Shown piece after piece: positions 1 to 64,000 of a stretch of 64,000 nt of DNA. Origin of the DNA: Flavobacterium sp. GSB-24. GTDB lineage: Bacteria > Bacteroidota > Bacteroidia > Flavobacteriales > Flavobacteriaceae. Where the stretch lies: contig NZ_AP027043.1 of assembly GCF_027924665.1 (NCBI RefSeq), positions 2,480,001 through 2,544,000 of the forward strand, in the 5' to 3' direction. How positions within the stretch are numbered: position 1 is the first letter of the stretch; each line of letters begins with the position of its first letter. The notes beneath the pieces are model-generated. The model worked only from the letters and a program-made list of their open reading frames with translations. It was not told the DNA's origin and did not search any database. Made by a program: the position numbers and the translations under genes.

Positions 1-1
1 T

Positions 2-2071
2 CAGGAATTAGCTCGTGCAAAACGATTTTTTGATAAAACATATTACAGCGAAGCAATTGTTTTATACCAAAAATTAGCTGACGAAAAACCTTCGCAAGAA
101 GTAATAAAAAATCTAGCCGATTCTTATTTCTATACCAACGACTTGGTAAAAGCACAACGCTATTATCGTCTACTAATTAATAATTATGGTAATAATTTAG
201 ATAGAGCTTATTATTTTAGATATGCACAAACTCTAAAAGCAACCAATAGTGCTGATGATGCCAATGCAGCCTTAAAAGAATATTATTCTAAATCTACTAA
301 TGCAGAAGACATTATTAATTTCGAAAAAGAGCTTAAAACATTAGAAAATGTTACCGCAATAGGAAAGCGTTTCGAGATTAAAAACTTGCCCATAAATACT
401 CCCAACTCTGAATTTGGAGCCGTAAAATATAAAGAGAATCTTGTTTTTGCAGGAGTCAAATTAAAGCCGGGCTGGTTTGATAAAAAATACAAATGGGACA
501 ATGAAACCTATTTGAATTTAGTTACCATTCCGTTAAAAAATATTAATGCGTCGGATTCTATTGTACACTATTTTGCTAAAGAATTAAAAACAGGAATGCA
601 CGAATCAAATGCTGTTTTTACCAAAGATGGTAAAACAATGTATTTTACCCGAAACAATTCTAAAAACGGAAAGAAAAAGAAAGACGACAAAAAAATCTCT
701 AATCTTCAGATTTTTAAAGCTGAATTAGTGAACGGGAAATGGACCAATATTACATCGCTTCCTTTCAATAGTCCGAACTATTCTGTTGAACATCCAGCTT
801 TAAGTGCCGACGAAAAAGTATTGTATTTTGCTTCTGATATGCCGGGTTCTCTTGGTTCGTTTGATATTTATGCTGTAAATGTAAATAAAGGGGCATTTGA
901 TACGCCAAAAAATTTAGGTCCATTAGTAAATACAGATAAAAGAGAACAATTTCCTTTTGCATCTGCAGATAATAAACTTTATTTTTCTTCGGATGGACAT
1001 TTAGGTTACGGATCTTTAGATGTTTTTGTATCTGAAATCAACGGAAATGAATATTCAAAACCAGTTAATATCGGTTTGCCATTAAATTCAAATCTAGATG
1101 ATTTTGCATTTAATATTGATTCCAATACCAAAGAAGGTTTTTTTGCATCGAATAGAGAAGGAGGAAAGGGCAGTGACGATATTTATCAATTCAAAGAAAT
1201 TAAAGATTTAATTGTAGAAGATTGTAAACAATTTATCACAGGAATAATTACAGATGTTGATACGAAATTGGCTTTAGAAAATGCAACGGTAATTTTACAA
1301 GATGCAGAGAATAAAACTTTAAATACAATAACAACTGCAGCCGACGGAAAATTCAGTTTTACAGTGGCCTGCGAAGCTTCTTATAAAGTTTCGGCTTTTA
1401 AGGAGAAGTATACTAATGAATCTAAATCGTTGACTTTAGGAAAAACTAGAGATGCTGTAAGCGATGCATCTTTAGCATTAAAATCTTTAGAAGCCATTAA
1501 GCAGGAAGAAAAACAAATTGCAGAAAACAAGAGAAAGCAGGAAATCATTATCGAAGAAGAAAACAAGAAAAAAGCTGAACTTGCTGCAATAGAATTAAAA
1601 CAAAAAGAGAAAAAAGCCAAAGAAGCTGCAATAGCTGCGGCAGAAGTTAAAAAACAGGAAAAAGTAAAAGAAATTTTAGCGACAGAAAAAGATGTTGTAC
1701 GCGATAAAGACAGATTAATCATCAAAACTGATCCAATTTATTTTGATTACAACATGTGGTACATTCGTAAAGAATCAAAAGTTGTTTTAGGGCGAGTTGT
1801 CGATTTAATGAAGAAATATCCAGGAATGGTAATCGAGATTGGATCACATACCGATTCTCGCGGAAATGCCAAATTCAATGAAGATCTATCTCAAAAAAGA
1901 GCCAATTCTACACGAGAATTTATAATTCAATCTGGAATTGATGCCAAGAGAGTTTCTGCAAAAGGTTACGGAGAATCTGTGCCAATTGTAAAATGTAAAA
2001 CAGACGAATCTTGTTCTGAGGAAGAACACGAATTAAACAGAAGGTCTGAATTTGTAATTAAGAATTTGTAA
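2..2071 (+). CDS. OmpA-family protein with TPR, beta-propeller and carboxypeptidase-regulatory domains (PorE-like), 5' partial
   Basis: The frame is open from base 2, so the start lies outside the window; about 689 residues are present. Order seen: TPR-like helices (about 1-90), PD40/WD40-like propeller repeats (about 110-400, with repeated LYFxSD-type strands), a carboxypeptidase-regulatory beta-sandwich (about 405-480), a Lys/Glu/Ala-rich coiled coil (about 495-570), and a C-terminal OmpA domain with the peptidoglycan-binding pattern IGSHTDSRG and an RAN..R helix. This order matches PorE-type proteins, which link the type IX secretion/gliding machinery to peptidoglycan and often follow PorP/SprF-like genes. 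Function is inferred from architecture; many Bacteroidota have several such paralogues, so a T9SS role here is not certain. A strong hairpin terminator follows the stop. Confidence 0.85.
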   Translation, partial: QELARAKRFFDKTYYSEAIVLYQKLADEKPSQEVIKNLADSYFYTNDLVKAQRYYRLLINNYGNNLDRAYYFRYAQTLKATNSADDANAALKEYYSKSTNAEDIINFEKELKTLENVTAIGKRFEIKNLPINTPNSEFGAVKYKENLVFAGVKLKPGWFDKKYKWDNETYLNLVTIPLKNINASDSIVHYFAKELKTGMHESNAVFTKDGKTMYFTRNNSKNGKKKKDDKKISNLQIFKAELVNGKWTNITSLPFNSPNYSVEHPALSADEKVLYFASDMPGSLGSFDIYAVNVNKGAFDTPKNLGPLVNTDKREQFPFASADNKLYFSSDGHLGYGSLDVFVSEINGNEYSKPVNIGLPLNSNLDDFAFNIDSNTKEGFFASNREGGKGSDDIYQFKEIKDLIVEDCKQFITGIITDVDTKLALENATVILQDAENKTLNTITTAADGKFSFTVACEASYKVSAFKEKYTNESKSLTLGKTRDAVSDASLALKSLEAIKQEEKQIAENKRKQEIIIEEENKKKAELAAIELKQKEKKAKEAAIAAAEVKKQEKVKEILATEKDVVRDKDRLIIKTDPIYFDYNMWYIRKESKVVLGRVVDLMKKYPGMVIEIGSHTDSRGNAKFNEDLSQKRANSTREFIIQSGIDAKRVSAKGYGESVPIVKCKTDESCSEEEHELNRRSEFVIKNL

Positions 2072-2095
2072 GCATTTTATAAAGAAATCATACAG

Positions 2096-2131
2096 CCCGA
2101 CAGGTTTTTTTAAATCTGTCGGGTTTTGTTT
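2096..2131 (+). terminator. Rho-independent terminator after the OmpA-family gene
   Basis: Inverted arms CCCGACAG (2096-2103) and CTGTCGGG (2116-2123) enclose a T/A-rich loop and are followed by a T-rich run. Related CCCGACAG hairpins occur after valS and after purU. Confidence 0.85.
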
Positions 2132-2218
2132 TTTTACTGAAATTTTTGCAAAATACTTTCTGTTGATTTCTTTTTTATTTAATTTTATGGAATAACCTCG
2201 AAACAAAATATTTAAAAT

Positions 2219-2704
2219 ATGAAAAACCTAATTTTGCCTTGTATGCTTGTAATCTGTATTGGATTACAAAGTTGTAAAAATGAAGAAAAACAAAAAGAAG
2301 CCGAAGCAGCAAAAGCTGATGGAGAAAAGATTGTAAGTACTGAATGTTATAGAGCGATATACGAAAAGGATACAGTCGATTTAAAATTAAATAATTTAAA
2401 AAACGGAAAAGTATCGGGTAACATGATAATGAAAGTTGCGCCTGTAACAGTAAGAACTGGTGAGGTTGCAGGAGAATTTCACGGAGATACTTTGTTTATA
2501 GATTATACTTTTAAAGAAGCAGCCACTAAGGACAAAATTTTCAAAAATCCAATGGCACTTTTAAAACGTGACAAACAACTTATTTTAGGAAACGGAACAA
2601 TGCAGACTACGATGGGTGTTACCTATTTAGTAAAAGACAAACCAATCGATTTTGAACGCGTAAAATATAAATTTGATAGTGCAGAATGTGCTGAGAAAAA
2701 ATAA
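2219..2704 (+). CDS. Hypothetical lipoprotein, 161 aa
   Basis: The N-terminus MKNLILPCMLVICIGLQSC is a lipoprotein signal peptide with a lipobox cysteine at residue 19, followed by a charged Lys/Glu/Ala spacer, so the mature protein is probably membrane-anchored and faces the periplasm. The remainder (about 45-155) looks beta-rich and resembles small uncharacterised Flavobacteriia lipoproteins; I do not recognise a named family. It starts about 150 bp after the OmpA-family stop and beyond that gene's terminator, so it is probably its own unit. It shares the hairpin at 2767-2805 with the convergent DUF1573 gene. Confidence 0.75.
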   Translation: MKNLILPCMLVICIGLQSCKNEEKQKEAEAAKADGEKIVSTECYRAIYEKDTVDLKLNNLKNGKVSGNMIMKVAPVTVRTGEVAGEFHGDTLFIDYTFKEAATKDKIFKNPMALLKRDKQLILGNGTMQTTMGVTYLVKDKPIDFERVKYKFDSAECAEKK

Positions 2705-2766
2705 TATCAAAGTAATTACACAATTTTGTCATTTCTCCTTCTTCGAAATGACAAGATTTATAATAA

Positions 2767-2805
2767 AAAAAAGCCGTTTCTTTAAATAGAAACGGCTTTT
2801 GTTAT
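2767..2805. terminator. Bidirectional terminator between convergent genes
   Basis: AAGCCGTTTCT (2771-2781) pairs with AGAAACGGCTT (2788-2798), with A-run before and T-run after, so it can end both the lipoprotein gene (+) and the DUF1573 gene (-). Confidence 0.85.
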
Positions 2806-2820
2806 TTATAAGATTAAATT

Positions 2821-3201
2821 TTATAAAACTTCACCTTTAATTTTAAGGGCGACTCTTCCGTCAGGATAATTTACTGCATTTGTTTCAACAGTAATTGTTT
2901 TACGAATTGGTCCAGAAGCCATGTTGTATTTTACATCGATTTTTCCTTTTTTACCCGGCATAATTGCTGCCGAAGGTTTTGTTACTATAATTGAACTTAC
3001 TGTTGATTCTGCACCAGTAATTAATAAAGGAGCATCTCCTGTATTTGTAAATTCAAAAGAGCGAAGCCCATTATCACCTTTAGAAATTTTTCCATAATCA
3101 ATTGTATTGTCAGGGGCTGCAAATTCAATTTTTGGGCCGTTTTGTGCATAACTTATTGCACTAAACAATAAAACTGCAATAAAAGTGGCTGCATTTTTCA
3201 T
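2821..3201 (-). CDS. DUF1573 domain-containing secreted protein, 126 aa
   Basis: A signal peptide (MKNAATFIAVLLFSAISYAQ) is followed by one DUF1573 immunoglobulin-like domain: the 'KGDNGLRSFEFTNTGDAPLLIT' region, then a strand pair ending in 'KIKGEVL'. Such single-domain proteins are common in Bacteroidota and are exported; some are annotated as Por secretion-linked, but their role is unknown. It is a single gene, divergent from valS and convergent with the lipoprotein gene, with which it shares a bidirectional terminator. Confidence 0.85.
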   Translation of the reverse strand: MKNAATFIAVLLFSAISYAQNGPKIEFAAPDNTIDYGKISKGDNGLRSFEFTNTGDAPLLITGAESTVSSIIVTKPSAAIMPGKKGKIDVKYNMASGPIRKTITVETNAVNYPDGRVALKIKGEVL

Positions 3202-3291
3202 ATGAAATTAGTTTTTAATTGTAAGTAAATATACATTCTTTTAATTAACACACAAATTATTATTTCTCTTTTTATAGTGTACTTAATTATT

Positions 3292-3299
3292 TACTTTTG
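3292..3299 (+). promoter_or_regulatory. Bacteroidota -7 box TACTTTTG upstream of valS
   Basis: This is a perfect TAnnTTTG match 166 bp before the valS start, implying a leader of about 160 nt. No clear -33 TTG lies at 17-23 bp, so this is the best box seen rather than a proven promoter. The leader also holds an AT-rich run of AATTAAACAGTTA/ACGATTAAACAG-type near-repeats (about 3330-3455). Confidence 0.4.
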
Positions 3300-3465
3300 C
3301 TCTCAGTTATAATTACAAAAATTGAACCAATTTTGGTGTTTAATTGTTTAATCGTTAATTCGTTTAATCGAATGAGGATTAATAATTGATCCGAAGACCA
3401 ATTAACAATTAAACAGTTAGCCAAATAAACGATTAAACAGTTAAACGAATAAACAACCTATATAA

Positions 3466-6099
3466 ATGACAATTCCAGCACAATTTGACGCTAAGACGAT
3501 CGAGAACAAATGGTATGATTACTGGATGAAAAATAACTATTTTCATTCTGAGCCAGATCATAGAACACCTTATACAATTGTAATTCCGCCGCCAAACGTC
3601 ACTGGAGTCCTTCATATGGGACATATGCTGAACAATACAATTCAGGATGTTTTAATTCGCCGTGCAAGACTTAAAGGTTTCAATGCCTGCTGGGTTCCAG
3701 GAACGGATCACGCATCTATTGCAACTGAAGCAAAAGTTGTGGCTAAATTGAAAGCAGAAGGAATCAATAAAAATGATTTAACGCGTGAAGAATTCCTAAA
3801 ACATGCTTGGGAATGGACAGATAAATACGGCGGAACAATCCTTGAGCAGCTTAAAAAATTAGGTGCCTCATGCGATTGGGAACGTACTAAATTTACGATG
3901 GATCCAGATATGTCTGCATCTGTAATTAAATCCTTTGTTGATTTATACAACAAAGGATTAATTTATAGAGGTTATCGAATGGTTAACTGGGATCCAGAAG
4001 CTAAAACAACTTTGTCAGACGAAGAAGTTATTTACGAAGAACAACAAGGAAAATTATTTTTCTTAAAATATAAAATTGAAGGTTCAGAAGATTTCTTGAC
4101 GATTGCAACAACACGTCCAGAGACTATCTTCGGAGATACTGCAATTTGCATCAACCCGAACGATGAGCGTTTTACACATTTAAAAGGTAAAAAAGCAATC
4201 GTTCCAATTTGTGGCAGAGTAATTCCAATTATTGAAGACGAATATGTAGATGTAGAATTCGGAACAGGATGTTTAAAAGTAACGCCTGCTCATGATATGA
4301 ACGATAAAACGCTGGGTGAAAAACACAATCTAGAAATCGTTGATATTTTTAATGAAGATGCGACATTAAATAGTTTCGGATTGCATTATCAAGGAAAAGA
4401 TCGTTTCGTAGTTCGTACTGAAATTGCAAAAGAATTAGAAGAAATTGGAGCTTTAGCGAAGACCGAAATCCATTTAAATAAACTAGGAACTTCTGAAAGA
4501 ACAAAAGCCGTAATCGAACCAAGATTATCGGATCAATGGTTCTTGAAAATGGAAGAATTGGTAAAACCGGCAATTAAGTCAGTTTTAGAAACAGGAGATA
4601 TTAAATTACATCCAAAACGTTTTGAAAACACTTATGCGCACTGGTTAAATAATATTCGTGATTGGAACATTTCTCGTCAATTATGGTGGGGACAACAAAT
4701 CCCAGCTTATTATTACGGAGACGGAAAAGAAGATTTTGTAGTGGCTGAAAATATCGAAGATGCTTTAGCTTTAGCAAAAGAAAAAACATCTAACAACTCA
4801 CTTACAACAGCTGACTTAAAACAAGATGTTGATGCTCTAGATACTTGGTTTTCATCTTGGTTGTGGCCAATGTCAGTTTTTGGTGGAATAATGGATCCGG
4901 AAAGTGAAGACTTTAAATATTATTATCCAACAAATGACTTGGTTACAGGTCCGGACATTTTATTTTTCTGGGTTGCGAGAATGATCATTGCAGGTTATGA
5001 ATATGCAGGTGAAAAACCATTTACAAATGTATATTTGACTGGTTTAGTTCGTGACAAACAACGTCGTAAAATGTCTAAATCATTAGGAAATTCTCCTGAT
5101 CCTTTAGACTTGATCGATAAATTCGGAGCCGACGGTGTTCGTGTAGGGTTGCTTTTAAGCGCTTCTGCAGGAAACGATATTATGTTTGATGAAGAATTAT
5201 GTAATCAAGGAAAAGCGTTCTCTAATAAAATATGGAATGCCTTCAAATTGATTAAAGGATGGGAAGTTTCAGAAACTATCGCTCAGCCTGAATCATCAAA
5301 AGTAGCAATCGAATGGTATGAAGCGAAATTACAACAGACTTTAGTTGAAATTGAAGATAATTTTGAGAAATACAGAATTTCAGATTCTCTTATGGCAATT
5401 TATAAATTGGTTTGGGATGATTTCTGTTCTTGGTTTTTAGAGATGATCAAACCGGCGTATCAACAGCCAATTGATAAAGCAACGTTTGACAAAGCAATTG
5501 AAATGTTAGAAAGCAACTTGAAGTTGTTACATCCTTTCATGCCTTTCTTAACAGAGGAAATTTGGCAGTTTATTGCAGAGAGAACTCCAGAAGAAGCTTT
5601 AATTGTTTCGACTTGGCCAGAATTAAAACCATTCAATGCAGATTTAATTACTGATTTTGATAATATTACAGAAGTAATTTCTGGAATTAGAACGATCAGA
5701 AAAGATAAAAATATTCCGTTTAAAGATGCAATCGAATTAAAAGCAATCAACAGCGAGAACCTGACAACGCATTTTGATTCAATTGTGACGAAATTAGGAA
5801 ACGTTTCTGCTTTCGAATATGTTACTGCAAAAGTTGACGGGGCATTATCTTTCCGTGTAAAATCAAACGAATATTTCATCCCGATTACAGGAAACATTGA
5901 CGTTGAAGCAGAAATTAAAAAGCTGACAGAAGAATTAAACTATACCAAAGGATTCTTGAAATCTGTTGAGGCAAAACTTTCAAACGAGAAATTCGTAAAC
6001 GGAGCTCCAGAAAAAGTTTTAAATATAGAAAAACAAAAACAAGCAGATGCTTTAGCAAAAATTGCTACAATTGAGCAGAGTTTAGCTGGTTTGAAGTAA
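3466..6099 (+). CDS. valS: Valyl-tRNA synthetase
   Basis: This class I aminoacyl-tRNA synthetase charges tRNA-Val in the cytoplasm. The 877-residue length is usual for the bacterial enzyme. The HIGH signature appears as H50-M-G-H53 after PPPNVTGVL, and the KMSKS loop is at 535-539. The CP1 editing domain lies between (about 200-400, including 'TTRPETIFGDTAICINP'). The anticodon-binding helical domain follows, and the last 65 residues form the Val-specific coiled-coil arm. The start MTIPAQFDAK is at the normal ValRS N-terminus. It is monocistronic, with a hairpin terminator 33 bp after the stop. Confidence 0.98.
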   Translation: MTIPAQFDAKTIENKWYDYWMKNNYFHSEPDHRTPYTIVIPPPNVTGVLHMGHMLNNTIQDVLIRRARLKGFNACWVPGTDHASIATEAKVVAKLKAEGINKNDLTREEFLKHAWEWTDKYGGTILEQLKKLGASCDWERTKFTMDPDMSASVIKSFVDLYNKGLIYRGYRMVNWDPEAKTTLSDEEVIYEEQQGKLFFLKYKIEGSEDFLTIATTRPETIFGDTAICINPNDERFTHLKGKKAIVPICGRVIPIIEDEYVDVEFGTGCLKVTPAHDMNDKTLGEKHNLEIVDIFNEDATLNSFGLHYQGKDRFVVRTEIAKELEEIGALAKTEIHLNKLGTSERTKAVIEPRLSDQWFLKMEELVKPAIKSVLETGDIKLHPKRFENTYAHWLNNIRDWNISRQLWWGQQIPAYYYGDGKEDFVVAENIEDALALAKEKTSNNSLTTADLKQDVDALDTWFSSWLWPMSVFGGIMDPESEDFKYYYPTNDLVTGPDILFFWVARMIIAGYEYAGEKPFTNVYLTGLVRDKQRRKMSKSLGNSPDPLDLIDKFGADGVRVGLLLSASAGNDIMFDEELCNQGKAFSNKIWNAFKLIKGWEVSETIAQPESSKVAIEWYEAKLQQTLVEIEDNFEKYRISDSLMAIYKLVWDDFCSWFLEMIKPAYQQPIDKATFDKAIEMLESNLKLLHPFMPFLTEEIWQFIAERTPEEALIVSTWPELKPFNADLITDFDNITEVISGIRTIRKDKNIPFKDAIELKAINSENLTTHFDSIVTKLGNVSAFEYVTAKVDGALSFRVKSNEYFIPITGNIDVEAEIKKLTEELNYTKGFLKSVEAKLSNEKFVNGAPEKVLNIEKQKQADALAKIATIEQSLAGLK

Positions 6100-6131
6100 G
6101 ATTTAAATTTTTCTTAATCTAGAAGATAAAT

Positions 6132-6166
6132 CCGACAGTTTTCAAAAACCTGTCGGGTTTTGTTTT
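6132..6166 (+). terminator. Terminator after valS
   Basis: CCGACAG (6132-6138) pairs with CTGTCGG (6150-6156), extended by TTTT/AAAA pairs, followed by a T-rich run. Confidence 0.8.
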
Positions 6167-6292
6167 AAAGTATTTTCTACCCACTTTTCTATACTTCTAT
6201 TATTATGAAAACCTAATGTTTGGAATTCATCTATTCCTTCATCGGCTAACTTCGTAAAGGTCTAAAAAAATATAAATAATTAAAATAATCAG

Positions 6293-6494
6293 ACGTTCCT
6301 ACGGAACGTAAATACGTTTTGTTTAACCTTTTTCTACCGACGAAATGTTCCGATAGAACAGAGTAATAATTGGCAGAAAAAAGACTAAAGTACTACTGTT
6401 TCATCGGAATATCTAAGGATTCAATATATGTTCCGTGGGAACATTTCATCGGTAAAAAAAAATAAATTCATAATCGTATCGTCCCTTCGGGACG
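6293..6494. repeat. Cluster of short GTTCC/GGAAC palindromes in the valS-permease gap
   Basis: Four small palindromes lie in 200 bp: ACGTTCC-tac-GGAACGT (6293-6309), TGTTC-cgata-GAACA (6346-6360), ATGTTCC-gtg-GGAACAT (6428-6444) and CGTCCC-ttc-GGGACG (6480-6494). The stretch 6328-6350 is also an imperfect inverted copy of 6438-6460 (ACCGAyGAAATGTTCC core), so the block can fold as a larger hairpin. No ORF is seen in 6100-6509. It resembles intergenic hairpin repeats common in Flavobacterium genomes. Confidence 0.6.
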
Positions 6495-6509
6495 TTTGAA
6501 AATTTCAAA

Positions 6510-7829
6510 TTAACCCTTTTTAGTTTTCCTCAAAGCCAAAAACAAAGGATAAGATACAATGGTAATTCCAACAATGATTATAAAACTCTTAGGATCGCTG
6601 TAAATAAAACCTGCCAATAAAGCGATAGAAGCAATAATGGCTATTATCGTTGTCCATGGATACCAAAATGAACGGTAAGGTCTTGGCAAATTGGGCTCTG
6701 ATGTTCTTAGTTTTAAAAGAGAAAAGTAGGCAAGTCCCCAAACGATAATCGAGATAAAAGCAGCAAATGAAAACAGCACTTCAAAAGAACCGATGCAGAT
6801 CAAAAATAAACTTACGAAAGATGAAACTAACAATGCAACAATTGGCGTTCCTCCTTTATTGATTTGTGTTCCTTTTTCGATAAAAAATCCGTCACGGCTT
6901 AATCCGTAAAGAATTCGGGGCGGAATCATCATAAAAGCATTCAAAATACTAATTAGTGAAAAGATAGAAATTACAGTAACGATTACAGCGCCATTTTCTC
7001 CAAAAAGAATTTTCGCCACATCGGCCGCTGCGAGATTTGATTGAGCTAAAGTTTCGATTGGCAGTACGTGGAAAAATGCAGCATTTACCAAAACATAAAT
7101 TGCCATAACGAGTAAAACTCCACTATATAGTGACTTCGGAATATTTTTACTTGGATCATCATTTTCTTCGGCAAAAAAACAAGCGCTGTTCCAGCCATTA
7201 TAAGTTCCGATAATAAGTTGTAATGATTTAAAAAATCCAAAGATTAATCCGATTTGAAAGAAGCTGCTGTCTGTTTGAATCGCTGGCACTTCAACACCAG
7301 AATACATGAAACAAGCTACGACTAAAGCCACAAAACAAATCACTTTTAAAAAACTGGTAATCTGTTGGATAACACTTCCGTTTTTGACGCCACTTAAATG
7401 AATTAATACAAAAGCAGTCAAAAGTGAAATCGCTATTACTGTTGAATAACTAGCCAATGCTGGAAATAAAATGATAAGATATTCACTGATTACGATGCAA
7501 TAAAATGCAGGCGGAATAACATTTGTTATATAATCAAACCAGCCGGATAGAAAACCTGCATATTCGCCAAAAGCTCTTTTAATATAATTATAAGATCCTC
7601 CGGCTTTTGGTAACATTGTAGCCAGTTCTGCATAAGAATTAGCACCAAGCAAAACATAAAAACCGCCAAAAAGCCATGAAGCGATTATGAGCCAGTAATT
7701 ATTAAGCATTTCTGCGATTGTTCCTGGAGTTCGTAAAATTCCAACGCCGATTGTTCCTCCAATTAATACGGCAATGTTAAAACTAAGGCCTAAACTTTTC
7801 TTTAATTGGTTTTTGGTGGAATCTGACAT
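6510..7829 (-). CDS. APC-family amino acid permease
   Basis: The 439-residue polytopic membrane protein has about 12 hydrophobic segments. The first helix carries GGTIGVGILRTPG, the glycine-rich unwound TM1 signature of the APC superfamily, followed by the TM2-3 pattern 'GANSYAELATMLPKAGGSYNYI' that contacts the amino acid substrate. It is closest in feel to LAT/SteT-type exchangers; the substrate cannot be read from sequence. Single gene, with a perfect -7 box (TACTTTTG on the minus strand, 7863-7870) 34 bp upstream of the start. Confidence 0.9.
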   Translation of the reverse strand: MSDSTKNQLKKSLGLSFNIAVLIGGTIGVGILRTPGTIAEMLNNYWLIIASWLFGGFYVLLGANSYAELATMLPKAGGSYNYIKRAFGEYAGFLSGWFDYITNVIPPAFYCIVISEYLIILFPALASYSTVIAISLLTAFVLIHLSGVKNGSVIQQITSFLKVICFVALVVACFMYSGVEVPAIQTDSSFFQIGLIFGFFKSLQLIIGTYNGWNSACFFAEENDDPSKNIPKSLYSGVLLVMAIYVLVNAAFFHVLPIETLAQSNLAAADVAKILFGENGAVIVTVISIFSLISILNAFMMIPPRILYGLSRDGFFIEKGTQINKGGTPIVALLVSSFVSLFLICIGSFEVLFSFAAFISIIVWGLAYFSLLKLRTSEPNLPRPYRSFWYPWTTIIAIIASIALLAGFIYSDPKSFIIIVGITIVSYPLFLALRKTKKG

Positions 7830-7862
7830 ATATGAATTTTAAATTTAAATGGTATTTGATGA

Positions 7863-7870
7863 CAAAAGTA
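7863..7870 (-). promoter_or_regulatory. -7 box TACTTTTG for the permease gene
   Basis: CAAAAGTA on the plus strand reads TACTTTTG on the minus strand, a full TAnnTTTG match 34 bp before the permease start. Confidence 0.55.
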
Positions 7871-7901
7871 CTTATAAATAAAGACACATTTTTAACAAAA
7901 T

Positions 7902-7935
7902 AAAAAACCTCACCTTTTGTAAGATGAGGTTTAAA
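7902..7935. terminator. Terminator of the TonB-dependent siderophore receptor gene
   Basis: AAACCTCA (7905-7912) pairs with TGAGGTTT (7925-7932). The minus-strand transcript ends in a U-run, so it serves the receptor gene ending at 7975. Confidence 0.75.
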
Positions 7936-7974
7936 TTCTCGAAAACTCAAAAAGAGAAATCTAATTCAAAAATT

Positions 7975-10290
7975 TTAGAATTTATAACGTAAACTAGTCA
8001 TTATCTGACGCGGCGCAATAGGATTGACACTGTAATTTTCGTGAACGGTATAATTTAATTCGTTTGTAATGTTTGATAATTTGCAAAGAATTGAAATTTT
8101 TCTCCAAGTATATCCAACAGATGCATCAATTGTAACATAGCCTTCTAACGGAATGTCACGGTCTCTAATGGTTACAGTATACGTCTTCGGATTTGTTGAA
8201 GGTTTGTTTTCTGTCCAAACGTAATCATCATTCCATCCACCTAAACGGTCTCCAACATAATTTCCGATTGCACCGAAAGAAAGGCCTTTTAAAGCTCCAG
8301 AAGGTAATGTATAGAAGAAACTCAAATTTGCTGTATTTATTGGAGTTCTTGCAACACGATCCCCTTCAACAAAACTTCCGTTTGTTCCAGATGTGTTTAC
8401 ATAGCGCATATCATTATAGCTATAGCCTGCAATAACACTTAAGCCTTCAACTGGCCTTGCAGTAATGTCGATTTCTACACCTTTACTTTTTGTTCCCCCG
8501 CCTAAAGTTTTTATGTTTGTGTCTGTATTTAGAGTAGTGCCGTCTGCTTGAAATTCTGCAGTTTGCGCTAAATTACTGTTGTTAATTTGATAAACGGTCA
8601 CGCCTGTGCTTAAAGCCCCATTCCAGAAATCTTTTTTAATACCAGCTTCGTATTGATCGATAATTGAAGCTTCTAATGGTTGTAAATCGGTTGTTGTGCC
8701 TGTGTTTGGCGTAAACGAGCTTGAATAACTTGCAAACAAAGACATGTCTTTAAGTGGCTGATAAACTACTCCTATTTTCGGAGAAAATGCATTGTCTAAG
8801 CGTTTTGGAGCTACAGTTGGTATTGCATCTTGCGGAGCTACAGTCTGTTTATTATTTACATATGTTTCTTTGTAAGTAGTAGCTTCTGCTTCCTGCCAAG
8901 ACCATCTTAGACCTGCTAAAACTTTGAATTTATTAGTGATTGAAATTAAATCCTGAAAATAAACCCCGAAACGATTGGTTTCCGTTTTTCCTATTTGAGT
9001 TGCTCTGTCTGATGTTGGAATATCCATTCTTTGATCTGCAGGATCAAAAGTGAATAAATTTATATGATCATAAAGTGTTGGGCCATAAATTGGTGTACCA
9101 TCTGGTTTTTTTCCAATTTCTACATACTTTTCATCAAATGTAAAAGTGTATGCCGTTGCGAATGAGTTTTCCCAATCAACACCCGTAAAGATTTGATGTT
9201 TTACAGATCCTGTATTAAAAGTTCCTTGTAGACTCAATTGATCTCCAAGAATTTGTTCCAAGTTTTTGTTTTTTGTTAAACCTCTGTTCCAGTCACCAGG
9301 AGTTGGATAAGTGTCAAGACTTGACAATTGAGCTGTAGAGTAGCTTCCTCTGTCATAATTTTGAAAAGAAGAGTTGAAATTCAGTTTCCAGTTTTTATTG
9401 AAATCATGACTTAACAACACAGAAGCGCTTGAAGATTTAGTTGTACCATTTGACCAAAGCGATCCGTAGAAGGCATTGCGAGGCAAGTCTAAAATTTCTT
9501 TTCCAATAATTCCAGTTCCAAAATCTGGAGTCCAGTCTGCACTTAAATAATCTCCCTGAACTGTAATTTGTGTTTTTGGATTAATAACAAAAAGTAAAGA
9601 TGGATTAATATACAAACGTTCGTTTTTTACAACATCTCTAAAGCTTTCTGAATTCTCGTAAGAACCATTAATTCTAAATGCGATTGATTTCGTTAAACCT
9701 CCATAAAAATCAAATGCTGGTTTGTAATATGCATAGCTTCCTATTTGTATTGAGATTTCTCCTCCACTTTTAAATTGAGGAGTTTTTGTTACCAAATTTA
9801 AGATTCCTCCAGGAGCTACATTTCCAAATAATAGGGCAGAACCTCCTTTAAGAAATTCTACTTTGTCTAAACCAGAAACATCTGGAATTGATCCAGAATT
9901 GTAACGGAATCCGTTTTTAAACATGTTGTTGTTAGACATATCATATCCTCTTGAGTAAAAAGATTCTGTAGCACCACCACGAGATGAACTTACATATACA
10001 CCATTAGCATTTTTTAAAACCTCACTTAATCTGATGGCTTGCTGCTGTTCGATAACTTCAGACCCGATAACTTGTATTGTCTGCGGATTATCCATTGGTT
10101 TTAATCCAGAGCGAACTGCTGTTATAGGTTTTGGTTCCTTGCTTTTAGTAACTACAACTTCATTTAAAATTTGTCCTTTTTTATTTTTTACAGTATCAGT
10201 TATTGAAGAACTCGTTTCGTTACTTGAATAATCTTGACCGTAAGAGGCAAAACTCAATAATCCTAGTGCTAACAGTAAATTATATTTCAT
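7975..10290 (-). CDS. TonB-dependent siderophore receptor
   Basis: The 771-residue outer-membrane receptor has signal peptide MKYNLLLALGLLSFASYG, an EVVVTKSKEP region resembling a TonB box, a plug domain (about 60-170) with 'VIGSEVIEQQQAIRLSEVL' and 'GNVAPGGILNLVTKTP', then a 22-strand-type barrel ending in the aromatic C-terminus SLRYKF. The plug and barrel pattern matches the TonB-siderophore (FhuA/FpvA/FoxA-like) subfamily, pointing to ferric-siderophore uptake; the ligand is unknown. It is monocistronic with its own -7 box and terminator. No Fur box was convincingly seen. Confidence 0.92.
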   Translation of the reverse strand: MKYNLLLALGLLSFASYGQDYSSNETSSSITDTVKNKKGQILNEVVVTKSKEPKPITAVRSGLKPMDNPQTIQVIGSEVIEQQQAIRLSEVLKNANGVYVSSSRGGATESFYSRGYDMSNNNMFKNGFRYNSGSIPDVSGLDKVEFLKGGSALLFGNVAPGGILNLVTKTPQFKSGGEISIQIGSYAYYKPAFDFYGGLTKSIAFRINGSYENSESFRDVVKNERLYINPSLLFVINPKTQITVQGDYLSADWTPDFGTGIIGKEILDLPRNAFYGSLWSNGTTKSSSASVLLSHDFNKNWKLNFNSSFQNYDRGSYSTAQLSSLDTYPTPGDWNRGLTKNKNLEQILGDQLSLQGTFNTGSVKHQIFTGVDWENSFATAYTFTFDEKYVEIGKKPDGTPIYGPTLYDHINLFTFDPADQRMDIPTSDRATQIGKTETNRFGVYFQDLISITNKFKVLAGLRWSWQEAEATTYKETYVNNKQTVAPQDAIPTVAPKRLDNAFSPKIGVVYQPLKDMSLFASYSSSFTPNTGTTTDLQPLEASIIDQYEAGIKKDFWNGALSTGVTVYQINNSNLAQTAEFQADGTTLNTDTNIKTLGGGTKSKGVEIDITARPVEGLSVIAGYSYNDMRYVNTSGTNGSFVEGDRVARTPINTANLSFFYTLPSGALKGLSFGAIGNYVGDRLGGWNDDYVWTENKPSTNPKTYTVTIRDRDIPLEGYVTIDASVGYTWRKISILCKLSNITNELNYTVHENYSVNPIAPRQIMTSLRYKF

Positions 10291-10325
10291 GGTATTTATT
10301 TAGATTCAATAAAAATTATCGAATG

Positions 10326-10333
10326 CAAATATA
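10326..10333 (-). promoter_or_regulatory. -7 box TATATTTG for the siderophore receptor gene
   Basis: CAAATATA on the plus strand is a full TAnnTTTG match on the minus strand, 36 bp before the receptor start. Confidence 0.55.
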
Positions 10334-10464
10334 AAGAGTCAGCATCTTTAACAGGAAATTAAGAAGTGATTTTATTGCTTAAATTTTGCTTATTTTTTTC
10401 TTAAGATTAGCTTAAGAGTTTTATAATGATGTTTTAATTTTGTATTAATCGAATTATAAATACA

Positions 10465-10491
10465 AAAAAACCTCGCCGTTAAGCAAGGTTT
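10465..10491. terminator. Terminator of the DUF4198 gene
   Basis: AAACCTCGC (10468-10476) pairs with GCAAGGTTT (10483-10491) with one mismatch. On the minus strand it is followed by a U-run, about 40 bp past the DUF4198 stop. Confidence 0.7.
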
Positions 10492-10530
10492 CTTGAATTG
10501 AGATTAATCTAAGAATGAATTTTTCTAGAA

Positions 10531-11256
10531 TTATTTTACTGTAATTTGGTAAGTAGCCATTTTCCAGATTTCGTCGTATTTTTTCCCATTATGATCTCCA
10601 GAAGCTTTTTCAGTATGAGCATATTCTACCATGTAATTTCCAGACCAGATTGGTGTAAAAGAGAATTCTCCTTTATCATTTGTCCACAGCTCTTTCTCCC
10701 ATCCGTTTGGAGCGATTACTTTAATTTTTGTTTCTTTTGCAGAGGCACCATCATAGATAGCAAATCCAGTTACTTTTTCATTCTTTTTAGCAGCGTCAGC
10801 ATTTTCAGAAAATAAACCAATTTGATTTTTGTTTGCTGTCGCATAGTTTCCCGAAGCTTTGTTTCCAACTACCACAGTTGCACTTGAATTGTAATCTAAC
10901 TTCATTGTACCGTAAACATCTTTTACTGTATGCTGCATTACAATAGTATAAACTCCATCTTCGTCTGGTGTAAAGAATGCTTGATATTTATTATCTAGAG
11001 CTTTAGAAGTAAGTTTAGTTTCTTTTTTTGAAGGTGAAATTACTATCAAAGTGAAATCCTTTAAATCCGAAAACCATTTATCTGCTTTTGTAATGTCATT
11101 ATCAGAGAATTCTCCAAAGTAAACAGAGATTTCCTGAGCTTTTCCTTTTGTTCCAGTTGCTTTAGTTTCGATCCAAAGTGCGTGAGCAAATATTTGTGGT
11201 GCTGCCAATAACATTAGGAATAAAAAGGTTAATGTTTTTAAAGTATTTGATTTCAT
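10531..11256 (-). CDS. DUF4198 domain-containing periplasmic protein
   Basis: The 241-residue protein has a signal peptide (to about residue 25) whose mature start is HALWIETK. DUF4198 proteins characteristically begin with a His and aromatics after signal cleavage, and are often found with metal uptake genes; NikK-like members serve nickel or cobalt import. The C-terminal half ('KIKVIAPNGWEKELWTNDKGEFSFTPIWSGNYMVEYAH') is the family's beta-sandwich. It lies between two TonB-dependent receptors but has its own -7 box and terminator, so it is co-located rather than in an operon with them. A role in metal or siderophore uptake is inferred from context. Confidence 0.85.
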   Translation of the reverse strand: MKSNTLKTLTFLFLMLLAAPQIFAHALWIETKATGTKGKAQEISVYFGEFSDNDITKADKWFSDLKDFTLIVISPSKKETKLTSKALDNKYQAFFTPDEDGVYTIVMQHTVKDVYGTMKLDYNSSATVVVGNKASGNYATANKNQIGLFSENADAAKKNEKVTGFAIYDGASAKETKIKVIAPNGWEKELWTNDKGEFSFTPIWSGNYMVEYAHTEKASGDHNGKKYDEIWKMATYQITVK

Positions 11257-11293
11257 AAGATCAAGTTTAAAATTATTAGAATGATATTTTTTA

Positions 11294-11301
11294 CAAACAT
11301 A
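11294..11301 (-). promoter_or_regulatory. -7 box TATGTTTG for the DUF4198 gene
   Basis: CAAACATA on the plus strand is a full TAnnTTTG match on the minus strand, 38 bp before the start codon. Confidence 0.5.
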
Positions 11302-11503
11302 ACTCTTATTTAGAATAATTAAAAATAAAAAATCATAAAAAAGCTAGAATCCCATTGAAATAATCTTTAGTCGTAAATATTATTCTTGTTTAAACTCAAA
11401 CGAATTTTTCTAGGTCAGTTAGACCAGATAAGCTAAGCCATGAATTTAAGAATGAGTTTTTTTAAAGGCCAGATGAGATATTCTGAAAAGATTATAATTA
11501 AAA

Positions 11504-11532
11504 AGCGCCTCAATTTTTTGAATTGAGGCGCT
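11504..11532. terminator. Terminator of the second TonB-dependent receptor gene
   Basis: AGCGCCTCAATT (11504-11515) and AATTGAGGCGCT (11521-11532) form a perfect 12-bp stem with a 5-nt loop, 20 bp past the receptor stop on the minus strand. Confidence 0.85.
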
Positions 11533-11551
11533 GGTTTAGTATATCAAGTTT

Positions 11552-13873
11552 TTAAAATTTGACTGTTAAATTTGCTAATATGCTGGTTGGTGCCTGTGAT
11601 GAACCCCAGAAATCCCAGTATTTTTTATTGGTTAAATTATTAAACTTTAAACCTAATCTCCATGACGGTTTTTCGTAATATACTGTTGCATTGTAAACAG
11701 TATAAGATGGCATATAAAACGTGTTTTCGGCTGTAAAATAATTTTTGTCAACATAGTTAGCACCCGCACCAAGTCCTAAACCTTTTAATTTATTTTGAAA
11801 AGTATAAGTTGTCCAAAAGTTAACTACATTTTCTGGAGAAGATGTTGCTTTATTTCCTTCAATTGCGGCAACAGAAGCTTTTACAATTCGGTTATCATTG
11901 TAAGCATAACCCGAAACAATACTTAATCCATTAAATGGAGTAGCCATTAATTCAAAATCTACACCTTTACTAACTTGCTTACCATCTTGTACAGTAAAAC
12001 CGGCAGCATCAGTTCTTGTAGCATTATCAATCGTAATGTTGTAATAGCTTACAGATCCGCTTAATTTTTTGTTGAATGCGTCAGCCTTAATTCCTCCTTC
12101 ATACTGAACTGCATAAATTGGATCTAAAACTAATTGTGTTGCATCTGGTTGCGTGACCGGCTGCATGTTTTGGAAACCGTTCATATAATTTCCAAATACA
12201 GAAACTTGATCTTTTACAACTTCATACACTAATCCTAATTTTGGAGAAAGAGCAGTCTGGCTGTAACCTTCTACAGTTCCTACTTTCGCACGTTCAAAAT
12301 TATCCAAACGTAAGCTCAACATTACAGAAAGTTTGTCTGTAAAATTTACTACATCGCAGGCATAAACACTAAAAGTTTTTTGATCTGCAACTGGTGACGT
12401 TGTTAATACAAGGCCTGCATCTACTGCTTTTCTTCTAATTGGTGAGAAAGGAGCTGTTACATCTATATTGTCAAGCGTAAAAGTAGATCCACCTGAGAAA
12501 TTAGAGCTGTAAAGGCGGTAGTTTACACCAGTTAAGAATTTATGTTTGATACTTCCTGTAGAAAATTTTCCGTTGATATTTTCTTGAATGTTGGTATAGT
12601 TATTAAAAATTGGTCCCCACAAACCAACTCTTCTTGCCGTTTGTGTTGGAGAACTCCAAACAGCATAACTCTGATAACTGCGTTCTACATCTTCTCCTAC
12701 AAATGAAAAAACAGTTGTAGATTTCCAGTTCTCTGATATTTCATATTCGGCCTGAGCGAAAAATTTTGTTGCAGTTGATTTCGCATCGTTATCATCATGA
12801 AACATCGATTTTTTATAATCGATTTTCAAATCGTTCGGATTGGTAATTCCAGAAGTTGCAGCATACGTATTGTAAGTACGTCTTGTATTGTTAACGTTAT
12901 AAAGTTCTGCATCAAAATTAAAAGTCAGTTTTTCAGAAGCTTTATAAGTAAGACTCGGTGCAAAAAGAAGAGTGTTGTTAAAACCATAATCCAGAAAACT
13001 CTTCTCTCTATTTACAGCAAGATTAATTCTGAATAGAACTGTTTTATCTTGATTTAGCGGCGTATTCACATCTGCTGTAAGACGGTTTAAATTGAAACTT
13101 CCTGTTGTGTAAGATACTTCGGCAGCGGTAGTTTCAAAAGGTTTTTTCGTAACAAGGTTTACAACACCTCCAAATGAAGAAACAGACGAACCAAATAAAG
13201 TTCCAGAAGGCCCTTTCATGATTTCGATACGCTCTACGTTACCAAGATCAACAGAAGAACGGCCGGAAGCTGTTTCCATTCCGTTTCTTGCATTAACTCC
13301 TGTAGAAAAACCTCTAAAAATTACACCAACGCCTCCAGAAGGAAAGCTGATAGAAACAACACCAGGCGAATTTTGAACTGCGCTTTTAATATCTACAGCA
13401 ATTTGTTCCTGTAAAAGTTCTTTCTGAATAACACTGTAAACCTGTGGGTTCTCAAGATTTGTCAATGGCATTCTGGCAACATAATCTGTTTTTTTTGATA
13501 AGATGCTTTTTTTACTATTTACCACAACTTCTTTAAGTTCTTTATTTGAAACTTTTAACTGCAAATCCACAGCTGCGGTTTCACTTTCTGAAACGATTAC
13601 TTCTCTTTCTGAAGTTTCATAACCTGTTAAGGACACTTGTAAAATATAGCTGCCTGGCTTTACTCTGTTGAATTCAAAGTTTCCATTTTCATCAGAAACG
13701 GTCCAGTATTTTGAGTTTTTTAAGATGATATTGACTCCCGCTGCCTGTTCACCATCTGAAGTTGTGATGGTGCCTCTAACTTTTCCATTTTGCTGGGCAG
13801 ACATGATAAAGAACGAAAAGACAAAACTAATTGCCAATAGAAAACGTGATGTTTTCGGATTAAAATATTTCAT
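11552..13873 (-). CDS. TonB-dependent receptor with N-terminal carboxypeptidase-regulatory domain
   Basis: The 773-residue protein has a signal peptide (to about 26), a CarboxypepD_reg-like domain (about 30-115: 'GTITTSDGEQAAGVNIILKN...NFEFNRVKPGSYILQVSLTGYE'), a linker with VVVNSKKSILSK, a plug (about 130-240: 'IEIMKGPSGTLFGSSVSSFGGVVNLVTKKP') and a barrel ending SILANLTVKF. Domain order is the Bacteroidota type; the plug resembles siderophore receptors (IutA/FecA-like). Its ligand is unknown. It has its own -7 box (13929-13936) and terminator. With the receptor at 7975 and the DUF4198 gene it makes a three-gene uptake neighbourhood. Confidence 0.92.
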   Translation of the reverse strand: MKYFNPKTSRFLLAISFVFSFFIMSAQQNGKVRGTITTSDGEQAAGVNIILKNSKYWTVSDENGNFEFNRVKPGSYILQVSLTGYETSEREVIVSESETAAVDLQLKVSNKELKEVVVNSKKSILSKKTDYVARMPLTNLENPQVYSVIQKELLQEQIAVDIKSAVQNSPGVVSISFPSGGVGVIFRGFSTGVNARNGMETASGRSSVDLGNVERIEIMKGPSGTLFGSSVSSFGGVVNLVTKKPFETTAAEVSYTTGSFNLNRLTADVNTPLNQDKTVLFRINLAVNREKSFLDYGFNNTLLFAPSLTYKASEKLTFNFDAELYNVNNTRRTYNTYAATSGITNPNDLKIDYKKSMFHDDNDAKSTATKFFAQAEYEISENWKSTTVFSFVGEDVERSYQSYAVWSSPTQTARRVGLWGPIFNNYTNIQENINGKFSTGSIKHKFLTGVNYRLYSSNFSGGSTFTLDNIDVTAPFSPIRRKAVDAGLVLTTSPVADQKTFSVYACDVVNFTDKLSVMLSLRLDNFERAKVGTVEGYSQTALSPKLGLVYEVVKDQVSVFGNYMNGFQNMQPVTQPDATQLVLDPIYAVQYEGGIKADAFNKKLSGSVSYYNITIDNATRTDAAGFTVQDGKQVSKGVDFELMATPFNGLSIVSGYAYNDNRIVKASVAAIEGNKATSSPENVVNFWTTYTFQNKLKGLGLGAGANYVDKNYFTAENTFYMPSYTVYNATVYYEKPSWRLGLKFNNLTNKKYWDFWGSSQAPTSILANLTVKF

Positions 13874-13928
13874 TGGTTTTTAAAATTGGTTTGTAATTAA
13901 ATTTTATTTAGAATAAATAAAAACAGTG

Positions 13929-13936
13929 CAAATGTA
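13929..13936 (-). promoter_or_regulatory. -7 box TACATTTG for the second receptor gene
   Basis: CAAATGTA on the plus strand is a full TAnnTTTG match on the minus strand, 56 bp before the receptor start. Confidence 0.5.
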
Positions 13937-14098
13937 GAGATTATTGTTTTTTTAACAAATAATATTAAAGTTCATTTTAGTTTTTTAATGCAATAAGTTT
14001 TAAAGCGAAGAAAAGTCTTTAATTTTTTTTAAAATAAAAGCTGAAAATTGTATGTATTTATTAAAGCTAAAACAACCAATAATTTGTTTGAAAAGCCT

Positions 14099-14106
14099 TA
14101 ATTTTG
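14099..14106 (+). promoter_or_regulatory. -7 box TAATTTTG for the MFS gene
   Basis: A full TAnnTTTG match 20 bp before the start codon; the same TAATTTTGC context precedes prfA and pyrF in this window. Confidence 0.55.
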
Positions 14107-14125
14107 CAGTCTGAAAAATGACTTC

Positions 14126-15286
14126 ATGATTTTATCTTTCTTCAAAAAAATTCAAAATACACCAAGAGGATACCGTATAGCTAATACTGTTTTCTTTTTT
14201 CTTTCTGGTTTTGGATATTCTTCTTGGGTCTCAAGAATTCCGCATATACAAGCACAATTGCATTTATCCGAAGCACAATTTGGAGCAGTTTTATTTGCTT
14301 TTCCGATTGGTTTAATGCTGACAATGCCTTTCACCGGAAAACTTTTAAATAAATACAGCAGCCGTTACATTATGCTGTTAGGAGCTATAATGTTCAATAT
14401 TGTATTGTCTTTACCAGGTTTAGTTGCATTTGTATGGCAGCTGGTTATTGTACTTTTGATTTTTGGAGCCTCTCGCAATATTTTCAATTTATCGATTAAT
14501 GCGCAATCACTTGAAGTACAGAAATTATATCCAAAATCTATTATTACTCGTTTTCATGCGGTTTGGAGTATTGCCGTTTTTTCTGGAGCTGGTTTAGGAT
14601 ATGTAATGGTAACGCAGAAAATTGCACCATCGCATCATTTACTGGGAGTGAGTGTTTTCATGCTGGCGCTGACGGCTTGTTTTTATCCAATGAGTATTCA
14701 TAACGAACCCGTACCAGTTAAAAAGAAGTTCTTTTCTATGCCCGAGAAAAACTTAATTAAGTTTGCCTTAATTTGTTTTGTTTCTATGGCTTGCGAAAAT
14801 ACGATGTACGATTGGAGCGGAATTTACTTCGAAAACATCTTAAAAGCTTCTCCAAAATTAACCAGTGCAGCATTTGTATTTTTCGCATCTGCAGTAACCT
14901 TAGGACGTATATTTGGTGATTATGGGGTAATGAAATTTGGAACTAAAAAAATCCTCATGTACAGCGGTATATTAATTACAATAGGTTTCGGAATCTGTTT
15001 TGTACTTCCGTATGCATATCCAACTATTTTTGGCTACGTTTTAATCGGATTTGGGGTTTCCTGCGTTGTTCCGCTAGTATTTAGTATTGCAGGACGATCA
15101 TCTAAATTAAGCAGTGGTTCTGCCTTAACTTCTATATCTACAATTGGTTATCTTGGCTTTTTACTGGTTCCGCCAATGGTTGGTTTTATCTCTGAATATC
15201 TAAGTATGAAATGGGCTTTTCTTATTATGGCACTTTTAGGAATCCTGATGATTTTTATGGTGAATAAGATTGGGGAGAATGAGTAG
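14126..15286 (+). CDS. MFS transporter (YbjJ-like)
   Basis: The 386-residue protein has 12 predicted membrane segments, with 'FFFLSGFGYSSWVSRIPHIQAQLHLSEAQFGAVLFAFPIGLM' at TM1-2 and the MFS loop pattern 'GKLLNKYSSRYIM'. The first helices resemble the YbjJ/FucP-like group of the major facilitator superfamily. Substrate unknown. It is divergent from the second TonB-dependent receptor and is preceded by a TAATTTTG box. Confidence 0.85.
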   Translation: MILSFFKKIQNTPRGYRIANTVFFFLSGFGYSSWVSRIPHIQAQLHLSEAQFGAVLFAFPIGLMLTMPFTGKLLNKYSSRYIMLLGAIMFNIVLSLPGLVAFVWQLVIVLLIFGASRNIFNLSINAQSLEVQKLYPKSIITRFHAVWSIAVFSGAGLGYVMVTQKIAPSHHLLGVSVFMLALTACFYPMSIHNEPVPVKKKFFSMPEKNLIKFALICFVSMACENTMYDWSGIYFENILKASPKLTSAAFVFFASAVTLGRIFGDYGVMKFGTKKILMYSGILITIGFGICFVLPYAYPTIFGYVLIGFGVSCVVPLVFSIAGRSSKLSSGSALTSISTIGYLGFLLVPPMVGFISEYLSMKWAFLIMALLGILMIFMVNKIGENE

Positions 15287-15334
15287 ATTTTTTTAAGGTG
15301 CTGAGGCGCTAAGATGCTGAGGTTCTAAGTTTTT

Positions 15335-15838
15335 TTAGCGTTTCTTCATAACAAATCTCTCGGTATTGGGTTTGCCGTTTTTTATCCCCGAAATTTCTGC
15401 AATTAATGAATCTTTTTCTACGAGATTATAAATAATTTTATTGGGAAAATCATGTTTAGGGTTTTCAAAAGTTATTTGATTATCTGTTGCTGAGGTCATT
15501 TCAAAACTTACCGGTAATTCCTTATTTTGTCCAGGAACCGTTACAATATAAGCCAGTTTACCATTCGCTTCTACTAAACGAACATGCTCTGCAAAAACAG
15601 TGTCGTTTTGCCCGACAACAAAATATGATTCACCTAGATAAACCGAATCATTTTCTTTTTTCCAGCGTTCGGTAAGTTCACCTTCAGCCGATTTATTTCC
15701 CCATTCTCCAATAAACCATTCTGCTTTTGCAAGTTTAGGGTAGGTTTTTATAGGAGCTTCTGTTTTGGTTTCTTTTTTGCAGGAAGAGAAAATTCCTAAA
15801 ACTACTATTAATGGAAATAAAATGCTGTTTAGTTTCAT
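15335..15838 (-). CDS. DUF6265-type lipoprotein, copy 1
   Basis: The 167-residue protein has a lipoprotein signal (MKLNSILFPLIVVLGIFSSC, Cys20) followed by a calycin-like small domain. Family marks are 'AEWFIGEWGNKSAEGELTERW', 'NDSVYLGESYFVV', 'ITFENPKHDFPNKIIYNL' and 'AEISGIKNGKPNTERFVMKKR'. Function is unknown; the fold suggests a small-ligand or lipocalin-like barrel. It is a tandem paralogue of the protein at 15930-16406 and is probably cotranscribed with it (91-bp gap). Confidence 0.8.
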   Translation of the reverse strand: MKLNSILFPLIVVLGIFSSCKKETKTEAPIKTYPKLAKAEWFIGEWGNKSAEGELTERWKKENDSVYLGESYFVVGQNDTVFAEHVRLVEANGKLAYIVTVPGQNKELPVSFEMTSATDNQITFENPKHDFPNKIIYNLVEKDSLIAEISGIKNGKPNTERFVMKKR

Positions 15839-15929
15839 GATACATTATGATTTTTGTTTTAATCAATCAAATTAATATTTTGGATTTAAACGTTTTACTT
15901 CTAAAATTCTAATAAGTCAGTGCGTAAAA

Positions 15930-16406
15930 TTACTTCTTCGTCATAACAAACTTTTCAGAACTAGGCTTCCCATTCAATTTTCCAGAAATTTCAGCAGTTA
16001 AAGTATTATTTGCGCCTTTTGTATAAGTGATTTTTTGAGGATAATCGTGTTTCGGATTTTCGAAAACCAATTGTTTCTCTGATTCTGAAGTAGAAGGGAA
16101 GAAAACAGGCTGATCGTTATTTTGTCCTTTTACAGTTGCTTTATACGTTAAAGTTTCTCCTAATTGCGCTAAAACAATAGTTTCAAAATGTAGAGTATCT
16201 TTTCCTTTTATGAAATAAGAAGATGCGCTGAAAGTACTGTCGTTTAATTTTTGCCAATTTTCAGATAATACACCGTCAGGAGTTGTGTTTTCCCAATTTC
16301 CAATTAACCAATCTGCTATTTTGATTTTGTCTTTCTCAACGGTTTCTTTTTTCTGGCAGGAAACAAAAGCTATTATAAGTGTAATAAGAGTAATTTTCTG
16401 AAACAT
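15930..16406 (-). CDS. DUF6265-type lipoprotein, copy 2
   Basis: The 158-residue protein has signal MFQKITLITLIIAFVSC (Cys17) and the same core motifs as its neighbour: 'ADWLIGNWENTTPDGVLSENW', 'NDSTFSASSYFI', 'LVFENPKHDYPQKITYTK' and 'AEISGKLNGKPSSEKFVMTKK'. The two genes are tandem duplicates that have diverged to about half identity by eye. Role unknown. Downstream order on the minus strand is copy 2 then copy 1. Confidence 0.8.
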   Translation of the reverse strand: MFQKITLITLIIAFVSCQKKETVEKDKIKIADWLIGNWENTTPDGVLSENWQKLNDSTFSASSYFIKGKDTLHFETIVLAQLGETLTYKATVKGQNNDQPVFFPSTSESEKQLVFENPKHDYPQKITYTKGANNTLTAEISGKLNGKPSSEKFVMTKK

Positions 16407-16446
16407 AATTTATAAGGTTTTGATTGTACTAAAGTATGAAAAATTT

Positions 16447-16800
16447 TGTTGCCACGAATTGCACTAATTTTCACGAATTATTTTTAAAATTGGAATTGTT
16501 TACTTGCCACAGATTAAAAGGATTCAAATGATTTTTCTCCCGCATAATTAAAGCGGATTTTAAAGCTGCCACGAATTACACTAATTTTCACGAATTATTT
16601 TTAAAATTGGAATTGTTTACTTTGCCACAGATTAAAAGGATTAAAAGTGATTTTTCTCCAGCATATTTTTTGAATTATTAAATCTGTTATTATCAGATTA
16701 AATCTGCGTGAAAAAAAAATTAGTGAAAATTAGTGTAATTCGCGGCAAAAAGCACAGTTCAAAAAAAAAATCGTTTTAATCCTTTTAATCTGTGGCTAAA
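16447..16800. repeat. Repeat block: GCCACGAATT / GCCACAGATTAAAAGGATT family
   Basis: The gap between topB and the lipoproteins carries two direct copies of a unit of about 115 bp (about 16451-16560 and 16567-16675), each starting GCCACGAATTrCACTAATTTTC and continuing GCCACAGATTAAAAGGATT. An inverted version of both motifs follows at about 16705-16800 (GTGTAATTCGCGGCAAA, TTTTAATCTGTGGC). The same motifs recur at 53183-53340. No ORF was seen. This is a degenerate intergenic repeat family. Confidence 0.75.
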
Positions 16801-16806
16801 AAAAAA

Positions 16807-19110
16807 TTAAACGCTTTCCTCTAAAATCGAATAAACCAACTCTTTCGTAGGCTTTTGATCTTTTAGTTTAGCTCGAACTTCATCAAAAGTTACTTTAAAA
16901 TCGCATCCTGATTTGTATGCTGCGCATCCGTAAGCGGTTTTTCCTTTTAAGATTGTTCCTTTTTTACATTTCGGACATATTAGAGAATCTGATGTTGGAG
17001 TGGCTGCAGTTTTTGGAGCTGTTTTTTTAGGTTCTAATTTCAGTTTATAATTTTCTTCAAAACGAATTAAACCTTCAACCGTTCCAGCCTCGGTTTTAAA
17101 TCCTTTTATATTCACAGTTGAACCTTTTTGAATCAATCGTAAATACTGACTTTCGGTTATTTTTTTATCGGCAAAAACATAAGGAAGCACAAAATCACAG
17201 CCCGATTTATATTCGCTGCAGCCAAAAGCCGATTTTCCTTTTATGAAATTTCCTTTTTGGCATTTCGGACAGGTTTCGGCTAAAATCCCTGCTGCTTTCT
17301 TTTTTTCTGCTTTTACAACTGGTTTTTGCACCGTGGCAGCATGCGAAATATTGGCGTGTTTTGTTTCACTTCTTACTTCATAAACCAAAGCTTCAACCAT
17401 GCGTTTCATGTTTTTTATAAACGCTGAGGCTGTAAAAGTTCCTTTTTCAATATCTTTCAGCTGTTTTTCCCAAGAACCCGTAAGTTCAGCCGATTTGATC
17501 AATTCATTCTGAATCGTATCAATCAACTGGATTCCAGTTACAGTTGGTAAAACCTGTTTTTTATTGCGGACAATATATTGACGCTTAAAAAGCGTTTCGA
17601 TAATATTCGCACGCGTTGACGGACGACCGATTCCGTTTTCTTTCATCAATTCGCGTAAATCTTCGTCATCGACTTGTTTTCCTGCCGTTTCCATGGCACG
17701 CAGTAAAGTTGCTTCGGTAAAATGATTGGGCGGTTTGGTTTCTTTTTGAAGGAAAGAAGGTTCGTGCGGACCTTTTTCGCCCACAACAAAACTCGGCAGT
17801 AAATCGGGTTCTTTTTCTTTCGCATTCGGATCTTCAAAAACCACACGGAAACCTTTTTTCAAGATTTCTTTTCCAGTGGCTTTAAAAGTCACATCCGCAG
17901 CTTTTCCGATAACTGTGGTATTTGCAACTAAACAATCATCATAAAAAACAGCAATAAAACGTTTGGTGATAATATCATAAACCTGCTGCTGATTGTATGG
18001 CAGATTAATTTCAATTCCCGTTGGAATAATCGCGTGGTGGTCGGTTACTTTTTTATCGTTAAAAACCTTTGGCGATTTTTTAATTTTCTTTCCTAAAAGC
18101 GGTTCTGTTAAAGGTGCATAATGCGTTAGTTTTTGCAGAATACCAGGGACTTTCGGGTAAATGTCTCCCGGAAGAAAAGTCGTATCAACCCTCGGATACG
18201 TTATGGCTTTCTGCTCATACAAAGTCTGCGCAATTTTAAGCGTTTCCTCTGCCGAAAATCCGAATTTCTGATTGCAGTAAACTTGTAAACCAGTTAAGTC
18301 GAATAACTTGGGCGCGTATTCATTTCCGTTTTTTTTGTCAACAGAAACAATTTCAAAATCACTTTCTTTGACTTTTTCAGCCAGAACTTCACCGTCTTCC
18401 TTGTTTAGAAAACGACCTTCTTCATAGCTGAAAAGCGTTTCTCTGTATAAAGTCTGTAATTCCCAATACGGCTGCGGTTTGAAGTTTTCGATTTCTTTGA
18501 ATCTTTCCACAACCATTGCCAATGTTGGTGTCTGCACGCGCCCGATAGACAAAACTTGTTTGTAACCGCCGTGTTTTACGGTATACAAACGCGTGGCATT
18601 CATTCCCAGAAGCCAGTCGCCAATCGCTCTGGAGAATCCGGCATAAAATAAATTATCGTAGTTTTCAGAAGGTTTTAAGTTGTCGAAACCTTCTTTTATG
18701 GCTTCGGTTGTAAGTGACGAAATCCAAAGACGTTTTATTTCGCCTTTATAATTTGCTTCATTCATTACCCAGCGCTGAATCAATTCTCCTTCCTGCCCGG
18801 CATCCCCGCAGTTGATAACCAATTCGGCTTTGTCGAAAAGACTTTTAATGATTTTAAACTGTTTTTGGATTCCTGAATTCTGAACCACTTTGGTTTCAAA
18901 TTTTTCAGGAAGCATTGGTAAATTGTTCAAATCCCAGCTTTTCCAGTGTGGTTTGTAATCGTTGGGTTCTTTTAAGGTGCATAAATGTCCAAAAGTGTAG
19001 GTTACGGCATAACCGTTTCCTTCATAATAGCCGTCGTGTTTGGTATTGGCGCCCAAAACGGATGCGATTTCTCGTGCTACACTTGGTTTCTCAGCAATAC
19101 AGACCTTCAT
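16807..19110 (-). CDS. topB: DNA topoisomerase III with two C-terminal zinc-ribbon repeats
   Basis: A type IA topoisomerase acting on single-stranded regions and decatenating DNA. The TOPRIM domain begins at the start (MKVCIAEKPSVA, catalytic Glu7) with the acidic motif D103-AGQEGE-109. 'SIGRVQTPTLAMVVERF' and the catalytic tyrosine Y305 (ITYPRVDTTFLPGD) follow. The C-terminus has two near-repeated Topo_C ZnRpt modules, CPKC...GCSEYKSGCDF and CPKC...GCAAYKSGCDF (about 625-655 and 710-740). Length 767 is normal for the Bacteroidota TopB; many Bacteroidetes mobile elements also carry topB, but no conjugation gene is nearby, so this looks chromosomal. Confidence 0.96.
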   Translation of the reverse strand: MKVCIAEKPSVAREIASVLGANTKHDGYYEGNGYAVTYTFGHLCTLKEPNDYKPHWKSWDLNNLPMLPEKFETKVVQNSGIQKQFKIIKSLFDKAELVINCGDAGQEGELIQRWVMNEANYKGEIKRLWISSLTTEAIKEGFDNLKPSENYDNLFYAGFSRAIGDWLLGMNATRLYTVKHGGYKQVLSIGRVQTPTLAMVVERFKEIENFKPQPYWELQTLYRETLFSYEEGRFLNKEDGEVLAEKVKESDFEIVSVDKKNGNEYAPKLFDLTGLQVYCNQKFGFSAEETLKIAQTLYEQKAITYPRVDTTFLPGDIYPKVPGILQKLTHYAPLTEPLLGKKIKKSPKVFNDKKVTDHHAIIPTGIEINLPYNQQQVYDIITKRFIAVFYDDCLVANTTVIGKAADVTFKATGKEILKKGFRVVFEDPNAKEKEPDLLPSFVVGEKGPHEPSFLQKETKPPNHFTEATLLRAMETAGKQVDDEDLRELMKENGIGRPSTRANIIETLFKRQYIVRNKKQVLPTVTGIQLIDTIQNELIKSAELTGSWEKQLKDIEKGTFTASAFIKNMKRMVEALVYEVRSETKHANISHAATVQKPVVKAEKKKAAGILAETCPKCQKGNFIKGKSAFGCSEYKSGCDFVLPYVFADKKITESQYLRLIQKGSTVNIKGFKTEAGTVEGLIRFEENYKLKLEPKKTAPKTAATPTSDSLICPKCKKGTILKGKTAYGCAAYKSGCDFKVTFDEVRAKLKDQKPTKELVYSILEESV

Positions 19111-19376
19111 TCTTTCTTTTCTTATTGAAGAGCGAAGTTAGGATTTTTTTTTGGTTTGCCACAAAGGCGCGAAGGCGCTAAGTTTTATGATTTATGTTTG
19201 TTTTCAAAGACTGCCAAAAAAAGGCAATTTAAAATTAGAAATTTTAAAAGTAGAAGAGGAGGTTTAATATCCGTTTTCCTTTTAAGTCAGCAGCATCCTA
19301 AAAAGAGATTTCTTTTTGGGATGTTTTTTTATAATTTTTCCGATTCACAAAAATCAATTTTGAAATACTATTCAGC

Positions 19377-19871
19377 TTAATTATTTATCATCGGATTCAA
19401 ATTCTCATCTTTATTGCGTAAATCCAAACCACCTTCGTAAACCGATTTAAGATTGATGAGATAAAAATGCCAGCCGTTTGAACAGCCCAGTCTAATATAT
19501 TGTTTCGAAGAATCATCTGTTGGAATATTATGATGACGAAGTTCTACTATCGTGTAATCATTACTTTCGCTCAATTTTACATCTACAAGGCAATCTCCCT
19601 CAAATGTAAACTGCAGTTGGTCTTTTCCGTTTGCAGCAGTTATTTTTCCTTTCATTGTGTCATCATACAGATACCAAAGCCATTCATACGTATTGCCTTC
19701 AGAAACGTTTTGGTCCTTACTTATCAGCTCTTGATTACTATCAAAAAAAGATACTTTTTCGAGAAACCATTTTTCAAGTTCCTCAGCCTTTGTCCAGGCG
19801 TTATAAATGTCACTGATTTTAGCTTTAACGGCTATTTTTTTTGTGAAAGAGGTCCAGTCGAAATTTTCCAT
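19377..19871 (-). CDS. SRPBCC/AHSA1-type START-like domain protein
   Basis: The 164-residue protein has the AHSA1 pattern: 'FTKKIAVKAKISDIYNAWTKAEELEKWFLEKVSF' (first strand, helix and the W-F ligand pocket), 'GNTYEWLWYLYD', 'LQFTFEGDCLVDVKL' and a C-terminal 'GCSNGWHFYLINLKSVYEGGLDLRN' helix. These cytoplasmic proteins bind hydrophobic ligands or partners; the specific role is unknown. A short duplicated copy of its 5' end lies at 20402-20460, beyond the neighbouring membrane-protein gene. Confidence 0.88.
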   Translation of the reverse strand: MENFDWTSFTKKIAVKAKISDIYNAWTKAEELEKWFLEKVSFFDSNQELISKDQNVSEGNTYEWLWYLYDDTMKGKITAANGKDQLQFTFEGDCLVDVKLSESNDYTIVELRHHNIPTDDSSKQYIRLGCSNGWHFYLINLKSVYEGGLDLRNKDENLNPMINN

Positions 19872-19921
19872 GGTCTAAGTTTTTTATTGTTTATAACTAA
19901 ATTTTAATTTATAAAAGTATT

Positions 19922-20398
19922 TTAAAATATAGTATTAAGACCCAGCAAATTTCCAACAGAAATATAGGTAAAGACCAAACCCACAATGACTAACATGATT
20001 AAACCAAATCCATTGGAGTTATCTTTTAAAATAAATTTTTCTGGACTCTCTGAATTGTAAATTATTTTTACGGTTTTATTGATATTTCCTCGAAACGACC
20101 TAACTTTATCTAAATCCAGTGAGGTGTGAAAAGAAGGTTTTCCTGTAATTATCTTTTCTTCAATAGTTTGAAACTCAATAATTGGTGTTTTATATCCTTC
20201 TGTATCTGATTCATAAGAGACAATTTTCCCATTAATTTCTATTCCATTTCTCCTAATATTATTTAATTGTAATATGTTATTAGCTGTATAGGCTAATGCA
20301 GTTATACCGAGAATTAAGAAACAAATTACAGGTTTGTAAAACATAAAGAAGACAAAAAAGACAACATATATTATCCCATACTTTTTGCTAAAATCCAT
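19922..20398 (-). CDS. Membrane protein, DUF3592-like
   Basis: The 158-residue protein has two N-terminal hydrophobic segments (about 8-40), a small soluble domain ('RRNGIEINGKIVSYESDTEGYKTPIIEFQTIEEKIITGKPSFHT') and one C-terminal membrane segment (about 130-152). The central pattern 'G..v.g.Vv.y........y.P.v.F.t.e' followed by 'v.ViYns..PekfiL' is DUF3592-like. Function unknown. Its start codon sits within a degraded copy of the neighbouring START-like gene's 5' end, so the gene appears to lie inside a local duplication or insertion. Confidence 0.65.
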   Translation of the reverse strand: MDFSKKYGIIYVVFFVFFMFYKPVICFLILGITALAYTANNILQLNNIRRNGIEINGKIVSYESDTEGYKTPIIEFQTIEEKIITGKPSFHTSLDLDKVRSFRGNINKTVKIIYNSESPEKFILKDNSNGFGLIMLVIVGLVFTYISVGNLLGLNTIF

Positions 20399-20460
20399 TT
20401 TTATGACTATTTTTTTTGTGAAAGATTTCCCAGTCGAAATTTCCCATGGTTAAGTTTTTT
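20391..20460 (-). pseudogene. Remnant of a duplicated START-like (AHSA1) gene 5' end
   Basis: On the minus strand from 20447 the sequence reads M-G-N-F-D-W then, after a one-base shift, the bases for 'SFTKKIA' of the gene at 19377-19871. The match also includes the bases just before the start (AAAAAACTTA before the ATG). About 45 of 52 positions agree by eye. The copy stops after 19 codons, overlapping the start of the DUF3592-like gene. It is a truncated, frameshifted duplicate. Confidence 0.7.
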
Positions 20461-20470
20461 CTAATATCAG

Positions 20471-20496
20471 TTGTATACGACCGATTGTATACAATC
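20471..20496. promoter_or_regulatory. Operator-like palindrome GATTGTATACAATC
   Basis: A perfect 14-nt palindrome (20483-20496) follows a half-site TTGTATAC (20471-20478) with 12-13 bp phasing, about 55-80 bp before the small conserved gene at 20551. It looks like a repressor operator; no binding protein is known. Confidence 0.45.
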
Positions 20497-20550
20497 ATGT
20501 AAAAATAATCTATTATTTCTAGTTTTGTTTTGAAATAAAAATAGAGAATC

Positions 20551-20880
20551 ATGGAAACACAAAATAAAGAAAGAGCCGAAGAATTATTAGAATTAATAAA
20601 TAAAGGAAGATATTTCACCAAATTAAAACCAGTACCTAAAGAAGCCAACTCGTTTACCATACCGCTAAAAGTATCTTCTCATAACGAATTAAATCTAATG
20701 GTTTCAGATTTGCTAAAAGCAAGTATTATTCTGCTTAATCCAGATGCAAACGGTTTGTCAAGTTTTACAAAAGACAATAATGTCAATGTAATGACTTTGC
20801 TTGAAATCGCCTTGCAGTTATTGCCAGAAGATGAAATGGAGTTGTTGGATGATTTGCATAAATTTCATTTGATGAGTTAA
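20551..20880 (+). CDS. Small conserved protein of unknown function, 109 aa (paralogue A)
   Basis: I recognise no named family. The protein is acidic and largely helical, with no signal peptide or membrane segment. It is clearly paralogous to the 104-residue protein at 47834-48148: shared pattern YFTxLKPxxEAxSxT, xxKVxxxxELxxxxxDLLKxxIxxL, then xVNVxxLLExxLxLxPxDEMExL. It sits next to the candidate defence block (nuclease plus STAND protein), and its paralogue sits next to the reverse transcriptase. It is preceded by the GATTGTATACAATC palindrome. Confidence 0.75.
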   Translation: METQNKERAEELLELINKGRYFTKLKPVPKEANSFTIPLKVSSHNELNLMVSDLLKASIILLNPDANGLSSFTKDNNVNVMTLLEIALQLLPEDEMELLDDLHKFHLMS

Positions 20881-20966
20881 TGCGATTTGTTTTGGCTACA
20901 TAGAGAAATAGAGAGAGACTTGCTAACGACAGTGAACGAAAGAACATTTTTTGATTATCTCATTTA

Positions 20967-21230
20967 TTATTTTCTTTTAAGTTTATCCGAAAGTAATCCT
21001 AAAACCTCTGCGGCCATACCAAATAATGTTCCTATTATAATTGATTTCCCTATAATTTTGAATTGAAAACCATTACCCATAATTAAATAAATTATCACAA
21101 TAATAAATCCAATGATTAAACCTAATGTCAAGCCTCCCCAAATGGCGTTTTTTCTCTTCCAAAAAATAAGTAATCCAGCTATTGATATTATTGCTAGAAT
21201 TCTCCAAATACCTAAATCATTTATGTTCAT
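20967..21230 (-). CDS. Small membrane protein, 87 aa
   Basis: Three predicted membrane helices (about 9-24, 30-52 and 60-80) and a short basic tail (SDKLKRK). No family recognised. It lies 37 bp downstream of the PD-(D/E)XK nuclease gene on the same strand, so it may be cotranscribed with it and the STAND gene. Base composition is as AT-rich as the rest of this accessory block. Confidence 0.6.
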   Translation of the reverse strand: MNINDLGIWRILAIISIAGLLIFWKRKNAIWGGLTLGLIIGFIIVIIYLIMGNGFQFKIIGKSIIIGTLFGMAAEVLGLLSDKLKRK

Positions 21231-21267
21231 TTTTTTTAATTCTTCATTTTACGTTAGATAAAAATAG

Positions 21268-22401
21268 TTACATTTCTAAACCTTTTGTTTTTGATAAAAT
21301 ATTTTCTATTTCTGTTTTAAAAATATTTTTCATTTCACCATTTTTAATTGCTATCATAGCATCTTTGTTCCAAGAGTTATATTTAGAGAAATCATTCCAG
21401 ACCCAGTTTTTATTATTCCCTTTAAATTTTCCTTTTAATATTTCCAATGTTTCATCTTTTCTATTGTCGCGATTAATATATGTCAGTCCAATAATTGAAT
21501 TTCTCAATCCGCGTGCTTCAAATTCCAAAGCTATTTTGAAAAAATTCCATTCTGGATTTGTAATTTGAAAACCTGCCCAAGATGTATTAACTCTGTCGTA
21601 TTCGTCAGACTCATTAACGAGATTAAATTCTTTACATAAGTCATTTAACTGTGGTAATAGAATTTTATTGATCAAATGATTTTTGACATCATTTAATCTT
21701 TCTCCAATTGTGAACGTCGCTTCAATATTCTCACTTTGACTTAAAAGCTCAATGATTTCATTATTCATCTTAGAAAGGGAAGTATTATTTGTTAAAAATT
21801 TTAGGTGATTGATGTATTGTATTAAGGTTTCTCTTATAACTGGATTTTTCGCGGAAATTTCAACACACCTTTCCAGCCAGCTTATTATAGTATGACTATA
21901 CGAAACTGTTGTATAATTAGAGTCTTGCGCACTATTATCAGAGGCATCATCTCCAAATAATGTTAGGTAGAAGAGTTTATAATCCTCGAAATTATTCTTA
22001 GCATATGTTTCGTATCTCTTTAATTGATCTTTTTGATCATTAGCATAAATTTTATTTTCGATTACAAGACATTGATCATTGTTTTTAATTAGAATGTCTA
22101 TTCTTCCTAACTCTCCAATTGAAAATTCGGGAATTACTTTTATGTTATTAAGAGAAAAGTGATAATCTTCAGATAATAAATTTTCTTTTTTTAAAATTTT
22201 TAGAAACGCTATGAAAAATTTATTGCCGAAATTATGAGATGAATTATTACTTAAAAGCTCTGTTAAAATTGCCGAATGCGTTACTTCGTAATGATTAACT
22301 CCACAAATTCTAAAGATATTAAATCTTTCTTCTGATGATAGGACAGAAATCTCTTTTTGATATTTATTAAGGATTTTTATTTTCTCTAATAATTGTAGCA
22401 T
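21268..22401 (-). CDS. PD-(D/E)XK nuclease family protein
   Basis: I chose the start MLQLLEKIKIL at 22401; an in-frame upstream Met at 22443 would add 14 residues (391 aa) but reads into a compositionally odd GC-rich patch. Numbering from the longer form, the nuclease core is 'GELGRIDILIKNNDQCLVIENKI', with D116, E129 and K131 as the D...ExK metal-binding triad. An N-terminal helical segment carries 'HYEVTHSAILTELLSNNSSHNFG', typical of the PDDEXK_4-like group. It probably cuts or binds nucleic acid. It lies downstream of the AlbA_2-STAND gene on the same strand, and joint action in phage defence is inferred. Confidence 0.82.
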   Translation of the reverse strand: MLQLLEKIKILNKYQKEISVLSSEERFNIFRICGVNHYEVTHSAILTELLSNNSSHNFGNKFFIAFLKILKKENLLSEDYHFSLNNIKVIPEFSIGELGRIDILIKNNDQCLVIENKIYANDQKDQLKRYETYAKNNFEDYKLFYLTLFGDDASDNSAQDSNYTTVSYSHTIISWLERCVEISAKNPVIRETLIQYINHLKFLTNNTSLSKMNNEIIELLSQSENIEATFTIGERLNDVKNHLINKILLPQLNDLCKEFNLVNESDEYDRVNTSWAGFQITNPEWNFFKIALEFEARGLRNSIIGLTYINRDNRKDETLEILKGKFKGNNKNWVWNDFSKYNSWNKDAMIAIKNGEMKNIFKTEIENILSKTKGLEM

Positions 22402-22533
22402 TTTCTTTTTATTATAATATTGATTTGTAAGCATTGAGTACATGAGCGGGACACATGCGCCAGCAGGGGATCGTCTTGCTTATGTATTTTTTTGGTTTTG
22501 TACATTTGGAATACTCACATTACCAGAAATAAA

Positions 22534-24984
22534 CTATAATTTTAGTTTCCATCCTTTGTCAACTAATTGATCTTTAATATATTTTTTTGGATCTTCATAA
22601 TATTTTTCACCAATTATTTTTTCTTCTAATTCCTTTTTTAAACTTAATAATTTATAATTATCTGGGTCAGATTTCAACCCGAAAGAACAAATTTCTAAAG
22701 CCTTTTTATTATCACGAATATTATTTCGATAATTTATAGCATTATTAAATGCAGCTATAGAATTAGAATGGATTTGCGAAGATGTTAGTTCTTCATTTCG
22801 ATGGTAAGATTTTTCGAAATATTCATTTGCTATTTTTGCTAGTTCAATTCGTGTTTGTTTACTTGATGTAAAACTTGTTTTGGTTGCTTTATATGTATAT
22901 GCTTGTGCTAGTCCTAAGCAAACTCTTTGGTCTTTATCATCTAATTGATAAGCTTTCAAAAAATAAGCTATACTATTGTTTACGATTTCTTTAGCATTTT
23001 TTGGCTTACCAAATCTGCTTTTAAATTCTAAATAACCAAGTTCAATATAGGCTTCTAAAAAGGTGTCATCAATTTCTGTAGCTAATTTAAATTCTTTTTT
23101 TGATCTCTCATATGAATCGCTATAAATACCGTTTTCTTCTATTTTTCCCTTTATTAAATATAGAAAAGCAAAGTTTTTATTGTTTTCAATTAGTTCAGCT
23201 ATATTTTCAATTGCTGTATCATAATCATAGTTAGCTAATGTGAGTGTTTTTAGAGCTTCCTGGGCTGCAACTTTTTGAATTAAATTTTTTGCTTTGGAAC
23301 GATGAATTAAATTTAATATTGAAATATCTTTTGAATTAAATTTATTTTTCTCAATTAAAAAATTCTCGTAATTAGCTAAAATATTTGATTCATTATCAAG
23401 ATTTAAATACTGTTTGGAATATAATTTTGCTAAAAATGGAATTGAGTATCCAATATTTGCAGTTGAGTCTAATTTTTGATAACAGAGAGACATTTTAGTT
23501 AAATTAGGTATGCCTTCAATTCCAATTTCGTCTGACGTAAAATTACTTATATATACCAAATCGTCTAGATTTAAAAATTCCTCTTTTTCTGGAAGTGAAA
23601 ATATGTACAATAAAGTTTTTTCAACGGTGCTTAATTTATCTATTGACCCTTTGAAGCAAAAATTTAAGATGCTTTCGTAAGATTTTCCATTTTTAATGTT
23701 ATTAATAACATTTTCTATAGGAGTTCCATTTGCAATTTGATGGCATATTAATTGACCAGCAAGTGGCATTCCTTTAGTGTAATCATATAATTCATCAATT
23801 TTATTATTAAATAACTCAGTAAATTCAGGTTTGTCTTTTCCTGTAAATATTTTAAATTGGGAATTTAAAAATTTTGGAAATTCACTATCTTTTTCAAAAC
23901 CATGAAGGTTAATTCGAGTTAGGTAAAAATCGCCTAGTGTTTCTCTTGTGGTTAATATTATTTTTAATGAAGCAGGCGAATTTTCCAAAAATTCAACTAA
24001 CTGTGAATCATTAAGAGTTTCAAGATTGTCTATAATCAATAAAACTTTATTTTTAGATAAAAAGTCAGCAACATATTCTTCAATTTCTAAATCTTGTTCA
24101 AATTCCCATTCATCTAAAAGATTATTTTTGCTGATGAAATCATATATTTCAAGTATTAATTCTTTGTAACTTGCAATAAATTCAGTTAAATCTTTTATTC
24201 CATTTGGTGTATATTTGTTTCTTTTAGAACTTGTCCAAATGATAAAATCAAATTGTCTATTTTCTTGATTTTTTAATAACTGAGATGCATAATAGTGTAC
24301 AAATGTTGTTTTACCGATGCCTCCAATACCATCAATTTGAATTATTCTATTATTAGCATGACTAATTTTATTTTCAAGATCAGTTAAATATTCTGTTCTT
24401 CCAATAAATTCATTGTATAATAGTGGCTGTGTAGTTATATTTTCAATAATATTAAAGTTTACACTTTTTTGTTTATAGAACAAACTATCAGCTTTAATTG
24501 ATCGACTACCACGCCTACAATAAACATCACCCTTTCTGAATGTTGTAATATTTTTATCTGATTTATTTCCCCAACTTTTTTTTACATATTGCCCATCTCT
24601 TTTAAATGAAAGAATTTGTTGCTTTGTTGGTTCTACATAGATGACAAAGAAATAATTAGATTCAATTTCAACTGTATTTGAATAAATGTTAATTTCTCCA
24701 TCAATATAATTGTCAAAAATATTTGAAAGATTGGCATCATCTATTTTATCGTCACTTCTTTCATCAAGTCCAATCCATTCTGAATCGTTGTTGACTCCAT
24801 AAATTATGTATCCGCCTTTTGAATTAGCAAAAGAAAGAATATCTTTAACAAATTCAACCTTATCTTTAGTCTCTTTTATAGAGAAAACTTCTTTAAAATC
24901 TAAATCTGTGAATTCAGAATTTATTTTATAATTTTTGATTTTAAGAATCTGTTGTTCTGAAATTTTTTCTAAATGTTCAAGCAT
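22534..24984 (-). CDS. AlbA_2 (Schlafen-like) - NB-ARC STAND NTPase - TPR protein, candidate anti-phage sensor
   Basis: The 816-residue protein has three parts. Residues 25-165 form an AlbA_2/Schlafen DNA- or RNA-binding domain (LDFKE at 28-32, 'SFANSKGGYIIYGV' at 51-64, YCRRGS at 155-160). Residues about 190-450 form an NB-ARC/STAND ATPase: GRTEYL at 195-200, Walker A GIGGIGKTT at 219-227, Walker B VLLIIDN at 314-320, TTR at 345-347 and the GxP motif GMPLAG at 405-410. Residues about 560-800 are TPR-like helical repeats. This is the effector-NTPase-sensor order of Avs/bNACHT/NB-ARC defence proteins. The AlbA_2 effector position is unusual to me. A -7 box TATGTTTG lies at 25047-25054. Confidence 0.85.
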   Translation of the reverse strand: MLEHLEKISEQQILKIKNYKINSEFTDLDFKEVFSIKETKDKVEFVKDILSFANSKGGYIIYGVNNDSEWIGLDERSDDKIDDANLSNIFDNYIDGEINIYSNTVEIESNYFFVIYVEPTKQQILSFKRDGQYVKKSWGNKSDKNITTFRKGDVYCRRGSRSIKADSLFYKQKSVNFNIIENITTQPLLYNEFIGRTEYLTDLENKISHANNRIIQIDGIGGIGKTTFVHYYASQLLKNQENRQFDFIIWTSSKRNKYTPNGIKDLTEFIASYKELILEIYDFISKNNLLDEWEFEQDLEIEEYVADFLSKNKVLLIIDNLETLNDSQLVEFLENSPASLKIILTTRETLGDFYLTRINLHGFEKDSEFPKFLNSQFKIFTGKDKPEFTELFNNKIDELYDYTKGMPLAGQLICHQIANGTPIENVINNIKNGKSYESILNFCFKGSIDKLSTVEKTLLYIFSLPEKEEFLNLDDLVYISNFTSDEIGIEGIPNLTKMSLCYQKLDSTANIGYSIPFLAKLYSKQYLNLDNESNILANYENFLIEKNKFNSKDISILNLIHRSKAKNLIQKVAAQEALKTLTLANYDYDTAIENIAELIENNKNFAFLYLIKGKIEENGIYSDSYERSKKEFKLATEIDDTFLEAYIELGYLEFKSRFGKPKNAKEIVNNSIAYFLKAYQLDDKDQRVCLGLAQAYTYKATKTSFTSSKQTRIELAKIANEYFEKSYHRNEELTSSQIHSNSIAAFNNAINYRNNIRDNKKALEICSFGLKSDPDNYKLLSLKKELEEKIIGEKYYEDPKKYIKDQLVDKGWKLKL

Positions 24985-25046
24985 ATTTTAGGTTCTATAA
25001 TATGAAATGGTAATTTTTTAATCTCGATATTTATTATTTAATCTTT

Positions 25047-25054
25047 CAAACATA
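25047..25054 (-). promoter_or_regulatory. -7 box TATGTTTG for the STAND gene
   Basis: CAAACATA on the plus strand is a full TAnnTTTG match on the minus strand, 63 bp before the STAND start. It is the only good box seen before the three-gene leftward set. The rest of the 24985-25308 gap holds no ORF. Confidence 0.45.
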
Positions 25055-25276
25055 ATTTCTTTAAAATAAAATTCCTTACGGAAAACCGTAAACAAGTCTA
25101 TGTTTCCTTATTAAATTATTTTTTTGTGCTAAATATTATCTGTATAAATAACAAACATCGCATAAAATTCAAATTCCCCACCAAGTAAAAACCCCTGTTT
25201 TTCAAAAACAAAAACATTCAAAATTCTCCTCAAAAAACACAAAAAATCAACACTAGAATAATCAATAAATATTTCG

Positions 25277-25284
25277 TAATTTTG
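25277..25284 (+). promoter_or_regulatory. -7 box TAATTTTG for prfA
   Basis: A full TAnnTTTG match 24 bp before the start, followed by GCAGTCC as at the MFS gene promoter. Confidence 0.6.
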
Positions 25285-25308
25285 CAGTCCAATAAAAGGA
25301 ATTAGAAA

Positions 25309-26385
25309 ATGTTAGATAGACTTCAATATGTAAAGCAGCGTTTTGATGAGATTTCGGATTTGATTATTCAGCCGGATGTTATTGCTGATCAAAAGCGTTA
25401 TGTGCAACTCAACCAAGAATATAAAAGCATAAAAGCTTTGGTTGAAAAGAGAGAAGAATACATTCTTGTTTTAGCCAATATTGACGAAGCAAACGAAATT
25501 ATTGCTGACGGAAGCGATGCAGATATGGTTGAAATGGCCAAAATGCAGTTGGATGAAGCAAAAGAACGTTTACCGCAGCTAGAGGAGGAAATCAAATTTA
25601 TGTTGATTCCTAAAGATCCTGAAGATGCTAAAAATGTTATGGTGGAGATCCGCGCCGGAACGGGTGGGGACGAAGCGAGTATTTTTGCTGGGGATTTGTT
25701 TAGAATGTATACTAAATATTGTGAAGCACAAGGATGGAGAACATCTGTTGTGGATATGAACGAAGGTACTTCTGGAGGTTTCAAAGAGGTTATTTTTGAG
25801 GTTTCGGGAGAGGATGTTTACGGTACTTTGAAGTTTGAAGCGGGTGTTCACCGTGTACAGCGTGTGCCGCAGACTGAAACGCAGGGTCGTGTGCATACAT
25901 CGGCAGCTACTGTTATGGTTTTACCAGAAGCAGAGGAGTTTGATGTGCAGATCGATATGAACGATGTTCGTGTAGATTTCTTCTGTTCGTCTGGACCTGG
26001 AGGACAATCGGTAAATACTACGAAATCGGCTGTACGTTTAACGCACATTCCAACAGGATTGGTGGCACAATGTCAGGATCAGAAATCGCAGCATAAAAAT
26101 AAAGATAAAGCGTTAACAGTTTTACGTTCTCGTTTATATGAAATGGAATTGGCAAAGAAAGAAGCTGAAGATGCTACAAAACGTACTTCTCAGGTAAGTT
26201 CTGGTGACCGTTCTGCTAAAATTCGTACCTATAACTATGCTCAAGGTCGTGTAACCGATCACAGAGTTGGTTTGACTCTTTACGACTTAGGAAACATTAT
26301 GAATGGTGATATTCAGAAAATTGTTGCCGAGCTTCAATTGGTTAACAATATGGAGAAATTGAAAGAGGCGTCAGAAGTTTTTTAA
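25309..26385 (+). CDS. prfA: Peptide chain release factor 1
   Basis: RF1 recognises UAA/UAG at the ribosome and triggers peptidyl-tRNA hydrolysis. The catalytic GGQ is at 231-233 in [20 protein letters not shown]. Upstream is the PCRF domain with '[22 protein letters not shown]'. The length of 358 residues is normal. The anticodon-recognition loop region shows [12 protein letters not shown]. The PxT-type tripeptide is where RF1 differs from RF2, and the overall length and C-terminus support RF1. Single gene with a close promoter and a terminator at 26506-26530. Confidence 0.97.
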
Positions 26386-26490
26386 ACTGAGGTGCTGAGA
26401 TTCTAAGATGCTAAGGTTCTAAGGTTCTAGGTTCTAAGGTTTTTAATCTTAGGTTCAAAGTTGCAGAGGTTCAGAGGTTTTTTCTTGAAC
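26386..26490. repeat. AGGTTCTAAGATGCTAAGG-type degenerate repeat after prfA
   Basis: Tandem near-copies of GGTTCTAAGG and GAGATTCTAAGATGCTAA fill the first 100 bp after prfA. An inverted copy (CTTAGAATCTTAGCACCTCAG) lies at about 26724-26760, and a third copy follows the MFS gene at 15297-15330. No ORF was seen in 26386-26944. Confidence 0.65.
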
Positions 26491-26505
26491 TTATATATAA
26501 AATTT

Positions 26506-26532
26506 AAGCCGAACTTTGTTCGGCTTTTTTAT
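26506..26532 (+). terminator. Terminator of prfA
   Basis: AAGCCGAAC (26506-26514) pairs with GTTCGGCTT (26518-26526), 3-nt loop, then a T-run. Confidence 0.85.
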
Positions 26533-26618
26533 TTTGAAGTTTAATAAATTTTAAATTTATTCAATTTTTTTGTTTTGAATATTGTCACCGTTTTTTTCGT
26601 TGGCTCATTCTATAAAGT

Positions 26619-26656
26619 AAAAGAGACTGCTTACTAATGTAAACAGTCTCTTTTGT
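26619..26656. terminator. Hairpin with 11-bp stem, probable terminator of the leftward stress block
   Basis: AAAAGAGACTG (26619-26629) pairs with CAGTCTCTTTT (26644-26654). It lies 90 bp after the prfA terminator, so it more likely ends leftward transcription from the gene at 26945. Confidence 0.6.
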
Positions 26657-26944
26657 TAAGGTTGAGATTTAAATTTCTATTATTTATAAAGACTTTACAA
26701 AATTTCGATAATCGAAATAAAAAACCTTAATAACTTAGAATCTTAGCACCTCAGAACCTCTAAAAATATAGTGAAGGTCTTATCTTCATCAACCGCTTTC
26801 CCCAATAAGCGTATGATGAAAGTTAGATACCTAGAAATACTCTCGTATATTCAAAACATTTATATAGATTAGAGTAAACGTATACACCATTTTTTAATAC
26901 TATTTCGCTTAACTTTTCCATAATATAAAATTTAAGTTTGACAA

Positions 26945-27343
26945 TTACTCTCTGGATGGTTCATATTGTGATGATTCTTCTTCTGAAGTTTCACTTGAAA
27001 ATTCGTCTGATTCGTGATCGTGATGTGGTTTAGAAACCAGATTGGTTACGATAAGCTGTACAAGTGATCCCAATACTCCTTTGAACATTGAATCGCCTTT
27101 TCCGACGATGAATCTTTTTGCCAGATATCCAATTCCAATACTAATTGCAGACTGTGCCATGTGACTTTTAAAACCAACTGTTTCGTTAATTTCTTCAACA
27201 GTATTTCTAATTAAATTGATTGGTTTCAAATTCTCTTTGACATCCTCGATATGATCTTTGATGGCGCACCATTCTGAATCTTGACGGACTTCTAATTCTT
27301 GAATTTTTTGATTTAATTGATCAATAGTGTATATAGCCTCCAT
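26945..27343 (-). CDS. Hypothetical protein with coiled coil and short membrane-like segment, 132 aa
   Basis: The N-terminus (1-50) is a charged coiled coil. A moderately hydrophobic segment follows ('AQSAISIGIGYLAKRFIV' and 'FKGVLGSLVQLIVTNLV', about 65-105), and the C-terminal 25 residues are very rich in Ser/Glu/His. No named family recognised. It is the last gene of a three-gene set with a holin-like protein and a YtxH protein, a combination seen in Flavobacterium envelope-stress clusters, so a membrane-stress role is inferred. Confidence 0.7.
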   Translation of the reverse strand: MEAIYTIDQLNQKIQELEVRQDSEWCAIKDHIEDVKENLKPINLIRNTVEEINETVGFKSHMAQSAISIGIGYLAKRFIVGKGDSMFKGVLGSLVQLIVTNLVSKPHHDHESDEFSSETSEEESSQYEPSRE

Positions 27344-27378
27344 AGATTAGTCTTTTATAATTATTAATTAATTAAATC

Positions 27379-27738
27379 TTAATTCTTTGTTTCTTTTAAA
27401 ATACTTGAAATAATAGTATTTCCAATAGGTGTTTTTATCAATTTATGATGTGATTTTACAATAACAACAGCAACAATTAAGTAAAAAAGTGCCATGATAA
27501 AAAATCCATAATAATATTCTCCAAGCAGTTGTCCAACCCATAAACTAATCCCTATATTAAGGAACAAAGTAAAAAATGCAACAACAATCCCGATTGCTAT
27601 CTTAGATGCTAACGATGAAACACCGTCGGCAACTGAACATACTGTTTTTAGTTTTAATAATTCTAAACTTGTTTTAGCATAGTTTTCAGCTTTTTCATAT
27701 AGATTTAAGTTCTCGTTTGTTGTTGCATTTGGTTCCAT
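27379..27738 (-). CDS. Phage-holin-superfamily (YqjE-like) membrane protein, 119 aa
   Basis: A soluble helical N-terminus ('LYEKAENYAKTSLELLKLKTVCSVADGVSSLASK') is followed by two closely spaced membrane helices (about 48-75 and 80-100) and a cytoplasmic tail. This is the layout of the phage-holin/YqjE-like family, which despite its name is a common chromosomal envelope protein. It lies 35 bp upstream of the 132-aa gene and 50 bp downstream of YtxH, so it is probably cotranscribed with them. There is no other phage gene nearby. Confidence 0.75.
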   Translation of the reverse strand: MEPNATTNENLNLYEKAENYAKTSLELLKLKTVCSVADGVSSLASKIAIGIVVAFFTLFLNIGISLWVGQLLGEYYYGFFIMALFYLIVAVVIVKSHHKLIKTPIGNTIISSILKETKN

Positions 27739-27787
27739 GATATAGGGTTTTATGGTTTGAAAAATTCACTTATTAATAGCTATTATA

Positions 27788-28072
27788 TTAATAGTTTGTT
27801 TTTACAGTTTTAGCTTCATCTTTGATAGAATTGAAATCATCTTTCACTTGATTAAGTTTAGATTTTCCTTCTTCGATAATATCTTTACCGTTTGAAGTAA
27901 TTGTGCTTACAATACCATCAAATTTTGTTTTAAGGTTATCTCCGTAATCTTTCGATTTATCTTTGATTTTTTTTCTTGTATTTGAACCTTTATCTGGTGC
28001 AAACAATACTCCTATAAACGCTCCCGCCGCTGCGGCTCCTAAAATTCCTAAAATTGTGCTACTAGTTTTCAT
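27788..28072 (-). CDS. YtxH domain-containing protein, 94 aa
   Basis: An N-terminal glycine/alanine-rich membrane segment ('STILGILGAAAAGAFIGVLFAPDKGSNTRKKI') carries the YtxH signature AxGxxxGxLFAPxxGxxTR, followed by an amphipathic helical tail. YtxH proteins are general-stress membrane proteins. It is the first gene of the leftward trio ending at 26945. Confidence 0.88.
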   Translation of the reverse strand: MKTSSTILGILGAAAAGAFIGVLFAPDKGSNTRKKIKDKSKDYGDNLKTKFDGIVSTITSNGKDIIEEGKSKLNQVKDDFNSIKDEAKTVKTNY

Positions 28073-28124
28073 AATAATTGATTTAATGGATTAATATTTA
28101 AAATTTGTTGATTTAATATTTAAT

Positions 28125-28277
28125 TTAAATTTCTCGACCTTTAATAAGTCTTAGCAGTACTGCGATAATGGCAATAACTAACAGAATGTGAATAATACTT
28201 CCGAAACTGTAAACAAAGAACCCTAAAGCCCAAAGAATTACCAGAATCACTGCGATTGTATATAATAAATTTGACAT
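28125..28277 (-). CDS. Lmo0937-family small membrane protein, 50 aa
   Basis: A short ORF read directly from the minus strand: MSNLLYTIAVILVILWALGF at the N-terminus, a second hydrophobic stretch with IIHILLVIAIIAVLLRLI, and a basic tail (KGREI). Two membrane helices separated by a FxxYSFG turn match the Lmo0937-type small stress proteins found widely in Bacteroidota. It lies between YtxH and the porin-like gene, all leftward, consistent with the stress block. Confidence 0.85.
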   Translation of the reverse strand: MSNLLYTIAVILVILWALGFFVYSFGSIIHILLVIAIIAVLLRLIKGREI

Positions 28278-28311
28278 GGCTTTTTATTTTAGTGGTTTAT
28301 AATTAGTTCTC

Positions 28312-28959
28312 TTAATTTAACTTATACGAAAGGTATAATGTCAAATTGCTGTTTTTTGCATCTGGAATTGTGTAAGTTGTTCCTGCAACAGTTCTTTCTT
28401 TACCTACAGTTGTTAAACCATAATTGTAACGAACTCCAATGCTGATAGGATCAAAATCAACTCCAACACCTGCAGCAATACCTGCATCAAATTTGTTTAA
28501 ATCATCTCTGTCAATTTCTTGGTCAAAATCAAAAGATCCGTCTCCTGTTACTTTAGAACTTACTAAGTAAGAAGCATAACCACCCGCATGTACATTAAAG
28601 TTTTTTGTAATATTTACTCTAACTAAAAGCGGAAGTTCAATATAATTTAATTTGAATTTTGTATTCCCGCTTGCAAAAGCATTGTTGTATTCAAATTCAG
28701 CACCTTTTGTAGTAAACAAAAGCTCTGGCTGAATCGCTACAAAATCTGAAATAGGAAGTGTAGCATAAACCCCGGCGTTAAAACCGTATAAAATATTATT
28801 GTCATCTACATCGTCTCCACTGCCATATAGGTTAGACATGTTGAATCCTCCTTTTACACCGAACTCGGTATTTACATTATTGTCTTGAGCGTGCAGCATT
28901 CCAAATGAAGCTGATAAAAAAAGTGTTAAGGCGCATAAAAAATTTGTTTGCATTTTCAT
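28312..28959 (-). CDS. PorT-family outer-membrane beta-barrel protein
   Basis: The 215-residue protein has a signal peptide (cleavage near LHAQ, residue 25), then alternating beta-strands typical of small outer-membrane barrels: 'TEFGVKGGFNMSNLYG', 'YGFNAGVYATLPISDFVAIQPELLFTTKGAEF', 'NYIELPLLVRVNITKNFNVHAGGYASYLVS' and the C-terminal strand NLTLYLSYKLN. This matches the PorT/outer-membrane protein beta-barrel family. Role unknown, possibly an envelope response component given its neighbours. The start could be Met1 or Met3. Confidence 0.85.
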   Translation of the reverse strand: MKMQTNFLCALTLFLSASFGMLHAQDNNVNTEFGVKGGFNMSNLYGSGDDVDDNNILYGFNAGVYATLPISDFVAIQPELLFTTKGAEFEYNNAFASGNTKFKLNYIELPLLVRVNITKNFNVHAGGYASYLVSSKVTGDGSFDFDQEIDRDDLNKFDAGIAAGVGVDFDPISIGVRYNYGLTTVGKERTVAGTTYTIPDAKNSNLTLYLSYKLN

Positions 28960-28997
28960 AGTTAAAAAATTTAGTTAATTGATAGATAAATAGGCTC

Positions 28998-29573
28998 TTA
29001 TACGTTTTGTATTGTTATTCTTTCGGTTTCCCTTAAGAGTTTATATTGTTCAGGTAAATACCTTGATACTAATTCTAGAATTTCTTTATCTTTTGTTTCT
29101 CTAGATATAGTTTCAAATAACTTAATCTGGCCGCTTAAAGCATCTTTCATTGCGCTTAAATAAACATCGTTAAATTCACTGCCATTTGCATCTATGAGGT
29201 TGTACAGGTCTCTTTTGTGTGTGGCATTAATTTCAGTAATAACAATGAGCTTTAATGTTGCCATTTTTGTTATTTCGCCCAGGATTTGATTTTCATGAAT
29301 TTCTATTCTCTTACTCAATTCCTGAACTATGGTGTCTGAACTTTTTTGTTGTGCAATTTGACTTTTAGAAATAATTGACTTACTAGCATTCGCCGTTGAA
29401 ATAAAGAAATAAGCTTCTGTTTCTTCTCTTTCTGTTATTGCTAAAGCTTGGTTCTTAAAAGTGTTTTCTATCGGATTTATTTTTCTGCAAGACGTGATGC
29501 ATAATAATAGTACCAGTAAGAAAAACACTTTAAAAATTGAAGCTTTTAAGGGGGATTTTGCTTTCATTATCAC
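28998..29573 (-). CDS. DUF4142-like lipoprotein, 191 aa
   Basis: The N-terminus has a basic region, a hydrophobic core and a Cys (LLLVLLLCITSC, Cys29), indicating a lipoprotein. The rest is a long helical domain ('EAYFFISTANASKSIISKSQIAQQKSSDTIVQELSKRIEIHENQILGEITKMATLK' and a second helical hairpin), as in DUF4142 ferritin-like proteins. It lies upstream of the porin-like gene by 38 bp in the same direction. The start could also be at 29567 (Met3). Confidence 0.7.
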   Translation of the reverse strand: MIMKAKSPLKASIFKVFFLLVLLLCITSCRKINPIENTFKNQALAITEREETEAYFFISTANASKSIISKSQIAQQKSSDTIVQELSKRIEIHENQILGEITKMATLKLIVITEINATHKRDLYNLIDANGSEFNDVYLSAMKDALSGQIKLFETISRETKDKEILELVSRYLPEQYKLLRETERITIQNV

Positions 29574-29724
29574 TTCTTAAAGTATTACATTACAAAGATG
29601 CTAACGAATGAAACATTTTACTTTACAGCATAAAAAAGAAACTTTATATAATTCCCATAGTAGAATTATTTTTATAGTTTAACCTTTAAAATTCAGGTGA
29701 TTAGTTGGGTTTGGTAGAACGCAA

Positions 29725-29768
29725 AAAAAAAAAGAAATCACAGAATTTTCTATGATTTCTTTTTTTAT
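29725..29768. terminator. Terminator of the histidine kinase operon
   Basis: AAAGAAATCA (29731-29740) pairs with TGATTTCTTT (29753-29762), with inner AGAA/TTCT pairs. A/T-runs lie on both sides. It is about 130 bp past the kinase stop on the minus strand. Otherwise 29574-29894 holds no feature. Confidence 0.7.
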
Positions 29769-29894
29769 TTTAATTAAAACCGTTGATTTTTTTTCTTACA
29801 ATTGTATAATTGCGCAACCAGTTTTTGAGATTAGGTTTTTGCAACTGTTAATTGCCCTATATAATTGTATAAGAAAACTGAAAATTTTATATTT

Positions 29895-31679
29895 TTAGTC
29901 TGGAAGAAAAACAGTAAAAACAGATCCTTCGCCTATAGTGCTGTCGGCAATAATGTGTCCTTTATGGTTCTCTACAATTTTTTTACAGATGGCTAACCCG
30001 ATTCCAGTTCCAGGATAATCTGTTTTAGAATGCAGACGTTGAAAAAGAATAAAAATCGTTTCTTTAAACTGCGGATCAAATCCCATTCCGTTGTCTGTAA
30101 AAGATATTTTATGAAATTTCTTTACAGATTGTTCCAGTATTTCAGGATAATCAGATGAGCTTACTTTTTCGCTTGAAATAGAAATTACAGGTTCAACATT
30201 TGGTCGGCTGTACTTTAATGAGTTTCCAATTAAATTAATAAACAATTGTTCTATCTGATAAGGAATTACAGCCAGCTTAGGAAGTTTATTACTTTGAATA
30301 ACTGCTTTCTTTTCTTCAATAATTTCAGCCAATTCAGATTCGGCATTATCCAGCAGTTCATTCAAATTCATTTTAATAAACTCCTTTTTGGTTGTATTCG
30401 TTCTCGAAAATAAAAGTAGATCGTCAATTAAAACGCGCATTCTTTTTGCTGAGCTTTCGATTTTATAAATATAATTTTTAGCACTTTCAGACATTATATC
30501 CTTATCAGCATCAGAAACTCTAGAAATAAAAGTTTGGATTTTTCGAAGCGGTTCCTGTAAGTCGTGACTTGCCACATGATTAAAAGAAGCCAGTTCTTTA
30601 TTGCTTTTTTCTAATTCTTTATTTCGTTCTTGAAGTTCTATATTTAATAAATGTTCATCAGTAATATCAAAATTAATTCCCAGTAAAATTTTACTTCCTT
30701 GCTGGTCAGTTACAATTTTACCGGTTGTCTTGAAGTAGCGAACCTCATAATCTGATCGAACAATTTTATAATACACAAACGGAAGCTGTTTTTTATCAAC
30801 AACTCCATCCATATATTTAGCAAATGTTTCTTTGTCGTCTGGATGAACAAATTTTAAAAGTGTTGCTTTATTTGGTACAAAAGATTTTGGTTCAAAACCT
30901 AACAAACGATATTGATTGTCTGAATAATCAATTTTATCGGCATCCAAATCCCATTGCCAAGTACTGAAATTACCAATGCTTTCAGATTCTGCAATCAGTC
31001 CATTTGAGATAAGAAGTCTTTTGTTGAAAATCTTTAGGCGTTGAAAATCTCGGCTGATTTGTCGGTAAGCCAGTAAAATGAAACTCAATGCAGCTAAAAA
31101 TAAGGAAATCGAAAAAAGAGGACTTAATGAAATTTCTGAATCGTAAATTTTAAGTCTTTTTTTTAGAAAAGTCTTTTCGATATCATTCATTTCATCTACT
31201 TTAAAACGAATGTTTTCCATCAAGATTCTTCCGCCAAACATATGATTATCTAATTTTCTTTTATCGTATGTTTTAGGATCGCTGTATTTTAAACAGTTTT
31301 CAAAAGAAACAAATCGCTGCGTGATGAGTTTAAAAAGTTTTTGAAGATTGCGCTGTTGCTGCGGATTATCGGCAGTTAGTTTTTTTAAAGTGATAAAAGA
31401 AGTATTCACTTTATCGCGCGAATAAATGTAAGGGGTTAAAAAACGGGCATTGCGAGTGATGATATACCCTCGCTGGCCCGTTTCTGCATCTTTAATAGCC
31501 GACATTAAACGCTCTAGCTGGATGTTAATTTCGTAAGTATGCATAACCAATTTACTTGATTCGTTCAAGTCTTGATTATGTTTGTAAGCAATTGAAGAAA
31601 GAAATAACAGGATGAAAACTGCGATTACAAAAATAACTCTCAAAGAGTTTGAAGAATTAAAATTTGGTATCCACTTCAT
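29895..31679 (-). CDS. Sensor histidine kinase (CHASE3-PAS-HisKA-HATPase)
   Basis: The 594-residue protein has TM1 (about 12-31), a periplasmic CHASE3-like four-helix domain (about 35-180; 'SAIKDAETGQRGYIITRNARFLTPY' at 60-84), TM2 (about 186-205), a PAS domain (about 235-345), HisKA with phospho-acceptor H372 in VASHDLQEPLRK, and HATPase_c (about 475-594; DNGMGFDP and GTGIGLAICKKIVENHKG). It lies 12 bp downstream of a single-domain response regulator and 483 bp downstream of an AraC regulator, all one operon. The layout resembles phytochrome-type kinases paired with Rcp1-like regulators. The signal is unknown; the CHASE3 domain suggests an extracytoplasmic cue. Confidence 0.93.
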   Translation of the reverse strand: MKWIPNFNSSNSLRVIFVIAVFILLFLSSIAYKHNQDLNESSKLVMHTYEINIQLERLMSAIKDAETGQRGYIITRNARFLTPYIYSRDKVNTSFITLKKLTADNPQQQRNLQKLFKLITQRFVSFENCLKYSDPKTYDKRKLDNHMFGGRILMENIRFKVDEMNDIEKTFLKKRLKIYDSEISLSPLFSISLFLAALSFILLAYRQISRDFQRLKIFNKRLLISNGLIAESESIGNFSTWQWDLDADKIDYSDNQYRLLGFEPKSFVPNKATLLKFVHPDDKETFAKYMDGVVDKKQLPFVYYKIVRSDYEVRYFKTTGKIVTDQQGSKILLGINFDITDEHLLNIELQERNKELEKSNKELASFNHVASHDLQEPLRKIQTFISRVSDADKDIMSESAKNYIYKIESSAKRMRVLIDDLLLFSRTNTTKKEFIKMNLNELLDNAESELAEIIEEKKAVIQSNKLPKLAVIPYQIEQLFINLIGNSLKYSRPNVEPVISISSEKVSSSDYPEILEQSVKKFHKISFTDNGMGFDPQFKETIFILFQRLHSKTDYPGTGIGLAICKKIVENHKGHIIADSTIGEGSVFTVFLPD

Positions 31680-31691
31680 TATAGTATGCTC

Positions 31692-32141
31692 TTATTTTAG
31701 TCGCAGCAAGAAATTATCACGGTTTAAACCTGAAGTATGATAATGCCAGTTTACGGTCACGACTTCATTAATTATTTTTTTAAGCGTATTGAAATCGCTC
31801 GGTTTTTTAATGTAAATATTTGCGCCTTGAATAAATGTATCTTCGATATCTTCTTCAGAAGAAGATGTTGAGTAAATAGCAATGATTATATCTTTTAGAC
31901 GATCTGTTTTTTTGATTTCAATTAAACATTCTTTACCTGTTTTTTTCGGCATGTTCAAATCTAGAAACAAAATATCTGGAAGTTTATTGTCTGTGTTCAT
32001 TAAATGATCCATCAGCTGCATTCCGTCATGAACGAAACTTACATTCGTTTGTATTTTGATTTCCTCAAAAGCATCTTTAAAAAAAAGACGGTCATCTTCA
32101 TCATCATCAGCTAGTAAAATGTGTAATGCGTTTTTCTGCAT
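31692..32141 (-). CDS. Single-domain response regulator (Rcp1-like)
   Basis: The 149-residue receiver domain has acidic pocket residues D12-D13-D14, phospho-acceptor D61 in ILFLDLNMP, T/S at 'YSTSSSEEDI' and K113-region 'ANIYIKKPSDF'. There is no output domain, so it probably relays phosphate or acts by protein contact. It is cotranscribed with the kinase (12-bp gap) and with the upstream AraC gene (21-bp gap). Confidence 0.93.
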   Translation of the reverse strand: MQKNALHILLADDDEDDRLFFKDAFEEIKIQTNVSFVHDGMQLMDHLMNTDNKLPDILFLDLNMPKKTGKECLIEIKKTDRLKDIIIAIYSTSSSEEDIEDTFIQGANIYIKKPSDFNTLKKIINEVVTVNWHYHTSGLNRDNFLLRLK

Positions 32142-32162
32142 TTGATCGTGGTATTTGGGTTT

Positions 32163-32714
32163 TTATTTTAAATTTTCTCTTCGTTTCTTAATAATTCTCT
32201 GAAAAGCAGATGGAGTAATTCCAGTTGTGTTTTTAAACTGCGTACTCAAGTGCGCAACACTGGAGTAATTTAGTAAAAAAGCTATTTCTGTCAAACTCAT
32301 TTCGTTGATAATTATCAACTGTTTTGCTCTTTCGATTTTTTGTAAAATAATAAAGTTTTCAATAGAAGAATATGTCACTTCTGAGAAAACATTTGATAAA
32401 TAGCCGTAACTATGATTTAGCTTCTCTGCTAAAAACACAGAACTTTTATAATTATTACTGTCATCCATAAAAACAAGCTCGATAATCGCGTCTTTTATTT
32501 TTTGGACTAATACACTTTTTTGATTTTCAACTACTTCAAAACCGCACGGAGTTAATTTATTTTTTAAATTCTCTAATGCTTCGGCATCAAGATTATCTTC
32601 AATCTCAATTTCTCCAAATCCCAGAGTTGTAAAATTAATATTATTTTGTTCCAGGTTTTGTTTTAAATAAAGAGAGCAAATCGTGTTAATGTCAAACTTT
32701 ATAAATAGTTTCAT
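32163..32714 (-). CDS. AraC-family regulator, short form, 183 aa
   Basis: The C-terminal half (about 90-180) is an AraC helix-turn-helix pair: 'HSYGYLSNVFSEVTYSSIENFIILQKIERAKQLIIINEMSLTEIAFLLNYSSVAHLSTQFKNTTGITPSAFQRI'. The N-terminal 85 residues form a small alpha/beta domain, not a cupin, and resemble a heavy-metal-associated-like fold found in a Bacteroidota AraC subgroup. It is the first gene of the AraC-regulator-kinase operon. It probably controls the stress genes around it, which is an inference. Confidence 0.85.
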   Translation of the reverse strand: MKLFIKFDINTICSLYLKQNLEQNNINFTTLGFGEIEIEDNLDAEALENLKNKLTPCGFEVVENQKSVLVQKIKDAIIELVFMDDSNNYKSSVFLAEKLNHSYGYLSNVFSEVTYSSIENFIILQKIERAKQLIIINEMSLTEIAFLLNYSSVAHLSTQFKNTTGITPSAFQRIIKKRRENLK

Positions 32715-32812
32715 TTTATGGAAATTTGGTTAAAGATACTTAATTTATTTGGTGTTTTTGCGTAAAAATAACTTAGAATTACAAGTTGAATGCATTTTAA
32801 AATAAAATTTTC

Positions 32813-32849
32813 AAAAAAATACCGTCTAATATTTTTTACTAGACGGTAT
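32813..32849 (-). terminator. Terminator of the CsbD gene
   Basis: ACCGTCTA (32821-32828) pairs with TAGACGGT (32840-32847). On the minus strand it is followed by a U-run (TATTTTTTTG). Confidence 0.75.
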
Positions 32850-32871
32850 TTCCTGATTGAGTTGCAAGGAT

Positions 32872-33057
32872 TTACAAATCAGACAGCATTTGATGGAATT
32901 CTTCTTTCGTTTTTCCTAATTTTTGCTGAAGTCTTCCGTACATTTCGTCTTCTTTTCCTTCAGCAAACATCAAATCGTCATCTGTTAATTCAGCATATTT
33001 TTGCTTTAATTTTCCTTTTAACTCATTCCAGTTTCCTTTTATCTCGGTAGTATTCAT
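32872..33057 (-). CDS. CsbD family stress protein, 61 aa
   Basis: Typical short CsbD: '[57 protein letters not shown]', highly charged and helical. CsbD proteins are general-stress proteins of unknown mechanism. Its own terminator follows, so it is separate from the AraC operon downstream. Confidence 0.92.
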
Positions 33058-33191
33058 GGTGTCTTTTGTTTGAAATTATTAATAATGTAAAGTTGCAACT
33101 TCTAAAAGAGGTTTGCGTTACATTAATTTTTAAGACTGTTGTATAATTTTCATCCCAATTTAATAATTTGAATAACTTAAATTTTAATTAC

Positions 33192-33270
33192 AACTAGAAT
33201 TAAAAATTAAAAAAATTAAAAATTAAAAATTAAAAAATTAGAATTAACAATTAACAATTAACAATTAAAC
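33192..33270. repeat. AATTAAAAATT / AATTAACAATT low-complexity repeat
   Basis: Several near-copies of AATTAAAAATTA are followed by AATTAACAATTAACAATT up to the dps stop. Similar AATTAACAATT arrays occur at 3330-3455 and 62040-62160. Confidence 0.6.
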
Positions 33271-33738
33271 CTGATACCTCCTCAAGATCCAAGCCATTTT
33301 TTCGTGCTCTTGCAAAAGTCCCGTTACAAAATCTGCAGAACCTGCATCATTTGTTTCATTTTCAAAAACGGGAATATAATCTCTAAATTCTGTTACCAGC
33401 TGCTCGTGGTTTTCTAAAAGTTCAGATAACATATGTTTTTGAGAGGCATATTCTTTTGGTGATTCCTTTATAGTAGAATTTTCAATAAACTCTTTCATAG
33501 TACCAATTGTTTTTTCTCCAAGCTGGCTGATGCGTTCTGCAACTTCATCAATGTTAGCTTCTAGGATTCGGTACTGATCTTCAAACAACTTATGTAATTC
33601 CATGAAGCTGTTTCCAGAAATGTTCCAGTGAAATTTTCTAGTTTTTACATACAGTGTCATTTCGTTTGATAAAATCGTGGCTAATATAGTGGCGCTTTTT
33701 TTTAAATTTTTAGGTGATATTCCGATATTTGGGCTCAT
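33265..33738 (-). CDS. dps: Dps-family DNA-protection/ferritin-like protein
   Basis: The 157-residue protein has the Dps four-helix bundle. The ferroxidase signature is 'YVKTRKFHWNISGNSFMELHKLFEDQYRILEANIDEVAERI', which holds the intersubunit His and Asp/Glu ligands. It stores iron and protects DNA from peroxide in starved or stressed cells. It has a TATCTTTG box 27 bp upstream. It neighbours CsbD and the stress operon. Confidence 0.93.
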   Translation of the reverse strand: MSPNIGISPKNLKKSATILATILSNEMTLYVKTRKFHWNISGNSFMELHKLFEDQYRILEANIDEVAERISQLGEKTIGTMKEFIENSTIKESPKEYASQKHMLSELLENHEQLVTEFRDYIPVFENETNDAGSADFVTGLLQEHEKMAWILRRYQV

Positions 33739-33764
33739 ACTTGTATGTATTAAAAGGTTTCTTC

Positions 33765-33772
33765 CAAAGATA
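33765..33772 (-). promoter_or_regulatory. -7 box TATCTTTG for dps
   Basis: CAAAGATA on the plus strand is a full TAnnTTTG match on the minus strand, 27 bp before the dps start. Confidence 0.6.
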
Positions 33773-33842
33773 CTTTTCCAGAACTTGTTTTTTCTTACAC
33801 AATTTTTGCGAGATGTTACAGGAATTCAATGTCGTAGCTAAT

Positions 33843-33874
33843 TTGGTAAACCAATTATATTATTTGTAATTTTG
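33843..33874 (+). promoter_or_regulatory. pyrF promoter: TTG-N21-TAATTTTG
   Basis: TTG (33843-33845) and TAATTTTG (33867-33874) are spaced 21 bp, within the 17-23 bp range of the Bacteroidota housekeeping promoter, ending 20 bp before the pyrF start. It is the best complete promoter in the window. Confidence 0.75.
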
Positions 33875-33894
33875 CCGCACTAGCAAAATACAAT

Positions 33895-34722
33895 ATGACT
33901 ACACAACAACTACACGAACAAATTCTTCAGAAAAAATCATTTTTATGCGTTGGTTTAGATCCAGACCTAGCAAAATTACCGCAGCATTTATTAGAAACAG
34001 AAGATCCTATTTTTGAATTTAATAAAGCGATAATCGATGCTACACACGATTTAACTGTTGGTTATAAGCCAAATACAGCATTTTTTGAAGCATACGGAAT
34101 AAAAGGATGGATGTCTTTGCAGAAAACAATTAATTACATCAACGAAAATTATCCTGAAATATTTACGATCGCCGATGCAAAACGCGGAGATATCGGGAAT
34201 ACTTCAAGTATGTATGCAAAAGCTTTTTTTGAAGATTTAAATTTTGATAGTGTAACCGTTGCGCCATATATGGGAAAAGATTCTGTTGAACCTTTTTTGG
34301 CTTTCGAAAACAAGCACACTATAATGTTAGCTTTAACATCAAATGAAGGTGCTTTCGATTTTCAGACTTTAACCACAAACGGAAAAGAATTGTACAAACA
34401 AGTTTTGGAAACTTCTAAAACGTGGAAAAACAGCGAAAACTTAATGTATGTTGTAGGCGCAACAAAAGCAGAATATTTTACAGAAATTAGAAAAATTGTT
34501 CCAGACAGCTTTTTACTAGTTCCTGGAATTGGCGCTCAAGGCGGAAGTTTGTCAGAAGTTTGCAAATACGGAATGAATGATAAAATTGGTCTTTTGGTAA
34601 ATTCTGCAAGAGCAATTATTTACGCTTCAAACGGAACTGACTTTGCTCAAAAGGCTAGGGAAGAAGCTTTGAAAGTACAGCAGGAAATGGAAGGGATTAT
34701 TAATACAAAGTTTCAGGTTTAA
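33895..34722 (+). CDS. pyrF: Orotidine 5'-phosphate decarboxylase (type 2)
   Basis: This enzyme catalyses OMP to UMP, the last step of de novo UMP synthesis. The catalytic D94-x-K96-x-x-D99 appears in [12 protein letters not shown], and [11 protein letters not shown] (19-29) and '[11 protein letters not shown]' complete the phosphate pocket. The length of 275 fits the long (type 2) bacterial OMPDC. No other pyr gene is adjacent. A good promoter precedes it, and a CGCAAAG-type repeat follows. Confidence 0.96.
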
Positions 34723-34754
34723 GGTTTCAAGTTTATTACTTTGAACATAATTTT

Positions 34755-34850
34755 ATCGCAAAGTCGCAACGCTTTATTTACAAAGCTTTGCGAACTTTGT
34801 GTTTTATACAAAACCTAGTAAATGTAAAACCTTTGCGTTAAAACCACGAT
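34755..34850. repeat. CGCAAAG/CTTTGCG-family intergenic repeat, copy 1
   Basis: ATCGCAAAGTCGCAACGC, then CAAAGCTTTGCGAACTTTGTG and CCTTTGCGTTAAAA lie between pyrF and the BtuF-like gene. Related copies follow at 35703-35830, 50226-50335 and 51145-51235, with a weaker one at 37230-37285. Confidence 0.6.
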
Positions 34851-34882
34851 CCAATTAACTTCAAACAAATAAAACTTGAAAC

Positions 34883-35683
34883 ATGAAACAACTTAAAGAC
34901 CAGCTGGGCACTTTACATTCTTTTGAATCAGCTCCCAAGCGTATAATTTCTCTAGTTCCTTCTCAAACCGAATTATTATACGATCTAGGTTTAGAAGATA
35001 AAATTATCGGAATTACGAAGTTTTGTGTACATCCGTTTCATTTTAAGTCGACTAAAAAGATTGTTGGTGGGACAAAGAAAATTCACTTCGAGAAAATAAA
35101 GCTTTTACAGCCTGATATTATCATTTGCAATAAAGAAGAAAACACAGAAGAAATTGTAAATCAGTTACAGGAAATTTGTCCGGTTTGGGTTACGAATATT
35201 GTTTCTATTGACGATAACTTTCAGATGATTTCAGATTTCGGGCAATTGTTCAATTGCAGAACCGAAGCCCAAAAATGGAATGATAAACTGACTTTTGCTT
35301 TAAGCGATTTCAAGAATTACGTAAAAGACATCCCGTCTAAAAAAGCAGCTTATTTCATTTGGAAAAATCCATATATGGTTGCTGGAAACGATACTTATAT
35401 AAATGAATTATTAAAACTGAATCATTTTACAAATATATACGAAGATAAAGGACGTTATCCAGAAATTGAATTAAAGAAGATGCGTTTAGAAGGAGATCCA
35501 GATATTGTTTTCCTTTCTTCAGAACCGTATCCTTTTAAAGAAGAAGATGCTTTTGAAATTGGAAGATTTACGCATCACGCTAAAACTATTTTCGTCGACG
35601 GCGAAATGTTCTCTTGGCACGGAAGCCGATTATTTAAGGCTTTTGCTTATTTCAAATTACTACACGAAAGGTTGAAGAATTAG
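34883..35683 (+). CDS. BtuF-like helical-backbone metal/cobalamin-binding protein
   Basis: The 266-residue protein has the periplasmic-binding-protein class III fold used for cobalamin or ferric-siderophores: 'PKRIISLVPSQTELLYDLGLEDKIIGITKFCVHP', 'IKLLQPDIIICNKEEN', and a C-terminal 'SWHGSRLFKAF' region. I see no signal peptide, unlike classic BtuF; cytosolic or unusually exported members occur in Bacteroidota. No ABC permease is adjacent. Cobalamin is a plausible ligand since the genome encodes B12-dependent IcmF, but this is an inference. Confidence 0.8.
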   Translation: MKQLKDQLGTLHSFESAPKRIISLVPSQTELLYDLGLEDKIIGITKFCVHPFHFKSTKKIVGGTKKIHFEKIKLLQPDIIICNKEENTEEIVNQLQEICPVWVTNIVSIDDNFQMISDFGQLFNCRTEAQKWNDKLTFALSDFKNYVKDIPSKKAAYFIWKNPYMVAGNDTYINELLKLNHFTNIYEDKGRYPEIELKKMRLEGDPDIVFLSSEPYPFKEEDAFEIGRFTHHAKTIFVDGEMFSWHGSRLFKAFAYFKLLHERLKN

Positions 35684-35702
35684 CTTTGCATTTTTTGTTG
35701 GA

Positions 35703-35830
35703 TCGTGATTTTAACGCAAAGAACGCAAAGATTCTTTTTATGCAAGGTTTATAGAAAACATAAAGTTTACAAAGTTTTGTATTATAGCTTTGCGAACTTT
35801 GCGAAAAAACCTTTGCGTTCTTTGCGGTAG
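35703..35830. repeat. CGCAAAG/CTTTGCG-family intergenic repeat, copy 2
   Basis: AACGCAAAGAACGCAAAG (35714-35731) and the inverted CCTTTGCGTTCTTTGCGG (35810-35827) flank a GCGAACTTTGCG centre, so the block can fold on itself. Confidence 0.65.
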
Positions 35831-35881
35831 AAATTATGCTCAAAGTATAAGTAACCTGTAACGAAAATCTATAAAAAAAGA

Positions 35882-35908
35882 ATGCCGGCATCTCGAAGAC
35901 GCCGGCAT
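35882..35908. other. GC-rich orphan hairpin ATGCCGGC...GCCGGCAT
   Basis: ATGCCGGC (35882-35889) and GCCGGCAT (35901-35908) form an 8-bp stem with an 11-nt loop. On the minus strand it is followed by a U-run. No gene ends here on that strand: purU has its own terminator at 36282. The stretch 35909-36281 shows no ORF. Confidence 0.6.
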
Positions 35909-36281
35909 CATTTAACTAACCAAAACCAAAATAATAAATAACCAGTTTATTACATTACAAATGTCCGACATATATCAATCTTATGCTGTTAAGGTTTTGT
36001 TATTACTTTGTTGAGCATAAGTTAAGATTTATAAAATCATTGTTTTGAGCTTTCTGCAGCATAGAATAATTTTTAATTATTAAAATATAATAACTATCAA
36101 ATTTGTTTATTAATTCAGTTGGTTTTGATTTAATATAATGATAAAATATTAGAAATCAGAAAAATACATTTAAAGTAAAATTAACAACTGCTTGTAAAAA
36201 GCTGTTTTTCAACCTGCCAAAATACATACAATGAGGTTTTTTGAGGTTGTTTTTAAAAGATGAAGAGTTATTAAAAACATA

Positions 36282-36315
36282 AAACCCGACAGCGTTATAA
36301 ACTGTCGGGTTTTTA
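36282..36315. terminator. Terminator of purU
   Basis: AAACCCGACAG (36282-36292) pairs with CTGTCGGGTTT (36302-36312). It is about 35 bp past the purU stop on the minus strand. Confidence 0.85.
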
Positions 36316-36346
36316 TTTTGTTTTATTAAATCTCAGAATTTCATGC

Positions 36347-37201
36347 TTAAGAAAAAACTACTGTTTTATTGCTGTAAACCATTGTTTTTCTTTCTGCATG
36401 CAATTTAATTGCCCTTGCTAAAACAATTCTTTCTAGATCGCGTCCTTTCATGATAAAATCTTCTACCGAATGAATGTGAGAAACTCTCGCAATATCTTGT
36501 TCAATAATCGGACCTTCGTCTAGTTCTTCTGTAACATAGTGACTTGTTGCACCAATAATTTTTACACCGCGTTTAAATGCCGAATGATACGGTTTCGCTC
36601 CTGGAAAAGCAGGTAAAAACGAATGATGAATATTGATAATTTTATTTTCGTAAAGCGAAATCAATTTTGGAGTGACAATTTGCATGTAACGGGCCAAAAC
36701 AATAAAATTGATTTCATATCTTTTTAATAGCTCAATTTGTCTTGCTTCACCTTCTTCTTTATTCTCTTTGGTAAAAGGCACATAGTGAAACGGAATATCA
36801 AAACGTTCAGCAATTGACCTTAAATCATTATGATTACTAATGATAAGCGGAATTTCGACATTTAGTTCTCCAGCACTGTAACGTCCTAAAATATCAAATA
36901 AACAATGATCATATTTAGAAACAAATAATGCCATTTTAGGTTTTTGCTCCTGGCTGTACAAATCCCAAGACATATTAAATTTGACAGCGAGAGTTTTATC
37001 AAAATCTTCTTTTAAACTTTCAATAGTAATTTGCGGATTGGTAAATTCACATTCCAATCGCATAAAAAATACATTTTGCTCTACATCAACATGCTGATCA
37101 ATATAGGTGATATTTCCTTCTACTTTAGCAATAAAAGTAGTCACAGAGGCGATAATATTCTTTTGATCTCCACAATGAATGAGTATTGTTATTTTTTGCA
37201 T
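36347..37201 (-). CDS. purU: Formyltetrahydrofolate deformylase
   Basis: Hydrolyses 10-formyl-THF to formate and THF, balancing the one-carbon pool and feeding formate to purine synthesis. An N-terminal ACT domain (about 1-80) precedes the formyltransferase-fold domain (about 88-284). The catalytic triad is N190, H192 (IINIHHSFLPAFPGAKPY) and D228 (EELDEGPI). Length 284 is normal. It lies next to pyrF and upstream of purM on the map but not in an operon with either. Confidence 0.95.
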   Translation of the reverse strand: MQKITILIHCGDQKNIIASVTTFIAKVEGNITYIDQHVDVEQNVFFMRLECEFTNPQITIESLKEDFDKTLAVKFNMSWDLYSQEQKPKMALFVSKYDHCLFDILGRYSAGELNVEIPLIISNHNDLRSIAERFDIPFHYVPFTKENKEEGEARQIELLKRYEINFIVLARYMQIVTPKLISLYENKIINIHHSFLPAFPGAKPYHSAFKRGVKIIGATSHYVTEELDEGPIIEQDIARVSHIHSVEDFIMKGRDLERIVLARAIKLHAERKTMVYSNKTVVFS

Positions 37202-37302
37202 TTTGGTATTTAATTTTGGTTAGTGACAAGTTGCAAAGGTCCAAAGTTGCAAAGGCTGCTTTGTATCTTTGTGCCTTTGAATCTTTTTAACTTCAGAAAA
37301 AA

Positions 37303-38022
37303 TTATTTTCCGTCCTGCATTGCAAATACACTTTTTAATAAAGGAGTTGTTCTTGCACTTATATTATTACGGATTTCTTTTTCTTCTACAGCAATCATTT
37401 TAAAAACTCCAGATAAAGCTTGAGTTGTTGTATAGTCAGTCAAATCTGGATTTACTTTTTTAACTAATGGAATCGTGTTGTATTTGTTTATGATTTTTGT
37501 CCAAACAACATCAGCGCCTACTTTTTCGAAAGAACTTTTAATCACAGGATTAAATTTTCCATATAAAGCAGAAGTTGTACTTCCTTGCAAATAGCTTGTA
37601 GCAGCGCTGTCGTTTCCTAGTAAAATATTTTTAGCGTCTGTAAAAGACATATTTTTTACTGCCGAAACAAATATTGGCGTAGCTTCTTTCACTGCATCTT
37701 CTGCAGCACGGTTCAGCATTTTTATTCCTTCATCTGCAAGAGAGCTTAAACCTACTTTTCTTAGAGTAGCATCTACTTTTTGTAATTCTTGCGGCATTAA
37801 AATTTTTACAGCTTCATTTTTATAAAAGCCATCTACTGCAGTTAATTTACTTACTTGTAGGGTAATTCCTTTGTTTAAAGCTTCTTTTAGACCCGAAGCA
37901 ATGTCTACACCACCAACTCCAGGAATCTGGGATGATATTTGAGGTAATTGATTTAAGGTCTGTTGTACCTGCGCACAAGACGTAAGAGAAAATGTAACGG
38001 CTAATAATAAAATCTTTTTCAT
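37303..38022 (-). CDS. DUF4197 domain-containing lipoprotein
   Basis: I start at MKKILLLAVTFSLTSC (38022). An upstream in-frame Met at 38046 overlaps the perfect -7 box TATTTTTG (38044-38051), so it cannot be the start if that promoter is used. The lipobox Cys is at residue 16. The rest is a helical DUF4197 domain: 'VDIASGLKEALNKGITLQVSKLTAVDGFYKNEAVKILMPQELQKV' and 'DEGIKMLNRAAEDAV', ending 'RNNISARTTPLLKSVFAMQ'. The function is unknown. Mature length is about 224. Confidence 0.88.
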   Translation of the reverse strand: MKKILLLAVTFSLTSCAQVQQTLNQLPQISSQIPGVGGVDIASGLKEALNKGITLQVSKLTAVDGFYKNEAVKILMPQELQKVDATLRKVGLSSLADEGIKMLNRAAEDAVKEATPIFVSAVKNMSFTDAKNILLGNDSAATSYLQGSTTSALYGKFNPVIKSSFEKVGADVVWTKIINKYNTIPLVKKVNPDLTDYTTTQALSGVFKMIAVEEKEIRNNISARTTPLLKSVFAMQDGK

Positions 38023-38043
38023 TTGTTGGGGATTATTAAGTTT

Positions 38044-38051
38044 CAAAAATA
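38044..38051 (-). promoter_or_regulatory. -7 box TATTTTTG deciding the DUF4197 start
   Basis: CAAAAATA on the plus strand is a full TAnnTTTG match on the minus strand, 22 bp before the Met at 38022 and overlapping the upstream alternative Met. Confidence 0.5.
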
Positions 38052-38198
38052 CTACTTATTCAAAAATAAAGCCATAAAAATATTCTGAGAGGGTAAACAA
38101 TTTGTTTGATAAATAACAAAGTCTAGTTTTAAGGTTTTTTATTATTTTATAGATCGATTTTTTTGGTTTGGATTCGAAGACGTATAGAGAAATTTGAC

Positions 38199-38666
38199 TT
38201 AACAAATAATATCCTGATAACCTAATTTTTCAATTCTTTCATCTAAAAGAAGTATACCAACTCCATTTTCTTCATCCCATGTACAATCAAATGCAAGTCC
38301 AATTGATCGACTTGCAAAAATTCCTGCATGAGGAATATTAATACCAACAAAAGTTATGTTTTCAATTAGTTCTTCAAGTGTTTCAATGGCTGGGTAAAAA
38401 GCATTAAACTCAAGATGATAACCAAGTTCTTTTCTTTTTTCTTGATAATAATTTAATATTGATGGTAGAATTTTATATTGTATATTTTTCCATTCGGCCA
38501 TTAAAAAATTATACGACTCATATTGCTGTTTGTCAAATTCTCCAGATTCTTCTCCATTAATAGTTATTGAAATTTCAACTTCTTTATCTAAGAATTGAAT
38601 CTGAGTATATTTGCACCAAATATAATTGTATTCAAGTTCTCCAAAAATTGGGTCTTTGATAGTCAT
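38199..38666 (-). CDS. DUF6985-like hypothetical protein, 155 aa
   Basis: A soluble protein with no signal. It starts 'IKDPIFGELEYNYIWCKYTQIQF' and ends 'SIGLAFDCTWDEENGVGILLLDERIEKLGYQDI', the two ends that mark DUF6985/immunity-like proteins. Members are often encoded beside polymorphic toxins or scattered singly; no toxin gene is seen here. Function unknown. Confidence 0.7.
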   Translation of the reverse strand: MTIKDPIFGELEYNYIWCKYTQIQFLDKEVEISITINGEESGEFDKQQYESYNFLMAEWKNIQYKILPSILNYYQEKRKELGYHLEFNAFYPAIETLEELIENITFVGINIPHAGIFASRSIGLAFDCTWDEENGVGILLLDERIEKLGYQDIIC

Positions 38667-38690
38667 TTTATAAATTGAATAAATTAAAAA

Positions 38691-38722
38691 AAAATCACCT
38701 TATGAATAATAAGATGATTTTA
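38691..38722. terminator. Terminator-like hairpin after the DUF6985-like gene
   Basis: AAAATCACCTTAT (38691-38703) and ATAAGATGATTTT (from 38709) form a stem with one mismatch. It lies between two leftward genes and next to the preceding gene's stop at 38736. It can also end the 38199 leader region poorly, so its target is uncertain. Confidence 0.5.
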
Positions 38723-38735
38723 TTAGTATTAAGTT

Positions 38736-39605
38736 TTAACGATTACTAAAAGCAATTTCTTCTAAAGCTTTTGGATTACTGATGGCTTTATAGACTTCTT
38801 GTTTTCGCATATGATCAGTATCACTTGTTCCTGTACTAAGAATAAGTTTTTTAGGAATAATTGGTTTTTCATCGAAAATAGAACTATATAATAAAACGGC
38901 CTGCAAAAATCCGCCATCATTTAAAAAATGCAGTGTTTCTCTTCCGAAACGAAGACGATCCTTATTGTCTTTTAGGTATTGGTAACCACTTTTACCATTG
39001 TAAGCATCTTTAACTGCGTCACCAATTCTCAATAAACCTGCATTTTTTAAAAATGTTGCCGCTCCCATCGCATTTTTACGTAGTTCGTTATAGTAATTGT
39101 TATAGTTGGAGTCTGTGTAAGGTACTGGAGACATTGCTTGGTATACATATATAGCAGCATCTGGACTGTTTTTATGTATTTTTTCAACAATAAATTTTAA
39201 ATTATTTTTATACTTCTCAGGATCGTTTAATGCAATTGGTGTTGCTTCTTGAAGCACAACATAATCGTAGTAATTTCCATCTTTGTCTATATTAGAAAAA
39301 TTTTGGTTGGCTTCCGTTTTATTGGTGTAGTAAACTTTGTCAAGAGGAACACCCATTGTCACTAACTGCTGTACATTAATATGCTGCTGATTGGCATTGC
39401 ATAGTTCTTGAAATAATGTTGAAGTGCTGACAAAATATTCTAATTGGCTGTTGCCCATAAATAAAATACGCGGAGGGCCAACAGCTTTAGGCGCTTTAGG
39501 TCTGGGAATATTATGGGCTCCAATAAAACTTTCAGGTGTTTTTGAATTATTGCAGCCAGAAATTAGCATTAATATTGCAGTAAATAGAAAAAAGTATTTT
39601 TTCAC
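38736..39605 (-). CDS. SGNH-hydrolase-like lipoprotein, 289 aa
   Basis: A lipoprotein signal (MKKYFFLFTAILMLISGC, Cys18) precedes a domain starting 'PPRILFMGNSQLEYF', which has the GNS version of the SGNH/GDSL block I with the serine in the usual place. 'YDYVVLQEATPIAL' resembles block III, and 'ETLHFLNDGGFLQA' near the C-terminus resembles the block V His/Asp region. This suggests an esterase/acylhydrolase acting in the periplasm. The match is by fold pattern only, and catalysis is unproven. Confidence 0.65.
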   Translation of the reverse strand: MKKYFFLFTAILMLISGCNNSKTPESFIGAHNIPRPKAPKAVGPPRILFMGNSQLEYFVSTSTLFQELCNANQQHINVQQLVTMGVPLDKVYYTNKTEANQNFSNIDKDGNYYDYVVLQEATPIALNDPEKYKNNLKFIVEKIHKNSPDAAIYVYQAMSPVPYTDSNYNNYYNELRKNAMGAATFLKNAGLLRIGDAVKDAYNGKSGYQYLKDNKDRLRFGRETLHFLNDGGFLQAVLLYSSIFDEKPIIPKKLILSTGTSDTDHMRKQEVYKAISNPKALEEIAFSNR

Positions 39606-39718
39606 TGTGATTTAATTAAAAAAAAATTTCGGCAAATCTCTTTTTAAATAAAACCACTTTTAGCCCTTATATGCTTTTAAAGTATCATTTTAAGACAATA
39701 TTAAAGTGAGCGTATTTA

Positions 39719-40060
39719 TTAAATAGTAAACTCAGGATTGTAAACTGGATTATTTTTATTCAATTCTGCCAGAATGATTTGGGTATAATCTTTTCCTCCT
39801 TTAATTAAAAAATAAAAAGATTTAATGACATAAACTGGCCCCCACGGGAAAGCTCTCCAGCCTAAGGCTAAATTTTTAAAGAAATGTTTTAAGGCATATT
39901 TAAAAGTTTTTTCTTCTGGGCGAACAAAATAAATATTTGAGCCTTTAAATTTTTTCATCAGTTTTGAAATAGTATTAGGAAAAATAACAAATCTTCCGCC
40001 TTGCTGCACTAATACATTTATCTCAAACATTGTTAGACCTTCGATATTATTTGTTTTCAT
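39719..40060 (-). CDS. Hypothetical protein, 113 aa
   Basis: No signal peptide. The N-terminal half is a mixed alpha/beta region ('MFEINVLVQQGGRFVIFPNTISKLMKKFKGSNIYFVRP'). The second half has a weakly hydrophobic aromatic helix ('LGWRAFPWGPVYVIKSFYFLIKGG'). I recognise no family, though similar short proteins occur singly in Flavobacteriia. It is flanked by the SGNH-like gene downstream and the L,D-transpeptidase gene upstream, both leftward, with gaps above 100 bp. Confidence 0.6.
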   Translation of the reverse strand: MKTNNIEGLTMFEINVLVQQGGRFVIFPNTISKLMKKFKGSNIYFVRPEEKTFKYALKHFFKNLALGWRAFPWGPVYVIKSFYFLIKGGKDYTQIILAELNKNNPVYNPEFTI

Positions 40061-40201
40061 AATAATTAGTTTTAAGTATTATAAAATTAGTGGTATAATT
40101 ACAGGGCAAAATTCGTGAAGTTTATAGAAGTAAATTGCCTCTAAAAGCTTTAATAGTAATAACTTAAGTTTTTTTTTGGGGTTACTAAAAAAGACTAAAA
40201 A

Positions 40202-40236
40202 AGAGAGAAACTATCAAAAAATGATAACTTCTCTCT
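40202..40236 (-). terminator. Terminator of the L,D-transpeptidase gene
   Basis: AGAGAGAA (40202-40209 region) pairs with TTCTCTCT (about 40229-40236), with inner ATCA/TGAT pairs, just past the stop on the minus strand. The U-run is modest. Confidence 0.6.
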
Positions 40237-40256
40237 AAAATTTAATAGAATTTATA

Positions 40257-41816
40257 TTATTGACCTACAACAGCATTTTCGCCAGTTAACTCTTTGTCTT
40301 TTTCATAAACATCCTGGAAGAAACCAATTTCACCATTTTCATTTACTAATGAAGTAAAATAGGTAATATAAATGGGTACTTTTTTAGTCAATTTAAAACT
40401 ATTTTCTGTTTTTCCAGCCATAGCTTTATCAATTTTTGCAGGTGTCCATTCTGGATAATCTTTAAGCATTGCAACAGCCAATTCTTTTGCCATTTTTACA
40501 TTTATACAACCGTGGCTGAAAGTTCTTTTTTCAAAATCGAATAAAGTTTTAGATGGCGTATCGTGCATGTAAATATCGTCTTGGTTTGGAAACATAAATT
40601 TCACTAACCCTAAAGAGTTGTCTGGTCCTGGTTTTTGTCTCACTTGGCCATTTACCATTTCCATATTTTTTTCTGCAAGATAATTAGGATCTGCAGCAAT
40701 TTTAGATTTCAATTCGTTTTGTACAATACTTTGAGGAACTGTCCAATATGGGCTGAAAACGATTCTGTCAATTTCTCCATTAAAAATGGTTGTTTTTGTC
40801 AAAGGTGCTCCAACAAACACACTCGAAGTCAATTCTACTTTTCCGTTTTTCACATAAACCAATTCAAAAGAAGGAACATTTACTAAAACATACTCATCGC
40901 TGGCTGCAATTTGAGCCGAAATTGCTCGGCATCTTTCCATGTTTAATTTCAAAGTCTCTACTCTGTCGGACAGCGGAATATTCATTTCATTAATATGCTC
41001 TTCTGCAAGAATATAGTTAGGTTTAAATCCGTTACGAACTTTGTATTTCATCACAGCATCCATTAATTCACGATCGTACACGTTGCTTTTAGAATCACTT
41101 TTTAAATCTCCTAATAAATACAAACGGGTTCTAACTTGAGCGATAGTGCTCGAAACAGCATCTGGACGTAACTCTTTATAAGGTGTTTCTTCTGGAACAA
41201 TTGGTTTCCATTTATTTGATCGTTCTAATCTTTTGTATTTTTTTAGAACGTCTTGTAATTTATAATATTGGTCATATTCTACTTTAACGTCTTCTGTTGT
41301 TGTTGAAGCAGTAGCTTCTTCGATGGTACTGTAGTTTAAGAAATCTTTCAACATTGCGTCGTAAGACAATTTTTTCTTATCTGCATTACTTTTTTTAGCA
41401 TACACTACATATAAAGAACTTAAAAGCATATCTGCATCTGTTTTAGATAGCTTTGTTTCAGATGATCGGTCAAAAAGTTGATCAATTTCTTTTTGGTAAG
41501 GAATAACTAAATCATTTGTTTTTTTTGCTTTTTCATACAAAACAGTTCCAAATTCGTTAATATCATCTTCGTCAAACCAAATAGTTCCTAGAGTTCTGTT
41601 TTTGTACAATGACATTACATCAGATTTGTATTTTTTCAAATCAGAATATCTTTTAAAGAAGTCATTGGAAACTTTATCGTTTACATCATCATTGTTGTAA
41701 ACAACCAAAGCGTTTGATGTTTTTTTATCTGAAAGAGTGTTTTTTTCAATTCTATTAAAAGAAGATATAAAGAAACTCAAACCTAAAATTACGGCGAATG
41801 AATAATATGTTTTCAT
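40257..41816 (-). CDS. L,D-transpeptidase (YcbB/LdtD-like)
   Basis: The 519-residue periplasmic enzyme has signal MKTYYSFAVILGLSFFISS. A scaffold and peptidoglycan-binding-like region (about 90-300) precedes the YkuD catalytic domain (about 310-460). The catalytic C437 lies in SHGCINV, with 'FPNQDDIYMHDTPSKTLF' upstream supplying the active-site His. It makes 3-3 cross-links in peptidoglycan or anchors proteins to it. The length and extra domain match the YcbB/LdtD group. It is divergent from icmF. Confidence 0.92.
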   Translation of the reverse strand: MKTYYSFAVILGLSFFISSFNRIEKNTLSDKKTSNALVVYNNDDVNDKVSNDFFKRYSDLKKYKSDVMSLYKNRTLGTIWFDEDDINEFGTVLYEKAKKTNDLVIPYQKEIDQLFDRSSETKLSKTDADMLLSSLYVVYAKKSNADKKKLSYDAMLKDFLNYSTIEEATASTTTEDVKVEYDQYYKLQDVLKKYKRLERSNKWKPIVPEETPYKELRPDAVSSTIAQVRTRLYLLGDLKSDSKSNVYDRELMDAVMKYKVRNGFKPNYILAEEHINEMNIPLSDRVETLKLNMERCRAISAQIAASDEYVLVNVPSFELVYVKNGKVELTSSVFVGAPLTKTTIFNGEIDRIVFSPYWTVPQSIVQNELKSKIAADPNYLAEKNMEMVNGQVRQKPGPDNSLGLVKFMFPNQDDIYMHDTPSKTLFDFEKRTFSHGCINVKMAKELAVAMLKDYPEWTPAKIDKAMAGKTENSFKLTKKVPIYITYFTSLVNENGEIGFFQDVYEKDKELTGENAVVGQ

Positions 41817-42108
41817 TTTTTAAATTTTTACGTTATTACTTTTTATGTTAAGTTGTTTGGTAAAAATTTGGGGCTTTTCTACAATGCTAAATTACTCTAG
41901 AACGTCTTGTAACATGTTTCCTGATTATGTTTAAATGTTGCGAAATTGCCATGTCTTTAAGCTTTCTTTAACTATATCAATTAGTTACGTAAAATGTTAC
42001 CCTTTTGGATTGCGAAATCGATTTATTTTTGTTAAGATAAGCTTATAGTAGGGATCGAATATTAAAATATTTTGTAAATTGCCCTCATAAAATTATCATA
42101 TTCATAAA

Positions 42109-45100
42109 ATGGAACAACAAATACCATATATTCCTAAAAATAAAGTAAGAATTGTCACTGCTGCTTCGCTTTTCGACGGACATGATGCCGCCATAAATAT
42201 TATGCGTCGTATTATTCAGTCAACAGGAGTTGAAGTAATTCACCTAGGCCATGACAGAAGCGTTGAAGAAGTGGTAAATACCGCTATTCAAGAAGATGCC
42301 AATGCTATTGCTATGACATCTTACCAAGGCGGGCACAATGAATACTTTAAATATATGTATGATCTGCTTCATGAAAAAGGAGCGGGGCATATAAAAATAT
42401 TCGGCGGCGGCGGCGGTGTAATTCTGCCAAGCGAAATTGCCGAATTGCATGAATATGGTATTACCAGAATTTATTCTCCAGACGACGGACGTTCTTTAGG
42501 TTTGCAGGGAATGATTAATGACTTGGTTGAACGTTCTGATTTTCCTATCGGAGATCAATTGAACGGAGAAGTAGATCACATCGAAAATAAAGTGCCTACA
42601 GCCATTGCACGTTTGATTTCTGCTGCAGAAAACTTCCCAGAAATTGCAAAACCTGTTTTTGATAAAATTCACGAAAACAATACGAGTTCTAAAATTCCAG
42701 TTTTAGGAATTACAGGAACTGGTGGAGCAGGAAAATCTTCTTTGGTAGATGAATTGGTTCGTCGTTTTTTAATTGATTTCCCAGAAAAAACAATCGGATT
42801 AATTTCTGTCGACCCTTCGAAGAGAAAAACAGGAGGAGCACTTTTAGGAGACAGAATTCGTATGAATGCCATAAATAATCCACGTGTTTATATGCGTTCG
42901 CTGGCAACTCGCCAGTCGAATTTGGCTTTGTCTAAATATGTAGCCGAGGCGATTCAGGTTTTAAAAGCCGCAAAATACGATTTGATTATTTTGGAAACTT
43001 CGGGTATTGGTCAGTCTGATACTGAAATTATGGATCATTCTGATGTGTCCTTATATGTAATGACACCAGAATTTGGAGCCGCAACACAATTGGAAAAAAT
43101 CGACATGCTTGATTTTGCCGATTTAGTGGCTTTAAACAAATTTGATAAACGCGGCGCACTTGATGCTTTGCGCGATGTAAAAAAACAATATCAGAGAAAT
43201 CATAATCTTTGGGATAAAAATCCTGATGAAATGCCGGTTTTCGGAACAATCGCTTCTCAGTTTAACGATCCAGGAATGAACACGCTTTACAAAGCGATTA
43301 TGGATAAAGTGGTGGAGAAAACCGATTCTGATTTGAAATCGACTTTTGAAATCACCAAAGAAATGAGCGAGAAGATCTTCGTGATTCCGCCGGGAAGAAC
43401 ACGTTATTTATCTGAAATTGCAGAGAATAACAGAAGTTATGATGAAATCGCACTTTCGCAGCAAAAAGTAGCGCAGAAATTATACGGAATTTTCAAAACC
43501 ATCGAATCGGTTTCTGGGAAAGTGCCGCAGATCACAAAAGCAGGAATTGACGATTCGACTGTTTTAACTGCAGGATTTCAAGAACACGACGAAAATAGAA
43601 TCTTTTTAAATCTTTTACTGAATCAATTCGATAAAGTAAAAATGGATTTAGATCCGTATAATTGGGAGATTATCTTGAATTGGGATGAAAAAGTAGCGAA
43701 ATACAAAAATCCGGTTTATAGTTTTAAAGTCCGTGATAAAGAAATCAAGATTGCCACGCATTCTGAAAGTTTATCGCATTTACAGATTCCGAAAATTGCT
43801 TTGCCTAAATACGAAGGCTGGGGCGATATTCTGCGTTGGAATTTACAGGAAAATGTTCCTGGCGAATTTCCGTTTGCTTCGGGATTATATCCGTTTAAAC
43901 GTGAAGGCGAAGATCCGTCAAGAATGTTTGCGGGCGAGGGCGGACCAGAAAGAACTAATAAACGTTTTCATTACGTAAGTGCAGGAATGCCTGCAAAACG
44001 TCTTTCGACTGCTTTTGACAGCGTAACCTTATACGGAAACGATCCAGATTTACGTCCAGATATTTATGGAAAAATAGGAAATGCAGGAGTTTCAATCTGC
44101 TGTCTGGATGATGCGAAAAAACTATATTCAGGTTTCGATTTGGTTCACGCTTTAACTTCGGTAAGTATGACCATCAACGGACCAGCGCCTATGCTGTTAG
44201 GTTTCTTTATGAATGCCGCAATCGATCAGCAATGCGAATTGTACATCAAGGCCAACGAATTAGAAAAAGAAGTTGAAGCTAAAATCAACAAAATATATAA
44301 AGACAAAGGAATCGAAAGACCAAAATACCAAGGCGATCTACCAGAAGGAAACAACGGTTTAGGATTAATGCTTTTGGGCGTTACGGGAGATCAGGTTTTA
44401 CCTTTGGATGTTTATAACGAAATAAAAGCCAAAACTTTATCGCAAGTTCGTGGAACGGTTCAAGCCGATATTTTAAAAGAAGATCAGGCGCAAAACACTT
44501 GTATTTTCTCAACCGAATTTGCTTTGCGATTAATGGGCGACGTTCAGGAATATTTTATTACCAAAAACGTTCGTAATTTCTATTCGGTTTCGATTTCAGG
44601 ATATCATATTGCAGAGGCGGGAGCAAACCCGATTACGCAATTGGCATTTACACTTTCAAATGGTTTCACTTACGTGGAATATTATTTGAGCCGAGGCATG
44701 AACATCAACGATTTTGGACCGAATTTATCGTTCTTCTTCTCGAATGGAGTAGATCCAGAATATTCGGTTATTGGTCGTGTGGCGCGCAAGATTTGGGCAA
44801 AAGCCATGAAAAACAAATACGGAGCCAACGAAAGAGCACAAATGCTGAAATATCATATTCAAACTTCTGGACGTTCGTTACACGCACAGGAAATTGATTT
44901 CAACGATATTAGAACGACTTTACAGGCATTATACGCCATTTATGACAACTGTAATTCATTGCACACCAATGCATACGACGAAGCGATTACAACGCCAACA
45001 GAAGAATCTGTACGTCGTGCCATGGCAATTCAGTTGATTATCAATAAAGAATTAGGTTTAGCGAAAAATGAAAACCCAATTCAAGGTTCGTTCATCATCG

Positions 45101-45549
45101 AAGAATTAACCGATTTAGTCGAAGCAGCGGTTCTACAAGAATTCGACAGAATTACAGAAAGAGGAGGAGTTCTAGGCGCAATGGAAACTATGTACCAAAG
45201 ATCTAAAATTCAGGAAGAAAGTTTGTATTACGAAACCTTAAAACACAACGGAGATTTCCCAATTGTGGGTGTAAATACCTTCTTGAGTTCAAAAGGTTCA
45301 CCAACAGTAATTCCGGCTGAGGTTATTCGTGCAACTGAAGAAGAAAAACAATACCAGATTACGATGCTGGATAATCTGCATCAATTCCACGAAGCAAAAG
45401 TAAACGAGCATTTAAATACATTACAGCAAGCCGCTATTAAAAACGAAAACTTATTCGATCATTTAATGGAAGCTACAAAAGTTTGTTCGTTAGGGCAGAT
45501 TACTTCGGCTTTGTTTGAAGTGGGTGGGCAGTATAGAAGGAATATGTAA
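42109..45549 (+). CDS. icmF: Fused isobutyryl-CoA mutase (B12-domain, G-protein chaperone and mutase)
   Basis: The 1146-residue protein has three parts in the IcmF order. The B12-binding domain (about 10-145) has D23-G-H-D-A-A and G99GGGGV. The MeaB-like GTPase (about 195-410) has P-loop GTGGAGKS (203-210) and '[13 protein letters not shown]'. The mutase TIM-barrel and small-subunit region runs from about 560. It interconverts isobutyryl-CoA and n-butyryl-CoA (or isovaleryl/pivalyl-CoA) with adenosylcobalamin, and the fused GTPase gates cofactor loading. Adding the separate chaperone and both mutase parts in one chain is diagnostic of IcmF rather than MutAB. Single gene; a hairpin terminator follows. 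Confidence 0.95.
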
Positions 45550-45576
45550 AGATTTTATTTTTTTTAATATATGGAA

Positions 45577-45606
45577 AACCTCTCAAGATTTTGGGAGGTT
45601 TTTTTA
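45577..45606 (+). terminator. Terminator of icmF
   Basis: AACCTCTC pairs with GGGAGGTT (one mismatch) and is followed by a T-run; it sits 27 bp after the icmF stop. It separates icmF from the reverse-transcriptase leader. Confidence 0.8.
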
Positions 45607-45748
45607 TTCTTAGTAGTTTTTTTATTTTAAAATGTGGAAAACCGTACTTTAGTTTGAAAATTATTTGATTAATTTGAAAATTGTAAGAAATAATAGTGAA
45701 TAAGAGAGGGAGCCGAAAAATACGTTTTATGGTATAGAGTAAATCTAA

Positions 45749-46024
45749 CTCAACATTAAACGCTGTTGAGGAGGTCTAATTTCAGATATGCAAGAGAATA
45801 TTGAATAAATATCTCCTAAGCAATCTGTTATTCCCAGCGCTGTTAATAACAGATTGCTTAGGGATAATATGACTGGTATGTACTTATAGATGACTGGTTC
45901 TTTCATAGAATTTGAATTAATTTGTAAAGTTACAACAATAATTACCCGACTTGAAGGAGCGATGTTTAGGCATCAATAACGCATGTATTTTTCACATAAT
46001 AAAATTTGTAAAAGCAATGCTTCG
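45749..46024 (+). ncRNA. Candidate structured RNA (DRT-type template or regulator) before the reverse transcriptase
   Basis: There is no ORF of normal length in 45607-46059 but many foldable elements: CTCAACA/TGTTGAG (45749-45755 with 45764-45770); a 22-bp arm pair with one bulge (45810-45832 with 45845-45866, core CCTAAGCAATCTGTTATT) around a 12-nt loop; direct repeats ATGACTGGT at 45869 and 45890; palindrome TTGTAA-ag-TTACAA (45922-45935); GATG/CATC (45961-45974) and AAGC/GCTT (about 46013-46023). Some DRT systems place a template ncRNA at this position. No convincing -7/-33 pair was found, so the ends are uncertain. Confidence 0.5.
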
Positions 46025-46059
46025 TAGTCACCTTCTCTTTTTTCACTTTAAAAATTAAT

Positions 46060-47610
46060 ATGGCTGTAAATATACCAGTAGAAAAAAGCAAAGATTGGTT
46101 CAAATTAAAAAGGTATCCACATATTGGTTTTCCGTTGAAGTCACACGATCGTGCTGTTTGGATTGAAAATTATGTAACGAATTCTGAAAAAATTAGTAAA
46201 CATGACTTTCTTCCTTTCATTCATAAAAAAAGTAAAGTTAGAAAATTCAGAAAAGTTTATTCAAAAAAAACAGGGATATTAAAATATACTATTATAGATG
46301 GTAAAAAAGTATATCGTGTAGCAAGTAATAAAGAACGTGAATTGTTTTATGCAGGTCATCTAGATTCTTTGGTTTATAGTTATTACGCTGAAAAGTTGAC
46401 CAAGGATTATGAGAATATAATTTCGGAAAGAAAACTATCAGAAGTAGTTACTGCTTACAGAAAGATTCCGTTGAAAGAAAATTCAAAAAAAAATAAATGT
46501 AATATTGATTTTGCAATAGATGTTTTCAAATCAATTGAAGATTACCCTGACAAACATTTTATTGCTATTGCGTTTGATATTACCGGTTTTTTCGACAACT
46601 TAAACCACAAAAAACTTAGAATAAAGTGGAATGAAGTTATAGGTAATTCTGAAAAAGATATGCCTAAAGATCATTTTAACGTTTTCAAAAATATTACAAG
46701 ATTTAGTTATATTGATTTGGTTGATATTTTTAACGAATTTCAAGATAATATTTTTGTTAAAACAACCAAAAATTACAAGAAAGCCATCGCAAGAAAAAAA
46801 GTTTCAAAAATTAAATTTTTGAAAAAATCTGAAGCTATTGCATTTTGTACAAAAACAGAATTTATATCCAGATGTAAAAAACTTGTAAAAAAGAATAGGT
46901 TTATTAAAGATGAAAATGGTTTAGTTAAAACGAAAGATTTTGGAATTCCACAAGGGTCACCTATCAGTGCAATTTTAGCAAATATCTATATGTTGGATTT
47001 TGACTTTGAAATAAATGAACACATAAAAGGTATTAACGGTATATATAAGAGATATTCTGATGATATGGTGGTAATATGCCCATTAGATAAAAAACAAGAA
47101 GTGATTTCTCTTTTTAACAAAAAGATTGATGATATTAATTTAAGCATACAAGCTAAAAAAACTCAAGTATTTCATTTTCATCGTGATGGTAATTTATTAA
47201 AATGTGGTCAAGAATTTGAAAAACTGATAAATTTTGATAAAAATTTCATTTATCTAGGATTAGAGTTTGACGGTGTTGATGTAAAGATAAAATCAGCTAG
47301 TTTATCTGGATTTTATAGAAAAATGAAGCGAACGATTAAAAGAGCAAAACATTTCTCTACTTCTGCTAGTACCAAATATCCAGGTGAACTCTTCAAACGA
47401 AGATTATTAAATAGTTTTACATATAAAGGCGCTACCAGAAGAAAAAAATATGTTTATAATGCTAATAAAAAATATTTCGAAGTGTCAGAACACTTTGATT
47501 GGGGAAATTTCTTATCATATGCATACAAGGCGCAAGCTATAAAATTCCCAAACAAGATAAAGAGTCAAATTAAGAGGCATTGGAATAAAATAGACAAACT
47601 TCTTAAATAA
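46060..47610 (+). CDS. Reverse transcriptase of the UG/DRT (defence) type
   Basis: The 516-residue RNA-directed DNA polymerase has palm motif A FDITGFFDN (172-180, D173), motif B-type GIPQGSPISAILANIYM (295-311) and motif C RYSDDMVVI (331-339, D334 and D335). The fingers region (about 60-165) and a thumb (about 370-450) surround them. There is no maturase, HNH or endonuclease domain (not a group II intron RT). No VTG or NAxxH retron signatures were seen. The N-terminus WFKLKRYPHIGFPL and the AYRK motif at 132-135 fit the UG/DRT group, perhaps near DRT2 or DRT9, which I cannot resolve from memory. A structured leader precedes it, and a small conserved gene and a regulator follow. Confidence 0.85.
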   Translation: MAVNIPVEKSKDWFKLKRYPHIGFPLKSHDRAVWIENYVTNSEKISKHDFLPFIHKKSKVRKFRKVYSKKTGILKYTIIDGKKVYRVASNKERELFYAGHLDSLVYSYYAEKLTKDYENIISERKLSEVVTAYRKIPLKENSKKNKCNIDFAIDVFKSIEDYPDKHFIAIAFDITGFFDNLNHKKLRIKWNEVIGNSEKDMPKDHFNVFKNITRFSYIDLVDIFNEFQDNIFVKTTKNYKKAIARKKVSKIKFLKKSEAIAFCTKTEFISRCKKLVKKNRFIKDENGLVKTKDFGIPQGSPISAILANIYMLDFDFEINEHIKGINGIYKRYSDDMVVICPLDKKQEVISLFNKKIDDINLSIQAKKTQVFHFHRDGNLLKCGQEFEKLINFDKNFIYLGLEFDGVDVKIKSASLSGFYRKMKRTIKRAKHFSTSASTKYPGELFKRRLLNSFTYKGATRRKKYVYNANKKYFEVSEHFDWGNFLSYAYKAQAIKFPNKIKSQIKRHWNKIDKLLK

Positions 47611-47657
47611 TTTAGGCGATAATCGCTCACAGTAGCAAAACAACAAATCCATAAAGT

Positions 47658-47749
47658 TTGTCATTTCGACGAAAGGAGAAATCTTCGTCCACTGAGCACG
47701 CACTGCTGCGCAGCTACTTGCGAAGATTTCTCCTCCGTCGAAATGACAA
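47658..47749. repeat. Palindromic GTCATTTCGACGAAxGGAGAAATC intergenic repeat
   Basis: The left arm (47658-47687) is an imperfect inverted copy of the right arm (47721-47749), about 27 of 29 positions. The loop holds a second palindrome, GCTGCGCAGC (47705-47714). Diverged relatives are at 56131-56222 and 2728-2755. It is a REP-like mobile-hairpin family typical of Flavobacterium, between the RT gene and the small gene at 47834. Confidence 0.75.
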
Positions 47750-47833
47750 GATTGCGTAAAAACTTTGCGGCTTAGCTTCCGATAACTATCGGGATTGCGA
47801 GATTTTTTAACATTAGAACTCTGCAAATAGAAA

Positions 47834-48148
47834 TCAATTAACAACCTCCCCAACATACCCCAAAAACTCCATTTCATCCATAGGAAACAAATGCAGAATC
47901 GTTTCCAAAATCAGACTTACATTAATAGTTGCACTTTTATCTTTTTTAGAAAAATTGTGCATGTCATTATCAAGCGCAAGAATGCATAATTTTAGTAAAT
48001 CAGTAATAAGACAGCCTAGCTCTAAATAATTGACAACTTTAAATTGTGCGGTATAAGAATGGGCTTCATTGGTTGGTTTTAGTGTCGTAAAATACTGAGC
48101 GGTTAATTTTTGTAGCTTTTGTAAAGTTTCAGTTGCATTGTTTTCCAT
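47834..48148 (-). CDS. Small conserved protein of unknown function, 104 aa (paralogue B)
   Basis: Paralogous to the 109-aa protein at 20551-20880: shared 'YFTTLKPTNEAHSYT', 'ELGCLITDLLKLCILAL', 'INVSLILETILHLFPMDEMEFL'. It has no signal peptide or membrane segment. It is divergent from an XRE regulator (193-bp gap), and convergent with the RT gene, which ends 224 bp away. Recurrence of this family beside both accessory loci may be meaningful or simply reflect a family common in the genus. Confidence 0.75.
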   Translation of the reverse strand: MENNATETLQKLQKLTAQYFTTLKPTNEAHSYTAQFKVVNYLELGCLITDLLKLCILALDNDMHNFSKKDKSATINVSLILETILHLFPMDEMEFLGYVGEVVN

Positions 48149-48244
48149 AAGGCGTATATTTTTAATTGGTTTACAATTTGACTTTTATAAATTTTGTATA
48201 AGAAAAATTGTACTTTTGTTTGTTTCGGCGAAGGAAGAAATAGA

Positions 48245-48274
48245 TTTTGCTGTACGAAATCATTTTTTGCTGTA
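48245..48274. promoter_or_regulatory. Direct repeats TTTTGCTGTA, operator-like
   Basis: TTTTGCTGTA occurs at 48245-48254 and 48265-48274, period 20 bp, between the divergent small gene and the XRE regulator. An AGATTTT/AAAATCT inverted pair overlaps (48243 and 48286 region). Candidate binding site of the XRE protein. Confidence 0.4.
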
Positions 48275-48340
48275 TCGCACGGCGTAAAATCTGTTTTTTA
48301 CATTTTACCAATTTTGACACTTTATTATTATCTTTGAATT

Positions 48341-48748
48341 ATGAGCACACTAACAAAACCAAATCATATAGGGCGAAAAATAAGCCGTATTCGTGAACTG
48401 CGAGATATGAAACAAGAAGCTTTGGCGCAGGCGTTAGGAACAAACCAGCAAGCAATTTCGGCTATGGAAAACAGCGAAACGATAGAAGAAGAAAGACTTG
48501 TTGAGGTGGCAAAAGCGCTTGGTGTATCGGTTGAAGCGATTAAGAATTTTTCAGACGAAGCAGCAATTAATTATTTTAATACTTTCAATGAAAGTCCTAA
48601 TAATTATTTTGGTCTAAACAATTGCACTTTCAATCCATTAGATAAATTAATGGAAACTGTAGAAGAGAATAAAAAGCTTTATGAGCGTTTGCTGAAAGCG
48701 GAACAAGATAAAATCGAATATTTAGAGAAACTATTAAAAAATAAATAA
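48341..48748 (+). CDS. XRE-family transcriptional regulator, 135 aa
   Basis: The N-terminal HTH (about 10-68) reads 'GRKISRIRELRDMKQEALAQALGTNQQAISAMENSETIEEERLVEVAKALGVSVEAI'. The C-terminal 30 residues form a coiled coil (NKKLYERLLKAEQDKIEYLEKLL) that may mediate dimerisation. A TATCTTTG box ends only 4 bp before the ATG, which would imply a leaderless transcript or a different promoter. It is divergent from the small conserved gene at 47834 and probably regulates it. Confidence 0.88.
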   Translation: MSTLTKPNHIGRKISRIRELRDMKQEALAQALGTNQQAISAMENSETIEEERLVEVAKALGVSVEAIKNFSDEAAINYFNTFNESPNNYFGLNNCTFNPLDKLMETVEENKKLYERLLKAEQDKIEYLEKLLKNK

Positions 48749-48774
48749 TCTTCTTAAATTATTTATTCATAAAA

Positions 48775-48802
48775 AAAGCACCAGCCAATGACTGATGCTT
48801 TT
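48775..48802. terminator. Terminator between the XRE gene and the secreted-protein cluster
   Basis: AAAAGCACCAG (48775-48785) pairs with CTGATGCTTTT (48792-48802) with one non-Watson-Crick position. It serves the leftward gene at 48827 and possibly the XRE gene. Confidence 0.65.
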
Positions 48803-48826
48803 TAACTTTTTGGGCAAAAAGAGTGA

Positions 48827-49213
48827 TTAACGGCGGAATCCTGGGCTATGATTAGCAGATTCGTCTAGTTTCACTGCTTTTACCTTTTTTGCAGCAACTT
48901 TAATTTCATGTTTCGCAACTTTGTCGTTTGCTTTCACTTCTAGAACATAAGTTCCAGCTGGAAAACTTTCTAAACTAATTGTTTTTGAAACTTCCAATTT
49001 ATTTGCTGCAGCGTCTCCTGCATAAAGTAAATTGTGATTCTCGTCGTAGATCGAGAAAGATGAATTCTCAACAGTGTCTAAAGTAAAGCTAACTACTTTT
49101 CCGTTTCCTGTTTTGATGTTTAAAATAAAATCACCTTTCCCATCAATGGCATAGGTAAACACAGTCGCTAAAAAAAAGGCAGCAACTAAACCGGCTTTGG
49201 TAAATTTTGTCAT
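48827..49213 (-). CDS. Secreted T9SS-CTD/DUF3244-like small beta-sandwich protein, paralogue 1
   Basis: The 128-residue protein has a signal peptide (to about 'FTYA', residue 22), then a small beta-sandwich: 'GKGDFILNIKTGNGKVVSFTLDTVENSSFSIYDENHNLLYAGDAAAN...LESFPAGTYVLEVKANDKVAKHEIKV'. The pattern of 'vslyd.nG.llys...' then 'l..fp.GtYvlev' is that of DUF3244 and T9SS C-terminal sorting folds, but here it is the whole protein. It differs most from the other three copies and lacks their upstream operator. Confidence 0.8.
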   Translation of the reverse strand: MTKFTKAGLVAAFFLATVFTYAIDGKGDFILNIKTGNGKVVSFTLDTVENSSFSIYDENHNLLYAGDAAANKLEVSKTISLESFPAGTYVLEVKANDKVAKHEIKVAAKKVKAVKLDESANHSPGFRR

Positions 49214-49485
49214 GTTTTTTTTAATTGTTAATTACTAAATGTGGAACGCGTAAAACTACAAATACAAATTTAATTTTTAGCAAAATTTTAGCATTTTTCG
49301 ATGCTTAAGTTGCTGAATTGTAATCAGATCTGTGTTTTGTTTGAACTATGTACGTAATTACTGGGCTCGCGGATTACTTTTTTTATGTTTTTTTTTAATG
49401 CTTGAAAATCAAACATTTGAATTAATAAGAATATTTTTTCAGAAAGAAATTAGTGTAAAAATTACATTTATATTTTAACGCAAAA

Positions 49486-49518
49486 AAAACAGCTCCGTAA
49501 CCAACCGCGAGCTGTTTT
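49486..49518. terminator. Terminator of paralogue 2
   Basis: AAAACAGCTC (49486-49495) pairs with GAGCTGTTTT (49509-49518), 13-nt loop. Near-identical hairpins follow paralogues 3 and 4. Confidence 0.8.
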
Positions 49519-49586
49519 TCTTCTTCAACAATAAAATATTCTAATTTTTTCTAACCTTATTTTATACCTGTAAAAAGTATAAAATA

Positions 49587-49988
49587 TTAACGTGTTGCAA
49601 CGCTTGTGTTTTTAGCAAAACCTGCTTTGTAAACAGAAGAAATCGCAGTTCTTGATAAAGCTGCATTTTCAGTTATTGTAATTTCGTATTTTGCTTTTTT
49701 TACGTTGTCTTCAACTTCTAAGAAATAAGTTCCCTCTGGAAATTCTTCTAGGCTGAAAGTTCTTAAGATTCCTTCTTTACCTGAAGCTGTTTCAGAATAA
49801 ATAAGTGTCCCATCTTTGTCATAAATAGCTAAATTGGCTTTCTGTACTTTGTTAAGTGCGAAAGTGATCAGTTTTCCATTAGCTTTTAATACGTGAAGAT
49901 TAAATTCTCCATTTCCGTCAATTGCGTAAGTGCTTATTCCTGTGAATAGCAACGCTGCTACTAAACTCAATTTTGCAATCTTTTTCAT
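49587..49988 (-). CDS. Secreted T9SS-CTD/DUF3244-like small protein, paralogue 2
   Basis: The 133-residue protein has signal MKKIAKLSLVAALLFTGISTYA, then 'IDGNGEFNLHVLKANGKLITFALNKVQKANLAIYDKDGTLIYSETASGKEGILRTFSLEEFPEGTYFLEVEDNVKKAKYEI'. It shares over 75% identity by eye with paralogue 3. The extracellular or periplasmic role is unknown; the abundance-type promoter (TTG-N23-TAATTTAG at 50029-50062) and the copied operator suggest inducible expression. The mature protein is about 111 residues. Confidence 0.85.
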   Translation of the reverse strand: MKKIAKLSLVAALLFTGISTYAIDGNGEFNLHVLKANGKLITFALNKVQKANLAIYDKDGTLIYSETASGKEGILRTFSLEEFPEGTYFLEVEDNVKKAKYEITITENAALSRTAISSVYKAGFAKNTSVATR

Positions 49989-50028
49989 GGTACTTAGTTT
50001 TTAAATTAATAGTTCTAATTCTCCGATG

Positions 50029-50062
50029 CTAAATTACTTACGAAATAGATGAAAAAGCGCAA
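50029..50062 (-). promoter_or_regulatory. Promoter of paralogue 2: TTG-N23-TAATTTAG
   Basis: Minus-strand TTG (CAA at 50060-50062) and TAATTTAG (CTAAATTA at 50029-50036) are spaced 23 bp, with the same spacing at paralogues 3 and 4. Confidence 0.65.
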
Positions 50063-50101
50063 CTGTGTTTTCCAATTTCTATGCTATATTCTCATTTACG
50101 A

Positions 50102-50115
50102 AACCGTTATAGGTT
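50102..50115. promoter_or_regulatory. Operator AACCGTTATAGGTT, copy 1
   Basis: A near-perfect dyad (AACC...GGTT) within a longer conserved ATTTACGAAACCGTTATAGG block, centred about 87 bp upstream of the inferred start of paralogue 2. Same geometry at copies 2 and 3. Confidence 0.7.
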
Positions 50116-50225
50116 AAAACTTGAATTATTTTTAACGTTTTTGTTAATTCGGTTATTTTTATTCAAAGTTTTGCTTGATTTTTTATTTACGTTGAATTAA
50201 GGATTTATTTACAAAAAGAATTGGT

Positions 50226-50335
50226 TTTTATCGCAGAGATTCGCAAAGTTTTCACAGAGATTCACAAAGTTTTTTTTACTAAGCTTTTGCGAATCTTCGT
50301 GCTTTACTTTGTGAAGCTCTGCGGTAAAAGCTAAA
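50226..50335. repeat. CGCAAAG-family repeat, copy 3
   Basis: ATCGCAGAGATTCGCAAAG and TTCACAAAGTTTT are followed by the inverted TTGCGAATCTTCGTGC and CTCTGCGGTAAAA arms. It belongs to the same family as 34755, 35703 and 51145. Confidence 0.6.
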
Positions 50336-50350
50336 AGTAAAGAGCAAAAA

Positions 50351-50382
50351 AAAACAGCTCTATAACCACAAAGAGCTGTTTT
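50351..50382. terminator. Terminator of paralogue 3
   Basis: AAAACAGCTC (50351-50360) pairs with GAGCTGTTTT (50373-50382). Confidence 0.8.
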
Positions 50383-50456
50383 TAAAACTTTAAAAGTTTT
50401 TAAACTTTACTAACTATCTAACCTCACTTTTATACTTTATGAGAGTATAAACTTTT

Positions 50457-50861
50457 TTAGCGTGTCGCCACACTTGTATTTTTTTCGAAACCTGGTTTAT
50501 AAACTGAAGAAACTGCATTTTGAGATAATACAGAAACATTATCAGTTACTTTAATTTCGTATTTTGATTTTTTCATATTGTCTTCAACTTCTAAGAAATA
50601 AGTTCCTTCTGGAAATTCTTCTAAGCTGAAAGTTCTCAAGATTCCATCTTTACCAGAAGCGGTTTCAGAATATATAAGAGATCCATCTTTATCATAAATA
50701 GATAAATTAGCTTTCTGAGTCTGATTAAGACCGAAAGTGATTAATTTTCCATTAGCTTTTAATACGTGAAGATTAAACTCCGCTGTTCCATCAATTGCAT
50801 ATGTGCTAATTCCTGTGAAAAGCAATGCAGCTACTAAACTCAATCTAACAATCTTTTTCAT
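50457..50861 (-). CDS. Secreted T9SS-CTD/DUF3244-like small protein, paralogue 3
   Basis: 134 residues; signal MKKIVRLSLVAALLFTGISTYA and the same core as paralogue 2 ('FNLHVLKANGKLITFGLNQTQKANLSIYDKDGSLIYSETASGKDGILRTFSLEEFPEGTYFLEVEDN'), both ending KNTSVATR. This identity of the C-terminus in paralogues 2 and 3 supports recent duplication. Role unknown. Confidence 0.85.
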   Translation of the reverse strand: MKKIVRLSLVAALLFTGISTYAIDGTAEFNLHVLKANGKLITFGLNQTQKANLSIYDKDGSLIYSETASGKDGILRTFSLEEFPEGTYFLEVEDNMKKSKYEIKVTDNVSVLSQNAVSSVYKPGFEKNTSVATR

Positions 50862-50901
50862 AGTATTTAGTTTTAAAATTAATAGTTCTAATTCTCTGAT
50901 G

Positions 50902-50935
50902 CTAAATTACTTCAGTTGTAAGTAAAAAATCACAA
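50902..50935 (-). promoter_or_regulatory. Promoter of paralogue 3: TTG-N23-TAATTTAG
   Basis: CTAAATTA at 50902-50909 and CAA at 50933-50935 on the plus strand give TAATTTAG and TTG on the minus strand, spaced 23 bp. Confidence 0.65.
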
Positions 50936-50974
50936 CTATATTTTCCTATTTCTATGCTGTATTCTCATTTACGA

Positions 50975-50988
50975 AACCGTTATAGGTT
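50975..50988. promoter_or_regulatory. Operator AACCGTTATAGGTT, copy 2
   Basis: Identical 14-mer, centred about 87 bp upstream of the inferred start of paralogue 3, within the same conserved flank. Confidence 0.7.
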
Positions 50989-51144
50989 AAAATTTGAATT
51001 ATTTTTATCGTTTTCGTTAATTCAGTTGTTATTTTTCAACGTTTTTGATGATTTTTAGTTTACATTGAATTAAAGATTTCTTTAATAATTGTAGGAATTG
51101 AACAATAAAGGTTAACAGTTAAGCGGCCAAAGATTTTTTATAGC

Positions 51145-51235
51145 TAGTCATAAAAACGCAAAATTCGCAAAGCTTTGTAAAATAAAACTTTGCGAACTTT
51201 GTGTAAATCTTAGCGCTCTTTGCGGTTAAGAAACT
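51145..51235. repeat. CGCAAAG-family repeat, copy 4
   Basis: AAACGCAAAATTCGCAAAGC and inverted GCGAACTTTGTG, then GCGCTCTTTGCGG arms. It lies in the paralogue 3-4 spacer. Confidence 0.6.
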
Positions 51236-51267
51236 ATGCGACCCGAAAGTAAAGAGCAAAAAAAAAA

Positions 51268-51299
51268 AAAACAGCTCAGTAACCACAAAGAGCTGTTTT
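51268..51299. terminator. Terminator of paralogue 4
   Basis: AAAACAGCTC (51268-51277) pairs with GAGCTGTTTT (51290-51299), preceded by a long A-run. Confidence 0.8.
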
Positions 51300-51411
51300 T
51301 AAAACTTTTGAAAGTTTTTAACTTACTAACTATCTAACCTCACTTTTTATACTGTATTAGAGTATAAAACTTTTAAGTGCTGTGAAGTATGCACTTAACC
51401 TTAATATTTTC

Positions 51412-51777
51412 TTAGTTATTTGAAGTAGTTCCTTTTGAAGACAAAACAGAACTATTTGCATTTACAGTAATATCGTATTTTACTTTTTTGAAAGTATCAG
51501 CAACTTCTAAAATGTATTTTCCTTGTGGAAATTCTTCTAAGCTGAAAGTTCTCAAAATACCATCTTTACCAGAAGCGTTTTCAGTATAGATTAAGTTACC
51601 GTTTGTATCATATATACTAATAACTGCTTTCTGAAGTTGGTTAATACCAAAAGCAATTACCTTGCCATTTCCTTTTAATACATGAAGATTTAGAGCTTCA
51701 TTTCCATCAATTGCATAAGTACTCATTCCAGTTAAAAGCACTGCACATACTAAACTTAATTTCATAATCTTTTTCAT
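51412..51777 (-). CDS. Secreted T9SS-CTD/DUF3244-like small protein, paralogue 4
   Basis: 121 residues; signal MKKIMKLSLVCAVLLTGMSTYA and core 'IDGNEALNLHVLKGNGKVIAFGINQLQKAVISIYDTNGNLIYTENASGKDGILRTFSLEEFPQGKYILEVADTFKKVKYDI'. The C-terminus is shorter and lacks the VATR tail of paralogues 2 and 3. It lies nearest the AraC gene, from which it is divergent. Confidence 0.85.
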   Translation of the reverse strand: MKKIMKLSLVCAVLLTGMSTYAIDGNEALNLHVLKGNGKVIAFGINQLQKAVISIYDTNGNLIYTENASGKDGILRTFSLEEFPQGKYILEVADTFKKVKYDITVNANSSVLSSKGTTSNN

Positions 51778-51816
51778 ATTCTGTGGTATTTAAATTTTTA
51801 GTTCATTTCTCTGAGG

Positions 51817-51850
51817 CAAAGTTATAGCAGCATGTGTGTTATTTTAACAA
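51817..51850 (-). promoter_or_regulatory. Promoter of paralogue 4: TTG-N23-TAACTTTG
   Basis: CAAAGTTA at 51817-51824 gives a full TAnnTTTG match on the minus strand, with CAA (TTG) at 51848-51850, spaced 23 bp. Confidence 0.75.
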
Positions 51851-51889
51851 CTATATTTTCCAATTTATGTGCTATATTCTCATTTACGA

Positions 51890-51903
51890 AACCGTTATAG
51901 GTT
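51890..51903. promoter_or_regulatory. Operator AACCGTTATAGGTT, copy 3
   Basis: Identical 14-mer, centred about 87 bp upstream of the inferred start of paralogue 4. Confidence 0.7.
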
Positions 51904-52151
51904 AAAATTTGAGTTTAATGTTATGTTTCTGTTAATTTGGTTGTTATTTTTCAAAGTTTTGCAAAAATTGAATACTTCTTAAAATTTCTATATTTCTTAC
52001 AAAAATTAATATATTTACATTAATTAGCCTTTTAAATAAGATTATTGAAAAAAATACCGATAAAAAAAATGAGACCTGAAAAAAAAGGCAGTTTTGGTAT
52101 TAATTTCTCAGTATAAAAAATGTGATTTTGATGTAAAATTCGCATTTACGA

Positions 52152-52165
52152 AACCGTTATAGGTT
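52152..52165. promoter_or_regulatory. Operator AACCGTTATAGGTT, copy 4, before the AraC gene
   Basis: Identical 14-mer inside a conserved ATTTACGAAACCGTTATAGG context, about 50 bp before the start expected from the TAAATTTG box at 52195-52202. It is in the opposite orientation relative to transcription compared with copies 1-3. Confidence 0.65.
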
Positions 52166-52194
52166 AAAATTTAAATTATTTTAGGTGTTTTTGT

Positions 52195-52202
52195 TAAATT
52201 TG
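52195..52202 (+). promoter_or_regulatory. -7 box TAAATTTG for the AraC gene
   Basis: A full TAnnTTTG match 24 bp before the chosen AraC start. It overlaps the upstream alternative Met region, which supports the downstream start. Confidence 0.55.
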
Positions 52203-52226
52203 CTATTATTTTTTAAAGAAATTATC

Positions 52227-53099
52227 ATGAAGACAATTGCCCCAGCTCTTGAAGTGATAACTAACTCATACGGAAGTTCTTTTACCTACACTAAACACGC
52301 CGAAAAGACCAATAGCAAAGCTCATTTATGGCATTATCATCCAGAGATTGAGTTGGTTTATATTAATGGCGGGGCTGGAAAAAGACAAATAGGAAGCCAT
52401 GTTTCTTATTACACCAATGGTAGTTTACTTTTAATAGGAGCCAATTTGCCCCATTGCGGTTTTACAAATGAGAATACAGGTAATACAAATGAAACTGTAA
52501 TTCATATAAAACCTGAATTTTTAGGAAGTGACTTTTTCGTTGCTCCTGAAATGAAAAAAGTGCAGAATATTTTGAATCAGGCGAAAGGCGGAATCGCTTT
52601 TGGCGGTGAAACAAAAAAAAGAATAGGAAAGAAAATTGAAATGATGGAGAATGAACCTCCGTTTCAGCGTTTGATCACGCTTTTGAGTGTGTTGGACGAA
52701 TTAGAATCGGCTGAGGATTATACCATTTTAAATGCTGACGGATTTTCATTAGAATTGCAGACGCAGGATAACGACCGTATTAATGTGGTTTTTAATTTTG
52801 TGAAAGATCATTTTCAGGAATCTATTTCAATAGACGAAGTTTCTAGTTTGGTGAGTATGACTACACCTTCTTTCTGTCGTTATTTTAAAAAGATCTCCAA
52901 TAAAACATTTACTGAATTTGTGAATGAATATCGTCTGGTTCATGCTTCTAAACTTTTGGCAGAACAGCCAATGAGTATTAACGAAGTTTGCTACGAAAGC
53001 GGTTTTAATAATTTCAGTCACTTCAGTAAATCGTTTAAGCAATACACAGGAAAAAGCGCGTCGCAATACCGACACGAGCATAAGATTATAATTAGCTAG
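52227..53099 (+). CDS. AraC-family regulator with cupin-type sensor domain, probable regulator of the secreted-protein cluster
   Basis: 290 residues from MKTIAPALEVI; a Met 42 bp upstream would add a hydrophobic 14-residue extension and overlaps the -7 box, so I reject it. The N-terminal sensor (about 20-110: 'HLWHYHPEIELVYINGGAGKRQIGSHVSYYTNGSLLLIGANLPHCGF') is a cupin. The C-terminal HTH pair is 'SISIDEVSSLVSMTTPSFCRYFKKISNKTFTEFVNEYRLVHASKLLAEQPMSINEVCYESGFNNFSHFSKSFKQYTGKSASQYR'. Its upstream region carries the same operator dyad as the paralogue genes, suggesting direct regulation including its own. Confidence 0.9.
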   Translation: MKTIAPALEVITNSYGSSFTYTKHAEKTNSKAHLWHYHPEIELVYINGGAGKRQIGSHVSYYTNGSLLLIGANLPHCGFTNENTGNTNETVIHIKPEFLGSDFFVAPEMKKVQNILNQAKGGIAFGGETKKRIGKKIEMMENEPPFQRLITLLSVLDELESAEDYTILNADGFSLELQTQDNDRINVVFNFVKDHFQESISIDEVSSLVSMTTPSFCRYFKKISNKTFTEFVNEYRLVHASKLLAEQPMSINEVCYESGFNNFSHFSKSFKQYTGKSASQYRHEHKIIIS

Positions 53100-53140
53100 T
53101 TTCTGATTTACCATTAATAGCAAGAATAAATAAAATAAAT

Positions 53141-53180
53141 AAATCCGATTGATGATTTCAATCGGATTTTTTTTTTTTTT
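53141..53180 (+). terminator. Terminator of the AraC gene
   Basis: AAATCCGATTGA (53141-53152) pairs with TCAATCGGATTT (53158-53169), 5-nt loop, followed by a long T-run. Confidence 0.9.
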
Positions 53181-53182
53181 TT

Positions 53183-53340
53183 TTGCCACAGATTAAAATG
53201 ATTTTTTTTATCTATATAATCTGCTAAATCTTTGAAAGTAAATTTTTCCCGCAGATTCAGCAGATCAAGCAGATTAATCTGTGGAAATCCTTTAATCTGT
53301 GTCAAAATAATTCGTGCTAATTTGTGAAATTCGCGGCAAA
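53183..53340. repeat. GCCACAGATTAAAA / AATTCGCGGCAAA repeat, second locus
   Basis: TGCCACAGATTAAAATGATT (53184 on), inverted AATCTGTGGAAATCC and TAATCTGTGTCAA arms, then TTCGTGCTAATTTGTGAAATTCGCGG. This is the same family as 16447-16800, between the AraC gene and the esterase gene. Confidence 0.65.
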
Positions 53341-53390
53341 CAAAAAAAAACACCTAGTCGGATTTTTCATATGTTTTATTCTGAAAAAAG

Positions 53391-53398
53391 GTATATTT
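53391..53398 (+). promoter_or_regulatory. -7-like box TATATTTA for the esterase gene
   Basis: Seven of eight positions match the TAnnTTTG consensus (final A for G), 31 bp before the esterase start. Confidence 0.35.
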
Positions 53399-53428
53399 AC
53401 AAACCCTAATCAGAAAAAATATATCAAA

Positions 53429-54298
53429 ATGAAGAAATTTAAAATGCTATTATCTGCATTTTTGCTTTGCATGACCACCATGACATATGCAGCAAAAGTA
53501 GATACGTTACAAGTTGCCAGCACAGCTATGGGGAAAACCTATAAAGCTGCGGTCGTTTTACCCAATTCGTATTCGAAAAGCAAAGCCGCTTTTCCGGTTA
53601 TGTATTTGTTACACGGAGCTTACGGACATTTTAGTGACTGGCTTAAAAACACACCAAATAAAAAATTAGTCCACAATCTGGCAGATCAATACAATATGAT
53701 TATTGTAATGCCTGAAGGAGAAACGTTTAGCTTTTATTTGGACAGTCCAGTAAATAAAGAAAGTCAGTTTGAGACATTCATTACACAAGAAGTTATTCAA
53801 AAAGTAGATAAAACCTACCGAACAATTAGCAATAGAAACGGAAGAGTAATAACTGGTCTTTCTATGGGCGGACACGGCGCTTTGTATTTATCTGGAAGGC
53901 ATCCTGATTTATTTTGTGCAGCCGGAAGTATGAGCGGAGCGGTAGATATGAGTGCTATGCTTAACAGAGATTCATCTGCTCAAGTAGTCAAATTAATGCA
54001 GCCTGTTTTTGGAGATAAAAGCGGTAGTACAGAATTGTATGAACAAAACTCTGTTTTAAGAATGGCTGATAAATTAAAAGCTAACAAATTACCACTAATT
54101 ATAGATTGTGGTGTAGATGATTTTTTAATTGAACCAAACAGAGAACTTCATAGAAGATTGGTTTACAATAAAGTTGATCATGATTATACAGAGCGCCCAG
54201 GAGCACATACTTGGGATTATTGGGAAAACTCATTACCATACCATGTATTATTTTTCAATAAAATATTGCTTAAAAATCAAGTAACTGCAAAAAAATAA
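53429..54298 (+). CDS. Secreted alpha/beta-hydrolase esterase (S-formylglutathione hydrolase/EstA-like)
   Basis: Start at MKKFKMLLSAFLLC; the longer frame upstream lacks a signal-like start. 289 residues with a signal peptide ending near TYA. The oxyanion/fold region is 'FPVMYLLHGAYGHFSDWL'. The nucleophile elbow is GLSMGGHG (S145), with 'DCGVDDFLIEPN' and PGAHTWDYW supplying the acid and the catalytic His. It matches tributyrin-type carboxylesterases (Esterase_phd-related). It is probably periplasmic or secreted; substrate unknown. Confidence 0.88.
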   Translation: MKKFKMLLSAFLLCMTTMTYAAKVDTLQVASTAMGKTYKAAVVLPNSYSKSKAAFPVMYLLHGAYGHFSDWLKNTPNKKLVHNLADQYNMIIVMPEGETFSFYLDSPVNKESQFETFITQEVIQKVDKTYRTISNRNGRVITGLSMGGHGALYLSGRHPDLFCAAGSMSGAVDMSAMLNRDSSAQVVKLMQPVFGDKSGSTELYEQNSVLRMADKLKANKLPLIIDCGVDDFLIEPNRELHRRLVYNKVDHDYTERPGAHTWDYWENSLPYHVLFFNKILLKNQVTAKK

Positions 54299-54388
54299 AG
54301 GTTTTTTTGACCGAAAATAAGCCGAATTACTTTTTTTGGTTTAATTTTTGGAATACCTTTATAGTATAATCCTTAAAAAAATAAAATT

Positions 54389-54907
54389 ATGAAAAAGATA
54401 CTTACCTTATTCGCTGTTGTTGGTTTAATAGCGTTTTCAAGCTGTGAAGGACCAGAAGGGCCTCCAGGACAAGATGGTTTAACTGGAGAAGCATTTGAGA
54501 TTTTAAACACAAATTTTTCGTTTAATGCTACTGACGGTTATTTTATATCTGGAACTTTTCAGAGTAAAGTTGGGGGTGATTTATTTGATGATGAGACAGT
54601 TTTAATATATAGATTAAAAGGAACAATAGATGCTCAAACTCCAATTTGGCAATTAATTCCAACTACGCTGTATTTTAATAATGGAGATGAAATAACATAT
54701 GATTATGACTTTAGTAGAAAAGATTTTCAAATTTATGCAGGAGCAAATTATGATCTTGCAGAGACTCCAAGTTATGTAAATAACCAATCTTTTCGAATTG
54801 TTATAATTCCTTCTGCTTTAGCTACAACAGTAAATAAAAATAATTTTAATGATGTAATGTCAGTTTTGAAACTTAAGGAAAGTGATGTTCAAAAAATAAA
54901 ATTATAA
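54389..54907 (+). CDS. Lipoprotein with collagen-like triplet region
   Basis: 172 residues with signal 'MKKILTLFAVVGLIAFSSC' (Cys19). Directly after the lipid-anchor is a short collagen-like GPEGPPGQDGLTGE run, then a beta-rich domain with no catalytic motif. A known Bacteroidota pattern is a short Gly-X-Y stretch at the surface-exposed N-terminus of lipoproteins. Function unknown. The gene is 91 bp after the esterase and ends in its own terminator. Confidence 0.8.
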   Translation: MKKILTLFAVVGLIAFSSCEGPEGPPGQDGLTGEAFEILNTNFSFNATDGYFISGTFQSKVGGDLFDDETVLIYRLKGTIDAQTPIWQLIPTTLYFNNGDEITYDYDFSRKDFQIYAGANYDLAETPSYVNNQSFRIVIIPSALATTVNKNNFNDVMSVLKLKESDVQKIKL

Positions 54908-54920
54908 TTATCAATAATAA

Positions 54921-54951
54921 AAAAAGGAAATCGTAAGATTTCCTTTTTTTA
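54921..54951. terminator. Terminator of the collagen-motif lipoprotein gene
   Basis: AAAAAGGAAATC (54921-54932) pairs with GATTTCCTTTTT (54937-54948), 4-nt loop and T-run. It also lies next to the terC stop on the opposite strand. Confidence 0.9.
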
Positions 54952-54973
54952 TGAATATATGTTTCAAGAATAA

Positions 54974-55945
54974 CTATTCTTCACTTGACGAATCATTTAA
55001 AACTTTTTCTTCTCCAAACTTTAAAGAAACCAAAATACCAACTAAAAGCGATAAAGCAATAAATCCTAAAGAAGCCCATTCTGGAACGTGGAAGAAATCA
55101 TGTAATAACATTTTTAATCCCACAAATGCTAAAATAGCAACTAAACTATATTCTAAATAGCTAAATTTCGCCAGCATGTTAGCTAAGAAGAAATACATAG
55201 AACGTAATCCTAAAATCGCAAATATATTTGAACTGAATACTAAAAACGGATCAGACGTAATAGCTAAAATTGCAGGAACGCTGTCTACAGCAAAAAGAAC
55301 ATCCATAACTTCAATTACAATCAAAGCAACAAAAAGTGGAGTAGCGGCTTTTTTGCCTGTTTCGGTTAAAACGAAAAATTTCTCATGCTCCATATGTGAA
55401 GTAATCGGAATAATTTTTCCCAATGTTTTGTAAACAAAAGAATCTTTTGGGTGAAAATCTTCTTCTTCACCAGAAAACAGCATTTTTACAGCAGTAAATA
55501 TCAAGAAGATTCCAAATACATAAGTTGTCCAGGTAAATTTATTGATTAACATTACCCCGAAGAAAATCATTAATCCACGGAAAACAATCGCTCCTAGGAT
55601 TCCCCAGAATAAAACGCGGTGCTGATATTTTTGCGGAATTTTAAAAGAAGCAAAGATTATAGCGATCACAAAGATGTTGTCTACGCTTAATGAAAGTTCT
55701 ATTAGGTAACCAGTAATAAACTTCATAGAAGCTACTGCAGGTTTTAAACCATCGGGATTGGCAATATAATCTGTGGTATACAGCCAATAAATTACTCCAG
55801 AAAAAAGGAAGGATAAAGTAACCCATATTAAGGTCCATTTGCTGGCTTCTTTAGTACTAATAATATGTGGTGTTTTGTTGAAGACACCTAGGTCTAAGGC
55901 AAGAATAAAAACTACAGCAAGTAAAAAGAGAGTCCAGACTATCAT
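54974..55945 (-). CDS. TerC-family integral membrane protein
   Basis: 323 residues with about 9 membrane helices. The acidic signatures 'LSLSVDNIFVIAIIFASF' and 'VIEVMDVLFAVDSVPAILAITSDPFLVFSSNIFAILGLRSMYFFLA' are diagnostic of TerC/Alx. These proteins help in manganese or tellurite stress and membrane-protein maturation. Single gene with a perfect TATCTTTG box 24 bp upstream. Confidence 0.93.
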   Translation of the reverse strand: MIVWTLFLLAVVFILALDLGVFNKTPHIISTKEASKWTLIWVTLSFLFSGVIYWLYTTDYIANPDGLKPAVASMKFITGYLIELSLSVDNIFVIAIIFASFKIPQKYQHRVLFWGILGAIVFRGLMIFFGVMLINKFTWTTYVFGIFLIFTAVKMLFSGEEEDFHPKDSFVYKTLGKIIPITSHMEHEKFFVLTETGKKAATPLFVALIVIEVMDVLFAVDSVPAILAITSDPFLVFSSNIFAILGLRSMYFFLANMLAKFSYLEYSLVAILAFVGLKMLLHDFFHVPEWASLGFIALSLLVGILVSLKFGEEKVLNDSSSEE

Positions 55946-55968
55946 GATAATTTTTTTTAATTGATCTA

Positions 55969-55976
55969 CAAAGATA
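55969..55976 (-). promoter_or_regulatory. -7 box TATCTTTG for terC
   Basis: CAAAGATA on the plus strand is a full TAnnTTTG match on the minus strand, 24 bp before the TerC start. Confidence 0.6.
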
Positions 55977-56130
55977 AGTTTTGAAATTTAACTTAAAAAT
56001 TAATTTTAATCTTAAAATTAAGTAATGTTTGTTATTTGTAAAATGTTAATTATTATAAAGTTATGATGTTTTCGAAGGTGATTTTGTCTGTCTGGATATT
56101 AAATATATTAATTTTTGGTTTTAGTTTTGT

Positions 56131-56222
56131 CATTTTGAGGAATGAGAATCATATGAGTAACTCTGCGCAATGAATCGCCAATCTTTGTAGATTCTCTAGC
56201 GTGATTCTCGTTTCTCAGAATG
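56131..56222. repeat. Palindromic GTCATTTTGAGGAATGAGAATCA-type repeat
   Basis: The left arm 56131-56151 is an imperfect inverted copy of 56202-56222 (about 17 of 21). It resembles the hairpin at 47658-47749 and lies in the terC-glnII gap, which holds no ORF. Confidence 0.55.
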
Positions 56223-56236
56223 ATAAAGGCAACGAA

Positions 56237-56266
56237 AAAAAAGCCGGCAATTATGCCGGCTTTTTT
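56237..56266. terminator. Terminator of the GSII glutamine synthetase gene
   Basis: AAAAAAGCCGGCA pairs with TGCCGGCTTTTTT, 4-nt loop, 23 bp past the stop on the minus strand. Confidence 0.88.
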
Positions 56267-56288
56267 AGAATATATTGTAAGTTTAGAA

Positions 56289-57305
56289 TTATAACGCTGA
56301 GTTAACAGTTTTGATAATTCTCGCAGCAATTTTGTATGGATCTCCGTTTGAAGCTGGTCTTCTGTCTTCCAACCATCCTTTCCATCCTTTTTGAACAGTC
56401 ATCAAAGGAATTCTGATAGAACATCCTCTGTCTGAAACTCCATAAGAGAAATCGTGGATAGAAGCAGTTTCGTGCTTACCAGTTAAACGTTGGTCGTTGT
56501 AAGCTCCGTAAACAGCGATGTGCTCAGCAGTAACAGGACGGAAAGCTTCGCAGATTCTTTCGTAAGTTGCTTGATCTCCACATGTTCTTAAAACACTGTT
56601 AGAGAAGTTAGCGTGCATTCCAGAACCATTCCAGTCTGTGTCTCCTAGAGGTTTTGGGTGGTATTCAATATAGTAACCATATTTTTCAGTCAAACGATCT
56701 AATAGGTAACGAGCAACCCAGATTTCGTCTCCAGCTTTTTTAGCACCTTTAGCGAATAATTGGAATTCCCATTGTCCGCAGGCAACCTCTTGGTTAATAC
56801 CTTCAAAGTTGATTCCAGCAGCGATACATAAATCAGCATGCTCTTCTACTAATTTTCTTCCGTGAGTGTTTTTTCCACCTACAGAGCAGTAGTACATACC
56901 TTGTGGAGCAGGATAACCTCCAACAGGGAAACCTAATGGCAATAAAGTTTTAGTATCCATGATGAAATACTCTTGTTCGAATCCAAACCAAAAATCATCA
57001 TTATCATCATCAATTGTAGCTCTACCGTTAGAAGGGTGTGGAGTTCCATCAGCATACATAACTTCACACATTACCAACCATCCATTGATACGAGTTGGGT
57101 CAGGATAAATTGCAACTGGAACTAACAAACAGTCAGAAGAACCTCCTTCAGCTTGTCTTGTAGATGATCCATCAAATGACCAGTTTCCAAGTTCCTCTAA
57201 TGTTCCTTTGAAGTTGTCATGCTCTTCAACTTTAGTTTTACTTCTAAGATTTTGAGTTGGTTCATATCCATCTAACCAAATGTACTCTAACTTAATTTTA
57301 GCCAT
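56289..57305 (-). CDS. glnII: Type II (eukaryote-type) glutamine synthetase
   Basis: 338 residues from MAKIKLEYIWLDGYEP; the frame extends upstream to a Met at 57425, but that region is AT-rich, non-conserved and covers the -7 box, so I reject it. The start of the protein is the usual GSII N-terminus ('YIWLDGYEPTQNLRSKTKV'). The beta-grasp part ends with NWSFDGSST, and the catalytic part has WFGFEQEYF, 'GINQEVACGQWEFQ' and NGSGMHAN. It makes glutamine from glutamate and ammonia. It is divergent from a type III enzyme. No GlnA (GSI) was seen. Confidence 0.93.
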   Translation of the reverse strand: MAKIKLEYIWLDGYEPTQNLRSKTKVEEHDNFKGTLEELGNWSFDGSSTRQAEGGSSDCLLVPVAIYPDPTRINGWLVMCEVMYADGTPHPSNGRATIDDDNDDFWFGFEQEYFIMDTKTLLPLGFPVGGYPAPQGMYYCSVGGKNTHGRKLVEEHADLCIAAGINFEGINQEVACGQWEFQLFAKGAKKAGDEIWVARYLLDRLTEKYGYYIEYHPKPLGDTDWNGSGMHANFSNSVLRTCGDQATYERICEAFRPVTAEHIAVYGAYNDQRLTGKHETASIHDFSYGVSDRGCSIRIPLMTVQKGWKGWLEDRRPASNGDPYKIAARIIKTVNSAL

Positions 57306-57344
57306 AATAATATAAATTAATTTTTTTGTTTTTTTTCGTTGGGT

Positions 57345-57352
57345 CAAATATA
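57345..57352 (-). promoter_or_regulatory. -7 box TATATTTG for glnII
   Basis: CAAATATA on the plus strand is a full TAnnTTTG match on the minus strand, 39 bp before the chosen start, and lies downstream of the rejected longer start. Confidence 0.55.
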
Positions 57353-57477
57353 GATTTATTTTTTTAGTCCTAAAAATTAGGGGGCTATTTTGTTTAACGA
57401 AGTATAATTTTTTGGATAAGCGCAATTTTGAGAGGGGTATATTTTTAAAAAAGCAATTTTAATTACCTTAAAAAAAT

Positions 57478-57720
57478 AAATTCGTAATAATTACGGCACA
57501 TTTTTGAATTTCTGAGTTAAGAAATTATGAAAAAATGTTTATTTAATCAATATTACCGCACAGTTTTGTTATATTTCTATAAATTGAATTCATTATTCTT
57601 TGAAAAAAGCATCTTATATTGAAAAATCGATGGCTAAAATTCTCCAATTTATATTTAAAATAGGCTTTTTTATTGTTTATATTTGTTCCTCATTTTTTCA
57701 GTGAAAATTATTACGAATTT
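57478..57720. promoter_or_regulatory. Paired operator-like sites in the divergent glnII-glnN gap
   Basis: AAATTCGTAATAATT (57478-57492) recurs in exact inverted form at 57706-57720, bracketing the gap. Between them are near-identical ATTACGGCACATTTTTG (57490-57506) and ATTACCGCACAGTTTTG (57552-57568), spaced 62 bp, and the first overlaps palindrome CGTAAT-a-ATTACG. A nitrogen-control binding site is a plausible inference; no regulator is identified. The rest of the gap is AT-rich. Confidence 0.5.
57678..57685 (+). promoter_or_regulatory. -7 box TATATTTG for glnN
   Basis: A full TAnnTTTG match 49 bp before the GSIII start. Confidence 0.5.
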
Positions 57721-57734
57721 TAAAATTTACATAC

Positions 57735-59924
57735 ATGTCAACATTACGTTTTCAAGCTTTAAAAGAAGCTTCTACAAGAAAGCCGGTACATTTTGAAGAG
57801 ATTGATAAAAAATCAAATCTTTTTGGTTCAAATGTGTTTAATGAAAAAGCAATGAAGCAATATTTAACTTCGGATGCTTTAAAAGGAGTGAGAGATGCCA
57901 TTCAACATGGAACGAAGATTGACAGAAAGCTGGCAGATTATATTGCTATGGGTATGAAAGAATGGGCGCTGGCAAAAGGAGTTACACATTATACACACTG
58001 GTTTCAGCCTTTAACAGGAACAACGGCAGAAAAGCATGATGCATTTTTTGAAACTTCTTATGACGGAAGTGATCCTGTAGAAAAATTTGGCGGCGCACAA
58101 TTGGTACAACAAGAGCCAGATGCGTCAAGTTTCCCGAATGGCGGAATCAGAAATACATTTGAAGCCCGCGGATATACTGCCTGGGATCCAACTTCTCCTG
58201 CATTTATTTATGGTACGACATTGTGTATTCCGACAGTTTTTATTGCCTATACAGGTGAGGCTTTAGATAACAAAATTCCTTTATTAAGAGCATTGTCTGC
58301 AATTGATGAAGCGGCAACAGAAGTTTGTAAATATTTTGACAAAAACGTAAAAAAAGTAACAGCAACTTTGGGCTGGGAGCAGGAGTATTTCTTAATTGAT
58401 AAAGCTTTAGCAAATTCTCGTCCAGATTTGATGATGACTGGAAGGACTTTATTAGGACATACGTCTGCAAAAGGACAGCAGTTAGACGACCATTATTTCG
58501 GATCTATTCCAACTCGCGCTCTTACTTATATGAGAGATTTAGAGCAGGAATGTATGTTATTAGGAATTCCGGTAAAAACACGTCATAACGAAGTGGCACC
58601 AAATCAGTTTGAATTGGCACCAATTTTTGAGGAAACGAATTTAGCAGTCGACCATAACTCTTTATTAATGGATGTGATGCAGAGAGTTGCCGAGCGTCAT
58701 GATTTTAAAGTTTTATTTCACGAAAAACCATTTAAAGGTGTAAACGGTTCTGGAAAACATAATAACTGGTCATTGGCAACAGATACAGGGGTTAATTTGT
58801 TAAGTCCAAGTAAAACGCCAATGAGTAATTTACAGTTTTTGACATTCTTCATTAATACAATAAAAGCGGTAAATGATTACGAAACTTTATTGAGAGCCTC
58901 TATTGCGACAGCAAGTAACGATCACAGGTTAGGGGCTAATGAGGCACCGCCAGCAATTATGTCTGTTTTTATTGGAGCACAGCTGACAAAAGTTTTATCT
59001 GAATTAGAAAGTGTTACAACAGGTAAATTATCGCCAGAAGAAAAAACAGATTTAAAACTAAATGTTGTTGGTAAAATTCCAGACGTATTATTAGACAATA
59101 CAGATCGTAACAGAACTTCGCCTTTTGCTTTCACAGGAAATAAATTTGAATTTAGAGCTGTTGGATCCAATTCAAACTGTTCGAATGCAATGACAACTTT
59201 GAATGCGATTGTGGCCAAACAATTGAAAGACTTTAAAAATGAAGTAGAAAATCTTATCGAGTCGAAAGACATGAAAAAAGATGATGCTATTTTTAATGTT
59301 TTGAGAGAATACATTAAACAATCTAAAAAGATTCTTTTTGAAGGAGACGGTTACAGCGAGGCATGGGAAAAAGAAGCGGCAAAAAGAGGTTTGAGTAACT
59401 TTAAAACAACTCCAGAAGCGATAAAAGCTAAAGTTTCTAAACAAGCATTAGAATTATTTGATGAATTAGGAATTTTCAATCACGTTGAGGCTGAAGCCCG
59501 TTACGAAATTGAATTAGAAGAATACACTAAAAAAATCCAGATCGAAGGAAGAGTTTTAGGAGATATTTCTAGAAACCACGTAATTCCAACTGCAATTCGT
59601 TACCAAAATACATTAATTGAAAATGTAAAAGGATTAAAAGAAATCTTCGGAAAAGAATTTGAAACTATTGCAAGCGAACAAATTGTTTTAATCAAAGAAA
59701 TTTCGGGTCATATAGAAGGTATAAATTCTAAAGTATTGGCAATGACAAACGAAAGAAAGAAAGCAAACCAATTGACTGATGCCCAAAAAATGGCAGAAGC
59801 ATATTGCAATAAAGTAAAACCATATTTTGAAGATATTCGTAATCACTGTGATAAATTAGAATTATTAGTTGATGACGAAAGCTGGACTTTAACCAAATAC
59901 AGAGAATTACTTTTTACGAAGTAA
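57735..59924 (+). CDS. glnN: Type III glutamine synthetase
   Basis: 729 residues, the usual GSIII length, versus 338 for the GSII gene beside it. The GSIII-specific N-terminus 'FGSNVFNEKAMKQYLTSDALKGVRDAI' and 'THYTHWFQPLTGTTAEKHDAFF' precede the catalytic region ('LGWEQEYFLID' and 'HEKPFKGVNGSGKHNNWSL'), and 'RNRTSPFAFTGNKFEFRAVGS' supplies nucleotide and glutamate contacts. Assimilates ammonia in Bacteroidota. It has its own -7 box and terminator. Confidence 0.95.
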   Translation: MSTLRFQALKEASTRKPVHFEEIDKKSNLFGSNVFNEKAMKQYLTSDALKGVRDAIQHGTKIDRKLADYIAMGMKEWALAKGVTHYTHWFQPLTGTTAEKHDAFFETSYDGSDPVEKFGGAQLVQQEPDASSFPNGGIRNTFEARGYTAWDPTSPAFIYGTTLCIPTVFIAYTGEALDNKIPLLRALSAIDEAATEVCKYFDKNVKKVTATLGWEQEYFLIDKALANSRPDLMMTGRTLLGHTSAKGQQLDDHYFGSIPTRALTYMRDLEQECMLLGIPVKTRHNEVAPNQFELAPIFEETNLAVDHNSLLMDVMQRVAERHDFKVLFHEKPFKGVNGSGKHNNWSLATDTGVNLLSPSKTPMSNLQFLTFFINTIKAVNDYETLLRASIATASNDHRLGANEAPPAIMSVFIGAQLTKVLSELESVTTGKLSPEEKTDLKLNVVGKIPDVLLDNTDRNRTSPFAFTGNKFEFRAVGSNSNCSNAMTTLNAIVAKQLKDFKNEVENLIESKDMKKDDAIFNVLREYIKQSKKILFEGDGYSEAWEKEAAKRGLSNFKTTPEAIKAKVSKQALELFDELGIFNHVEAEARYEIELEEYTKKIQIEGRVLGDISRNHVIPTAIRYQNTLIENVKGLKEIFGKEFETIASEQIVLIKEISGHIEGINSKVLAMTNERKKANQLTDAQKMAEAYCNKVKPYFEDIRNHCDKLELLVDDESWTLTKYRELLFTK

Positions 59925-59940
59925 AACTCAGAAAGCAAAT

Positions 59941-59972
59941 AAAAAGCCTGTCTCAAAAAGACAGGCTTTTTT
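59941..59972 (+). terminator. Terminator of glnN
   Basis: AAAAAGCCTGTCT pairs with AGACAGGCTTTTT, short loop, T-run. Confidence 0.9.
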
Positions 59973-60100
59973 AATTCTATAATTTATACAACCAAAATAA
60001 GAAAGTAATTTCCTGTTTATATTTTAATCCAGTTACGGCCTTCGTCGAGATAGTCTTACATTTCATCGATAAAACTCTAACTTGTTAGAAAATAGGTATT

Positions 60101-60281
60101 TATATTTGATGGTTTTGGAATAAGTTTTCTAATTTTACTGCTTAAACAGACAAAATAAAATTCAAGTCTCAACTCAACTTAGTATAATAGAATACCAAAA
60201 AGTTAAAAATAGAAAGCCAAAAGCTTCATAACCAATTTTATTTAGGAAAATCGGCAGAAAATTTAATCTGCCGATTTTTTT
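60101..60281 (+). ncRNA. Candidate orphan sRNA between glnN and purM
   Basis: A TATATTTG box (60101-60108) with TTG at 60082-60084 (16-bp spacing, one below the usual range) is followed after about 140 nt of ORF-free sequence by a strong hairpin terminator, AAAATCGGCAGA (60247-60258) with TCTGCCGATTTT (60267-60278) and a T-run. glnN has its own terminator upstream and purM its own promoter downstream, so a transcript of about 165 nt is predicted. Confidence 0.4.
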
Positions 60282-60325
60282 TATTAATCAAATATCAAAT
60301 AAACCAAAGAATTAAAAAAAGGGAT

Positions 60326-60333
60326 TATCTTTG
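60326..60333 (+). promoter_or_regulatory. -7 box TATCTTTG for purM
   Basis: A full TAnnTTTG match 26 bp before the purM start. Confidence 0.6.
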
Positions 60334-60359
60334 CACCACATCAACACAAACTAATTTTC

Positions 60360-61538
60360 ATGAGTTCAGATTCTAGCAAAAGGTACGCACAGAGAGGTGT
60401 TTCGGCATCAAAAGAAGACGTACACAACGCCATAAAAAATATTGATAAAGGTTTATTTCCGCAGGCTTTTTGTAAAATTGTTCCAGATTACTTAACACAA
60501 GATTCAGAACACTGCCTTATTATGCACGCAGACGGAGCAGGAACAAAATCCTCTTTGGCTTATATGTATTGGAAAGAAACTGGAGATCTTTCAGTTTGGA
60601 AAGGCATTGCTCAGGATGCATTAATCATGAATATTGATGATTTATTATGTGTTGGCGCAACAGATAATATTTTACTTTCTTCAACAATTGGAAGAAATAA
60701 AAACCTAATTCCAGCTGAAGTTATTTCGGCAATCATCAACGGAACAGAAGAGTTAATCAACGAATTAAAATCGTTTGGTGTAACTATTCATTCAACTGGC
60801 GGAGAAACTGCAGATGTTGGAGATGTTGTGCGTACTATTATTGTAGACTCTACGGTAACAGCACGTATGAAACGCAGCGATGTTGTAGATAATGCAAATA
60901 TAAAAGCGGGAGACGTTATTGTAGGTTTAGCATCTTTCGGTCAGGCTTCTTATGAAAAAGGCTATAACGGCGGAATGGGAAGCAACGGACTAACATCAGC
61001 ACGTCATGATGTTTTCGGGAAATATTTGGCTAAAAAATACCCAGAAAGTTATGATGCAGCAGTTCCAGAAGAATTAATCTATTCAGGACAAGTTAATTTG
61101 ACTGATGAAGTAGAAAATAGTCCAATCAACGCTGGACAATTAGTACTTTCTCCAACAAGAACTTACGCGCCAATTATCAAGAAAATTTTAGATAAATATA
61201 CTCCAAATGATATTCACGGAATGGTACACTGCAGTGGAGGAGCGCAAACTAAGATTTTACATTTTGTAAAAGATTTACATGTTATAAAAGACAATTTGTT
61301 TCCAGTACCGCCTTTGTTCAAATTAATTCAAGAACAATCAAAAACAGATTGGAAAGAAATGTATCAAGTTTTCAACTGCGGTCACAGAATGGAAATTTAC
61401 GTTCCAGAAAATATTGCACAAGATATTATTGAAATTTCAAAATCATTCAATGTAGATGCACAAATCGTTGGTAGAGTAGAAGCTTCAGAAGAGAAGAAAC
61501 TTACTATTACAAGCGAATACGGAACATTCAATTATTAA
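60360..61538 (+). CDS. purM: Phosphoribosylformylglycinamidine cyclo-ligase
   Basis: The fifth step of purine synthesis: FGAM to AIR with ATP. 392 residues, slightly longer than E. coli PurM, as usual in Bacteroidota. ATP/Mg sites include 'HADGAGTKSSLAYMYWKETGDLSVWKGIAQDALIMNIDDLLCVGA' and 'TIHSTGGETADVGDVVRTIIVD'. C-terminal 'IHGMVHCSGGAQTKILHF' and FNCGHRME complete the fold. A close promoter precedes it. Not in an operon with other pur genes. Confidence 0.96.
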   Translation: MSSDSSKRYAQRGVSASKEDVHNAIKNIDKGLFPQAFCKIVPDYLTQDSEHCLIMHADGAGTKSSLAYMYWKETGDLSVWKGIAQDALIMNIDDLLCVGATDNILLSSTIGRNKNLIPAEVISAIINGTEELINELKSFGVTIHSTGGETADVGDVVRTIIVDSTVTARMKRSDVVDNANIKAGDVIVGLASFGQASYEKGYNGGMGSNGLTSARHDVFGKYLAKKYPESYDAAVPEELIYSGQVNLTDEVENSPINAGQLVLSPTRTYAPIIKKILDKYTPNDIHGMVHCSGGAQTKILHFVKDLHVIKDNLFPVPPLFKLIQEQSKTDWKEMYQVFNCGHRMEIYVPENIAQDIIEISKSFNVDAQIVGRVEASEEKKLTITSEYGTFNY

Positions 61539-61546
61539 AAAAAAAT

Positions 61547-61621
61547 AACCATATAAGTGATATAAGTTCATTTTAGTATTTTTTAGTACTTTTAATATGA
61601 ACTTATATCACTTATATGGTT
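61547..61621. repeat. Perfect 24-bp inverted repeat after purM
   Basis: 61547-61570 is an exact inverted copy of 61598-61621 (core CTTATATCACTTATATGG), with a 27-nt AT-rich spacer. It can act as a terminator for purM or as an intergenic hairpin repeat. It overlaps the 5' extension of the next ORF, which supports that gene's downstream start. Confidence 0.75.
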
Positions 61622-61638
61622 TTAAAAAATACTTCATT

Positions 61639-61995
61639 ATGTACGAATTACTTTTTTGGAAATATCTAGATGAAATCTACTTGAATAATCAAGAAGTTTA
61701 TGAAGCTCTTGTAGAAAAACAAGAAGTAGATGGTCTGGCTGTTCTTCAGATAGAAGTAATTGTAAATCGAATCAACTCCGTTTTTTCAGATTGGGAAAGA
61801 GTCGATGAAAACAGCTGGAAAAATCCAAAAGGAAAAGGTGCATTTCAAGTAATTACCACACCACAAAGCGTAAAAATTGACTGCTACGGAACAGAAGGAA
61901 AAACCATGAATAAATTAGTAGATGTCATGGAAGAATTCAAATGTCCGCTTTACGATCCGCAAGTTCCAGAACGTTATGATGAAATGAATGAGTAA
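61639..61995 (+). CDS. Hypothetical conserved protein, 118 aa
   Basis: Start chosen at MYELLFWKYLDEIY; an upstream Met (61597) would place codons inside the perfect inverted repeat. The protein is acidic and soluble, with 'NQEVYEALVEKQEVDGLAVLQIEVIVNRINSVFSDWERVDENSWKNPKGKGAFQV' and a C-terminal 'LVDVMEEFKCPLYDPQVPERYDEM'. I recognise no family. Similar small genes often follow purM in Flavobacterium, as I recall, but its role is unknown. Confidence 0.7.
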   Translation: MYELLFWKYLDEIYLNNQEVYEALVEKQEVDGLAVLQIEVIVNRINSVFSDWERVDENSWKNPKGKGAFQVITTPQSVKIDCYGTEGKTMNKLVDVMEEFKCPLYDPQVPERYDEMNE

Positions 61996-62160
61996 GTTAG
62001 TTGTTAGTTGTTAGTTGTTAGTTGTTAGTTGTTAGTTGTGCAATTAACCCTCACCATTAACGATTTATGATTCACAGTTAACAATTCAATATCAACGATC
62101 AACCATTAACCATTAACCATTAACCATCAACAATTCACCATTCACCATTCACAATTAAAA
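61994..62160. repeat. GTTAGTT heptamer array and AACCATTAACCATT run
   Basis: Directly after the stop, GTTAGTT repeats in tandem about six times (61995-62038), then AATTAACC, CAACCATTAACCATTAACC and CATTCACCATTCACAATT form a degenerate array to the next gene. The period of 7 is outside any ORF, so length changes are neutral for coding. Confidence 0.65.
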
Positions 62161-62163
62161 ATT

Positions 62164-62787
62164 CTACCCATCTTTCAACAACAAATTCTGTTCTTTTTTA
62201 AGTTTTACAACTAATTGGTCAACATAGGTTTTTATTTTTTGAGGAAGAGAATTCCAGTTTTGATCTTTCTTAAAACTTCTACAATCATCTAAGTCACATT
62301 CAACTGCACGAATTACGTATTTTTTATTTTTGTAAATCGTAATAATTTTTACGCGTCTTATATAACCATCTTCATTGCGAGTTCCATAAACAATAATAGG
62401 TTCAATATAACCGTCACCATCAATATCTTTTGTACTGCAATATTTTGTCCAGAACCAAATGTTTGTTTCTTTCGGAATATAATCTTCAAGCAAATCATTA
62501 ATTTTCCATTTTTCCAAGAATCCGCCGTGGTCATTCATTACACAGACAGCTTGTATTTTGGTGTTTAAGGTATCTTTTTTAGAAATTGTTTTATGATTTT
62601 CACCCAAAACCAATTCATATACACCTCCTTTATCTTGGTATTCAAATGCTTTGTAAATAGGGAAATCATTAACGTTATCAAGTTCTCTTTCTGAAATTTC
62701 TTGTTTGGTTAATCGACGGCTGTCCGTTTTTTGAGAAAAAATAAATGTAGAATAAAAAGAAAGAAGAACTAAAATATACTTTTTCAT
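62164..62787 (-). CDS. M949_RS01915-type surface polysaccharide-associated secreted protein
   Basis: 207 residues with signal MKKYILVLLSFYSTFIFS. The conserved core 'YQDKGGVYELVLGEN...TLNTKIQAVCVMNDHGGFLEKWKINDLLEDYIPKETNIWFWTKYCSTKDIDGDGYIEPIIVYGT' and 'VKIITIYKNKKYVIRAVECDLDDCRSF' match the family named from Riemerella M949_RS01915, linked there to surface polysaccharide. DIDGDGYIEP resembles a calcium-binding loop. Single gene here. Confidence 0.7.
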   Translation of the reverse strand: MKKYILVLLSFYSTFIFSQKTDSRRLTKQEISERELDNVNDFPIYKAFEYQDKGGVYELVLGENHKTISKKDTLNTKIQAVCVMNDHGGFLEKWKINDLLEDYIPKETNIWFWTKYCSTKDIDGDGYIEPIIVYGTRNEDGYIRRVKIITIYKNKKYVIRAVECDLDDCRSFKKDQNWNSLPQKIKTYVDQLVVKLKKEQNLLLKDG

Positions 62788-62952
62788 GTTGGCGCTATAC
62801 TTTTAATACATCAAAGATATTTAAAAGCTTTCGAGTTCTGCTAACTTTATGTTTTTTAAAAACAGTTTTTGTTGTATTTTTCTAAATTAAAACTACAACA
62901 AATATTTTTATTAAAATTCATCAATTAGAACCAAAAAATTGAAACTTATAAA

Positions 62953-64000
62953 ATGACTACAACAAACTGCCGAAATTTTCTTTTAGGAATATCAATTTCA
63001 ATACTTGGTTTTACTAATTTTTTAAACGGTCAAAATAAGGTAAGTGAAAAACGAAATCTTATTCAATATGTTGACCCGATGATAGGAACCGCAAAGATGG
63101 GACATACCTATCCTGGAGCAACAGTACCTTTTGGAAGTGTACAGCTTAGCCCGGAAACCGATACAATTGTCTACAGTTTAAACGGAAAATATAATGGAGA
63201 CGTTTATAAATATTGCGCAGGATATCAATACGAAGACAAAACAATTGTAGGTTTCAGCCATACGCATTTCAGCGGAACAGGACATTCTGATTTAGGAGAT
63301 TTTTTAATCATGCCGACAACGGGCAAATTACAATTAAATCCTGGAGTGGCTTCAAAACCTCTGTCGGGTTACAGATCGGCATTTTCTCATTCTACAGAAA
63401 AAGCAGAACCAGCCTATTACAGCGTTTTTCTAGAAGATCATAAAATAAAAGCAGAACTTACAGCGACAACTCGTGTTGGAATGCATCAGTATACTTTTCC
63501 AAAGTCAGATGATGCGCATATTATTTTGGATTTAACTTCAGGTATTTACAATTACGACAAAAAGAATGTCTGGACCTTTGTACGAGTAGAAAATGATACT
63601 TTAATAACAGGTTACCGCCAGACAAACGGCTGGGCAAGAACCAGAACGGTTTATTTTGCCATGTCGTTTAGTAAACCTATTAAAAGCTACGGACAGGCTG
63701 CACAGGAAAAAAGTGTTTACAGAGGCTTTTGGGGAAGATTTGACCAAACCAAAAATTTCCCAGAAATGGCAGGTCAAAACTTAAAATTGTTTTTTGATTT
63801 TGATACCAATGAAGGAGAAAAAATTAAGATCAAAATGGCTTTGTCTCCAGTTAGTTCCGCTGGCGCATTAGAAAATATGAAAAAAGAAACTCCAAATTGG
63901 GATTTCGAAAAAGTGAAAAAACAAAGCCAGGAAGTTTGGAATACAGAACTGAATAAAATTCAGATAGAAACTATTCAAAAAGAGGATTTGGTTAATTTTT
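62953..64000 (+). CDS. GH92 alpha-mannosidase, 3' partial
   Basis: The gene starts at MTTTNCRNFLLGISISILGF (signal peptide) and runs open past the window end; about 349 residues are visible. 'YVDPMIGTAKMGHTYPGATVPFGSVQLSPET' is the diagnostic N-terminus of glycoside hydrolase family 92. It continues with 'CAGYQYEDKTIVGFSHTHFSGTGHSDLGDFLIMPTTG' and 'GYRSAFSHSTEKAEPAYYSVFLED'. GH92 enzymes are calcium-dependent exo-alpha-mannosidases acting on N-glycans or mannans; the catalytic acids lie in the missing C-terminal half. It may open a polysaccharide-use locus to the right. Confidence 0.93.
   Translation, partial: MTTTNCRNFLLGISISILGFTNFLNGQNKVSEKRNLIQYVDPMIGTAKMGHTYPGATVPFGSVQLSPETDTIVYSLNGKYNGDVYKYCAGYQYEDKTIVGFSHTHFSGTGHSDLGDFLIMPTTGKLQLNPGVASKPLSGYRSAFSHSTEKAEPAYYSVFLEDHKIKAELTATTRVGMHQYTFPKSDDAHIILDLTSGIYNYDKKNVWTFVRVENDTLITGYRQTNGWARTRTVYFAMSFSKPIKSYGQAAQEKSVYRGFWGRFDQTKNFPEMAGQNLKLFFDFDTNEGEKIKIKMALSPVSSAGALENMKKETPNWDFEKVKKQSQEVWNTELNKIQIETIQKEDLVNF

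Follow-up and report, generated by a model that had tools for sequence, protein, structure and literature searches.

The closest described system is the DRT2 of Klebsiella pneumoniae. According to the covered sections of PMC12039810 and PMC11100668, it consists of a single reverse transcriptase (RT) with a structured non-coding RNA (ncRNA) upstream, whose central template gives a reverse-complement concatemer that is free of stop codons and has a length that is a multiple of three. The junction between units rebuilds a promoter and the product, called Neo, is hydrophobic; the template is the least conserved part of this ncRNA, and telomerase is modelled as re-aligning to a template edge that is repeated (both in PMC12039810). 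Diverse DRT2s were predicted to make possibly quite different cDNAs, some of them rebuilding phage-specific promoters (PMC12039810), whilst Neo was described as harder to annotate in divergent DRT2 clades, left unnamed in the covered sections of PMC11100668, where alternative mechanisms would be possible. Other systems are less alike. DRT9 also has an RT with an adjacent ncRNA, but in the covered parts of PMC12483538 and PMC12489045 its synthesis is protein-primed and homopolymeric, as opposed to the long coding template predicted here. DRT10 (PMC12632851, in the part covered) and telomerase share the RNA-templated synthesis of tandem-repeat DNA; in the present case, however, the predicted unit is long and carries a reading frame and a promoter, and the RT itself matches DRT2 models best.

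The locus studied in this work lies in a stretch of 64,000 nt from Flavobacterium sp. GSB-24 (hereafter the window), and is in all likelihood an anti-phage system of DRT2 type that belongs to a branch within Bacteroidota, with a neo gene that would be written as tandem cDNA, be transcribed from a junction promoter and arrest growth. The RT family, the structured ncRNA, the boundaries of the template (from repeat, promoter and frame taken together) and the conservation of these boundaries were all computed here. The locus shares with the Klebsiella system the single RT, the upstream structured ncRNA and, by prediction, the central template with its stop-free concatemer in multiples of three, the promoter rebuilt at the junction and the hydrophobic Neo. 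It differs in the length of the RT (516 against 425 amino acids, 29% identical in the fold alignment), of the inferred ncRNA (about 338 against 280 nt) and of the unit (162 against 120 nt), in its promoter (TTTG/TAnnTTTG-type with 20-nt spacing, against TTGACA/TATAAT with 17) and in its jump motif (a lineage-variable repeat of 3-8 nt, against ACA). As the DRT2 family is already known, the new part is the Bacteroidota promoter together with the variable jump repeats; the literature searched gave no account of Neo for any DRT2 from Bacteroidota, an earlier notice being possible.

The system would work as follows. The RT would bind the ncRNA, copy positions 45777-45938 and then jump from the left to the right of two TAATT repeats, resulting in tandem cDNA repeats of 162 nt. 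Once a second strand is made, each repeat junction would form the promoter CTTG-N20-TAACTTTA, the transcript of which would carry a stop-free frame of 54 codons per unit, beginning MKEPVIYKYIPVILSLSNLL. This frame would yield a repetitive hydrophobic Neo protein, and Neo would halt the growth of the infected cell. RNP formation, priming, the phage trigger, second-strand synthesis, transcription, translation and growth arrest are taken from the Klebsiella work (covered sections of PMC12039810, PMC11100668 and PMC12596737) and would hold here by analogy.

Predicted template boundaries, junction promoter and hidden frame

The predicted template of 162 nt (45777-45938, plus strand), whose minus-strand concatemer would be the neo gene, starts at its 5′ end with the left jump repeat TAATT (45777-45781) and is followed by the right copy, the putative landing site (45939-45943). 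On the minus strand, the predicted junction promoter has its -33 element CTTG at 45791-45794 and its -7 element TAACTTTA at 45925-45932; in genomic order the two are 130 bp apart and reversed, and only after the jump do they come to lie 20 nt from each other (14 + 6 nt). This promoter order was missing from the linear minus strand at all five loci checked. The first in-frame ATG of neo (45904-45906, minus strand) stands 18 nt past the -7 element, and the unit has one stop-free frame, of 54 residues, VVTLQINSNSMKEPVIYKYIPVILSLSNLLLTALGITDCLGDIYSIFSCISEII. As expected of the Neo mechanism, the antisense concatemer predicted for this template is stop-free and a multiple of three in length, and, by motif only, a promoter is rebuilt across its junction.

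The same layout is seen in relatives. In the first 13 relatives looked at, the minus strand of the variable leader middle has a long open frame that is hydrophobic and meets stops at differing sites on the 5′ side of the RNA. Across the 32 tabulated loci the unit measures 114-162 nt, the spacing is 20 nt throughout even though 19-21 were allowed, and an in-frame ATG follows the junction -7 box by 6-26 nt in every case; the alternative minus-strand frames of these 32 units are stop-free in two of 64 cases, and the plus-strand frames in 13 of 96. The jump repeat changes with the lineage (TAATT or AATT, TATTTC, TATTTTAC, ATACC, ATTC, AATTC, ATTTC and others), and the left and right copies of a locus match each other over 4.7 nt on average, compared to 2.8 nt across lineages. 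Permutation of eight lineage representatives reached the observed repeat sum in 70 of 40320 cases (355 of 40320 in a weaker second set), a test that is partly circular, since nearly all loci had been selected for having a repeat of 4 nt or more.

The Bacteroidetes promoter consensus is TTTG/TANNTTTG in the covered part of PMC6847099, where the -7 box of many Flavobacterium johnsoniae promoters is separated from the start by 4-5 nt and the -33 box is weakly conserved. By our own arithmetic, TTTG ending at -33 and a -7 box at -12 to -5 leave a gap of 20 nt. The window's junction CTTG-N20-TAACTTTA is predicted, as far as the motif goes, to be a Bacteroidota-type promoter without counterpart in the linear locus; that its -33 box reads CTTG, and that F. 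johnsoniae conserves this box little, counts against the assignment. Since E. coli and Bacteroidetes, for promoter reasons, do not express each other's genes (same source, in the part covered), a junction promoter of the host's type would support natural transcription of the concatemer. A Klebsiella-like junction promoter (TTGACA/TATAAT) occurs in only one of the 32 loci of the window's group, and the junction predicted for the window's own locus shows neither this promoter nor the published ACA motif.

Other motifs were tried and rejected. The ACA rule gave stop-free units in 15 of the 32 loci of the window's group, one of them with a sigma-70-like junction, and the copies in the window are TAATT; the ACA-rule units measured 93-132 nt, with no promoter, in the four loci listed. 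Among the gammaproteobacterial DRT2 controls the same rule worked in one of two, since it found one stop-free unit of 105 nt in L067 and none in L068. CAACA, which occurs both in the 5′ hairpin and on the right-hand edge, was dropped as jump repeat: its phases differ, and that side is interrupted by stops in leaders L006, L010 and L011. A 17-nt spacing for L010 was likewise given up, in favor of 20 nt with ATTT.

Could such a geometry arise by chance? Before any scan was run, inspection of 13 leaders by eye had supplied the motifs. The geometry scan imposed no reading frame and covered 66 leaders, from which L002 (a duplicate of L005) and the controls L067 and L068 were excluded; it required that the two ends of the template share a repeat of 4 nt or more and that the junction read [TC]TTG-Nx-TAnnTTT[GA], with x from 12 to 28. 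The geometry with x = 20 was found in 32 of the 66 leaders, against 2.7 under a Markov null, and the candidate length was a multiple of three in 30 of these 32 loci (two have a candidate with remainder 1, and one with remainder 2). Those 30 are all stop-free (null 0.10), whilst any other x gave stop-free candidates in at most six of the 66 leaders. Of the 30 stop-free loci, 18 are outside the 13 leaders from which the motifs were taken, and confirm these motifs.

The midpoint-rooted RT tree contains a group of 36 Bacteroidota RTs (support 98/97), which was defined after the scan and takes in the 32 tabulated loci. A strict test within this group, run on leaders of 420 nt, required a repeat of 4 nt or longer, a spacing of 20 nt and a stop-free unit with a length divisible by three. 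It was passed by 31 of 36 (null mean 0.18, with a maximum of 2 in 200 runs), by none on the opposite strand, and by 20 of 25 after thinning by hand. Relaxed motifs add L034 (3-nt repeat), L043 (8-nt repeat, -7 box TATATTGT) and L053 (repeat ATACC, -7 box TATATTGC), bringing the count up to 34 of 36. L036, on a long branch of the tree, passes strictly only with a longer leader, and L049 has a stop-free unit of 153 nt, yet a poor -7 box at 19 nt. In the leader of F. tistrianum (L003, RT 83% identical; 2713-2879) the unit is 167 nt long, a length that three does not divide, and the frame is interrupted; this natural exception retains both RT and ncRNA.

Beyond the group, the 20-nt peak was not seen in the 30 remaining leaders, of which one passed, and a further scan gave small excesses at 15 and 19 nt (four of 34 each; nulls 0.05 and 0.15). 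The sister group of 28 RTs (mostly L021-L033 and L054-L064) has conserved leaders of its own, with, for instance, GTCGAGAACTCGGCTAATGGTTCA in part of them, and several show minus-strand boxes resembling TAnnTTTG close to a conserved CGTA; a search of its leaders gave no rule for the template boundary.

These results suggest that the gene-writing immune mechanism is present in Bacteroidota in an adapted form. We consider it probable that DRT2 gene writing is tuned to the host, with the Bacteroidota neo promoter arising only across the cDNA junction, to suit the unusual sigma factor of the phylum, and with jumping directed by a short, lineage-variable repeat of 3-8 nt in a constant position instead of ACA. 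The -7 boxes of L043 and L053 are of the TAnnTTGY form, so neo may there join another regulon; in F. psychrophilum that form is motif SM5, which an alternative sigma factor most likely recognises (PMC9723704, in the part covered). A divergent clade would then give a clear computed answer, namely the same trick with the promoter of the host's phylum, and the rule (fixed-place repeat, 20-nt spacing, multiple of three) could be used to search for hidden genes in other clades.

The neo frame seems to be kept and its residues only loosely so, as purifying selection on the predicted protein appears weak: pN/pS is below 1 in 12 of the 17 computable pairs and above 1 in five, with one further pair uncomputable, and the values of 0.23-0.31 among the window's nearest relatives come from few differences (4-15 nt). 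The Klebsiella template region is likewise the least conserved of its ncRNA. Weak selection of this kind, the interrupted frame of F. tistrianum in the presence of RT and ncRNA, and the homopolymer or repeat DNA of other DRTs (in the sources as far as covered) would also fit a DRT2-type RT whose tandem cDNA is made as proposed, but where the repetitive cDNA or RNA is itself the effector and the stop-free frame a by-product. Such a by-product should hardly be in frame and stop-free at 31 of 36 loci, with a null mean of 0.18 and no case on the opposite strand, nor have a unit in multiples of three at 30 of the 32 loci picked by geometry only, nor an ATG 6-26 nt past the junction promoter at every one of the 32 tabulated loci. 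We therefore hold an effector made of nucleic acid to be unlikely, although it is the strongest competitor of a protein-coding neo gene.

Reverse transcriptase and leader RNA

The gene at 46060-47610 (plus strand) encodes a DRT2-type RT of 516 amino acids, with D173 in motif A and Y332-S-D334-D335 in motif C. These three aspartates (D173, D334 and D335) do not vary across 58 aligned sequences, i.e., the window's RT and 57 of 120 homologues among the matches listed. The Drt2 model of PADLOC (PDLC03757) covers nearly the whole protein with 443 bits (E 4.1e-133), the runner-up being RT_UG17 with 73 bits (E 5.5e-21 for the best non-DRT2 family), and matches all 58 aligned sequences, the window's RT included. 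The NCBIfam Drt2 equivalog (NF041746) gives 347.1 bits, under its cut-off of 390, which is the limit of one model and not a definition of the family; judged by these scores, the RT is a divergent branch of DRT2. Searching the PDB by sequence, the best chains were those of the DRT2 entries 9lje and 9c0i (E 9e-50). An AlphaFold model of the RT (pLDDT 84, built with the 58 sequences) was closest in Foldseek to 9c0i (E 7.6e-35, TM 0.71/0.85), which we take to be the DRT2 of Klebsiella pneumoniae, and DRT9 was the second-best fold match (E 2.6e-11).

HMM and fold together thus place the RT best in DRT2, by a wide margin over other families. This margin, along with a predicted template of 114-162 nt with a coding frame in 32 loci, makes it very improbable that the ncRNA templates short or homopolymer repeats in the manner of DRT9 or DRT10, in spite of the RT fold and adjacent ncRNA that are common to DRT9 (in its reports as far as covered). 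The group II intron and retron models stay far below their cut-offs (group_II_RT_mat 71.4 bits against 300; retron St85 45.9 bits against 235). An earlier, sequence-only reading of the window had described an RT with intact A and C motifs and without a partner domain of introns or retrons, and the intact motifs are borne out; the hidden gene had escaped that reading. Its proposal of a DRT-type RT with an adjacent template ncRNA gains support from the Drt2 score of 443 bits and the fold of 9c0i; binding and copying of this RNA by the RT would follow the Klebsiella example. Its suggestion of an undescribed subgroup stands in part: the family, DRT2, is already described, but the Bacteroidota branch does differ in promoter type, jump motif and NCBIfam score.

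Upstream of the RT, the predicted template ncRNA spans about 338 nt (45702-46039, plus strand), with ends placed by a predicted closing helix, whose 5′ arm AAGAGAGGG lies at 45702-45710 and whose 3′ arm CCTTCTCTT lies at 46031-46039. Within it are a hairpin CTCAACA-TTAAACGC-TGTTGAG (45749-45770), whose pairs show double changes and which is possibly the counterpart of the 5′ handle, a 17-bp hairpin inside the template (45816-45861, where 45816-45832 pair with 45845-45861) and the 3′ scaffold (45944-46039; 45944-46051 in our covariance model R1), all on the plus strand. The leaders of relatives share a layout of 5′ segment, hairpin with double changes, variable middle and conserved 3′ scaffold, and their consensus shows conserved 3′ helices; a 3′ scaffold of the DRT2 kind would comprise a tower, a buttress and a pseudoknot. 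The region 45702-46039 folds with -88.4 kcal/mol (z -4.8), and none of 100 shuffles is equally stable.

The sequence-only reading had also pointed to a leader without normal ORF, and rightly so, as none of at least 60 amino acids (ATG, GTG or TTG start) is present in 45549-46060 on either strand. Conserved secondary structure in homologous leaders, which it had named as a test, was found in the form of double changes at nine of 24 consensus pairs (12 leader sequences). The interval it gave, from 45607 onward, does contain the structured leader (the z-score being that given above), but its start is flank, since conservation in the less close relatives (L006-L009) begins only near 45694.

The two ends of the RNA can pair in relatives as well. 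When the 5′ flank of a locus is paired with its 3′ flank, the best helix has 7-17 bp and a score of 17-38 (mean 22.5; 33 loci), as against a mean of 16.2 for cross-lineage pairings (n=880), 4.3% of which reach the own-pair median; the test took the best helix of each locus, and its position is not always equivalent. In most loci an end helix sits at a similar place with differing sequences (AAGAGAAGG/CCTTCTCTT, GGTAAACGG/CCGTTTACC, GGGGGCAGA/TCTGCCCCC), whilst in L010, L011, L035 and L042 the best one is short or located elsewhere. An ordinary structured 5′ UTR, or the remnant of a retron or intron, would account for a leader that directly precedes the RT start codon, but hardly for this end pairing, the double changes at nine of 24 pairs, the coding and promoter signals on the minus strand and an RT placed in DRT2, and we give it very little credence.

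At gathering scores, no Rfam family matches the window. Model R1, built for the 3′ scaffold only from the window's locus and 14 others (6 base pairs), matches 11 of 299 Flavobacterium genomes, once each and adjoining the RT; as all 11 had supplied R1 sequences, this shows only the absence of further copies. A weak R1 match at 7308-7418 (minus strand; 18.9 bits, E 0.05) is probably due to chance.

Distribution and genomic setting

The RT is common but patchy in the samples searched. At E 1e-40 it occurs in 40 of the 398 genomes sampled from Flavobacterium and in 10 of the 395 sampled from the phylum; at E 1e-60 it occurs in 25 of 397 from the family and seven of 395 from the class. The samples overlap and each count includes the window's own genome. 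In the Flavobacterium search, 11 of 41 matching places were assigned no locus and left out of the locus set. Plasmid and phage records hold distant relatives only (36 plasmid records, all below 60% identity; three phage records, at 29-33%), and in viral contigs one stretch matched a pattern and none encoded a relative.

The neighbours of the cassette are a fused gene of methylmalonyl-CoA-mutase type on one side and a gene for an XRE-type regulator on the other, a small ORF also lying in between; the cassette has the same position in genomes G063 and G284. The site (45608-47712) is variable: the same-species genome G230 is without the cassette and has ORFs of 206, 217 and 89 amino acids instead, the first two alike by eye and with no Pfam or PADLOC match, which are candidates for accessory or defence cargo. 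The absence from G230 could be taken to mean that the window holds a decayed or inactive DRT2 copy; with catalytic residues intact, a template unit in frame and G063 and G284 retaining the cassette in this position, the odds of this are slight.

Three further observations concern the DNA behind the RT. At 47659-47750 there is an imperfect inverted repeat, like a dispersed hairpin element, with many matches in the five related genomes searched, among the matches listed. For the region of the XRE-type regulator gene (48341-48748), each of five Flavobacterium genomes likewise gives several more, again among the matches listed. Finally, a row of four similar small ORFs with signal-like starts occupies 48827-51777 on the minus strand.
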